From Phycisphaerales bacterium (GTDB lineage Bacteria > Planctomycetota > Phycisphaerae > Phycisphaerales > SM1A02), in NCBI GenBank assembly GCA_014238965.1, contig JABAAC010000106.1:1-43092 (forward strand): a stretch of 43,092 bases of DNA, read 5' to 3'. Positions 1-43,092 of the stretch are shown here, piece by piece (the first letter of the stretch is position 1; each line of letters opens with the position of its first letter). Under the pieces are notes generated by a model. That model worked only from the letters and a program-made list of their open reading frames with translations, was not told where the DNA came from and searched no databases. Both the position numbers and the translations under genes were made by a program.

Positions 1-1
1 C

Positions 2-2989
2 TTTACTGTGGAAGCATGGGTGCAGATTGATGCCCCACAAAAGTGGGGCGGCATTGTGTCGGCGCTGCAGGACAACGGGTCATTCGAAATGGGGTGGATG
101 CTCGGGTATCGCGACGATCGATTTGCCTTTGCGCTGTCCACCGAAGGCTTCGGCGATGCCGATGGAACGATGACCTACCTCCTTGCGCCAGAGCCCTTTG
201 CCTTGGGCACATGGCATCATGTGGCCGGAACGTGGGACGGGGACGTTCAACGCTTGTACGTCGATGGCACACTTGTGGCCGAGGATGGGACACAGGAGGG
301 CGCAGTGCGATGGCCTGCAACGGCGCCGTTTGCCTTTGGCACATATCGTGACAAGGATGAGCACTACGCCATGCGCGGCTTGCTGGGGCCGGTGGCTATT
401 CACGACACGGCAAGACAGGCTGATATGCCTGACTTGGCTACGCGGCGTGCGCTCCAAGAAGCCAAGCCGTTGGTGGAACTGGCGATGCCTGGGCCTGACG
501 TATTGCGGTTCGAGGCCAATCGCATTCCGGGTGAAGACGTACAGCGCATTGTTCGATTGCCGTGGAATACGCCTGCCGCAACAGCGGTTGATGTCGATGT
601 CCTTATGCGAGTGGACGCAAGAAACGCTCATGGTGGTCTTTTGTCGTCACTGAGCACTGATGCCGGCCAAGGCGAGGGTTGGACGCTCGGGCTGGACGAT
701 GGTGTGCCCACTCTTCGTGTGTGGCGTGATGGTGGCGAGCAGGTGTTGCGGGCGGCCTCCCCAATTGAATCAGGTACATGGTCACTTATTAGGGCGACCG
801 CAGATGCGACGTCGGCATCGATTTGGGTTGATGGTGCCAGTCAAATGGAGCGATCATTGCTTGGGTCGCTTCGACCAGCATCGCACCGACATCTTGTCCT
901 TGCTGGTCGCCATGCAGACACAATCGATGGGACGCTTGCTCTGGAAGTTGCCACGGTCAATATTTTCTCGAATCGGCGAACGGCCATTCAAGTGCAAGCG
1001 GCAGCGAAGAAGGCGCTGGCGCTGCTGCCTCCTCCGCCCGCCGTCGAAGCAGGGCCAATTGTGCGCACCATCGGCGATGGCCGATGGGCGGTGGAGTGGA
1101 TTTCGGGCGACGAGGATCAATCGCTGCTCGCCTGGTCCGTGAACGACACACCATTCGTGATGAATCATGCCCAAGCCAATGGGCGATGGCGGCGGGCTGT
1201 TGTGGAAACGCCGCAGATTCCAGTTGGCGCCGACGATGCGCAACTGCGTGTTCGTGTGCTGTCTCGAACCGCGTGGGGTGCAATTCGAACCGGCCCCATT
1301 CACACAGTTGATCTCAACACAGATCTGTCAGCTGCTGGTCGAGGCTATGTGCTGTATCTCAATCCACGTGACGACACGCCCATTGATCGCGCTATCCATG
1401 GTGATGTTCAGGTCACGGTTGTTGTTGACGACCCTGCAAGGGTTCAGGCGTTTCGCAAAACCGCTCGAGATCTCGGTATCGGAGGCGGTCGATTTGCCGT
1501 GCACCGATCGGCGATTGACACATTGCCATACGCACCGTGGCTGTTCAATGAGATACACGTGGGTGATGTTGATCAGCAACATGTGCTCGCATCGAATGTG
1601 CCCAACCTTGTTCGGCCAGAGGGCGGGCTGCTCTTTGGCATAACCGGTGATGTCGATGGCTTCATGCCTTTAGAAAGTGGTGCAATGATCCGAGCTGGCG
1701 TAGAAGGCGCTCGTTGGTGGTCTCGGCAGTACGCCGACCCCGGGCACACGTCGTGTTCAAAGGACGACTTGGTCAAGGGCGACATGCATGTACTGTGGTG
1801 GGGCCGTCCAGGACCCAGGCCCATGCTCGATCGCGGTGCTCGCGCACCCTCGCCCTTGGCATCACATGGCCGGATGTTCATACAGGGGAATCACACGATC
1901 TTTTGTGTGGATGCGTACAACGGTTCGCCGCGGTGGACAATGTCGATGCCCGGCCTACGACGAACAAACGTGCCTCGGGACACGTCCAACATGGCGATCG
2001 GCCCGGATGGCAATTTGCATGTGGCAGTGCAGGACGATTTATGGATCATCGATGGTGAGTCTGGTTCCGTCGAGCGGGTGCTGCACTCTGGAGATCCCGA
2101 TCGTGACTGGGGCCTCGTCGATCCACTGCTCGATGGCGGCCATGTGTACACACACGTGCCACGAGAGGCCATGTACACAGGAGCTGAGGGCCAGTGGTAC
2201 GACGGCGGCGGGGAGGAATCGTGGCGGGTAGGGTGCGATCGGCTGGCGCGGTTGGATGCGGCGGGTAACGTGGTATGGGCAGTTGAACCCAATGGGTGGC
2301 TGATTCACTCAACTATTGCGCGCAATGACAATGCTGTGCTCTTTGTGGAAGTTCCACCCGTGACACTGGCAACGCCAGGGTTGCTTCCGCAGTCTGCGCT
2401 GCAGCATCAAGATCTGGTATCCATTGATCTCGAGACAGGCGAAGAACAATGGAGAAGGCCGCTTGACATTGGGCACTTTGATCGCATGACGTACGTGTTG
2501 ATTGCTGACGACACGGCGTTGGTGTGCGGATCGAGTGATCGCTTTCACACACTTGCCTTCGATGCCAAAACGGGTGAGCCACGGTGGTCGAAGAATCATT
2601 CGTGGGCAAGGGATCACCATGGCGGGCCTTTGCAGCACCCCGTGGTCGTCGGCGACATCGTGTACGTGGAGCGGTGCGCCTACGACTTGGCTTCCGGTGA
2701 CCTGCTTCGAGAGGATGTGCCACAAGGGCGCGGTTGTGGGACTAAGACAGCAAGCAACCACTTGCTTGCCTTCAGGCATCACTTTCACTCTTTCTGGGAC
2801 CCCCAAAGCAATGCATGGCAGGAATGGACCGGCACTCGAGGCGGCTGCTGGCTTGGCTTGCTCCCCGCCGGTGGCATGTTGCTTGGGCCAGAAACGAGCA
2901 GTGGCTGCTCGTGTACGCATGCCATTCAAACATCGATCGCCTGGATTCCCGTGTCGCTTGATCCACAGTTGAAGGACTTGGACAAGTGA
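2..2989 (+). CDS. LamG/concanavalin-like + degenerate methyltransferase-like segment + PQQ-type beta-propeller protein (5' end outside window)
   Basis: Open frame from the window edge (FTVEAWVQID...). LamG-like 'GTWHHVAGTWDGDVQRLYVDGTLV' and 'GTWSLIRATADATSASIWVDG'; propeller-like 'GRMFIQGNHTIFCVDAYNGSPRW', 'DDTALVCGSSDRFHTLAFDAKTGEPRW'; C-terminal 'SSGCSCTHAIQTSIAWIP'. Confidence 0.75.
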   Translation, partial: FTVEAWVQIDAPQKWGGIVSALQDNGSFEMGWMLGYRDDRFAFALSTEGFGDADGTMTYLLAPEPFALGTWHHVAGTWDGDVQRLYVDGTLVAEDGTQEGAVRWPATAPFAFGTYRDKDEHYAMRGLLGPVAIHDTARQADMPDLATRRALQEAKPLVELAMPGPDVLRFEANRIPGEDVQRIVRLPWNTPAATAVDVDVLMRVDARNAHGGLLSSLSTDAGQGEGWTLGLDDGVPTLRVWRDGGEQVLRAASPIESGTWSLIRATADATSASIWVDGASQMERSLLGSLRPASHRHLVLAGRHADTIDGTLALEVATVNIFSNRRTAIQVQAAAKKALALLPPPPAVEAGPIVRTIGDGRWAVEWISGDEDQSLLAWSVNDTPFVMNHAQANGRWRRAVVETPQIPVGADDAQLRVRVLSRTAWGAIRTGPIHTVDLNTDLSAAGRGYVLYLNPRDDTPIDRAIHGDVQVTVVVDDPARVQAFRKTARDLGIGGGRFAVHRSAIDTLPYAPWLFNEIHVGDVDQQHVLASNVPNLVRPEGGLLFGITGDVDGFMPLESGAMIRAGVEGARWWSRQYADPGHTSCSKDDLVKGDMHVLWWGRPGPRPMLDRGARAPSPLASHGRMFIQGNHTIFCVDAYNGSPRWTMSMPGLRRTNVPRDTSNMAIGPDGNLHVAVQDDLWIIDGESGSVERVLHSGDPDRDWGLVDPLLDGGHVYTHVPREAMYTGAEGQWYDGGGEESWRVGCDRLARLDAAGNVVWAVEPNGWLIHSTIARNDNAVLFVEVPPVTLATPGLLPQSALQHQDLVSIDLETGEEQWRRPLDIGHFDRMTYVLIADDTALVCGSSDRFHTLAFDAKTGEPRWSKNHSWARDHHGGPLQHPVVVGDIVYVERCAYDLASGDLLREDVPQGRGCGTKTASNHLLAFRHHFHSFWDPQSNAWQEWTGTRGGCWLGLLPAGGMLLGPETSSGCSCTHAIQTSIAWIPVSLDPQLKDLDK

Positions 2990-4434
2990 TCGGGGCCGGC
3001 GTCCTTGTGCTTTTGGGTATGGTCGCACCGAGCCCGTTGACGGTGTATTGCGCCGCGGGAATACGTGGTCCGATGGAGGCGGCTGTCAAAGCTTGGTCCA
3101 CGGAAACAAACCAGCCGATTCACGTGCAATATGGTGGCTCAGGATCACTTTTAAGCAGCCTTCGAGTTGCACCAAGAGCGGACCTGTATCTTGCCGCGGC
3201 GAATGGGTATTTGGATCAAGCGGCATCATTTAATTTGATTGATGAGCGCATTCCCTTGGCCGCGCAGCAACTGGTGATCGTGGTCCCTCAAGGCAATCCA
3301 GCTGGAATTACCTCCGTCGATGACCTACTCGATGGCAAGCAACGCGTCGCGCTGCCGGATCCTGGCGCAGCGGCGGCGGGGCGTGCTGCGCATCGGGTAC
3401 TGAAAGCGGCGGGCTTATGGGACCGCTTACAGCCATCGGTGGTGGTCAGCAAACCAACTGTAAACGAAGTTGCGACGGATGTTCGTCTTGGCGCTGCTGA
3501 TGCAGCCATTGCATGGGACACCACTGCTGCGTTATTGCCTGGCGTGGAGGCCATTGCTGATCCACTCTTTGATACGAGTCGGTCCAATGTGTCTATTGCG
3601 GTTGTTCGTGAATCGAAGCAACCTGTAGAAGCACTTCGATTCGCTCGATTTCTCGGCGCTCGCGATCGTGGTGGTCCGCTGTTTAAAGCAGCGGGCTTTC
3701 AGGTGGCCGAGGGTGATGTGTGGGCTATCCAGCCGCAGATGACGCTGTATGCAGGAGGCATGCTTCGGCCCGTGCTCGAACCCATCGTGAAGGCGTTCTG
3801 CGAACGTGAAGGCGTAGCGATCGACCGTTCGTACAACGGCTGTGGCATTTTGGTCTCACAAATGCGCAATGGTGCCATGCCTGATGCATACGCCGCGTGC
3901 GATCAAGCATTTCTTGACATGGTGCAATCACAATTCGCCACTGGAACGCCGCTGAGCCGAAATGAGATCGTGCTGCTTGTGCCACGCGGAAATCCAGCTG
4001 GCATCAAGACATCGAAGGATCTCATTCGTCCCGGCCTGCGCATTGGTCTTGCGAGCCCATTGCAAAGTGCCTTGGGCGCGCTGAGTGTCGAGGCATTGAC
4101 TCAGGCGAACCTGATGGATGCGCTTCGCTCTACAGGCAACATTGCCGTGGAATCGCCTACTGGCGACTTTCTAGTCAATCAGGTCCGGGTTGGCGCGTTG
4201 GATGGTGCACTTGTGTACCGAAGTAACGCGATGGCGGCGAAGTCGGTCCGTACGCACACCAATATCGTTGAGCTCGACTTGCCAGCGAGTACGGCGCGGC
4301 AGCCTTGGTCAGTTCGACTTGATACCCCGCATGCACGAACGTTGAGTCGGTTGTTGGAGCGAATTGAAGCGGCCCGAGATGCTGGTGCCTTTGCAGAGTT
4401 GGGTTTCCTGCCACCTAAGGCTTCTGTCCGATGA
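2986..4434 (+). CDS. Molybdate/tungstate-type ABC transporter substrate-binding protein, two ModA-like domains in tandem
   Basis: GTG start overlapping the upstream TGA. Domain 1 'LTVYCAAGIRGPMEAAVKAW...YGGSGSLLSSL'; domain 2 'MTLYAGGMLRPVLEPIVKAFCEREGVAIDRSYNGCGILVSQM'. Confidence 0.8.
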   Translation: MIGAGVLVLLGMVAPSPLTVYCAAGIRGPMEAAVKAWSTETNQPIHVQYGGSGSLLSSLRVAPRADLYLAAANGYLDQAASFNLIDERIPLAAQQLVIVVPQGNPAGITSVDDLLDGKQRVALPDPGAAAAGRAAHRVLKAAGLWDRLQPSVVVSKPTVNEVATDVRLGAADAAIAWDTTAALLPGVEAIADPLFDTSRSNVSIAVVRESKQPVEALRFARFLGARDRGGPLFKAAGFQVAEGDVWAIQPQMTLYAGGMLRPVLEPIVKAFCEREGVAIDRSYNGCGILVSQMRNGAMPDAYAACDQAFLDMVQSQFATGTPLSRNEIVLLVPRGNPAGIKTSKDLIRPGLRIGLASPLQSALGALSVEALTQANLMDALRSTGNIAVESPTGDFLVNQVRVGALDGALVYRSNAMAAKSVRTHTNIVELDLPASTARQPWSVRLDTPHARTLSRLLERIEAARDAGAFAELGFLPPKASVR

Positions 4435-5324
4435 GTCTGCCCACGCCGCTACGTCTTTCGGGCCGCGAAAATCTGCCATTTGCCTCAGCGTTGTTGGGTA
4501 CGACTGGTGTCTTCGTGTTGCTGATCGTGTCATTGTTAGTGGCGAATGTCATGTTCGTCGACGGCGAGCACATCAAGGCCGCGCTCAACAGCCCAGAGAT
4601 CATCTGGGCGATCAAGCTGTCGTTGGTCACGTGCACGATTGCGGCAGTGTTGTCGGTGCTTGTTGCAGTGCCAGCGGGTTACCTGCTTGCTCGGGTGCCA
4701 TTTCGAGGCCGTGCCTTTGTCGATGCCCTCGTGGATGTGCCCATTGTGCTGCCGCCAATTGTGGTCGGCTTGGCATTGCTCTTGTTGTTTAATCAGACCG
4801 ATGTGGGCCGCTGGCTAGAGGGCATCGTCTCGACTGTGCTCGCGTGGTGCAATGACATTGCTCCTAGCTTCATGGCATGGCTCGGCATGGAAGGTCCCGG
4901 CCGCCGCGGGTTAACGTTTGACATTCCCGGTGTGATCCTTGCGCAGTGGGCCGTGGCATCGGCATTCGCTATTCGAACCATGCGGGTTGCCTTCGAACAA
5001 ACGGACGATCGTCGTGAGCGAGTTGCACTTGTTCTGGGGTGTACTCGGCGGCAAGCGTTTCAGTGGGTAGCGCTGCCGGAAGTCAAGCAGGGAGTCATCG
5101 CAGCGGGCACGTTGGCCTGGTCGCGGGCATTGGGTGAGTTTGGCCCTATTCTCGTGTTCGCTGGCGCCACGCGCATGAAGACTGAGGTGCTGCCGACAAC
5201 GGTGTTTCTAGAAATGAACGTCGGTAATGTTGAGGCGGCGGCAACGGTGTCATTGCTCATGGTGGCGGTCGCGATGACTGTCTTACTTTCAGCACGCGCG
5301 CTCGGCGCGAGGATTGGCGTCTGA
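4431..5324 (+). CDS. ModB-like ABC transporter permease
   Basis: Multi-TM protein with inner-membrane ABC permease signature 'WSRALGEFGPILVFAGATRMKTEVLPTTVFLEM'; ATGA overlap with the upstream CDS. Confidence 0.85.
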   Translation: MSLPTPLRLSGRENLPFASALLGTTGVFVLLIVSLLVANVMFVDGEHIKAALNSPEIIWAIKLSLVTCTIAAVLSVLVAVPAGYLLARVPFRGRAFVDALVDVPIVLPPIVVGLALLLLFNQTDVGRWLEGIVSTVLAWCNDIAPSFMAWLGMEGPGRRGLTFDIPGVILAQWAVASAFAIRTMRVAFEQTDDRRERVALVLGCTRRQAFQWVALPEVKQGVIAAGTLAWSRALGEFGPILVFAGATRMKTEVLPTTVFLEMNVGNVEAAATVSLLMVAVAMTVLLSARALGARIGV

Positions 5325-5992
5325 TGCTTGAACTGCGATCCATCACAGTTGATGCCGGGGGCTTTGTCCTTGAAGGCATTGACCTGCAGATTGAAAAAGG
5401 CACGTGGGCGTCGATCATGGGGCCAACGGGATGCGGCAAGACGACTGTGTTGGAGGCCGTGTGCGGACTTCGCCAGGTCACCGCTGGCAGTGTGTGGATT
5501 GACGGCGATGTTGTCACGCATTGGTTGCCTCGGCATCGTGGAATTGGCCTGGTGCCCCAGGATGGCGCACTGTTCACTGGCATGCGTGTGGACGCGATGC
5601 TGGGTCTGCCGTTACGTGCACGAGGCATGCGCCGCTCGGCACGGCGATTGAAGGTGCAGGCGATGGCCGCGCGGCTTGGTATTGACGGGCTCCTTCGGCG
5701 AACGGCTGCGGGGCTCAGTGGGGGAGAGCGGCAACGCATCGCCCTTGGCCGCGCCTTGATTCACGAACCGCGTTTGTTGTGTCTAGATGAACCGTTGTCG
5801 GCCATTGATCGGGGCACCGGTGCATCGCTTCGGAGTTTGTTCAAGGACCTGCGCGACAGTGGCACGGTGACCGTATTGCACGTCACACATGATGAGCAAG
5901 AAGCCAAAGGGCTTGCCACCACCATTTGGCGTATGGAAGACAGTGTGCTGGCGAAACTGGATAATGCGGATCATGTAACCAATGCACGTTGA
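5324..5992 (+). CDS. ModC-like ABC transporter ATP-binding protein (short, no TOBE region seen)
   Basis: Walker A 'GPTGCGKTT', signature 'LSGGERQRIALGRAL', Walker B 'LLCLDEPLSAID', 'HVTHDEQEA'. Confidence 0.9.
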   Translation: MLELRSITVDAGGFVLEGIDLQIEKGTWASIMGPTGCGKTTVLEAVCGLRQVTAGSVWIDGDVVTHWLPRHRGIGLVPQDGALFTGMRVDAMLGLPLRARGMRRSARRLKVQAMAARLGIDGLLRRTAAGLSGGERQRIALGRALIHEPRLLCLDEPLSAIDRGTGASLRSLFKDLRDSGTVTVLHVTHDEQEAKGLATTIWRMEDSVLAKLDNADHVTNAR

Positions 5993-6334
5993 ATTCATGA
6001 CACAATTCAAGGCGGCCTCGGCGATGCTCTCCCGAGGATGGCTTCATCGCTCTTGGGTTTAGCGGGAACAATGAAATCGGTTCTGCGAGTGGTATGCAGA
6101 TCTGGCGTGTTTTGGACCACTGATCCAGCACATCCGGCGGCGGCTATGACGTCGATTACATGTTCAATGGGCTGGCTGGTTTGGCGTGGAATGCTGGAGG
6201 TCTGATGGGGCTCAGTAGTATTCCGGGTCACTTTCGATCCGTTGTTGATCGAATAGGTTTGGTTTTGATTTAATTCAGAGCACTAGATGACCGCGGCGGG
6301 TTAGGCTAGCGACGAATCAGAGAGAGGGAATCAC

Positions 6335-8365
6335 ATGTCGATGCGCGGAATTTGTATTGCGGTGGGTGTCTTGGCGGGGTCGGTTGCCACGAGTGCTTCG
6401 GCGGTGCCCGAGCCGAGTGTGTGGCAAGATGGCGTGTTGTATGTGCGGTTCGTTGACGGGCTCGATCCACCTATTGCCATGGAAGCAATGACCGCGCCGG
6501 GCGCCGTGCTCGTCGATGGCGTGCTGGGCGGCGCAGTGTGGACGCACCGGGCTGGGGATATCGACCCCGAGGCATGGCAGGCGATGCTGAATCGCACCCG
6601 CACGACTTTTGGCGCTGATGTGCCTGATGCTCGACAGAGCGTCATGATCCGTCTTGCCGCGGGCGTTGATTTAACGCCCGTGATGGCGGTGCTCCAGCGA
6701 TCCGGATTCATCACCGATGTGCGTCGTGTGCCTCGAGTAGATCCGGCTTCAATAGTGAACAATTACCAGCCGTACCAGGTCTACGAAAACCCGAGTTTCG
6801 GTGGCGGCGTTTCGGCTGAAACCGTGTGGCTCGACTTTGGAGTGCACGGCGAAGGCGTCACGATCTGTGACATTGAGGGCGACTTCAACCAAGATCACTG
6901 CGACCTGCCAGATGTTCAACTTATAGGTCCGAATCCAGATAACTACAACTATGACGACTATCACGGGACCGCCGTGTTGGGTGAGGTTGTGTCGCTTCCC
7001 GACGGAACCGGTACGACTGGTATTGCTTACGGCGCCGACGCCGCGTTCTCAACAATTCTCGATACGAACTACTACGACCCTGGCAACGCCATCTTGCGGG
7101 GCGTCAACGCGCTTGCTCCTGGCTCCATCATCATCATCGAGGTGCATCTGCCCGGCCCCAACTACGACGGCAATGGGCAGTTTGGGTACGTGCCTGTGGA
7201 GTGGTACGAGCCGTGGTACACCGATGTGCTCACCGCTGTCGCCAACGGGATCATCGTGTGCGAGGCAGCGGGTAATGGCAGTCAAAATCTTGACGATGTC
7301 ATCTATCAGACGGGCAATGGCGGCCATTACCCATTTACGGAGGCGAATGACTCTGGGGCCATCATGATCGGTGCCGGTGGCGCGTGGAACAGTTGCTACG
7401 GAAGTGCTTGGTGTTCAAGGCTGTCCTTCTCGAACTACGGTTCGCGTGTCGACCTGCAGGGCTGGGGCGAGTGCGTCGTGACGACCGGTGTCGGGGATTT
7501 CTGGTCGGAAGCAGATTGCGATTACACACAGTATTTCGGCGGAACCTCTTCGGCATCACCGATCGTTGCGGGTGCTGTGGCGCTCGTGCAGTCGTGGTCG
7601 CAGTCCCAACGGAGCCTCGTGCTTGACGGCGCCGCCATGCGGCAACTGCTCATCGCGACGGGTAGTCCGCAGCAAAATGGTCAGTATCCAGCGACGCAGC
7701 ACATTGGCCCGTTGCCCGATGCACACGCGGCGATCATCGCATTCGATGATTTCTTCGCCGATGCCATCGTCACCGTGCCCGGTGACTACGCGACGATTCA
7801 GCAAGCCATCGATGCAAGCACGCCACCCATGCTCATCTCGGTGGACGCCGGTGTGCATGTTGGCCCACTCAACTTGCATGGTACGTCGCCGACTATCGTA
7901 AGCGTTGATGGTCCTGAGTCCACCATCATCGATGCGAAGCAGTCCGGCGTTGCCATCACCATAATGGGGGGTGAGCACGCCACCATCGACGGATTCACCA
8001 TCATGGGTGGCCAATCCACCGTCGGCAGTGCCATGTGGGTGAATGGCGGCGCGATGATCAGCAATTGCATCGTCCGCGACAACGTTTCCAGTGCGAACTA
8101 CTGCGTGTTGTCATCGGGAAATCCGGTGTTTGCGAACACGCTCCTTTGCAGCAACACGCCTAACACGATCGGTGGTAGTTGGATCGACGGCGGCGGCAAC
8201 GAGTTCTTGGACGATTGTCCAGGCGGCGAGCCGTGTCCCGGTGATCTCAACGGCGATGGCGTTGTGAACGTGAACGATATTCTGACAGCCATTGCCGGCT
8301 TTGGCGGCGACTACGACGTCAATGACATTCTTGAGGTGCTGTCCTGGTTCGGCGTCGACTGCTGA
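6335..8365 (+). CDS. S8 subtilisin-family peptidase with pectate-lyase-like beta-helix and dockerin-like C-terminus
   Basis: Signal peptide; Asp 'VTICDIEGDFNQDHCDL', His 'DYHGTAVLGEVV', Ser 'GGTSSASPIVAGA'; beta-helix-like 'YATIQQAIDAS...IDGFTIMGG'; tail 'CPGDLNGDGVVNVNDILTAIAGF'. Confidence 0.85.
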   Translation: MSMRGICIAVGVLAGSVATSASAVPEPSVWQDGVLYVRFVDGLDPPIAMEAMTAPGAVLVDGVLGGAVWTHRAGDIDPEAWQAMLNRTRTTFGADVPDARQSVMIRLAAGVDLTPVMAVLQRSGFITDVRRVPRVDPASIVNNYQPYQVYENPSFGGGVSAETVWLDFGVHGEGVTICDIEGDFNQDHCDLPDVQLIGPNPDNYNYDDYHGTAVLGEVVSLPDGTGTTGIAYGADAAFSTILDTNYYDPGNAILRGVNALAPGSIIIIEVHLPGPNYDGNGQFGYVPVEWYEPWYTDVLTAVANGIIVCEAAGNGSQNLDDVIYQTGNGGHYPFTEANDSGAIMIGAGGAWNSCYGSAWCSRLSFSNYGSRVDLQGWGECVVTTGVGDFWSEADCDYTQYFGGTSSASPIVAGAVALVQSWSQSQRSLVLDGAAMRQLLIATGSPQQNGQYPATQHIGPLPDAHAAIIAFDDFFADAIVTVPGDYATIQQAIDASTPPMLISVDAGVHVGPLNLHGTSPTIVSVDGPESTIIDAKQSGVAITIMGGEHATIDGFTIMGGQSTVGSAMWVNGGAMISNCIVRDNVSSANYCVLSSGNPVFANTLLCSNTPNTIGGSWIDGGGNEFLDDCPGGEPCPGDLNGDGVVNVNDILTAIAGFGGDYDVNDILEVLSWFGVDC

Positions 8366-8383
8366 GCGAAGTTGGGGGGCCGC

Positions 8384-8917
8384 TTACTTGCCGACCCGTT
8401 TGTCGTACCGTTCTGCCGCTTCCTCAATAATCCGAAACGCATCGACGCGATCAGACCAACCGTAGGTGTCCGCAAACTTGCCTTCCAAATCTTTGTAGAT
8501 GTGGAAGAAGTAGTCAATCTCGCGAAGCACGTGCCGCGGGACATCTTGTAAGCCTTGCATTTCGTCACGCCGCGGATCGCCGGTGGGGACGGCGAGAATC
8601 TTGTGATCAAGACCCTTGTCGTCCTTCATCTCTAGCACACCAATGGGGCGCACTTCGATCATGGCCCCGGTGAAACAGTGGCCATCGAGCAGCACGAGCA
8701 CATCGAGTGGATCGTCATCTTCGGCGTGTGTCTGTGGAATGAACCCATAGGCACCTGGGTAATGCACCGGGCTGAACAACGCACGGTCCAGTTTGAAGAC
8801 ATTGAGCCCCTTGTCGTACTCATACTTGTTTCCGCTGTGAGGCGGGATCTCAATGATGGCGTTGAGCACGCGTGGGGGTTCGGGGCCCATTGGAATGTCG
8901 TCGAGGAAGTGCGCCAT
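8384..8917 (-). CDS. ppa: Inorganic pyrophosphatase
   Basis: 'NAIIEIPPHSGNKYEYDK', 'YPGAYGFIPQTHAEDDDPLDVLVL', 'GLQDVPRHVLREIDYFFHIYKDLE'. Start chosen at MAHFLDD. Confidence 0.93.
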   Translation of the reverse strand: MAHFLDDIPMGPEPPRVLNAIIEIPPHSGNKYEYDKGLNVFKLDRALFSPVHYPGAYGFIPQTHAEDDDPLDVLVLLDGHCFTGAMIEVRPIGVLEMKDDKGLDHKILAVPTGDPRRDEMQGLQDVPRHVLREIDYFFHIYKDLEGKFADTYGWSDRVDAFRIIEEAAERYDKRVGK

Positions 8918-8963
8918 ATGAAGTGATCTCAAGTCAGATGCTACTTGAAGCGAAGCGCGGGAA

Positions 8964-9995
8964 TCACGCCGAGGATCCAAGCACGTCCGTGAGCACGGAA
9001 ATAGCGTGGTCGATGCCCGCATCCGTGACGTCGAGGTGTGTGACCGCCCGCATGGATGAGTCGTTCATGCAAAGCATAAGAACGCCCTGAGCACGCAGCG
9101 TCTCTTGCAGTGCTTGGGCTCGGCCTGCGGGCACGTCGAAGTACAACATGTTCGTCTCAACCTGATCTGGGTTGATGCCCACGCCCGGAATGGGGTACAG
9201 CGCTTCGGCGAGCTGCTTGGCCCGGCGATGATCATCAGCCAATCGTTCCATATTGTGGTCGAGGGCATACATGGCCGCTGCCGCGAGCATGCCGGACTGT
9301 CGCATGGCGCCGCCGAGCATTTTTCGTGCGCGGTGCACGCGGTGCATCGTGGCTTCGTCGCCAGCGACAATTGATCCTACGGGGCAACCAAGTCCTTTGG
9401 AGAAACAGCACGACACCGTGTCGAAATGTTGCGCCCACTGGTGTGGCGGGACGTTAGCAGCTACGCACGCATTCCAGAGTCGTGCACCATCAAGGTGGCA
9501 ACGCATGCCGTGTCCCCTTGCTGCGGCCGTGACGGAGGCAATGCGAGCAAGTGGCCATACTGCGCCGCCGCCGGTGTTTTGTGTGTTCTCCACCACCAAC
9601 AGTGTGGACTCTGGGAAGTGATGGTCGGGCGGGCGAATGGAAGCTTCAACATCGGCGGCGTCAAACATGCCCCGGTCGCCGTGCAGGAAGGCAAACGAGC
9701 AGCCTGAGATCGCTGCTGGTGCGGCGGCTTCATATTTGTACACATGGCTACCTTCATGGGCGATGATTTCATCGCCATGCCGAGTTTGGGCACGGATGGC
9801 CGTTTGATTAGCCATGGATCCACTTGGCATGAAGATCGCAGCATCTTTGCCGAGCAAGGATGCGCAGCGTTCTTGAAGTGCCAGCACCGTGGGTTCGTCG
9901 CCGAGCACATCGTCGCCGAGGGGGGCCTCGATCATGGCCTGCTTCATTGGGCGGGAGGGCTGGGTGACGGTATCGCTGCGAAGGTCGACGATCAT
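8964..9995 (-). CDS. ltaE: Low-specificity L-threonine aldolase-type PLP enzyme
   Basis: 'MIVDLRSDTVTQPSRPMKQAMIEAPLGDDVLGDEPTVLALQE', 'HLDGARLWNACVA', 'CFSKGLGCPVGSIVAGD'. Confidence 0.9.
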   Translation of the reverse strand: MIVDLRSDTVTQPSRPMKQAMIEAPLGDDVLGDEPTVLALQERCASLLGKDAAIFMPSGSMANQTAIRAQTRHGDEIIAHEGSHVYKYEAAAPAAISGCSFAFLHGDRGMFDAADVEASIRPPDHHFPESTLLVVENTQNTGGGAVWPLARIASVTAAARGHGMRCHLDGARLWNACVAANVPPHQWAQHFDTVSCCFSKGLGCPVGSIVAGDEATMHRVHRARKMLGGAMRQSGMLAAAAMYALDHNMERLADDHRRAKQLAEALYPIPGVGINPDQVETNMLYFDVPAGRAQALQETLRAQGVLMLCMNDSSMRAVTHLDVTDAGIDHAISVLTDVLGSSA

Positions 9996-10086
9996 GGCGG
10001 GAATAGTACCTGTGTCCTGCGAGCAGCGGCGTGGTCCGCTATCGTCGCTGCGATACCGCAACCCGCGGATGGGAGATCAGGACACA

Positions 10087-11469
10087 ATGAACAGGGACAT
10101 GGCTACTGGAACCGCTGCACCCAAGTTGGATTGGAGCATGGGTATGGGGTGGCGTTTATCCATGATGATGTTCCTGCAATACGCGATCTGGGGCGCGTGG
10201 CTGCCATTGCTCTACCCATTCCTAAAGAACTACCGTCATTTTTCCCACGGCGACATCGGCTGGATGTTCATGGCCGGTGGCATTGGCGCCATCTTCGGCC
10301 CATTTATCGCGGGGCAAATTGCGGACCGTTGGTTCAATACCGAAAAGTACCTCGGGCTTAGCCACATCGTCGGTGCGGTGCTGGTGTGGTTCATGGCTGA
10401 CATCTCAAGTTTCTGGGGCTTTCTGAGTATTGCCGTGGTGTACTCGATGATCTACACGCCGACGATGGCCCTGACCAATTCGCTCGCCTTTCACCACATG
10501 CCCGATCGCGATCGCGACTTTGGCAAGGTGCGTGTATGGGGCACGGTCGGCTGGATCGTCGTGGGCATCGGTATCGGTCAATGGCTGTTGTTGAACTACA
10601 CACCAGAGGGCGCCGACGCTGCAACGAAGACTGCTGAGCAAGCCATTGGCATGCAAGATGCATTCCGCCTGAGCGCAATCTTGGGGGTAGTCATGGGCCT
10701 GTATTGCTTCTCGCTGCCACGCACTCCGCCGCAAAAGGGAGAAGAAGAATTTGCCGTCGCCGAGACGCTCAAAGAAGTTCGGCGCAATCCGCTACTTACG
10801 CTCTTCCTGATTGCGGTTCCTGTGAGCATGATCCACCAGTTCTATTTCGTGCACACATCGGAATTCCTCGGGGCATACCAAAACCAAGCTGGGCCGACTG
10901 CTGAGGCGATCAACAGCGTGCTTGGTGTTGGCGGCGGCGGTCTGATGACCATTGGTCAGATGACTGAAATTCTAGTTCTCGCGATGATCCCGCTTGTGGC
11001 CGCAAAATGGTCGCGCAAGACTTTGCTATTGATTGGCCTGTGCGCCTACGCCCTGCGCATGTTCTTGTTTTCGCAGGTGGAATGGCTGCACGTCGACGTG
11101 GGTATTCCCGAGTTGGCGACACTCATCGCGGGTGTGGGCCTGCATGGTCTGTGTTTCGGGTGCTTTATCTTCGTGGCGTTCATGGTGGTCGATGAAGAGA
11201 CGACAAAGGATGTCAAGGCGACTGCGCAAAATCTGTTTAACCTCGTCATCGTCGGCATTGGCATCGTGGCGGGCAGTTTGGTGGCAGGCTACGTCGGTGA
11301 GTGGGCAAGCCATGCGGTTATGGAGGGTGGCGTTGCCGTCCTCGATGAGGACGGCAGCCCCGTTACAGCCATGAATTGGTCGCAACTCTTCTCGGTGCCG
11401 ATGTATGCGGCATTGGCATGCCTTGTCCTAATGGGGCTGTTGTACCCACGTGGCAAGTCGGCAGGATGA
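10087..11469 (+). CDS. MFS transporter, nucleoside:H+ symporter-like
   Basis: 'LSMMMFLQYAIWGAWLPLLYPFL', 'IGWMFMAGGIGAIFGPFIAGQIADRWF'; about 12 hydrophobic segments. Confidence 0.8.
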   Translation: MNRDMATGTAAPKLDWSMGMGWRLSMMMFLQYAIWGAWLPLLYPFLKNYRHFSHGDIGWMFMAGGIGAIFGPFIAGQIADRWFNTEKYLGLSHIVGAVLVWFMADISSFWGFLSIAVVYSMIYTPTMALTNSLAFHHMPDRDRDFGKVRVWGTVGWIVVGIGIGQWLLLNYTPEGADAATKTAEQAIGMQDAFRLSAILGVVMGLYCFSLPRTPPQKGEEEFAVAETLKEVRRNPLLTLFLIAVPVSMIHQFYFVHTSEFLGAYQNQAGPTAEAINSVLGVGGGGLMTIGQMTEILVLAMIPLVAAKWSRKTLLLIGLCAYALRMFLFSQVEWLHVDVGIPELATLIAGVGLHGLCFGCFIFVAFMVVDEETTKDVKATAQNLFNLVIVGIGIVAGSLVAGYVGEWASHAVMEGGVAVLDEDGSPVTAMNWSQLFSVPMYAALACLVLMGLLYPRGKSAG

Positions 11470-12461
11470 CCGTACGCCTTCGGCCGCTACAACACGACCT
11501 GGCCGACATGCGAATCTTGTGCGATTTGCTGGAATTCGAACGCAAGCAGCACCAGCCGCTACGCACCGCGCAGGAACGGCTGGAGGACCGCATGTCAGCG
11601 GGATGCATCGCTATGGGGTCGGTTGCTCAGATCGATGGCTGCGCGGTCGGGGTCAGCACGCTAATGAAGCCGATGGTGGACCTGTTCCCGGACACCGTTG
11701 GCATCTGGGTAGTTGTCCATCCGGACCACCGAAAGCAGGGTATCGGGGCTCTGCTGGCGGACGCTCAACGAGACGCATGTATCAAGGCCGGCTTGACCGC
11801 TCAGATGTCAGCCGTGCCGCTGGATGATGCGCCGGCGATTGCCCTGGCCGATGGGGTCGGTTTTCGGGAAGTGGACCGTGGCTATAGCCTCTCCTTCGAC
11901 TTGGATACCTGGGATGCCGCCGCTGGAGGGCGGGCACTTGAGGATGCAAAGGAAGCTGGCGTGGAAGTACTGTCTCTTGCCCAGTTGGTCGGGCGACATG
12001 ACGATTGGTCAAGTCGCCTGTATCCCTTGGCTTTTGAGTGCGCTCAGGACATCCCGACAACCATGGGGTTGTCTGCGGAGTGCATGGTTGGCTCGACCCC
12101 CGATGAATTCAAGTCGAAGTTACAGACTATGCGCATCGACATGGATGCATCGTTCGTGGCGCTGGTGGATGGTTGCTGCGCCTCTACAACGTGGGTCACA
12201 CGTCTCGCTCAGGCCGTGTACGGCGTAAGCATGACCGGAACGTCGCGACCGTTCCGTCGTCAAGGCTTGGTTAAGATCCTCAAGCAAGCGGCTCTGTCCT
12301 GGTGTCGATCACAAGGCATTCGCTGGCTCAACACGCAGCAGCACGAATCCAACCAGCCCATGCTCGAACTCAACAAGCGGCTTGGATTCAAAGTGCAGCA
12401 CCGCCACGCCATTTTGCGACGAGATCTGCCAATTCAGGCTGTGGGATCGACGGCTCGATAG
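11466..12461 (+). CDS. GNAT-family acetyltransferase, probably two GNAT domains
   Basis: N-terminal 'GIWVVVHPDHRKQGIGALLADA' and C-terminal 'VSMTGTSRPFRRQGLVKILKQAALSWCRSQGIRWLNTQQHESNQPMLELNKRLGF'; ATGA overlap with the MFS gene. Confidence 0.8.
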   Translation: MTVRLRPLQHDLADMRILCDLLEFERKQHQPLRTAQERLEDRMSAGCIAMGSVAQIDGCAVGVSTLMKPMVDLFPDTVGIWVVVHPDHRKQGIGALLADAQRDACIKAGLTAQMSAVPLDDAPAIALADGVGFREVDRGYSLSFDLDTWDAAAGGRALEDAKEAGVEVLSLAQLVGRHDDWSSRLYPLAFECAQDIPTTMGLSAECMVGSTPDEFKSKLQTMRIDMDASFVALVDGCCASTTWVTRLAQAVYGVSMTGTSRPFRRQGLVKILKQAALSWCRSQGIRWLNTQQHESNQPMLELNKRLGFKVQHRHAILRRDLPIQAVGSTAR

Positions 12462-13396
12462 GCCTCGATCAATGCGATCTCGCCGGCCTTGCCGCCTTGG
12501 CTCTTGCCATGTTCCATTCCCACGATGCCTCGATAGCCCTTCTCGTGGAGATGCTTAAAGACGTTGGCGTAGTTGATTTCGCCCGTGCCGGGCTCTTTAC
12601 GCCCAGGGTTGTCGCCGACTTGGATGTACGGTGCCCACGCCCAAACGCGATTGAGGTTCTCGATGAGGTTGCCTTCTGAAGCTTGTTGGTGGTACAGATC
12701 TTGCAGAATGCGAATGTTGGGGCTGTTCACGGCCTCCATCAACTGCATGGACTGATCGGTGGTCACCAGCCACTCGCCACCATGATCGCGGGGGTTCAGC
12801 GGCTCGCACACCAGCACAAGGCTCGTGCCATCGAGGATGTCAGCGGCACGCTTGTAGCCTTCGATGACATTTTGCGTCTGCTGGGCCATCGACTTCGATG
12901 AATCGACGTTGCCCGGAATCGATGTGGCCCAGGTTGCGCCAACGCGGTCAGCGATGGCAATGGAGTCTTCGATGTCCTGCAAGAACTGCTTCCGGGCACC
13001 TTCGTCCCCGCTGGTCAGCAAGGGCGGGCCGAAGCCACCGTTGTTTGCCACGAACACGCCCATGCGCATGGAGCGTTGCTCAAGCGCTTGAGCGATGCGC
13101 CGCTGCTCATCGATCGACCGATTGCGCATCCAGTTGTCTTCAATACTGCGGAACCCAGCATCGGCCATGAAGTTGATCTGGCCAATGGGGCCATCGCCCC
13201 CATGATGTTTGAACATGCCAAAGTGCGGCGCGTAATCAAGCGTAAACACGGTGCCCCCAGTGGGTCGATCAGAGGGGCCAGGATTGCCCGTAGGATCACC
13301 CGGTGGGTAGTCCGGTGGGAATCCAGGGACGCCCTGGCCTGCTGCGGCAGAGGAGATGCCCAGAGTCGATGTCGCGATGAAGGTGCGTCTATCCAT
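12434..13396 (-). CDS. Xylose isomerase-like TIM-barrel / hydroxypyruvate isomerase-like protein with twin-arginine type leader
   Basis: 'MDRRTFIATSTLGISSAAAGQ' leader; 'SLVLVCEPLNPRDHGGEWLVT', 'ILQDLYHQQASEGNL', 'YIQVGDNPGRKEPGTGEINYANVFKHL'. Confidence 0.85.
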   Translation of the reverse strand: MDRRTFIATSTLGISSAAAGQGVPGFPPDYPPGDPTGNPGPSDRPTGGTVFTLDYAPHFGMFKHHGGDGPIGQINFMADAGFRSIEDNWMRNRSIDEQRRIAQALEQRSMRMGVFVANNGGFGPPLLTSGDEGARKQFLQDIEDSIAIADRVGATWATSIPGNVDSSKSMAQQTQNVIEGYKRAADILDGTSLVLVCEPLNPRDHGGEWLVTTDQSMQLMEAVNSPNIRILQDLYHQQASEGNLIENLNRVWAWAPYIQVGDNPGRKEPGTGEINYANVFKHLHEKGYRGIVGMEHGKSQGGKAGEIALIEAYRAVDPTA

Positions 13397-14699
13397 GAAG
13401 GGCGGTAGCCGTGGAAGCCCACAGCTCATCGTCAAATTTGGTGTTGCCCGGTCGCGGAATGCGGGGCAGGCCAAGTTCCACGAACGCGTACTGCGGTGGC
13501 GTCATATCCAAGTCGGCATTGAGGGCCTCATCCCAGGTGAGTTCTTTGCCGGAGTAGGCACTCATCCGTCCCATGATTGCAGTCAATGTGGACTCGGCAA
13601 TGCGCTGGCCTTCATTCAGTCGTGGCGTATCACCACGAATGCTTGCATGGAGGTCTTTGTGTTCTACGACATAGGGATTGGGGTTCTCATCTTCGAATCG
13701 CCAGTCAACTCCGGACTCAAATCGTGTGCCACCAGAGTGGGTGATTGCACGTCCCTTGGTCCCTTGCATGCGCTCTTCGACGCGTCCAGTTGCGCCAACG
13801 GCTTGTCGGGCCATGCTCATGACTTGTCGGCCATCTGAGTAGGTGTAGTCGTTTGCGAAGTGGTCGAAGATGTGCCCATACTTGGGATCGATGCGAGACT
13901 GTCGACCGCCCATGCCCATGACCTTCTCGGGATGCCCGCCCATGGCCCAGTTCATCACATCGAGGTTGTGGACGTGTTGCTCAACAATATGGTCGCCACT
14001 GAGCCACGTGAAGTACAGCCAGTTGCGAAGTTGCCATTCGGTGTCAGACCACTCGTCGCGTGGCGCATGGCTCCAAAGGCCACCCATGTTCCAATAGCAT
14101 TGGCCGCCAACGATGTCGCCAATCTCGCCATCTTGAATTCGTTTCATGGCTTCCAGGTAACACGCCTCATGTCGACGCTGTGTGCCAGAAACGACACTCA
14201 GGCCTTTTTCATCGGCAAGATTTGCGGCGGCCATGACCTTGCGAACACCTGCAGGGTCGACTGCGACTGGCTTTTCCATGAATACATGCTTCCCTTCGCC
14301 AATAGCGTGGGCAACATGCATCGGTCGGAAGTGTGGAGGGGTCGCAAGAATGACCATGTCGACATCATCGCGTGCTATGAGCGATCTGTAGGCGTCAAAG
14401 CCTACGTAGCAGTCATCATCGCTTAGGGCGACACGGTCTCCGCGTGAGGCTAAGTGCGCGCGTGAACCTTGCAAGCGGTCGTCGAACAGATCTGCCATGG
14501 CGACAATACGTGTGTCAGGCGATGCATCAAGTGTGTTCGCTGCTGCGCCTGTGCCACGTCCGCCGCAGCCAACAAGGCCTACGCGAATGTCCTGTCTTCC
14601 TTGCGTGAATGCCGCAGTCGCCATGGAACCCAACGCAACTGCAGCCGTTGAGGCTGCAGTGGTTTTGAGCACGGTTCGCCGATCGAGTTTATTGGTCAT
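13389..14699 (-). CDS. Gfo/Idh/MocA family oxidoreductase with Tat-type leader
   Basis: 'LDRRTVLKTTAAS' leader, 'IRVGLVGCGGRGTGAAANTLD' Rossmann motif, 'GEGKHVFMEKPVAVDPAGVRKVM' (EKP). Confidence 0.92.
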   Translation of the reverse strand: MTNKLDRRTVLKTTAASTAAVALGSMATAAFTQGRQDIRVGLVGCGGRGTGAAANTLDASPDTRIVAMADLFDDRLQGSRAHLASRGDRVALSDDDCYVGFDAYRSLIARDDVDMVILATPPHFRPMHVAHAIGEGKHVFMEKPVAVDPAGVRKVMAAANLADEKGLSVVSGTQRRHEACYLEAMKRIQDGEIGDIVGGQCYWNMGGLWSHAPRDEWSDTEWQLRNWLYFTWLSGDHIVEQHVHNLDVMNWAMGGHPEKVMGMGGRQSRIDPKYGHIFDHFANDYTYSDGRQVMSMARQAVGATGRVEERMQGTKGRAITHSGGTRFESGVDWRFEDENPNPYVVEHKDLHASIRGDTPRLNEGQRIAESTLTAIMGRMSAYSGKELTWDEALNADLDMTPPQYAFVELGLPRIPRPGNTKFDDELWASTATALHG

Positions 14700-14709
14700 G
14701 GTTCTGTCC

Positions 14710-16041
14710 TCAGGCTTTTGCCAGTGCTTCTCGCCATGCATTCCATGACACGGGCTTGCCGGGGATAGGCACATGCATCATGGGCAGACTTGCAGTCATC
14801 ACATAGCTCGTGGGGCCCATGCGTTCCGTGCTGTTGAGTGCATCATCCCACGTAACGGGGCGGCCGGAGTAGCCACTCATGCGGCCCATAATGGCCAACA
14901 AGGTCGAGTGCGTCATCTGTTGGGTGTCGTCGATGCGAGCTCGCTTGCCGCGAATAGCCTCGAGCAACTCGTTGTGCTCCACTTGATACATGTTCGGGTT
15001 TGGGCCGTCGTACTCCCAGGCGTTGGGGCCTTCGATCACTTGCGTGGGGCCCCATGAATTCACGAAACAGTTGCCCTTCGTGCCCATCATGTACTCGGTG
15101 TTGTCATTCCAGCAGCCGGGCATTTGACGGCAGTCGTGGAAGCCACGCGAGCCATCTGGATACTCGTACATCACGCTGAAGTGGTCATAGATGTTGCCTG
15201 ACTCATCGCCATTTCGCATTTGCCGGCCAGCCATGGTGATGGCTCGTTCGGGCTGCTTGCCGTTCATGGCCCATGCAATTTTGTCGATTGCGTGACAGGC
15301 CTGTTCGGCAATGTGATCGCCACCAAGCCAGTCCATGTGTTGCCAATTCCGAAGCTGCCACTCCATGTCTGACCATTCGGCTTTGCGAGGCTTCTTGCCA
15401 AGGGGCCCAGAGCAGTAGGTGCTGTGTACCGCCTTGACGTCACCAATGGCACCCTCAGCGATGCGTGCGTAGCACTCTCGATTGGGTGTGTTGTAGCGCC
15501 AGCAGAACCCGCCCATGACGTTGAGGTCCTTGGCCTTTGCCTGCTTTGCGGTCTCAAGCACACTGCGGACGCCCGGCCCATCAACAGCCATGGGCTTCTC
15601 GACGAAACAATGCTTGCCTTGTTTGACGGCGTAGGCAAAGTGCTCGGGTCGGAAGTGTGGCGGGGTCGTCAAAATCACCACGTCGACACCTGAGTCAATC
15701 ACTTTCTTGAATGCATCAAAGCCCGTGAATTGTCGTTCGGGGGCGACATTGATCTTGTCGCCGTGCGACTTGGTGAGCGCCCCATGGCTGCTCTTGAGTC
15801 GATCAGGAAAGGCGTCGCCCATGGCCCACAACTGCGTGCCTGGATCGGCGTTCATGGACTGGCCAGCAGCGCCGGTGCCTCGCCCGCCGCAGCCGATCAA
15901 GCCAACTTTGATCGTATCGCTGCCCTGCACCCAGCCCATTGAGGGTGTGACCAGTGCAGCAGTGCCAAGGGCAGCGCTGCTTCGCACGAAGGTGCGGCGG
16001 GTGACATCATCCAAGGTTGCGTCGTTGGGCTTGTGGGTCAT
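14710..16041 (-). CDS. Gfo/Idh/MocA family oxidoreductase with Tat-type leader (paralog of 13389-14699)
   Basis: 'VTRRTFVRSSAALGTAALV' leader, 'IKVGLIGCGGRGTGAAGQSM', 'QGKHCFVEKPMAVDGPGVRSVL'. Confidence 0.92.
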   Translation of the reverse strand: MTHKPNDATLDDVTRRTFVRSSAALGTAALVTPSMGWVQGSDTIKVGLIGCGGRGTGAAGQSMNADPGTQLWAMGDAFPDRLKSSHGALTKSHGDKINVAPERQFTGFDAFKKVIDSGVDVVILTTPPHFRPEHFAYAVKQGKHCFVEKPMAVDGPGVRSVLETAKQAKAKDLNVMGGFCWRYNTPNRECYARIAEGAIGDVKAVHSTYCSGPLGKKPRKAEWSDMEWQLRNWQHMDWLGGDHIAEQACHAIDKIAWAMNGKQPERAITMAGRQMRNGDESGNIYDHFSVMYEYPDGSRGFHDCRQMPGCWNDNTEYMMGTKGNCFVNSWGPTQVIEGPNAWEYDGPNPNMYQVEHNELLEAIRGKRARIDDTQQMTHSTLLAIMGRMSGYSGRPVTWDDALNSTERMGPTSYVMTASLPMMHVPIPGKPVSWNAWREALAKA

Positions 16042-16868
16042 GGTGTTTCTCCCGAGGGGTGTTCGATTGCAACGGCACCCGAAGGTGGCCTTGTACAGGC
16101 TACGCGGAACCCAGCGAAGGGGGCGTCAGACAGCCACCAAATGCTCTTTGGAATCTGTGGATCGGTGTCATTCCACATGGGGGTGGGTTCTTTCCGTTCA
16201 GTAGCCGTCTGAAATTCTGGGTTTTGCTTGAAATGGCCACCCATGAGGACCATGTCGCCATCTGGGGATTCCTCAACCACACACCATTCAGAGACATTGC
16301 CGTACAGGTCGTGGAGACCGTTTTTGTCGGATTGCTTCTTGGTCACTGGTTGAGTTTTTCGACGCGAGTTTTTCTTGTGCCAAGCATGTGCGTCGAGGTT
16401 GTCAGGTGTGATGCCTGACCCATTGGCCAGGGCCGCCCATTCCGCCACTGTGGGCAACCGAAATGCGCCGTCAACTTTGGCTCCAAGCCACACACAGAAA
16501 GCCTTCGCCCCGCTACTGGATACGCTCAATGCTGGATGTCCGGCGTGCCCCCATCCCCGGTCGGCCATGATGTAGGGCTTCGTTGGTCGCGTGATGCCGT
16601 CATTGGGTTCCGCGGCAGGATTGTCCGTGTCGAGTCGATAGACCATGGCGTCGTACAGATCCCAAGTGGTTTCATCGCGACTCATCCACAGCGGGGGCTT
16701 CCCCGCGGCGACGGCCACAGGGACAAACGTCATCTTCAGGGCACTGCCCGGTACAGTGACTGTGAATCCTTGTTTAGGACTGATGCCGAGCACCGGGGGG
16801 GTTGCACATGCTGTGGAGATCGAAATGAGTACAACAACAATGGTCAAAGCGGTGCGCATAGCACTCAT
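16038..16868 (-). CDS. SUMF1/FGE-fold (formylglycine-generating enzyme-like) lipoprotein or secreted protein
   Basis: 'MSRDETTWDLYDAMVYRLD', 'AFCVWLGAKVDGAFRLPTVAEWAALANG', 'NGLHDLYGNVSEWCV', 'FAGFRVACT'. Start 16868 or 16859. Confidence 0.8.
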   Translation of the reverse strand: MSAMRTALTIVVVLISISTACATPPVLGISPKQGFTVTVPGSALKMTFVPVAVAAGKPPLWMSRDETTWDLYDAMVYRLDTDNPAAEPNDGITRPTKPYIMADRGWGHAGHPALSVSSSGAKAFCVWLGAKVDGAFRLPTVAEWAALANGSGITPDNLDAHAWHKKNSRRKTQPVTKKQSDKNGLHDLYGNVSEWCVVEESPDGDMVLMGGHFKQNPEFQTATERKEPTPMWNDTDPQIPKSIWWLSDAPFAGFRVACTRPPSGAVAIEHPSGETP

Positions 16869-17802
16869 GCTAGTGGTGGGATTGCAGGCTGTGGGGTGTA
16901 CTGCCGTTCCAGAGGCCAGTTTCAGAAGATTCGAGTTTTCCCGCATTCGGATGGGTGCCGATGCAACCATCACAATTTGGTCCACCCAGCCAGAAGCAGA
17001 CGTTGAGGCAGCCGCGGATGCAGCCTTCGAGCGCATTGCAGGCATAGAAGAAGCAACGAGCGACTGGCTCACGCACGGCCGCATTGCTGAGCTTCGCGAT
17101 GCAGTACCAGGGAAGCCGGTTCGATTGCGGGGCGACGTATTGCTTGCGATGGAAGCCTCGGCGCCGCTGGTGAAGTTGACCGATGGCGCCTTCGATCCGG
17201 CAAGTGGTCGAATGACTGCGTTATGGCGAAAGGCCCGCCTCGATGGTACGCCGCCGGATCAAGCCGCTATAAACCAAGCGGCGGCGGGCAGTGGCTGGGA
17301 GCGGCTGCATTTTGACGTTCGGCATCACACAATTACGCCTGAGGCTCCTGTTCCATGGCTTGACTTTGGCGGTTTGGCCAAGGGCCTCGCCGCTGACGAG
17401 GCTTTGTTGGTCCTGCGTGCGCATGGAATTGGGCATGCCTTAGTCGACATGGGCGGGGACATGGCCGCAGGAGATCGGCCTCCGAATCAGGCGGGGTGGT
17501 TCATCAATCAACTGGACCAGGGCCAGGACCACGCGTTGCCAGGCTACATCGTGTCTCGGATTGGCATTGCTACGTCGGGGTCCACGTATCAGCATCTGTC
17601 GCACGATGGAAAGGTGCTGTCGCACGTACTGGACCCACGCAACGGAGCAGCAGTGGAACGGGTCGACACATTTACGGTAACAGCGCCAACGGCTGCAGAA
17701 GCAGATGCTTTGGCGACAGCAGCGTGCGTTATGGGCGCTCGGCGTCTTCGTGCAAAGTTGTATAGCAGCGGTGCGCGATACAACGTTGACGTTGCGCCAT
17801 GA
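16840..17802 (+). CDS. apbE: FAD:protein FMN transferase (ApbE family) lipoprotein
   Basis: Lipobox 'LQAVGC'; 'RMGADATITIW', 'DPASGRMTALWRKARLDGTPPD', 'LDFGGLAKGLAADEALLVLRAHGIGHALVDMGGDMAAGD', 'GIATSGSTYQHLSHDGKVLSHVLDPRNGA'. Start could also be 16825. Confidence 0.9.
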   Translation: MVKAVRIALMLVVGLQAVGCTAVPEASFRRFEFSRIRMGADATITIWSTQPEADVEAAADAAFERIAGIEEATSDWLTHGRIAELRDAVPGKPVRLRGDVLLAMEASAPLVKLTDGAFDPASGRMTALWRKARLDGTPPDQAAINQAAAGSGWERLHFDVRHHTITPEAPVPWLDFGGLAKGLAADEALLVLRAHGIGHALVDMGGDMAAGDRPPNQAGWFINQLDQGQDHALPGYIVSRIGIATSGSTYQHLSHDGKVLSHVLDPRNGAAVERVDTFTVTAPTAAEADALATAACVMGARRLRAKLYSSGARYNVDVAP

Positions 17803-18177
17803 ATGCATTGACGGTGATCCCTAGGGCAATCACAGTCTGACAAAACGGCAATCGCATGCCGCGATGGCATATCGCTGCCTTAGTGACTTGATCGCTGGAT
17901 ATGCAGCGTGTGGCGCCATCATGCGAGCCATCATTCAAACATATTAGGCAGTGCGGGGAGCGTTCAATCATCGCGCATCGCGTCTATCTGCAGATTGGAA
18001 ACTGGCACGCCACTTGTGTATGCATCTACCAAGTCTGGCATCGGCCAGACACATGCAGGTTCTCTTCTTAACGGACGTGGCACCTGATCGAGTGACCCCC
18101 CGCGTTCCCGACGTTCGGGAATGGAGGGGCCGTGCGACCAACGCTTCGTTCACAACATCAGGCAAGGAGTAATTGCC

Positions 18178-19053
18178 ATGACTGTCAAGATTCAAGTCAA
18201 GGATGGGCTCAATGCAGCCGCAGCCTACAACTTCGGCGTCACACCCGCCGCACGTGCCTTTGATGGCGTTAACAGTGTTGCACATGGTTGCGAATACACC
18301 AACGGTTGCAACTGGACGAACGCCGCCGCTGGCGTGGGTAACGTTAGCTGGCAATCTGCCGGGGGTGCACCCGTTTATCAAGGATGCTTCCAGACAGGTC
18401 TGTCGCAGGCCACAATGGCGAATGTTCGACTGAGCGACATCGTCGCGAAGGTTGGCATGATCGACTCGATGCTCGCTCAAACCATTGCGGGTATCGGTGC
18501 CCAGTGCCTGGCCACCGCGAGTCGCATTGGCCGCATCGCAACGATTGACGTGAGGCTCGCTCGAAGCCTGTCACGTTTGGCAGCGATTGACTTCCCTGCT
18601 GCGGTGGGCCTATCCAATCTCGCATTGGTGAATCCAATGGCCGCTCGCATGCAACTGCAGCGAAGCGGAGCAATGTTTGATTCCAATGATGTGTTTCAGT
18701 TCACTGCACCAGCACCTCAGGTCTCGATGGGCAACGTGATTGACGAGGGCAGTGCATATCGCATGGTGCTTCAGATTCCTGGCATCAGTGCCGATGCTGT
18801 AGATGTGCTCGTGGCAAACGGCAAATTGGTCATTAGGCCAAACGCACAGGCAGCACAATTGGGCCTGTCAGCCATGGCGAATGAATCGCTCTGGGCTCGT
18901 GAGTTCATCATTGGTCAAGATGTGTGCATCGATGCAATCGATGCCATTGTCTCCAATGGCATGCTTACGGTTGTCCTGCCAAAGAAGGCTGCGTTAAGCA
19001 CCATGGCAGGCAGCACTGTGGCAACTCGAATGAGTGAGGTTGCCGCTTGCTGA
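18178..19053 (+). CDS. Hsp20/alpha-crystallin-domain protein with a long repeat-containing N-terminal region
   Basis: RBS aaggag at 18164. C-terminal 'AYRMVLQIPGISADAVDVLVANGKLVIRP...AIVSNGMLTVVLPKKA' matches the alpha-crystallin domain pattern; about 175 aa precede it. Confidence 0.75.
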   Translation: MTVKIQVKDGLNAAAAYNFGVTPAARAFDGVNSVAHGCEYTNGCNWTNAAAGVGNVSWQSAGGAPVYQGCFQTGLSQATMANVRLSDIVAKVGMIDSMLAQTIAGIGAQCLATASRIGRIATIDVRLARSLSRLAAIDFPAAVGLSNLALVNPMAARMQLQRSGAMFDSNDVFQFTAPAPQVSMGNVIDEGSAYRMVLQIPGISADAVDVLVANGKLVIRPNAQAAQLGLSAMANESLWAREFIIGQDVCIDAIDAIVSNGMLTVVLPKKAALSTMAGSTVATRMSEVAAC

Positions 19054-19087
19054 GCTCATCATGAGCAAACCAAATCAGCACACAGGC

Positions 19088-19126
19088 AAGCGAGGGTCCA
19101 CCCATGGACCCTCGCTTGTTTGTCTT
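19088..19126 (+). terminator. Intrinsic terminator-like hairpin downstream of the first Hsp20 gene
   Basis: Perfect 13-bp stem aagcgagggtcca / tggaccctcgctt with ccca loop, followed by gtttgtctt. Confidence 0.7.
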
Positions 19127-19303
19127 ACATCCACGTAACGAGGGCCTGCCTTTGCGACAGCCAGTTGCCAATTCGGCATGGCTCGACCGCCCATAGATGT
19201 CGAGAGGGGGTTTTTGAGTTGGCATCCCATGTGCATCAAGTGTAGTGGTGGCCATCGGGGCCACCGATTAACACGACGCAGACACAACATACGGAGGTGT
19301 GCC

Positions 19304-19768
19304 ATGTCAACGAGATTTTCAATCCCAACTCATGCAACACTCGGGACAGTTCGTAGCGAATTTGATCGAGTTGTCGATCGTGTAGTGGCGCCAGCCATGG
19401 CGTTGTCCATGGGCCTGATGGATGGCCTTGGGCTGGGGCATGTGCCAGCAATCAATGTGCTGGAAGATGACCACATGCTCATGTTGGAAGCTGAACTGCC
19501 TGGAATGAGGCAGCATCAACTGGACATCAGCATCACAGACGGCGTCCTGACCCTCGCTGGTCGACGCACCGTGGCTCAGTACGGCCAAGATGATGATGAA
19601 ACCGTGCTTCGCAAGGAACGAAACGACATGACGTTCGAGCGTTCAATCCAACTGCCTGAGGCTGTTGAGCAAGACAACATTGACGCTGTGCTTGTCGATG
19701 GTGTCCTCACGATCACCATGCCCAAATCGCGACACGCATGCACGCGTCGCATTGACGTTCGCGGCTGA
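19304..19768 (+). CDS. Small heat shock protein Hsp20
   Basis: RBS ggagg at 19293; 'DDHMLMLEAELPGMRQHQLDISITDGVLTLAGRRT', 'FERSIQLPEAVEQDNIDAVLVDGVLTITMPKS', terminal 'RRIDVRG' (IxV). Confidence 0.93.
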   Translation: MSTRFSIPTHATLGTVRSEFDRVVDRVVAPAMALSMGLMDGLGLGHVPAINVLEDDHMLMLEAELPGMRQHQLDISITDGVLTLAGRRTVAQYGQDDDETVLRKERNDMTFERSIQLPEAVEQDNIDAVLVDGVLTITMPKSRHACTRRIDVRG

Positions 19769-19789
19769 TACGCCGCAAGGAGGTTACAA

Positions 19790-20182
19790 ATGACTACGCA
19801 ACACACAACAATGGACTGCTGCGGCACAATCGAGAACACCCAAAAGCGACCTCAGAGCTACCGCGCTTCGGTAGATGTCCTTGAGTCCAACACTGCATTT
19901 AAAGTGATTGCTGACATGCCTGGAACGGACAGCGAGGCCATCACCATTTCATTGCACGAAAGCACCTTGACCATCGATGCGGCGGTGGCTGACCGGCTAG
20001 TGGGCCGGGGAAGGGTGCGTCGACAAGAGTATGGCGTTGGCGACTTTCATCGCTCCTTCAGAGTAGGTGGCGGTATTGATTCTGATGCTATTGAGGCCGT
20101 CTATGAAGATGGGATTCTCGAAGTCATCTTACCCAAGTCGGCCAAGGCCCAGCCACGTCGCATTGAAGTACGTACGGCCTGA
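19790..20182 (+). CDS. Small heat shock protein Hsp20
   Basis: RBS aaggagg at 19777; 'FKVIADMPGTDSEAITISLHESTLTIDA', 'FHRSFRVGGGIDSDAIEAVYEDGILEVILPKS', terminal 'RRIEVRTA'. Confidence 0.92.
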   Translation: MTTQHTTMDCCGTIENTQKRPQSYRASVDVLESNTAFKVIADMPGTDSEAITISLHESTLTIDAAVADRLVGRGRVRRQEYGVGDFHRSFRVGGGIDSDAIEAVYEDGILEVILPKSAKAQPRRIEVRTA

Positions 20183-20206
20183 CAGATTTCTCTACTCTAG
20201 TTTCAG

Positions 20207-20247
20207 CACACGGCCCTTCCGTCTTGATTGACGGTTTGGGCCGTGTG
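20207..20247 (+). terminator. Long nested hairpin downstream of the third Hsp20 gene, possible terminator
   Basis: cacacggccc / gggccgtgtg outer stem with inner ccgtc / gacgg; no clear T-tract. Confidence 0.4.
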
Positions 20248-20302
20248 TCTGCGCCACAAGCATTGCCATCGTCGCATGTTCAGAGCGTGTAGAATCCCGC
20301 TT

Positions 20303-20905
20303 ATGACCAGCGACACGCAAGCCGTTCAAACTGGCGACGAATCCTCAATAGATATCCGCGACGTACTCCGTCAACACCGAGGTTTGTTGTGGTGTGAGGG
20401 CTTTACATTGCTCTTGGGTGGCATTGCATTAATCATCTACCCCTTGGCCGGGGGCATGGTGCTCGAGACTCTGTTGGGTGTCATTGCCTTACTGGTCGGT
20501 GGAGCATCTCTGCTGCGTGGGTGCTTGGGTGGCTGTGAGCACCGTGGCAGTGTTCTTGTGACGGGCTTCCTTGCAGCAGTGTTGGGCGTTGCGTTATTGG
20601 TGTGGCCGCTTGAAGGGCTCGAAGCGATGGTGCTGCTACTTGCGGCGTTTTGCTTACTCAGAGGCATTGCTGATCTGGCGGGTATTCCCGCTCGGTCGCA
20701 GGTCGCTCCGGTGCTTCAGATCATCAGTGGCCTTGCGGGGGTTGTGCTGGCGACCTTGTTGTTGGTGTGGTATCCGCACGATGTGTTATGGGTGCCAGGG
20801 CTGTTGTTTGGCATTGAATTGATGTTCTTGGCTATGCCAGTGCTCGCCGTGGCGAGTGCGGTATCCGTTCGTCCGGCTCGAAGGGTGGATGTCAAGCAGG
20901 CTTGA
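20303..20905 (+). CDS. HdeD/DUF308-like multi-spanning membrane protein
   Basis: Paired hydrophobic helices 'WCEGFTLLLGGIALIIYPLAGGMVLETLLGVIALLVGGASLLRG', 'LLLAAFCLLRGIADLAG'. Confidence 0.75.
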   Translation: MTSDTQAVQTGDESSIDIRDVLRQHRGLLWCEGFTLLLGGIALIIYPLAGGMVLETLLGVIALLVGGASLLRGCLGGCEHRGSVLVTGFLAAVLGVALLVWPLEGLEAMVLLLAAFCLLRGIADLAGIPARSQVAPVLQIISGLAGVVLATLLLVWYPHDVLWVPGLLFGIELMFLAMPVLAVASAVSVRPARRVDVKQA

Positions 20906-20950
20906 CGTCAAGAAGCGTGAGCACCTTTGCGACTCACACTCCATGGTCCC

Positions 20951-21790
20951 CTATGAAGCTTGTCGGCGATCAAACATATCACGGAGTTGTGCGAGCGCTT
21001 GCTGTTCAATTTGGCGAATGCGTTCTCTGGTCAGCCCCAATTCGCGGCCGGCTTCCTTGAGTGTTCGTGGGGGTCGTCCATCAAGTCCAAATCGCATGCG
21101 CAACACCCCAGTGGCAATAGGATCGAAGTGTTGCAGTGACCCTCGGACGGCTTCCATCGCGTCACGAAATTCAACTTCGGTCGTGGCAGCTTGGCGGTCA
21201 CACTGGGCACTTTCAATAGCGGTTGGCCGATCGCTGTCCTCTCGCCAGCCTCCGCCAAACATGCGGCCGCTGGTGCCCAGCGTTCGCTGAATGAGGGTGA
21301 GTTTGGAGCGGGGGACCCCCATGGCATCAGCCATTTCCGCCGGGGTTGGAGCGCGTCCGTTGCGCTCCTGCAACTCGATGAGTGTGCGATCCCATCGCGC
21401 CATCCGTTGGCGCATGTAGGCGGGAATGTGCATGGGGGGGCCAGCTTCTTCAACAAGTTGCTTAACTGTCTTTCGAATCCACCATGTGGCGTACGTTGAA
21501 AATCGGTGGCCTAGGGCAGGGTCAAAGCGTTCCACTGCCCGAATCAGGCCGATATTGCCTTCGTTGATCAGATCCTGCAACGGTACACCACGGCCCAAAT
21601 AGCGTTTGCTGATGCTCACAACCAGCCGTAGATTCGCTTGAATCATATGGCGGCGAGACGTATCACAATTGTCGTTGATCACCTGCCAGGCAAGTTCTCG
21701 CTCTTGCAGTGGCGTAAGCAAATCGACTCGTGAGATCTCACGGTAATACGTGTCAAGATCACTGATGGGTCGTGCGGGCGACTGTTTCAT
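20951..21790 (-). CDS. RNA polymerase sigma-70 family factor (RpoD/RpoS-like, regions 1.2-4)
   Basis: '[24 protein letters not shown]', '[57 protein letters not shown]', '[30 protein letters not shown]'. Confidence 0.95.
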
Positions 21791-21961
21791 GCGTAGTGGT
21801 CATCCTGCCAATAGAACAGCGCACTAATGAAATAGCGTGCTGCGATCTGAAGGGCACAGGCTTTTTGGAAAGCGGTCCGGGAGAGAGAGTCGATCTAGCC
21901 GAGGTGAGTGCCACGGCTCACACCATGTACGGACCAATCCAACGCCGGTTCGGATCGAATG

Positions 21962-23572
21962 TCAGTTTGCTTTGGGCTGCTGCCGCTTGATTCGAGCGAG
22001 GAATTGATTCGCCAATGCCTCATAAATCGCCGTTGGGCACACCAGATGCGAGCACTCGTAGGCAATGATTGCCGTTGCCATGAGCGGCAAACTGATGAAT
22101 CTCGCGTCGGTCATTTCGATCATGATGACAAAGACGGTAATTGGACTTTGTACGACTCCAGCGAAATACGCCACCATGAACAGCATGATGATGAACTGCG
22201 GCTGCAACTCATTGAACCAGCCGCTAAACACGTCTGCGAAGGCATTGCCAAGGCCCGCGCCCACGGAAAGGCTCGGATCGAACAGCCCCCCCGGGATCCC
22301 ACTGATGAGCGTAAAGAACGATCCTCCTGCCTTGGCTGCGGGGTACCACCATGGGTACGAGCCCTGCTCCAAGTGCCATACGTCATAGAATTCGCGCTCT
22401 TTGGGGTCGCTCAGTACTCGGTATGCGCTTTGCACCTCGATGTGCTTGTCGCGGAGGGTGGTACCAGTCTTAAGCAGAGGCATCTCTGCATTGAGGCGAT
22501 GGTACGCCTGTTCAATGTCGCTGCTCGTCGCCGATTGATCGAGATCGAACGTTGCGTAGTAGTCCGTGCCTCGATACATCAAAATGGCCTTGGCCTGTGG
22601 ATATCCGCTGCCATAGGACTGCCCTTGCGAGGCCATGCCAATAGCAGCCAACGTTCCTCCGATGGCCAGCCCGGTCAACCAAGGATGGCGGGCGCATGAT
22701 CGGGTGATCTTGGGGGTTCCCCATACGACGCTTCTGGCAAACAGTCCACCAAGCGTCCCACCGATCATCGCGATCACAGGAACGGCAACCCAGTGGACAA
22801 TGCCAAAGCCGAACTCCTTATTGATCGGGCCATAGAACAAGTAGTCCCAGCCGAGCAGGCCAATGACAACCAGCGATGCGATAAGCACCGTCCGCACAAC
22901 GGTGGCGGCATTGCGTTTTTCAAAGGAGCGGCCGATTTCTTCAAAGGCAAAGACCATGCCCGCAATAGGTGCGTTGAACGCAGCTGCAATTACCGCGCCA
23001 CCGCCACCGAGAATGAGCCCACGCTGCACAAGGTGGTCAGGGAGTTTTCGGAACTTCGAAACCAGATACATGGCGCACGCGCCAACATGCACCGATGGCC
23101 CTTCGCGGCCGATTGTTGGGCCGGTAAATAGACCCAAGGCCAACAACAACGACTTCCCAATGGCAATGCGTACGGACAACATCCCACGGCGAATGGGACC
23201 GTCTGGAACATGAAGGGCTGCGATGGCTTGCGGAATGCCGGTGCCTTCTGTGCCAGGGAAGTACTTGTCTCGCATTCGCATGATGATGGCCATGGACACC
23301 GTGATCGTCGCGCCTGCAACAAAGATGCCAGCCATGGGATCGATGTGCATGCCCCACAAGGCTGCATCACCATGGAGAAACCGGAAGAACGCAAGGCCAG
23401 TGATGTCGAGCCAGCGAAAGAGCCATGCCGCTAGGCCAGCTACCACAGCAGCCAGAATGAGCCAGAAGTAGGTGGGCCAGGGGCTCAGTCGAAAGACTTT
23501 GGCCTTAAAGGCATCCGTGGAGGTGGAAGCCTCTGGATGCTCATCTGTAGTGGGCGGTTTTGTGTCCGTCAA
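21962..23572 (-). CDS. ClC-family chloride channel / H+-Cl- antiporter with an inserted J-domain-like segment
   Basis: ClC motifs 'GTEGTGIPQAIAAL', 'GREGPSVHVGA', 'FAFEEIGRSF', 'SGIPGGLFDPSLSVGAG'; internal 'DYYATFDLDQSATSSDIEQAYHRL...QSAYRVLSDPKEREFYD' resembles a J domain. Confidence 0.92.
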   Translation of the reverse strand: MTDTKPPTTDEHPEASTSTDAFKAKVFRLSPWPTYFWLILAAVVAGLAAWLFRWLDITGLAFFRFLHGDAALWGMHIDPMAGIFVAGATITVSMAIIMRMRDKYFPGTEGTGIPQAIAALHVPDGPIRRGMLSVRIAIGKSLLLALGLFTGPTIGREGPSVHVGACAMYLVSKFRKLPDHLVQRGLILGGGGAVIAAAFNAPIAGMVFAFEEIGRSFEKRNAATVVRTVLIASLVVIGLLGWDYLFYGPINKEFGFGIVHWVAVPVIAMIGGTLGGLFARSVVWGTPKITRSCARHPWLTGLAIGGTLAAIGMASQGQSYGSGYPQAKAILMYRGTDYYATFDLDQSATSSDIEQAYHRLNAEMPLLKTGTTLRDKHIEVQSAYRVLSDPKEREFYDVWHLEQGSYPWWYPAAKAGGSFFTLISGIPGGLFDPSLSVGAGLGNAFADVFSGWFNELQPQFIIMLFMVAYFAGVVQSPITVFVIMIEMTDARFISLPLMATAIIAYECSHLVCPTAIYEALANQFLARIKRQQPKAN

Positions 23573-23739
23573 AAGGTGGCCTCAGGGGTTCTAGAAGGCA
23601 GTTGTACCCCCTCGGGCACATTTTTTCCTGAATAACGAATGGACTCAGCGGGAATTGAATCGTCTCTTGTGGGTGAGGCAGCGACGCACCGCGACACGCA
23701 CCTCCTCTCAAACCAGACTCCTCTCTCCTCTCTCCTCCC

Positions 23740-23779
23740 GGAGCCCCGTATCGAAAGATGCGTGGCTCCCTTCTTTTTT
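23740..23779 (+). terminator. Intrinsic terminator with GAAA tetraloop, upstream of lipA
   Basis: ggagcc-c-cgtatc-GAAA-gatgcg-t-ggctcc followed by cttctttttt. Confidence 0.7.
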
Positions 23780-23955
23780 GCTCACACGCATTGCAGGAGT
23801 TCAAGGTCGACGTGGGGGCCAAATCCGTCGATAATGCTCGGATGCTCGACGCTCGTCATGCACCATCCAATCGAACGCTCAAGCGGCACCCCAAGCCACT
23901 TGGCGGCGACACCGCGCGTAGTGCAGCGGGCGACGCATTGGTTCGGCTCGGTGAC

Positions 23956-24873
23956 ATGGTGCTGAATAACGCCAATGCAGGGCAATCACTTCGTCGCGTT
24001 CAAAAGCCATCATGGATCAGAGCAAAGGCCCCTGGTGGCGAGGCGTTTGTGAAGTTGCGTGATGATCTTCGACGTCGCGGTTTGCACACTGTGTGTCAAG
24101 AAGCCTCCTGCCCGAACATTGGCGAGTGCTGGGCCAGAGGCACAGCGACAATTATGATTCTGGGCGATACATGCACACGATCCTGTGGGTTTTGCAATGT
24201 CAAGACAGGTAAGCCGCCGGTGACGGATCTGGATGAACCTCGACGGGTTGCCGAACAACTTGCAGGTAGTGGGCTGCGGCACGTGGTCATTACGTCGGTG
24301 GATCGCGATGATTTGCCTGACGGTGGGGCAGCTGTTTGGGCCCAGACCATCAAGAAGGTCCACGAGGCCTGTCCGAATTTGTCTGTAGAAGTGCTCGTTG
24401 GCGACTTCAAAGGGCAGCACGTTGACCTTGAAATGGTCATCGATGCCAAGCCCGAGATTCTTGCGCACAATCTTGAGACCGTCGAGCGAATGCACCCGGC
24501 TGTGCGTCCCCAGGCGCGATATGGGCGGTCACTTGATGTGCTTGCCCAGATAGCAGATGCCGGGCTTGTCTCAAAAACCAGCCTTATGGTGGGCATAGGT
24601 GAATCCGACGAGGAGTTGGAGCAGGCCATGTGGGATGCAAGGCAACGAGGCCGTGCTGAGATTTTGACGATCGGGCAGTACTTGCAACCCACGGCCAATC
24701 ATCTGCCCGTCCATCGATGGGTGGAGCCCGATACCTTCGCGTCTTGGAAGCAACTGGGCCTATCGATGGGTTATCGGGTTGTTGAGTCGGGTCCATTGGT
24801 TCGAAGCTCTTACCACGCAGAAGAACAGGCCAAGCGGCACGCTGATGCGGTAGAGGAACCCTCCACAGCCTGA
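23956..24873 (+). CDS. lipA: Lipoyl synthase (radical SAM); start uncertain, 23842 also possible
   Basis: 'VCQEASCPNIGECWARGTATIMILGDTCTRSCGFCNVKTGKP', 'HNLETVERMHPAVRP', 'TIGQYLQPTANHLPVHRWVEPDTF'. Confidence 0.95.
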   Translation: MVLNNANAGQSLRRVQKPSWIRAKAPGGEAFVKLRDDLRRRGLHTVCQEASCPNIGECWARGTATIMILGDTCTRSCGFCNVKTGKPPVTDLDEPRRVAEQLAGSGLRHVVITSVDRDDLPDGGAAVWAQTIKKVHEACPNLSVEVLVGDFKGQHVDLEMVIDAKPEILAHNLETVERMHPAVRPQARYGRSLDVLAQIADAGLVSKTSLMVGIGESDEELEQAMWDARQRGRAEILTIGQYLQPTANHLPVHRWVEPDTFASWKQLGLSMGYRVVESGPLVRSSYHAEEQAKRHADAVEEPSTA

Positions 24874-25004
24874 CTGGTGGTTGGTGGTTGAGCAGTGGCC
24901 AGCAGGGGGCCATGAAAACTGTAAAAACCTATTGAGACGAGACTTATGAAAATTTCCAAGCGTGGTTACTGCTGCCTTTCAGAAGAGCGTAGGCAAGAGC
25001 CAAA

Positions 25005-25019
25005 TGGCACGCTACTGGC
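25005..25019 (+). promoter_or_regulatory. Sigma-54-like -24/-12 promoter candidate upstream of the EPS/exosortase genes
   Basis: TGGCACG-CTAC-TGGC against consensus TGGCACG-N4-TTGC; GG and GC correctly spaced, one mismatch. Confidence 0.4.
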
Positions 25020-25277
25020 CTCCGTCAGCGTCAGGGCATGCCAAGGGCAGCCATGCGTGGCATGCCTTTGGGCCTCAGAAGCCAAAGGGGCGAATCGCAA
25101 GGAGTTTGTTGTTTGAACGATCCTTGCAAAGGTGTGGCCCGTAGGGCACTAGACGGTCGATTTGAGAACGACCGAAAGGTGCGTTTCGAGTACGTTACGG
25201 ACCTGTTTTGGCGCGAAGATGGTGGACTGGTGATTTCGGAGCAAACACGAGACAACTTGAGCAGCCGCTTTGACCGC

Positions 25278-26810
25278 ATGAAGTGCGGTTTTGTTGCTGT
25301 TTTGGTCTGCGGGGCCACCATGCTTGCTGGTGGATGTGGGCTGAAGGGCTTTCTTGATCCATCCAAGACGGGGTACTTCCACAAGACGCCTACCACGATG
25401 CCGATTCTCGATCGAATCGACGCTATCGAGCCCAGCGGTGATCTTTGGGGTGAAACCTCTGTGGTGACCCCTGAAGATCTCATTCCAAACGATCTGAACT
25501 ACACATTGCATCCTGGCGATCAGCTTGAAATCCAGGTGTATGAGCTCTACGAGCAACAGCGGTTCCACACCTTTCAGCGAAGAGTTGATCAAGGCGGCTA
25601 CATCTCGGTCCCCGAAGTGGGTTCACTTGCGGTCGCTGGACTGACCATCGAACAGGTGCAAGAAGACATTGTTCATGGGTTGAAGAAGAAGGTGATGGGT
25701 TCGCCCACCGCCACTGTCAGCTTGCTTGAAGGGGCTGCATTCAACTACATCATCTACGGGCACGTGCCCTCCCCAGGCCGATTCACATTGAGCGATCCAC
25801 ATTTGAGGTTGCTTGAAGGGTTGACCATGGCCGGCGGCGTGCCGTTGTCGACTCGCCGGGTGTACATCATTCGGCAGGTCAACACTGTTGAGGCACATCA
25901 ATTCAGCCCACTGCCTCGTGAGGAAGCAGTCTCCAGTCAGAACACCCCAGTGCCTGATCTTGAGTCGCTGATTAACTCACTCGATGACACGTTACAGCCC
26001 AGTCCAGGTGCGTTTCCTACGCAAGCGGCGGTGCCAATTGAAATTGAAGACATGCAACCTCCCAAGGCAGCAGCGCCGTCGGTTGAGTCGATCAATTCAC
26101 CGACCACAAGTTATGTCTATCTGCCAGAGCAACAGGCGTGGGTCGAAGTGACCCCAAAAGAGTTGGATGCCGATGCACATCGCACGATCACTTCAGCTCC
26201 TCAAACTGCACATCAAGGCAGCCACACTCTTGGCACGACCGGGGCCGCAGTTCAAGCAATGACCGACCCCGACACATTGATTGCCGCTGCAACGGCAACC
26301 AACGACATCATCTTTGAACGCGTGATTCGGGTGGACTACCAACGGCTGTCCCGTGGCGAGAATGACCTGAACATTGTGATTCGCCCCGGCGATCAGATCT
26401 ACGTCGATGGTCCGCCGCAGGGCTACTACTACCTAGAGGGTGAGATTAATCGAGGTGGGGTCTTTGAGTTGCCCGCCACGGCTGAACGCATCACAATTAG
26501 TCGAGCCATCGCTGGCGCTGGAGGGCTCGGCGCACTAGCCGTTCCCGACCGCGTTGACTTGATTCGGATGGTTGCCGATGGGCGAGAGGCTGCCATTCGC
26601 CTTGACTTGTCTGCAATTCGTTCACGAACGGAGCCAGACGTCTTCCTCAAGCCAGGCGACCACATCATTATTGGTACGACGTTCTGGGCTTATCCGTTGG
26701 CAGTTTTCCGCAACGGCCTTCGCATGAACTACGGCTTTGGCTTCCTGCTTGATCGCAACTTCGGCAATGACGTGTTCGGCCCGCCACCCGTCAACGTGGT
26801 CGGAGGCTGA
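25278..26810 (+). CDS. Wza-type polysaccharide biosynthesis/export lipoprotein (SLBB); a TTG start at 25113 is an alternative
   Basis: Lipobox 'MLAGGC'; 'LNYTLHPGDQLEIQVYEL...RRVDQGGYISVPEVGSLAVAGLTIEQVQEDI', 'IVIRPGDQIYVDGPPQGYYYLEGEINRGGVFELP', 'DVFLKPGDHIIIGTTF'. Confidence 0.9.
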   Translation: MKCGFVAVLVCGATMLAGGCGLKGFLDPSKTGYFHKTPTTMPILDRIDAIEPSGDLWGETSVVTPEDLIPNDLNYTLHPGDQLEIQVYELYEQQRFHTFQRRVDQGGYISVPEVGSLAVAGLTIEQVQEDIVHGLKKKVMGSPTATVSLLEGAAFNYIIYGHVPSPGRFTLSDPHLRLLEGLTMAGGVPLSTRRVYIIRQVNTVEAHQFSPLPREEAVSSQNTPVPDLESLINSLDDTLQPSPGAFPTQAAVPIEIEDMQPPKAAAPSVESINSPTTSYVYLPEQQAWVEVTPKELDADAHRTITSAPQTAHQGSHTLGTTGAAVQAMTDPDTLIAAATATNDIIFERVIRVDYQRLSRGENDLNIVIRPGDQIYVDGPPQGYYYLEGEINRGGVFELPATAERITISRAIAGAGGLGALAVPDRVDLIRMVADGREAAIRLDLSAIRSRTEPDVFLKPGDHIIIGTTFWAYPLAVFRNGLRMNYGFGFLLDRNFGNDVFGPPPVNVVGG

Positions 26811-26844
26811 TCGACATGTGCACGGCGAGCTGACGGTTGTTTCA

Positions 26845-28647
26845 ATGAGCACGATGAAGTCCAACGCGCTCTCTCAAGGTGCGCCAGTCCGCCCCGCGGC
26901 AGCATCCCTCGCCGCTGCCATCGTGCTCGCGACGTTCATTTGGCTGTTTTGGGCGTTTCTTGAGCGGCAGTTCCGCTTTGCTGTGGAGCAACAAGCTGAC
27001 TGGGGTCACACGCTGGTCATTCCATTTATCGCGGGCTGGTTCGTGTGGCTCAATCGAGGTCGAATTCTCGAGCAACCGCTTCGACCAAGTATCACTGGTC
27101 TCGTGATCATGATCGGCGGCGTTGGGTGGTACAGCTTCACGGCGCTGGGCCCAGTCTTCATGCGGCATCACAACCTAATGGGCATAGGCGTGGGGGCGGT
27201 CATCTTCGGTTTGGTCTTGGCCTTCTGTGGCTGGAGGGCAATGCGCTACTTGTGGTTTCCGGTGGCCTACTTAGTGATCTTTGGGCAGACTGTGTCAGAT
27301 CGCTTCTTGGACATCATCACGTTCCAATTGCAGGGGATCGCCACGGTCGGCGCCGAATATGGCTTGGCTCTTGTTGGTTACGACGTGTCGCGGGCTGCCC
27401 ACACGATCTACATTCACGAGCCAACGGGCGACGTTCCGGTGAATATCGCTGAGGCGTGTTCGGGCATGCGCATGCTTGTGGCATTCTTTGCACTGGGCGT
27501 AGCGATGGCCTATCGCGGGCTTGATCTTGTATGGCAGCGCATATTGCTCGTAGTCATGGCGGTGCCCACGGCAATTTTCGTCAACGTACTTCGCGTCATG
27601 ACGCTTGGCATTCTGTCTACGGTCGATTCGGGATTCGCCGCAGGCGAGTTTCACACCATGGTGGGCATGCTCTGGCTGATACCAGCATTCTTTATCTACC
27701 TAGGAATCATGTGGATTCTTCGCAATCTTGTTGTGTCCGATGATGCGACAGAGACGGAAGAGGCAAAGGGATCGATTGAATTACGGTTCGGCCCCCGTGT
27801 CAAGGGTGTGTTTATCTCAGGAGTTGCACTCCTCATTGTGGCGGGTGTTTCCTTCTCGATCTTGGCGCACGCGCTCGATGTGCATCTCAGCAAGAAGCCC
27901 GTGCCGCTGCGGGCATCTTTGAGTTTGGTGCCTTCATCCATTGGGCCGTGGCATGTTGTGCAGGAATCTCCTTTCGATGCTGCAATGATTGAACAACTTG
28001 GCACTGAACTCACGATCAGTCGGGTGTATCAGCAAGGGACAGATGGCCCCTCGTTGAACTTCCACGTTGCCTACTACACCGACACAGTCGATCCAATCCC
28101 ACATGTGCCGGATCGCTGCATGACTGCAGCGGGCATGGAAGGCATGACAGCAGAGCCTTCCAACTTGCCGTGGGCGATGTCGGTAGAAGGTGTTAGGCCC
28201 GATGCAGATTTTGTGCTTGATGGCAACCTCGTTGGAGCCGTGTCGGTTGACTCAATCGCCGGCACACCGATGGAAGTGCACCTTCCATCGGGTCATTCGA
28301 CGATCAGGGTGATGGAATTCAAACTCCCTGACGGCCAAGAAGACCGGATCTACGCCGGGTACTTTTTCATCGCCAATGGTCGCATGACGCCATCCCCAGC
28401 AGGGGTGTATGCCACGGCGTATGTGGGTCCTGAAGCGTACGCGTACTATTGCAAGGTACAGGTTGTGATGGGCGGTGATCGCGAATTCGATCAGGACACC
28501 TATATCAAGTACACGAGCGAATTTTTGTCCTTGGCAATGCCCTACATCATGCGTTCATTGCCGGACTGGGCCCACCTCCTGGACGGCGAACTTGAGATCG
28601 ACAATTCCTTGGTTAATTCTCCCGACAGTCTCTTTTTGGAGCAGTAG
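26845..28647 (+). CDS. Exosortase (EpsH-like) fused to an EpsI-like C-terminal domain
   Basis: Multi-TM; catalytic-type 'NIAEACSGMRML' (C205), 'VNVLRVM' (R250), 'EFHTMVGML' (H270); C-terminal periplasmic domain 'YYTDTVDPIPHVPDRCMTAAGME' typical of EpsI. Confidence 0.88.
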   Translation: MSTMKSNALSQGAPVRPAAASLAAAIVLATFIWLFWAFLERQFRFAVEQQADWGHTLVIPFIAGWFVWLNRGRILEQPLRPSITGLVIMIGGVGWYSFTALGPVFMRHHNLMGIGVGAVIFGLVLAFCGWRAMRYLWFPVAYLVIFGQTVSDRFLDIITFQLQGIATVGAEYGLALVGYDVSRAAHTIYIHEPTGDVPVNIAEACSGMRMLVAFFALGVAMAYRGLDLVWQRILLVVMAVPTAIFVNVLRVMTLGILSTVDSGFAAGEFHTMVGMLWLIPAFFIYLGIMWILRNLVVSDDATETEEAKGSIELRFGPRVKGVFISGVALLIVAGVSFSILAHALDVHLSKKPVPLRASLSLVPSSIGPWHVVQESPFDAAMIEQLGTELTISRVYQQGTDGPSLNFHVAYYTDTVDPIPHVPDRCMTAAGMEGMTAEPSNLPWAMSVEGVRPDADFVLDGNLVGAVSVDSIAGTPMEVHLPSGHSTIRVMEFKLPDGQEDRIYAGYFFIANGRMTPSPAGVYATAYVGPEAYAYYCKVQVVMGGDREFDQDTYIKYTSEFLSLAMPYIMRSLPDWAHLLDGELEIDNSLVNSPDSLFLEQ

Positions 28648-28683
28648 CAGCTGGTTATTGCCAACTGCACATGGAACAGCACA

Positions 28684-31600
28684 ATGACTACGAGTAAGAA
28701 AAAACGCAAGAGCAAGAAGAAGGCCGGCCGCTTTAACACGCGGCTCCTTTTGATCGTCGGGCTGACCACATCGATCGTGGTTGGGATTGCTGGCGGCTTG
28801 ATCTTTCTCCGCATGAAGGGGTCAGTGTCTCGCAATTTGCACGCTGGGCAAACTCATCTTGAGGAGGGCAAATGGGAGAAGGCTGAGCGTGCATTTGGTC
28901 GGGTGGTCAAGAAAGACCCAACTAATGAGGACGGCATGGCTGGCCTTATGCAGGTCTATGACAATTGGGTCCCCGATACACCAGAGCGAGGGAGCCAATT
29001 GCAAGGGTCTTATGCCCGTGCCATCCTGCATGACACCGAGTACCACCCCAGCGATGACGATCGTGCCTATCGCGCGATGGAGTTTCTATATCAAGAGGCC
29101 CGGGGGATGAGTTTGGACAGTCAGTGGAAGGCATTGCAGAAGTTGGCTGACACGGTGCGCGACAAATTCGGGGATGATTCCGGGCCTGGGCAGCGAGCCA
29201 TCTACTACCGGGCCTTGAGCCGACTTGCGTTAGAGACTGAGAGTTTTACGCGTGATCGTGATGACAAGGGCAACGTCATCTTTCCCGGGGAAGAGGAGTT
29301 GACGCTTTACCTGTCACTTCGTCCTGGAGACGATGAGGGCATGGCACAACTTGCGTTCGGCCGTATGGCGGTTGCACGCCGATTGGGCCTCGATGAGCAG
29401 TTCCAACAGGAAAAACGCAACCTTGCTTTAGCAGAGGCAACCTTCAAGGAGGCTTTGGCAGCTAATCCCGAGGGGCCTGCAACGTTGTTGTCGTACATAC
29501 GCCATCTTGTGCTACACGAGCTCATAACAGTGTCCAGACAAGCGAGGCAGGTCGGCACGCTGACATCCGAGGAACGCGAGGCCATCCTCGCAGAGTTGCA
29601 GGTCAATTTAGACCTCGTCGAAGAGCTGCTCTACAACGACCCAAATGTCAATCCATTACTTTTGGCGGACTTCTTTCGATTCGTCCGTATTGGCGATGAC
29701 AAACATGGTGAAGAACGAATTCGCGATCTGGCGCAGCACTACTTAAAGACACATCCGGATGATGATCTGCGCCGGCTGGAATTGGCCGAGAGTTATACCA
29801 ACCTCTTAGAATTTGATCATGCTTTGAGGGAAGTCCGCATCGTGATGGATGCCGCGGATCGGCCCGTAAGCAAGGGGGCAGCACTCCAATATCTGGTACG
29901 AACAATGGCGGCAAGCAGGCTGCTGTCCATCGCCTCTCGTAAATGGAGCATGTCCGAGGACGATGCCGGTCGTGCGCAGGCGATTGAAGACGCTGTTGAA
30001 GCAAGGGCGGCTCTGGTAAAGCAGGTGCAAGGCGACCAGGACACGCAGTTCGTAGTTGAGGCTGACAGCCGTCTGGCCTTTATGCGAGGTGAACATCGAG
30101 ATGCGGCCCGCCTCATGGATCAGCTGTCAACAGGTGGGAGCCTATCGCCAGAACTTCTGCGAATGAACGCAGTATCTCTTGAGTCCATTGGGCAGCCGGG
30201 GCTTGCTGCTGACCGTCTACGAACGGCAGTGAAGTTGAATCCGGTATCGATCAGCAGCCGTGCGCTGTTGGCAGGTTTACTTGGCCGGATGCGGCAGCCA
30301 GGAGAAGCACTGCAAGTGATTCAGGTCATACCCTCGACCGTGTACGAAGAACGGCCGGAATTGGTGTCGCTTCGCCAGTCACTGCACGCTATGCAGATTG
30401 TTGAAAGTGGCGGTGACATCTCATCTGTAGGCAATCCAGTGCTCGAAGCCATCATGAGTGCAGACAAATTGCAGCGAGAGGGTCGTGTGCAAGAGGCGGC
30501 GGATGTACTTCAGGTTGTCATCGATTCCAGCGAAGATGGCAACTCATTGTTGCCGGCAATTGTTGCTGCTGCGCAGATTGAATCGTCCTTAGGTAATCGT
30601 GACTCGGCAATCTCCTTAATTGACCGAGCCCGGAACATTCGACCTGATGATGATCGACTGAAGCAAATTCAGTTATCGCTGGCTATTGATGATCCCATTG
30701 AGCGCCTTCGCGCCTACGTTCAACAGTCTGAACAAGACCCAGCGAAGCTCACAATCACAATGATCCTCGCAATGGAGTCACTCTCTAGAGCGCAAGAGGC
30801 TCAAGCGAATCGATTGGATCGCATGGGGGAGACGGCATCGGCCGATGCGGCGAGAGCATTGGCTGCGCGTGCTGAGGAAGCCGCCGCACCCTTGCGAGAA
30901 TCATTGGTGGATGTAACTGGGGTTGATGAACAAACGTTTTTGGTGCAGTTCCAAGCAGTCTTGCGTGATGGCGATCTTGATGAAGCAGAGCGAATGTTGG
31001 CTGCTGGGCGTCAGAACAACGTCGATCAGGCTGGCGGTAATTTGATAGAGGCAGAGTTGTTGTTGGCGAGATTCCAAGCGGCAACTGTTGCGAAAGATCC
31101 AGATGCTGCAAGTATCGGCAAGCGTGCGGTGGCCGCAGCTCGGCGTTCTACCCAAGAAGCTGGCTGGAACAGTGGTACTTGGCGGCAGTTGGGGCGCGTT
31201 CTTCAGATGACTGGCGATATTGAAGAGGCACGACTGGCGTGGGCCGAGGCGTGGCGTCGAAATCCGACCGACGCTAGTACGGTGCGCGCATACGCTCAGT
31301 TGCTCCTTCAGCCCGGCGGTGATCCCCCTCAGGCGGCCCGCGTTCTTAGGGAAGCAGCAAAGGATGACCGTGGCGACCGAACGCTTACCGAAGATTGGCT
31401 CGCTGTAGAAGGGGCGTTTGGTGAGAAGGCCATTGCTCTTGTGGAACGGAATCAAATCTACAATGTATCGCCAGGCGACCGCACAAACGCTATTCGATTG
31501 GCAGAGCTATTGGCCACGCTTGAGCCTACGTTCGAGTTGATGGCCAGTGAGGAAACTACAGAACCACTGACAGCAAGACAGTGGTTGGCCATGTCGACGG

Positions 31601-33810
31601 CTGAGCAGCAAACATCGCTTGACAAGCTTTCAAAGGCTTGGGCCATTCGTGCCGGGGAGATCTGTGACCAATTGGCCTTGAGTGATGATGCGCACTTACA
31701 GCACATGCTCTTGCATGCAGGAACATTGAGGGATCTTGGCCGTCGGCAGGACATGCTTGCACGACTAGCACGATTCGTGGATCGGACGGACGACTCGCCT
31801 GAGCGAGACCGTGTGCAGGAAGTGCTGTCCGCGGCGCAATTCCTCATTGCATCCGATCGAGAGTGGGAAGCGGGAGAGTTTCTCAGAGCGAGGCTTCATT
31901 TGCAGGGGCCAGACCGACATCTTGAGGGCGCTTTGGGCACCGTGCTTGCATCAATTGGTAAGCCAGCCGACGCGGTTCCCTTGTTGCGCGGGGCAGTTGA
32001 TGCTGGGCGCACAAATTTGCGGCCGCGGTTGATCGAAGTGCTTTTGCAATTACACAGGATTGATGCAGCCGAAGCAGTGCTTGCGGATGAGATGGCCGCA
32101 TCGCCTACTGAATACCGTTCTGCAATGTTGCAGGCGCTCATTGCACGGGCCAAACAAGGAGTTGCCGAAGGGCAGGGCGATCAAGCAGCTAGGCAGGCCG
32201 CCCAAGTCTCGTATCGCGAGTTTCTTGAAGAGGCCAGCCGCCGAGATCCAGAGCAGGTTGCACCCTATCTAGAACTGATCGCTTCGATGATACGGGAGTA
32301 CCGCCGAACCATCGACCGAAGCACTCTTGAGAATGCACTTCGATACGCTGATGCGGCCGCTGAAATTCGCAGTGATGTTGCCCCACTCGCGATCCAGCGT
32401 GCGATGGTGCTTGAGGCGCTTGGCGAGCCACGAAAAGCTGCCACGGGTCTTGAGTCGTTCTTGCGTAGGGCGCCAGATGCGGACGAAGTCCGAGTCACAT
32501 TGGCACAGATGCACATCGCTGCGGGCACACCAGAGCGTGCTCGAACTGTGTTGGAGGGTGCAGTTGTCACTGCCCGCAATCCCTCTGCTTGGCGGCAGCG
32601 ACTTGCCGAGCACATCATGGAACAAAATGGTGACCGAGTAGAGGCCACAGCCCTTATGGCCAAAGCGTGGCAAGATGAACCAACGAGCGTGCGGCTCAAT
32701 CGCCTGTGCGATTTGACCCGGACACACGAGCCGTGGGATCACGAAGCGGTTTATAAAGCTATTCAGGCAAGGCCAAGTGAGTTGAAGGAAAGCCCAGTAG
32801 TGCGTGGCTTGCAGGCTCGCGCTCTGAGCGTGCAAGGCCTTCGAGATCACGCTCGCGAGTCGTTGCGTGAAGCCTGGATTGCCTATCAGCGTTCCCTAGC
32901 TGAAGGAGCGATTCCACCAGAGCAGTTGCGCCGTTGGTTCGAGGATGTCTATGTAGTCTTCCGGGGAACTGATACGGCCGCCGCTGACAGCTTTATTGTG
33001 GAGGTCACTGAATCGTCCACGGATCCCTTCGTCTTGGCAGGCCGGGCACACTTCCTATCGCTCCGTGGGAATGCGGAGGATTACGCAAAGGCAATTCAGT
33101 TGGTGCAGCAGGTGCTCACAACGAAGACTGGGTCAGCGAGGTTGGCATCGTTGTCACAACTTGGGGCCATTCAACTCAGATCTGGCCGCGAAAGCGATGC
33201 CGTAGATACGTTCAGCGAAGTTGTGGAACTTGATCCAAATAATCCCGTGGCCTTGAACAATGTTGCTTGGCTGCTTGCGACGCTTCAAGACAACCCAACA
33301 AAGGCATTGCCACTGGCCTTGCGAGCAGTTGAGTTGGATTCCACCGAACCGACATTTATGGATACCGTGACCGAGGTGCAGCGGCGTTTGGGAAATCACG
33401 AAGCGGCGATGACCAGCCGTCTTTCGATGTTGCGGTTACAGCCTAATAACCCGGATTTGCTCAAAAACGTGGCGGAGGCCTATTTGGAGCACTTCTCCGA
33501 CGCTCAGGCTGCCCGTCCATATGCGGAGAGGGCCTTGCAGCTATCGCCTCGAGATGCAGCTGCTTTGGATTTAGCGGGCTGGGTGGACTTTAAAGATGGC
33601 AAAGTTGCCCGGGCCGAAGATCGGCTGAAGCAGTCTATTCGCCGGGCACCATCGGCCCAGGCACACCTACATTTGGCTCAGGTTCTGGCCGATCAGGGTC
33701 AGCGAAGCAAGGCTTTAGACCAATTGAGACAGGCCGACGCCCTTAGTAAGACCCCCGAGATGCAAAATCGGGTCAAATCGGTTCGGGACCATCTGGAGGG
33801 GACGGGGTAA
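28684..33810 (+). CDS. Very large TPR-repeat membrane-anchored protein (1708 aa), PEP-CTERM/EPS-associated TPR type
   Basis: N-terminal basic stretch plus single TM, then many TPR-like units, e.g. 'HLEEGKWEKAERAFGRVVKKDPTNEDGMAGL', 'GRESDAVDTFSEVVELDPNNPVALNNVAWLLA'. Confidence 0.85.
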   Translation: MTTSKKKRKSKKKAGRFNTRLLLIVGLTTSIVVGIAGGLIFLRMKGSVSRNLHAGQTHLEEGKWEKAERAFGRVVKKDPTNEDGMAGLMQVYDNWVPDTPERGSQLQGSYARAILHDTEYHPSDDDRAYRAMEFLYQEARGMSLDSQWKALQKLADTVRDKFGDDSGPGQRAIYYRALSRLALETESFTRDRDDKGNVIFPGEEELTLYLSLRPGDDEGMAQLAFGRMAVARRLGLDEQFQQEKRNLALAEATFKEALAANPEGPATLLSYIRHLVLHELITVSRQARQVGTLTSEEREAILAELQVNLDLVEELLYNDPNVNPLLLADFFRFVRIGDDKHGEERIRDLAQHYLKTHPDDDLRRLELAESYTNLLEFDHALREVRIVMDAADRPVSKGAALQYLVRTMAASRLLSIASRKWSMSEDDAGRAQAIEDAVEARAALVKQVQGDQDTQFVVEADSRLAFMRGEHRDAARLMDQLSTGGSLSPELLRMNAVSLESIGQPGLAADRLRTAVKLNPVSISSRALLAGLLGRMRQPGEALQVIQVIPSTVYEERPELVSLRQSLHAMQIVESGGDISSVGNPVLEAIMSADKLQREGRVQEAADVLQVVIDSSEDGNSLLPAIVAAAQIESSLGNRDSAISLIDRARNIRPDDDRLKQIQLSLAIDDPIERLRAYVQQSEQDPAKLTITMILAMESLSRAQEAQANRLDRMGETASADAARALAARAEEAAAPLRESLVDVTGVDEQTFLVQFQAVLRDGDLDEAERMLAAGRQNNVDQAGGNLIEAELLLARFQAATVAKDPDAASIGKRAVAAARRSTQEAGWNSGTWRQLGRVLQMTGDIEEARLAWAEAWRRNPTDASTVRAYAQLLLQPGGDPPQAARVLREAAKDDRGDRTLTEDWLAVEGAFGEKAIALVERNQIYNVSPGDRTNAIRLAELLATLEPTFELMASEETTEPLTARQWLAMSTAEQQTSLDKLSKAWAIRAGEICDQLALSDDAHLQHMLLHAGTLRDLGRRQDMLARLARFVDRTDDSPERDRVQEVLSAAQFLIASDREWEAGEFLRARLHLQGPDRHLEGALGTVLASIGKPADAVPLLRGAVDAGRTNLRPRLIEVLLQLHRIDAAEAVLADEMAASPTEYRSAMLQALIARAKQGVAEGQGDQAARQAAQVSYREFLEEASRRDPEQVAPYLELIASMIREYRRTIDRSTLENALRYADAAAEIRSDVAPLAIQRAMVLEALGEPRKAATGLESFLRRAPDADEVRVTLAQMHIAAGTPERARTVLEGAVVTARNPSAWRQRLAEHIMEQNGDRVEATALMAKAWQDEPTSVRLNRLCDLTRTHEPWDHEAVYKAIQARPSELKESPVVRGLQARALSVQGLRDHARESLREAWIAYQRSLAEGAIPPEQLRRWFEDVYVVFRGTDTAAADSFIVEVTESSTDPFVLAGRAHFLSLRGNAEDYAKAIQLVQQVLTTKTGSARLASLSQLGAIQLRSGRESDAVDTFSEVVELDPNNPVALNNVAWLLATLQDNPTKALPLALRAVELDSTEPTFMDTVTEVQRRLGNHEAAMTSRLSMLRLQPNNPDLLKNVAEAYLEHFSDAQAARPYAERALQLSPRDAAALDLAGWVDFKDGKVARAEDRLKQSIRRAPSAQAHLHLAQVLADQGQRSKALDQLRQADALSKTPEMQNRVKSVRDHLEGTG

Positions 33811-33834
33811 GCGACCCGATCTTAGGACTACAGC

Positions 33835-36054
33835 ATGAATGCACCAATACCACCTACTGGCCGTCAATTCCAAACGGCGGCACCGGCCCGACGAGCCACC
33901 GTTGACCCCATACGCGTGCTCAGACAGCACGTTGTGGGGATTCTTATGTCCATCGTGTTTGGGGCCTTGGTCGGCATTGGTTCATTTTTCCTCTTGAACA
34001 TGGTCTACCCCCTGTATTCCTCGGAAGTGCTCTTTGAGGTTAAGCCGGGCATCGCTGAGTCAACAGAAATCGGCACGTCGACTAGTTTGAGTGATCAAGA
34101 AGTCGAGCGAATGGCCCGCACGCAGACAGAGTTGATTCGTCGGCGTGACATTCTGTATGGGGCCGTCAACACCCCCAATGTCCGGGACACAGATTGGATC
34201 AAGACTTGGTATTGGGATGAATCCACGAACACCCCCTTGATCGAACTGGCCGTCGATGAATTAGAGACAGATCTTCGAACGCCGGTTCTCCGGGGTACGA
34301 ATCTCTTTGCTATCCGCTGGTCAGCCCACCATCCCAATGATGTCACGCGTGTGCTTGATGCGGTGGCGAGATCGTTCATGGCCAAGCGTCGTGAACTGGA
34401 TAACACGCTCTTTGATCAGAATGAGAGTTTGTTCGAGACCCAAGCGAACCGCCTTCGTGAGCAAATTGATGCATTCAACGACGAGATTCAATCGTTCATT
34501 CGGAACCAAGGGATCACAACGCTGGATGACCCGCGGTTCTCGCAGGCTGCCATCGAGGTAGAGAATCTCGCCAAGTCGTTGACCGAGGCCAGTCAGCAAG
34601 TTGCTTCAGTGCAATCGAGCTACATGCAAACTGCAGCAAAACTCGAAGGCGTCATGAAGCCGACTTCCGAAGACACGCTTGAAGCTGAAAACGATGCGGC
34701 GCTTGTCCAGCAGTTGCAACGTCTGGAAATTCTCCGATCTGAAGAGCGAAGCATCCGTGAACAATTCAACGAAGGCACACAGCAGGTTCGTACCATCGAG
34801 CGGCGCGTTCGTGCTGTCGAATTGCAAGTCGATCAAAAACGCGATGAGGTGCTGCGACGAAACCTGAATGCTCGGCTTCGAACGCTTGATTCTGAGCGAG
34901 AGCGACTTCAGCGCATCATTGACGGATTGGAAGAAGAACTCACTGCCAAGGATGTCGCGCTTCGCGACTTGACAGCTCACTCGGCGTATTACGAGTCCCT
35001 CCGGCAGCAACGTGACAATCTTGAAGAGCAACGTGACGCCACGCAGAAATTGCTTCGTGAGATCAGTTTGATGAAGTTGCGTTCGGATGCGAGTCGGGTT
35101 ACGCAGTACGGAACGGCTGACGTTCCGCGTGAGCCATCGTTTCCAAAGTTGGAATACATCATCCCTGCAGGCATCGCGCTGGTCAGCGGACTGTTCGTGG
35201 GCATCGTGTTCCTTCGTGAAGTGTCGAATAAACGCATCCGTAGCTTGAGCGATTTGGCAGTTGTGCCAGGGGTTAAGCCCCTTGGTGGCGTGCCTGACAT
35301 TGACGACGACCCGCGTGAGCCAGAGGATGCAGAGTGCGTTGTCCTTGAGGAACCCAGCAGTGTGACTGCTGAGTCAGTGCGTCAAATTGGCCGAGGTATT
35401 CTTCGCGCCATGCAGGCTCAAGGCCATCGAAGTCTTCTGATCACTGGGGCATTGCCTGGCGCAGGGACCACGACGTTCATATCGAATATCGCTATTGCTG
35501 GGCAGGCTTCCGGCCACCGCATTTGTGTCATCGATGCCAACTTCCGGCGACCTCGCCTTGGAGAGGTCATGGGCGTTAAGGCTGGCGTAGGGCTTGGAGA
35601 AGTCCTTGGCCAGAGGGCCGATCTTGAGCAGGCCATCGTTAAAGGCAATGGAGACGTAGACGTTATTCAGGCAGGCAATGCAGCAGCACGCATTATTGAA
35701 CGGCTCGCGGGCGAGGTGATGGCAAGCACGCTTGCCACGCTACGTGACACGTATGACTACATCCTTATCGATTCAGCCCCATCAGTTGCGGCCGGCGATG
35801 CTCTTGAACTTGCAGCTCGTGCTGATGCTTCGGTGTTGGTCATTGAGGCATCCCGTGAAGAACGTGGCTTGGTGGCGCGGCTTGTGCGTCAGTTGGCTGA
35901 AGCCAATGCGGAGTTGCTTGGCGTTGTACTCAATCGTCCACGTCAGGCTGTTGGCGGGTACTTCCGCCGCAACTATGAAGTGATGTCTTCATATGGTGCA
36001 GATAGCGACCTAGATGATGATCAGGACAACGACCACGAGAGTGACGAAGATTGA
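33835..36054 (+). CDS. Wzz/chain-length determinant protein fused to BY-kinase-like (Wzc/CpsD) ATPase with degenerate Walker A
   Basis: Wzz-like N-terminus with TM, coiled-coil, second TM; 'ITGALPGAGTTTFISNIA', Walker A' 'ICVIDANFRRPRLGEV', Walker B 'YDYILIDSAP', Tyr-containing tail 'YFRRNYEVMSSYG'. Confidence 0.85.
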   Translation: MNAPIPPTGRQFQTAAPARRATVDPIRVLRQHVVGILMSIVFGALVGIGSFFLLNMVYPLYSSEVLFEVKPGIAESTEIGTSTSLSDQEVERMARTQTELIRRRDILYGAVNTPNVRDTDWIKTWYWDESTNTPLIELAVDELETDLRTPVLRGTNLFAIRWSAHHPNDVTRVLDAVARSFMAKRRELDNTLFDQNESLFETQANRLREQIDAFNDEIQSFIRNQGITTLDDPRFSQAAIEVENLAKSLTEASQQVASVQSSYMQTAAKLEGVMKPTSEDTLEAENDAALVQQLQRLEILRSEERSIREQFNEGTQQVRTIERRVRAVELQVDQKRDEVLRRNLNARLRTLDSERERLQRIIDGLEEELTAKDVALRDLTAHSAYYESLRQQRDNLEEQRDATQKLLREISLMKLRSDASRVTQYGTADVPREPSFPKLEYIIPAGIALVSGLFVGIVFLREVSNKRIRSLSDLAVVPGVKPLGGVPDIDDDPREPEDAECVVLEEPSSVTAESVRQIGRGILRAMQAQGHRSLLITGALPGAGTTTFISNIAIAGQASGHRICVIDANFRRPRLGEVMGVKAGVGLGEVLGQRADLEQAIVKGNGDVDVIQAGNAAARIIERLAGEVMASTLATLRDTYDYILIDSAPSVAAGDALELAARADASVLVIEASREERGLVARLVRQLAEANAELLGVVLNRPRQAVGGYFRRNYEVMSSYGADSDLDDDQDNDHESDED

Positions 36055-36142
36055 TTCTGGGCAATCGCCGCGGTGAAGCCATGAACATTCTGAGCACATG
36101 CCGTTGTGAGGGCGGGGACCTGGTTCCCTCTACAGTGGATTG

Positions 36143-37420
36143 GTGCATGTCGTGAACCTGCCGTCTGCTGCGGGATCCGTCACTGAACTATCCGGACTCG
36201 GATTGGTAGGTGTCTATCTGCCAGTCTTGATTGTGGCGTTCGTGGTCACGCTCGTAGCAACGCCGGTGGCTCGATTTGTTGCATTCCGAGTGGGTGTCAT
36301 CGACCGGCCCGATGAGTTACGCAAGGTGCATCGCAAGCCCGTGGCCTATCTTGGTGGTGTCGCCGTGCTTGTTGGTTTGCTTGGTGGCATTGCTGTTGGT
36401 TATCTCCTGGAAGTGCCATTGGCATTTCGGAGCTTGCCTATCTCCATTGTGATCGGCATGCTTGCGATTGTGTTGACCGGGCTCGCCGATGACGTGTGGG
36501 GCTGGGATCCTCGATGGAAGATTGCCGGACAACTCGTGGCGGCAGCAGCACTGGCGAATAGCTTTGTGGGCACTCAGGCCGCGGCAGGGTTTATCGAGTA
36601 TTTCACTGGCCATTCCGACTTAGCGTTCGCTGTGGCACTGCCGTTATTAGGCGATGTGACGATTGATCCAGTGGGCATCGTTGGCACCTTGCTTATCGCA
36701 GTGTTTGTGTTGGGCGGCTGCAATGCCGCCAACCTGATTGATGGCCTTGATGGCTTACTTTCAGGCACCGTCGCAATTGCGGCTGCGGGCTTTCTCATGA
36801 TCTCATTGCTTGCAGCAATGTGGTTGACGGATTCCGATATCACTGCTGCAGAGGAGCTACTGCCAGCCCAGTTGGTGGCGGAAGATGATGGGTCGACACT
36901 GGCAGGCGCGCGCATTGCCTTGTCGATGGCCTTGCTCGGTGCAGCCCTTGGCTTTCTGCCTCACAATTGGAACCCCGCCACGATTTTCCTTGGCGACACT
37001 GGCAGTTTATTACTCGGATTCACGTGCGTGTCGCTTGTACTGATGCTCGGGGATCAGGGACAAACGCATTTAGTGGTTGCGGGGCTGATCGTTTTTGGCT
37101 TGCCGATCATGGACACAGTGCTCGCCATTTTCAGGCGAAAGGTACAGGGGCTTCCTGCATCGAGCCCTGATGCCCAGCATATGCATCATCAACTCATGCG
37201 AACGCTTGGTGGCGTAAAGTCAGCGGTGATCGGCATGTGGTGCATTGAAGGGGTACTCATGCTGATAGGTGTGACGCTTGCGCTACTTACCTTGACGCAT
37301 GAAATTAGGGTGATTGTGCCGTATGTCGTGTTCACTGTGATCTTCGGGGCAACGGCTATCGTGGGCATCCAAATGGGTCGGCGTGCGGGGCGCAAAAGCG
37401 ACTCGCCAACGGAGCCATGA
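36143..37420 (+). CDS. WecA/MraY-family undecaprenyl-phosphate sugar-1-phosphate transferase
   Basis: 'DELRKVHRKPVAYLGGVAVLVG', 'LTGLADDVWGWDPRWKIAGQLVAA', 'NAANLIDGLDGLLSGTVAIAA', 'ATIFLGDTGSLLLGF'. Non-ATG start uncertain. Confidence 0.92.
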   Translation: MHVVNLPSAAGSVTELSGLGLVGVYLPVLIVAFVVTLVATPVARFVAFRVGVIDRPDELRKVHRKPVAYLGGVAVLVGLLGGIAVGYLLEVPLAFRSLPISIVIGMLAIVLTGLADDVWGWDPRWKIAGQLVAAAALANSFVGTQAAAGFIEYFTGHSDLAFAVALPLLGDVTIDPVGIVGTLLIAVFVLGGCNAANLIDGLDGLLSGTVAIAAAGFLMISLLAAMWLTDSDITAAEELLPAQLVAEDDGSTLAGARIALSMALLGAALGFLPHNWNPATIFLGDTGSLLLGFTCVSLVLMLGDQGQTHLVVAGLIVFGLPIMDTVLAIFRRKVQGLPASSPDAQHMHHQLMRTLGGVKSAVIGMWCIEGVLMLIGVTLALLTLTHEIRVIVPYVVFTVIFGATAIVGIQMGRRAGRKSDSPTEP

Positions 37421-37893
37421 GCAGAGTCAGCGTGCTGTTTGTGTGCATGGGCAATATCTGTCGCTCGCCTGCTGCGGAAGCCATCTTTCGTCACTGCGCT
37501 ATGGAGCGAGGCGTACTTGATCGTTTGTCCATCGATTCTTGTGGAACTGGTGGCTGGCATGCTGGAGAAGCCGCCGACAGTCGTATGCGGTCCGCAGCTT
37601 CCCATCGCGGCATTGAGATCAGTTCGATCGCTCGGCAAGTGATACAGGCTGATCTTGCTGACTTTGATTACATCCTCTGCATGGATGACGACAATCTGGA
37701 TCACTTGCGATCAATGGGTGTGGATCAGCGTGCGGTGCTGATGCTTGAACACCATGACAGTCATCGTGGCCAGGGTGTGCCCGATCCGTATTACGGTGAT
37801 GGCGATGGTTTTCAACGGGTATTGGACCTGCTCGAAGTCGCATGCGGTCATTTGCTAGACCATCTAGGCTCACAGCACGACTTAGAGGAATAG
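37417..37893 (+). CDS. Low-molecular-weight protein tyrosine phosphatase (Wzb-like)
   Basis: P-loop 'VCMGNICRSPAAEAIF' and 'VPDPYYGDGDGF'; ATGA overlap with the upstream gene. Confidence 0.93.
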   Translation: MSRVSVLFVCMGNICRSPAAEAIFRHCAMERGVLDRLSIDSCGTGGWHAGEAADSRMRSAASHRGIEISSIARQVIQADLADFDYILCMDDDNLDHLRSMGVDQRAVLMLEHHDSHRGQGVPDPYYGDGDGFQRVLDLLEVACGHLLDHLGSQHDLEE

Positions 37894-38013
37894 ACGTTGC
37901 CAGGGTGTCGAAAGTTGAGTAATAGAACTTGAACATGTTCGTTTCAGGCTGAACATGGATCAACAGCGATTTGCGTTCATCGTCGATCTCGCGGCCCATG
38001 TGCAATGGGCGCT

Positions 38014-39111
38014 TTATCGTTTCGCAAAGTCTCGCATGAGTGAAGCCAGTGCCTCGCAGCCCTGCTCGGGAAATGCGTTGTACACCGAAGCGCGTAGGCC
38101 GCCAACACTTCGATGCCCCTTAAGCCCTGACATGCCCGCTTTGGCAGCAATCGCCAAGAACTCAGCATCTTGCTCGGGTGTTGGTGACACGAATGGAATG
38201 TTCATGACGGATCGGCACGACGAATTGGCGTGGCCCTTCCAGAATCCGCCGCTGCTATCGATGGCGTCGTAGATGCACTTGGCCTTGGCGTCGTTTCGTG
38301 CAGTCATGGCTTCAGTGCCGCCCATCTCTTCAATCCACTTCAAGACTAGTCCACATACATAGATAGCAAATACGGGGGGGGTGTTGTATCGAGAATCCTT
38401 CGATGCGTGGAGGTCATAGCGGAGCATGTCAGGCAAGTCTCGCCGAGCAAGCTCAAGAAAGTCGCGTTTGATGACAGCCAAGGTGACACCGGCGGGGCCA
38501 AGGTTCTTTTGGCCACCGGCGTACACCATGGCGTGCTTTGACCAGTCGATGGGTCGGCTGAACATTTCCGAACTCATGTCGGCGACCAGCGGTGCGGAGG
38601 CATCGGGCGCCGTATCAAAACGAGTGCCATAGATGGTGTTGTTGGAGCAATATGCCGCGTAGGCGGGATGCTCACTCCAGGCAATATCCGCTGCCTCTGG
38701 TATCGAACGAAAGTCGTCATTGCTTCCATCGAACGCTACATGAACATCGCCGACTACTCGTGCATCGGCAATTGCTCGCTTGGTCCACGCGCCGGTGTGC
38801 AGGTAGTCACCAGTGCGCCCGGTTGACAGAAAGGCCATCGCAAGCATGCCGAATTGCAGCGAAGCTCCACCCTGAAGAAAGAGCACCTCGAAGTCATCTG
38901 GAATGTTCCCGACTCGGCGGCATGTTGCCTTCGCCTCTTCAAACACTCGATCGACAGCGGGACCTCTGTGCGAGTGTTCGAGGATGCCGATGCCGGTGTC
39001 ATCAATATCCCACAGCGCTTCGCGAGCTTGGAGCAGCACGGACTCGGGTAGGACGGCTGGTCCGGCGGAGAAATTCAGCGTGGCACGTGTGTGTTCAACG
39101 ACATTGGGCAT
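38014..39111 (-). CDS. serC: Phosphoserine aminotransferase
   Basis: 'LNFSAGPAVLPESVLLQAREAL', 'VLFLQGGASLQFGMLAMAFL', 'YAGGQKNLGPAGVTLAVIKRDFLE', 'YNTPPVFAIYVCGLVLKWIEEMGG'. Confidence 0.95.
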   Translation of the reverse strand: MPNVVEHTRATLNFSAGPAVLPESVLLQAREALWDIDDTGIGILEHSHRGPAVDRVFEEAKATCRRVGNIPDDFEVLFLQGGASLQFGMLAMAFLSTGRTGDYLHTGAWTKRAIADARVVGDVHVAFDGSNDDFRSIPEAADIAWSEHPAYAAYCSNNTIYGTRFDTAPDASAPLVADMSSEMFSRPIDWSKHAMVYAGGQKNLGPAGVTLAVIKRDFLELARRDLPDMLRYDLHASKDSRYNTPPVFAIYVCGLVLKWIEEMGGTEAMTARNDAKAKCIYDAIDSSGGFWKGHANSSCRSVMNIPFVSPTPEQDAEFLAIAAKAGMSGLKGHRSVGGLRASVYNAFPEQGCEALASLMRDFAKR

Positions 39112-39121
39112 GCGTTAGACC

Positions 39122-40390
39122 CTAGCCTTTGATGGCGGACAACGAGGTGGATAGAACGGCATCATGCTCGCGCACTGTCGCGAGCACGTGCTCTGGGACG
39201 CTTCGATCTACTTGAATACGAGCACACGCGGCTTCGCCACCTTCGAAGATGGCGTTGTCCATCTCTTCAATGTTCACCCCTGAGGATCGAAGGGCAGTGA
39301 AGACGTGTGCAAGGACGCCTGGTCGATTGAGATGCCGAACACTCAACAAGCATGCCGCGGGCGTGGACTGTGCGCGATTGACGCAGTTTGGTGCATCGCC
39401 GGTAGCCATCCATGTCTCTACGATGCGGACGGCCTCCTCCGCTACGGCGTCTTGCGCTTGGCTCGTTGAAGCACCCACGTGGTGGGTGCCGTAGACCCCT
39501 GGTAGATCTAGGAGCTCGCTGGTGAAACTGGTTTCACTGCCGTGGGGCTCTGTGGCGTAGACGTCAAGCCCGACCTTAATGCCCTTTGATCGAACTGCAT
39601 CAGCCAATGCAGATTCGTCGATCACACTGCCGCGGGTTGTGTTGACCAAAATGGCACCCTCACGCATTGCATCGCAAAAAGCAGCATCGACGAGATGATG
39701 CGTGTCGGGGGTCGCCGCGACGTGCAGGCTGACAACGTCACTCATCTTCAGCAGGTTTTGCAAACTGGAGCAGTGCCCAACGCCTATGGCGTCCGCATCC
39801 GCTTGTGTGAGGCTCCGGCTCCAAGCGATCACCTTCATGCCAAACCCAGCAGCACGCCGAGCCGTCTCGCATCCAATTCTGCCAGTGCCCACAATGCCAA
39901 TCGTTCGTCCAGCGAGGCCGCGTGCTTTGCTCCATGTCTTCTTGGCCCACGTGCCCCCACGAAGGTCAGCGTCCTGTGCAGGAATGTTTCGATCGCACGC
40001 CAGAATGAGGCCCCACGCCAATTCAGCGACGGCAATGGCATTCATGCCAGGGCAATTGGCCACCGAAATGCCACGCGCGGAAGCGGCTTTGATGTCGATC
40101 GTGTCAGTGCCAGCGCCCGCGCGAATGACCAAGCTCAGTCGGGTTCCAGCTGAAAAGACACTTGCTGGCACCTTTGTCGATCGCACGATGAGGGCATCAG
40201 GGTCATATGCACGAACGGCATCGGCAAGTGTGTCAGCGGTGAGGTCGGCCTGTACCCGCACTTGGCAACCTGCATTGCGCAGGGCGTCGAGTCCAAACGA
40301 GGCGAGTGAATCTGCAACGAGCACCGTTGTCACTGTTGTATCGGTGCCAGTTGAGGACTTGTTCTCTGGTGTTGCAGTTACAGGCATCAT
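39122..40390 (-). CDS. serA: D-3-phosphoglycerate dehydrogenase-like 2-hydroxyacid dehydrogenase with C-terminal ACT region
   Basis: 'VLVADSLASFGLDAL', 'GAGTDTIDIKAASARGISVANCPGMNAIAVAEL', 'IGIVGTGRIGCETARRAAGFGMKV', ACT-like 'LNRPGVLAHVFTALRSSGVNIEEM'. Confidence 0.92.
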   Translation of the reverse strand: MMPVTATPENKSSTGTDTTVTTVLVADSLASFGLDALRNAGCQVRVQADLTADTLADAVRAYDPDALIVRSTKVPASVFSAGTRLSLVIRAGAGTDTIDIKAASARGISVANCPGMNAIAVAELAWGLILACDRNIPAQDADLRGGTWAKKTWSKARGLAGRTIGIVGTGRIGCETARRAAGFGMKVIAWSRSLTQADADAIGVGHCSSLQNLLKMSDVVSLHVAATPDTHHLVDAAFCDAMREGAILVNTTRGSVIDESALADAVRSKGIKVGLDVYATEPHGSETSFTSELLDLPGVYGTHHVGASTSQAQDAVAEEAVRIVETWMATGDAPNCVNRAQSTPAACLLSVRHLNRPGVLAHVFTALRSSGVNIEEMDNAIFEGGEAACARIQVDRSVPEHVLATVREHDAVLSTSLSAIKG

Positions 40391-41658
40391 GAAACGATTC
40401 CGGATTCTTGTTGGGCGGGTACTTCTGCATCGAGTTGATGGATAAAGAGACCGCTTCGAAGTTTTGGTTCAAACCACGTTGACTTAGGCGGCATGCATCG
40501 GCCAGAGTCCGCGACATCGAGCAGTTGTTGAATACTTACAGGATGCAGCGAAAAGGCGACAGCTGCCTTGCCTTCATCGACATGCGTTTGCAATTCGCTC
40601 AGTGGGCGAATGCCGCCGACAAATCCAATGCGTACATCGGTTCGGATGTCGTCGATGCCAAGAATAGGTTTGAGGACTGTTGATTCCAACAAGGCGCAGT
40701 CGAGTCGGTGTACTGGGTCTGATGATTCAAGCACTTTGGCATCCAGCGAAAGCAGATACCAATGCCCGTCGACGTACACCCCAAACGTGCCGGGGTGTTC
40801 AGGGTCGATTGGTTCATCGGCACGCCGCAGAGTTCCAACGCTTGCAAGTGCTTCAAGAAACGCTTCGGTGGTCAGGCCATTGAGGTCTTTCACGATTCGG
40901 TTGTAGGGAAGAATCGTCAACTGGCTTGCAGGAAACAATACGGTTAGGAACCACTCGTAGGACTCGTTGCCTTGGTGGCCAGGGTTGTTCTGTCGTAGGT
41001 GCGCTGCGGCACGTGCTGCACTGGCCGTGCGATGGTGGCCATCTGCAACATATGCGTTTGCGATGTGTGCAAATGCATCTATGTAGGGTTGGTTTGATTC
41101 CGCGATCCAACCAGTGTGTGTCACGCCCGATCGATCGTTGAAGTGAAACAGGGGTCGCTCGGCAATGTCGTCATCTACCAATCGATCGATGTTGGCATCA
41201 TCGGGGTAGGTCAAGAACACTGGGCCTGCGTTACAGCGTGTCGAAAGCACATGTCGCGTGCGGTCGTCTTCTTTGTCCTTTCGAGTCTTCTCGTGCTTCT
41301 TGATGACGTCGTTTGCGTAGTCATCGACATGGCAGCAGCAGACAACACCAACCTGGCTTCGCCCACGCCATGACTGCCTATACAAATAGATGCGAGGGCC
41401 GTCTTGGCGAGTGAGTGCACCATTGTCACAAAGTGCGTCAAGGGCGGTCCGGGCCGCGGCGTAGACAGCGTCGTCATGCGGGTCCATTGCCTTATCGAGC
41501 AGGGCGTCTGGTCGCAGGACTCGCATGAATGACTGGGCGTGGCGGTCAATTTCCTCGCGGGCTTCTTCGCGGCTGACAACGTCATACGGCGGTGATGACA
41601 CCGATGCGGCTTGATTCGCCGGTGGGCGAAGCGCTTCAAATGGGTTGATTCGCAGCAT
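40387..41658 (-). CDS. DUF1015 family protein
   Basis: 'INPFEALRPPANQAASVSSPPYDVVSREEAREE', 'YIDAFAHIANAYVADGHHRTASAARAAAHLR'; 4-bp overlap with serA. Confidence 0.88.
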   Translation of the reverse strand: MLRINPFEALRPPANQAASVSSPPYDVVSREEAREEIDRHAQSFMRVLRPDALLDKAMDPHDDAVYAAARTALDALCDNGALTRQDGPRIYLYRQSWRGRSQVGVVCCCHVDDYANDVIKKHEKTRKDKEDDRTRHVLSTRCNAGPVFLTYPDDANIDRLVDDDIAERPLFHFNDRSGVTHTGWIAESNQPYIDAFAHIANAYVADGHHRTASAARAAAHLRQNNPGHQGNESYEWFLTVLFPASQLTILPYNRIVKDLNGLTTEAFLEALASVGTLRRADEPIDPEHPGTFGVYVDGHWYLLSLDAKVLESSDPVHRLDCALLESTVLKPILGIDDIRTDVRIGFVGGIRPLSELQTHVDEGKAAVAFSLHPVSIQQLLDVADSGRCMPPKSTWFEPKLRSGLFIHQLDAEVPAQQESGIVS

Positions 41659-41933
41659 GCATGGGGTTCCGAATCGAGGCTCTACACGGTACAGGGGTGA
41701 CTGATTCTAGCCCATTCAAGCTTGCATGAAGCGACTTAGGGGAAATCCATCTGTGCCGGTTACGCGGGTGCTGCAGGGGGCCGAGGTTGTAATGCGGGCT
41801 CTGATTTCACTGAAGGACTCTAGTAGCACTGTAGGGGTGCCGATGCCCAGCAGTACACCAATTGGTGTCGGTTCATGCTCGGGCGCGTCGCCCACGGAAT
41901 CGATACCCCCTTCACAGTGAGGTTCCAGAAGGA

Positions 41934-42368
41934 ATGACACGCCGCACACGTACCGGTTTTACACTCATCGAAATTCTTATTGTCGTGGTAATCCTTGGCA
42001 TTCTTGCCGCAGTGGTTATCCCGCAGTTCACCAATGCCGCTGATGACGCAAGCGTCTCCTCGGCTCGCACGCAACTGCAGACAATGCGCAGCCAGATCGA
42101 ACTCTATCGCGCCCAAAATGGGTCATATCCCACTGCTGATGGCTCCGCTGCGGGGTCTGACGCGGATTCCAATGGCAGTCAGGATCAATGGGATGATCTT
42201 GTTGCAGGCAGTTACATGCGATCGAGCCCAACTTGGCCCAACTTGTTCTCTGAGAACTACAACGCCACCACCGGCGATTTCACGCTGACACTTGGCACGC
42301 CGTTCTACGATGTCAATGGCGATGGCACAGCGAATTCTACCGACGCTACTGCTGTGGCGAACTGGTGA
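41934..42368 (+). CDS. Type II/IV pseudopilin-like protein, N-methylated prepilin
   Basis: 'TGFTLIEILIVVVILGILAAVVIPQFTNAADDA' prepilin signature; GspG-like 'LQTMRSQIELYRAQNGSYP'. Confidence 0.92.
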   Translation: MTRRTRTGFTLIEILIVVVILGILAAVVIPQFTNAADDASVSSARTQLQTMRSQIELYRAQNGSYPTADGSAAGSDADSNGSQDQWDDLVAGSYMRSSPTWPNLFSENYNATTGDFTLTLGTPFYDVNGDGTANSTDATAVANW

Positions 42369-42389
42369 CGTAACATTGCGTGCGGCACT

Positions 42390-42418
42390 GCCGGGCGTCC
42401 AGCCACTGGACGCCCGGC
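42390..42418 (+). terminator. Strong hairpin between the two pilin genes
   Basis: gccgggcgtcca-gccac-tggacgcccggc, 12-bp perfect stem; no T-tract. Confidence 0.45.
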
Positions 42419-42598
42419 CTGCATGCTGCATCAATGGGGACAGAGGACGATGTATGCGGTCTGCGTCATTCACGCAGGCTCGCTGTCGTTTTGAGTGATC
42501 CGTAAACGAGATCGCTTGAGTCGTTCGGTCTTGGTTTGGCTTGTCACAATGGACGCAGCCACGGTTACTGCGCCATTTATTTGCCCAGGAGACCCGCT

Positions 42599-43051
42599 AT
42601 GACGCACCCACTTGTTTCAACTTCTCGAACCAGATCAGGCTTTACACTTATCGAAATCCTGATCGTTGTCGTAATTCTCGGCATTCTCGCTGCGGTGATC
42701 ATTCCGCAGTTCACCAATGCAGCTGACGATGCCAGCATCTCTTCGGCCCGTACGCAGCTCCAAACCATGCGTAGCCAAATTGAGTTGTATCGCGCACAAA
42801 ATGGGCTGTATCCCACCGCCGATGGCAGCACGGCTGGCTCCGATGTGGACAGTAATGGTTCCACAGACCAGTGGGATGACCTCATTAATGGCAACTACAT
42901 GCGGTCCAGCCCTGTTTGGCCGTCTCTGTTTACAGAGAGTTACACGGCCTCAACCGGCGATTTGACGCTCGTGCTGGCATCGCCGTATTACGACGTAAAT
43001 GGGGATGGCGCATCGAATGCAACCGACGCCACTGCCGTGGCAGCCTGGTAG
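42599..43051 (+). CDS. Type II/IV pseudopilin-like protein, tandem paralog of 41934-42368
   Basis: 'SGFTLIEILIVVVILGILAAVIIPQFTNAADDASISSARTQLQTMRSQIELYRAQNGLYPTADGS'; close to the preceding pilin along its length. Confidence 0.92.
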   Translation: MTHPLVSTSRTRSGFTLIEILIVVVILGILAAVIIPQFTNAADDASISSARTQLQTMRSQIELYRAQNGLYPTADGSTAGSDVDSNGSTDQWDDLINGNYMRSSPVWPSLFTESYTASTGDLTLVLASPYYDVNGDGASNATDATAVAAW

Positions 43052-43092
43052 AAATGCATATTCGACCTGCTGCGCTGGCGGCCGCAATAACC

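Follow-up and report, generated by a model that had tools for sequence, protein, structure and literature searches.

The 43,092-nucleotide stretch of Phycisphaerales DNA analyzed here (hereafter the window) encodes a ClC H+/Cl- antiporter-like protein, within which the presence of a genuine DnaJ/CbpA-type J fold is confirmed. On present evidence, this domain was gained once, in the loop between helices L and M of a planctomycete CLC, and computation shows that both the HPD tripeptide and the basic helix II face have been lost in every member of the carrier clade. On balance, we favor the view that it is an Hsp70-independent J-like domain which selection has kept on an otherwise intact Cl-/H+ antiporter, as an acidic cap or contact module at its outer face. 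Both parts belong to known families; it is their combination, position, and history that are new to the sources searched. In agreement with the preliminary description of this DNA, which knew of no ClC with an internal J-like domain, the open-access literature yielded neither a published CLC of this kind nor any relevant paper on CLCs and J domains, on DnaJ and chloride channels, or on planctomycete DnaJ architectures.

A J fold within an intact CLC core

Bacterial CLCs serve as model transporters and have little outside their membrane core. The gene in the window (positions 21962..23572 of the minus strand, as are all features of it given below) is an uninterrupted ORF of 536 aa with a TTG start. 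The Voltage_CLC profile (Pfam PF00654) spans its whole transport core (residues 96-507, 7.4e-71), and both this and the DnaJ match in the same protein exceed the curated Pfam cut-offs. An AlphaFold2 (AF2) model of the whole protein, built from a 56-row alignment (pLDDT 91, pTM 0.90), recovers CLC-ec1 structures in Foldseek searches with E of about 1e-15, indicating that the CLC fold is present. The equivalent of the GSGIP anion-site motif, GTGIP (residues 110-114, 23231..23245), is invariant in the 56 homologs. In GREGP (23096..23110), which bears the gating glutamate E157 equivalent to E148 of CLC-ec1, G155, E157, G158, and P159 are invariant across the same homologs and R156 nearly so. Likewise, E211 and the inner proton glutamate E212 (CLC-ec1 E203) are invariant in FAFEE (22937..22951). 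In the GxFxP anion-site motif GIPGGLFDP (residues 425-433, 22274..22300), located just after helix M, nearly all positions are invariant and GLFxP entirely so, and Y517 (22022..22024), equivalent to CLC-ec1 Y445, is again constant. Since the antiporter residues T111, E157, E212, and Y517 are thus all invariant in the 56 homologs, the window transporter should be, to judge from its sequence, an ordinary and otherwise intact Cl-/H+ antiporter. It shares with the CLC-ec1/ClcA antiporters (PF00654) the full helix set, GxEGP, GxFxP, the inner glutamate, the tyrosine, and the Foldseek match, but differs from them in displaying GTGIP instead of GSGIP, in scoring under the ClcA equivalog cut-off, and in bearing a J-like domain of ~65 residues between helices L and M.

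This J-like domain (residues 337-397, 22382..22564) is delineated by the Pfam DnaJ profile, the AF2 model, and Foldseek. Its 61 residues translate exactly as quoted in the preliminary description, and the DnaJ match (PF00226) anticipated there was recovered over residues 337-397 with E=2.7e-8 in the whole protein and E=2.5e-10 for the segment alone, with a profile score of 34.2 bits vs a curated cut-off of 27.8. A sequence-only comparison with the PDB returned Thermus DnaJ as the best match of the segment (E=5e-7). Among the 56 aligned homologs, the insert is present in 17 and the DnaJ model matches 16. The full-protein model places the four helices of the J fold (338-341, 350-363, 375-388, and 390-401) between CLC helices L (residues 324-333, 22574..22603) and M (residues 410-423, 22304..22345), whose borders are those of the AF2 secondary structure and whose letters were assigned by helix order. 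Modeled alone, the insert reaches a pLDDT of 76; its best Foldseek matches are DnaJ-type J domains, mostly with TM 0.65-0.77, and among its PDB matches are J domains that form part of axonemal and respiratory complexes. The whole lineage-specific L-M loop, inclusive of the MYRGTD and DxWHxxxGYPWW linkers, extends over residues 334-409 (22346..22573), as delimited by alignment against insert-free orthologs and by the AF2 helix borders. The earlier proposal of a J-domain module inside a ClC is thus upheld by the profile, model, and structure comparisons. The accompanying notion that it interrupts the ion-translocating fold is not, as CLC helices A-R are all modeled around the insert and the transport residues are invariant.

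A probable single gain and the history of the locus

When one genome per species was scanned, 17 further distinct carriers came to light with the insert at the same place, giving 18 carriers in all, nearly all of them marine Phycisphaerales MAGs. The recurrence of the same insert in these 17 sequences excludes chance similarity, frameshift, and misassembly, and bears out the earlier inference of a fixed insertion. Although the window's genome assembly consists of 211 contigs, the same junctions in 17 other distinct sequences, drawn from many MAGs and other studies, leave only a vanishingly small probability that an assembly or annotation artefact fused two genes. The helix L-to-GxFxP segment measures 112-113 residues in the carriers vs usually 44-64 in relatives without the insert, and alignment with insert-free orthologs from the same locus, in which the loop is about 65 residues shorter, delimits the insert. 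Such insert-free relatives are found in other Phycisphaerales, other Planctomycetota, Verrucomicrobiota, Myxococcota, and Gammaproteobacteria. In Verrucomicrobiota, two loci (L098 and L104) carry long ClC-like ORFs of 612-613 aa that are of a different type. Within the window's family (181 genomes, 45 genera), 17 genomes in 3 genera have the insert, namely 2/3 genomes of the window's own genus and 9/9 and 6/6 of two others, where an insert-grade match has an E of about 1e-34 or better and the next best is 6e-16. One member of the window's genus (G002, 97% complete) appears to lack this ClC altogether (best match 8e-12), and hence the gene appears to be dispensable or lost there.

A CLC tree that omits the insert columns unites the 18 carriers in one clade with a single change (SH-aLRT 98 by a quick method). 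Moreover, a gene order of three HSP20 genes, an HdeD-like gene, a sigma factor, the ClC, lipoyl synthase, an export gene, and an exosortase is common, with some inversions, to most insert loci and to close insert-free loci. Because loci with and without the insert share this order, we interpret them as a single locus seen before and after one insertion. Domain gain with same-locus relatives on either side of it offers a natural experiment on the effect of an outer-face module on a CLC. A search of viral contigs for relatives returned none.

Two features of the neighborhood may be recorded in their own right. The three HSP20 genes, the HdeD-like (DUF308) gene, and the RpoD/RpoS-like sigma factor adjoin the ClC at window positions 18121-21790, and the fact that the majority of carriers and several close insert-free loci retain them points to a long-standing envelope or acid-stress module in the window's family. 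Beside lipoyl synthase lies an exosortase/PEP-CTERM-type locus (25038-33810) with a polysaccharide-export-like gene, an exosortase of the XrtW/XrtD-like type, and a PrsT-related TPR protein of 1708 aa.

One carrier stands apart in a planctomycete genome of another class (G302/L032). Its J-bearing ClC (L148, G302 contig 48, 7852-9456) is situated between TauE-like and GDSL-lipase genes, with none of the usual ClC neighbors at the locus, and groups with the window ClC in the CLC tree; a search of 29 relatives (E<=1e-20) did not detect this ClC. Five genomes of G302's family contain relatives of the adjacent subtilase (E from 1e-147 to 1e-199), whereas the window's family yields only weak and partial ones; a neighboring histidine kinase also has its best match on G302's side, though it belongs to a large and less informative family. 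Because the strong relatives of the subtilase lie in G302's own family, contamination is the less likely source of this carrier, and the gene was probably acquired whole by horizontal transfer, a reading that depends mainly on this one flanking gene.

Loss of Hsp70-docking features and the predicted side of the membrane

Not one of the 18 carriers retains HPD. The equivalent tripeptide in the window reads MPL (residues 364-366, 22475..22483) and in the others HPL, QPL, QTL, RTL, SPL, TPL, or QKL, such that the Asp position is Leu in 18/18; the preliminary description was correct as to the loss, but its reading of the tripeptide as PLL was one residue off. By comparison, HPD is retained in every one of 20 free-standing J domains from the same phylum. 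Over the 16 residues preceding the tripeptide, the inserts average 1.7 K/R vs 5.25 in the free-standing domains, and the mean net charge is about -7 for the insert core vs -0.5 for the latter. Thus, while the insert shares the sequence profile and four-helix fold of the DnaJ/CbpA J domain (PF00226), it differs in lacking HPD and the basic helix II face, in being acidic, and in being embedded in a loop of a membrane transporter.

The topology of CLC-ec1 serves to tell which loops of a CLC are cytoplasmic. In the 18 carriers, most of the loops that are cytoplasmic by this topology have a charge of +1 to +3 and the outer loops are neutral or negative. The L-M loop of ClC-5 is described as extracellular/luminal (PMC11962092). 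Because the loop has this position in CLCs and the charge pattern agrees with it, the J-like domain should, going by homology and charge, face the periplasm, i.e., the extracytoplasmic side, away from DnaK and ATP. This predicted position answers the earlier question of which side the insert faces and therefore disfavors the proposed role as a proteostasis sensor, since the domain should not meet DnaK. Hence, despite clear J-domain homology by Pfam and Foldseek, we regard it as very improbable that the domain is functional and brings DnaK to the transporter, whether as cochaperone or proteostasis sensor: none of the 18 has HPD and all have Leu for Asp, the basic helix II face is lost, and the loop is predicted to be extracytoplasmic. 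The same features agree with the prior view that Hsp70 stimulation is unlikely, and the absence of HPD (0/18) and of the basic face leads us to reject an Hsp70 cochaperone.

Degenerate J-like domains have been reported to act independently of Hsp70 (PMC11349236). The mitochondrial Pam16/Tim16 and TbPam18 resemble the insert in having a J fold with a degenerate HPD and proposed Hsp70-independent roles (PMC11349236), but they are inner-membrane proteins whose J-like domains face the matrix, and the likeness is drawn from their published description. The window's J domain looks to have been reused where its Hsp70 partner should be absent, which bears on the uses of the J fold besides Hsp70 docking.

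Constraint on the insert and its possible roles

The insert is 31-51% identical to that of the window across carriers vs 65-88% for the core. For the closest pairs, dN/dS is about 0.04-0.6 in the insert, where estimable, vs 0.03-0.07 in the core, these being rough values with many synonymous distances near saturation. The insert therewith evolves faster than the core, with a dN/dS mostly several-fold higher. Its invariant positions comprise the J-fold core, YRxTD and ERxxYDxW on its flanks, and the Leu that replaces the former Asp. By these sequence comparisons, the J-like domain is constrained, though less so than the transporter, with a signature of purifying selection on its fold core.

A J domain that came to sit in an outer loop permissive to insertions, and that persists because it folds harmlessly without taking part in transport, could account for the faster evolution of the insert and for a gene neighborhood that is the same whether or not it is present; further, the L-M loop of ClC-5 tolerates an unstructured, tagged polypeptide of 163 residues, retaining function with reduced current (PMC11962092). 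We nevertheless deem such a tolerated passenger unlikely, given that no loss of the insert is seen across the 18 divergent orthologs, nor across two genera in which 15/15 genomes have it, that its dN/dS is <1, and that it has acquired invariant new residues, among them the Leu in place of the HPD Asp and a Trp after the domain.

In the outer-cap view that we favor, the helix L-M loop of a planctomycete CLC received, on a single occasion, a DnaJ/CbpA-type J domain that then shed the features for docking Hsp70, namely HPD and the basic helix II face, while purifying selection kept its fold core. Predicted by CLC topology to be extracytoplasmic, where DnaK and ATP should be absent, it would constitute a rigid acidic module anchored to helices L and M, which may modulate either the access of anions and protons or the stability of the antiporter at the outer face, or may dock an envelope partner. 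Because helix M runs directly into the GxFxP anion site, it might provide a coupling route from the insert to that site; an effect of the domain on transport is, however, something that we infer. Several considerations weigh against such a cap: negative charge beside the anion path could be counterproductive unless relieved by protonation or partner binding, the faster evolution of the insert is as would be expected of a passenger, the unchanged gene neighborhood shows no partner gene that came along with it, and the outer-face position is itself predicted from homology and charge.

Alternatively, the domain might bind an extracytoplasmic protein or the wall/matrix, or aid folding of the antiporter, with no direct effect on flux. 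Such a docking or assembly module would suit the predicted extracytoplasmic position, the precedent of Hsp70-independent degenerate J-like domains (PMC11349236), and the PDB matches to J domains in axonemal and respiratory complexes; however, no candidate partner gene arrived with the insert, and the conserved residues are mostly those of the fold core and linkers, with no obvious outer patch, making this a rather improbable account.

More broadly, and with less confidence than in the cap itself, we tentatively suggest that a captured J domain, stripped of its Hsp70 function, became an extracytoplasmic regulatory subunit of a bacterial CLC that was fixed in one clade and apparently moved as a unit to another class. 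TMEM9 and OSTM1 are accessory subunits of CLCs that act at the luminal face (PMC11962092). These are stand-alone eukaryotic proteins, each with a transmembrane segment of its own, whereas the insert would be, by analogy and not by sequence comparison, their covalent counterpart in a bacterial CLC.
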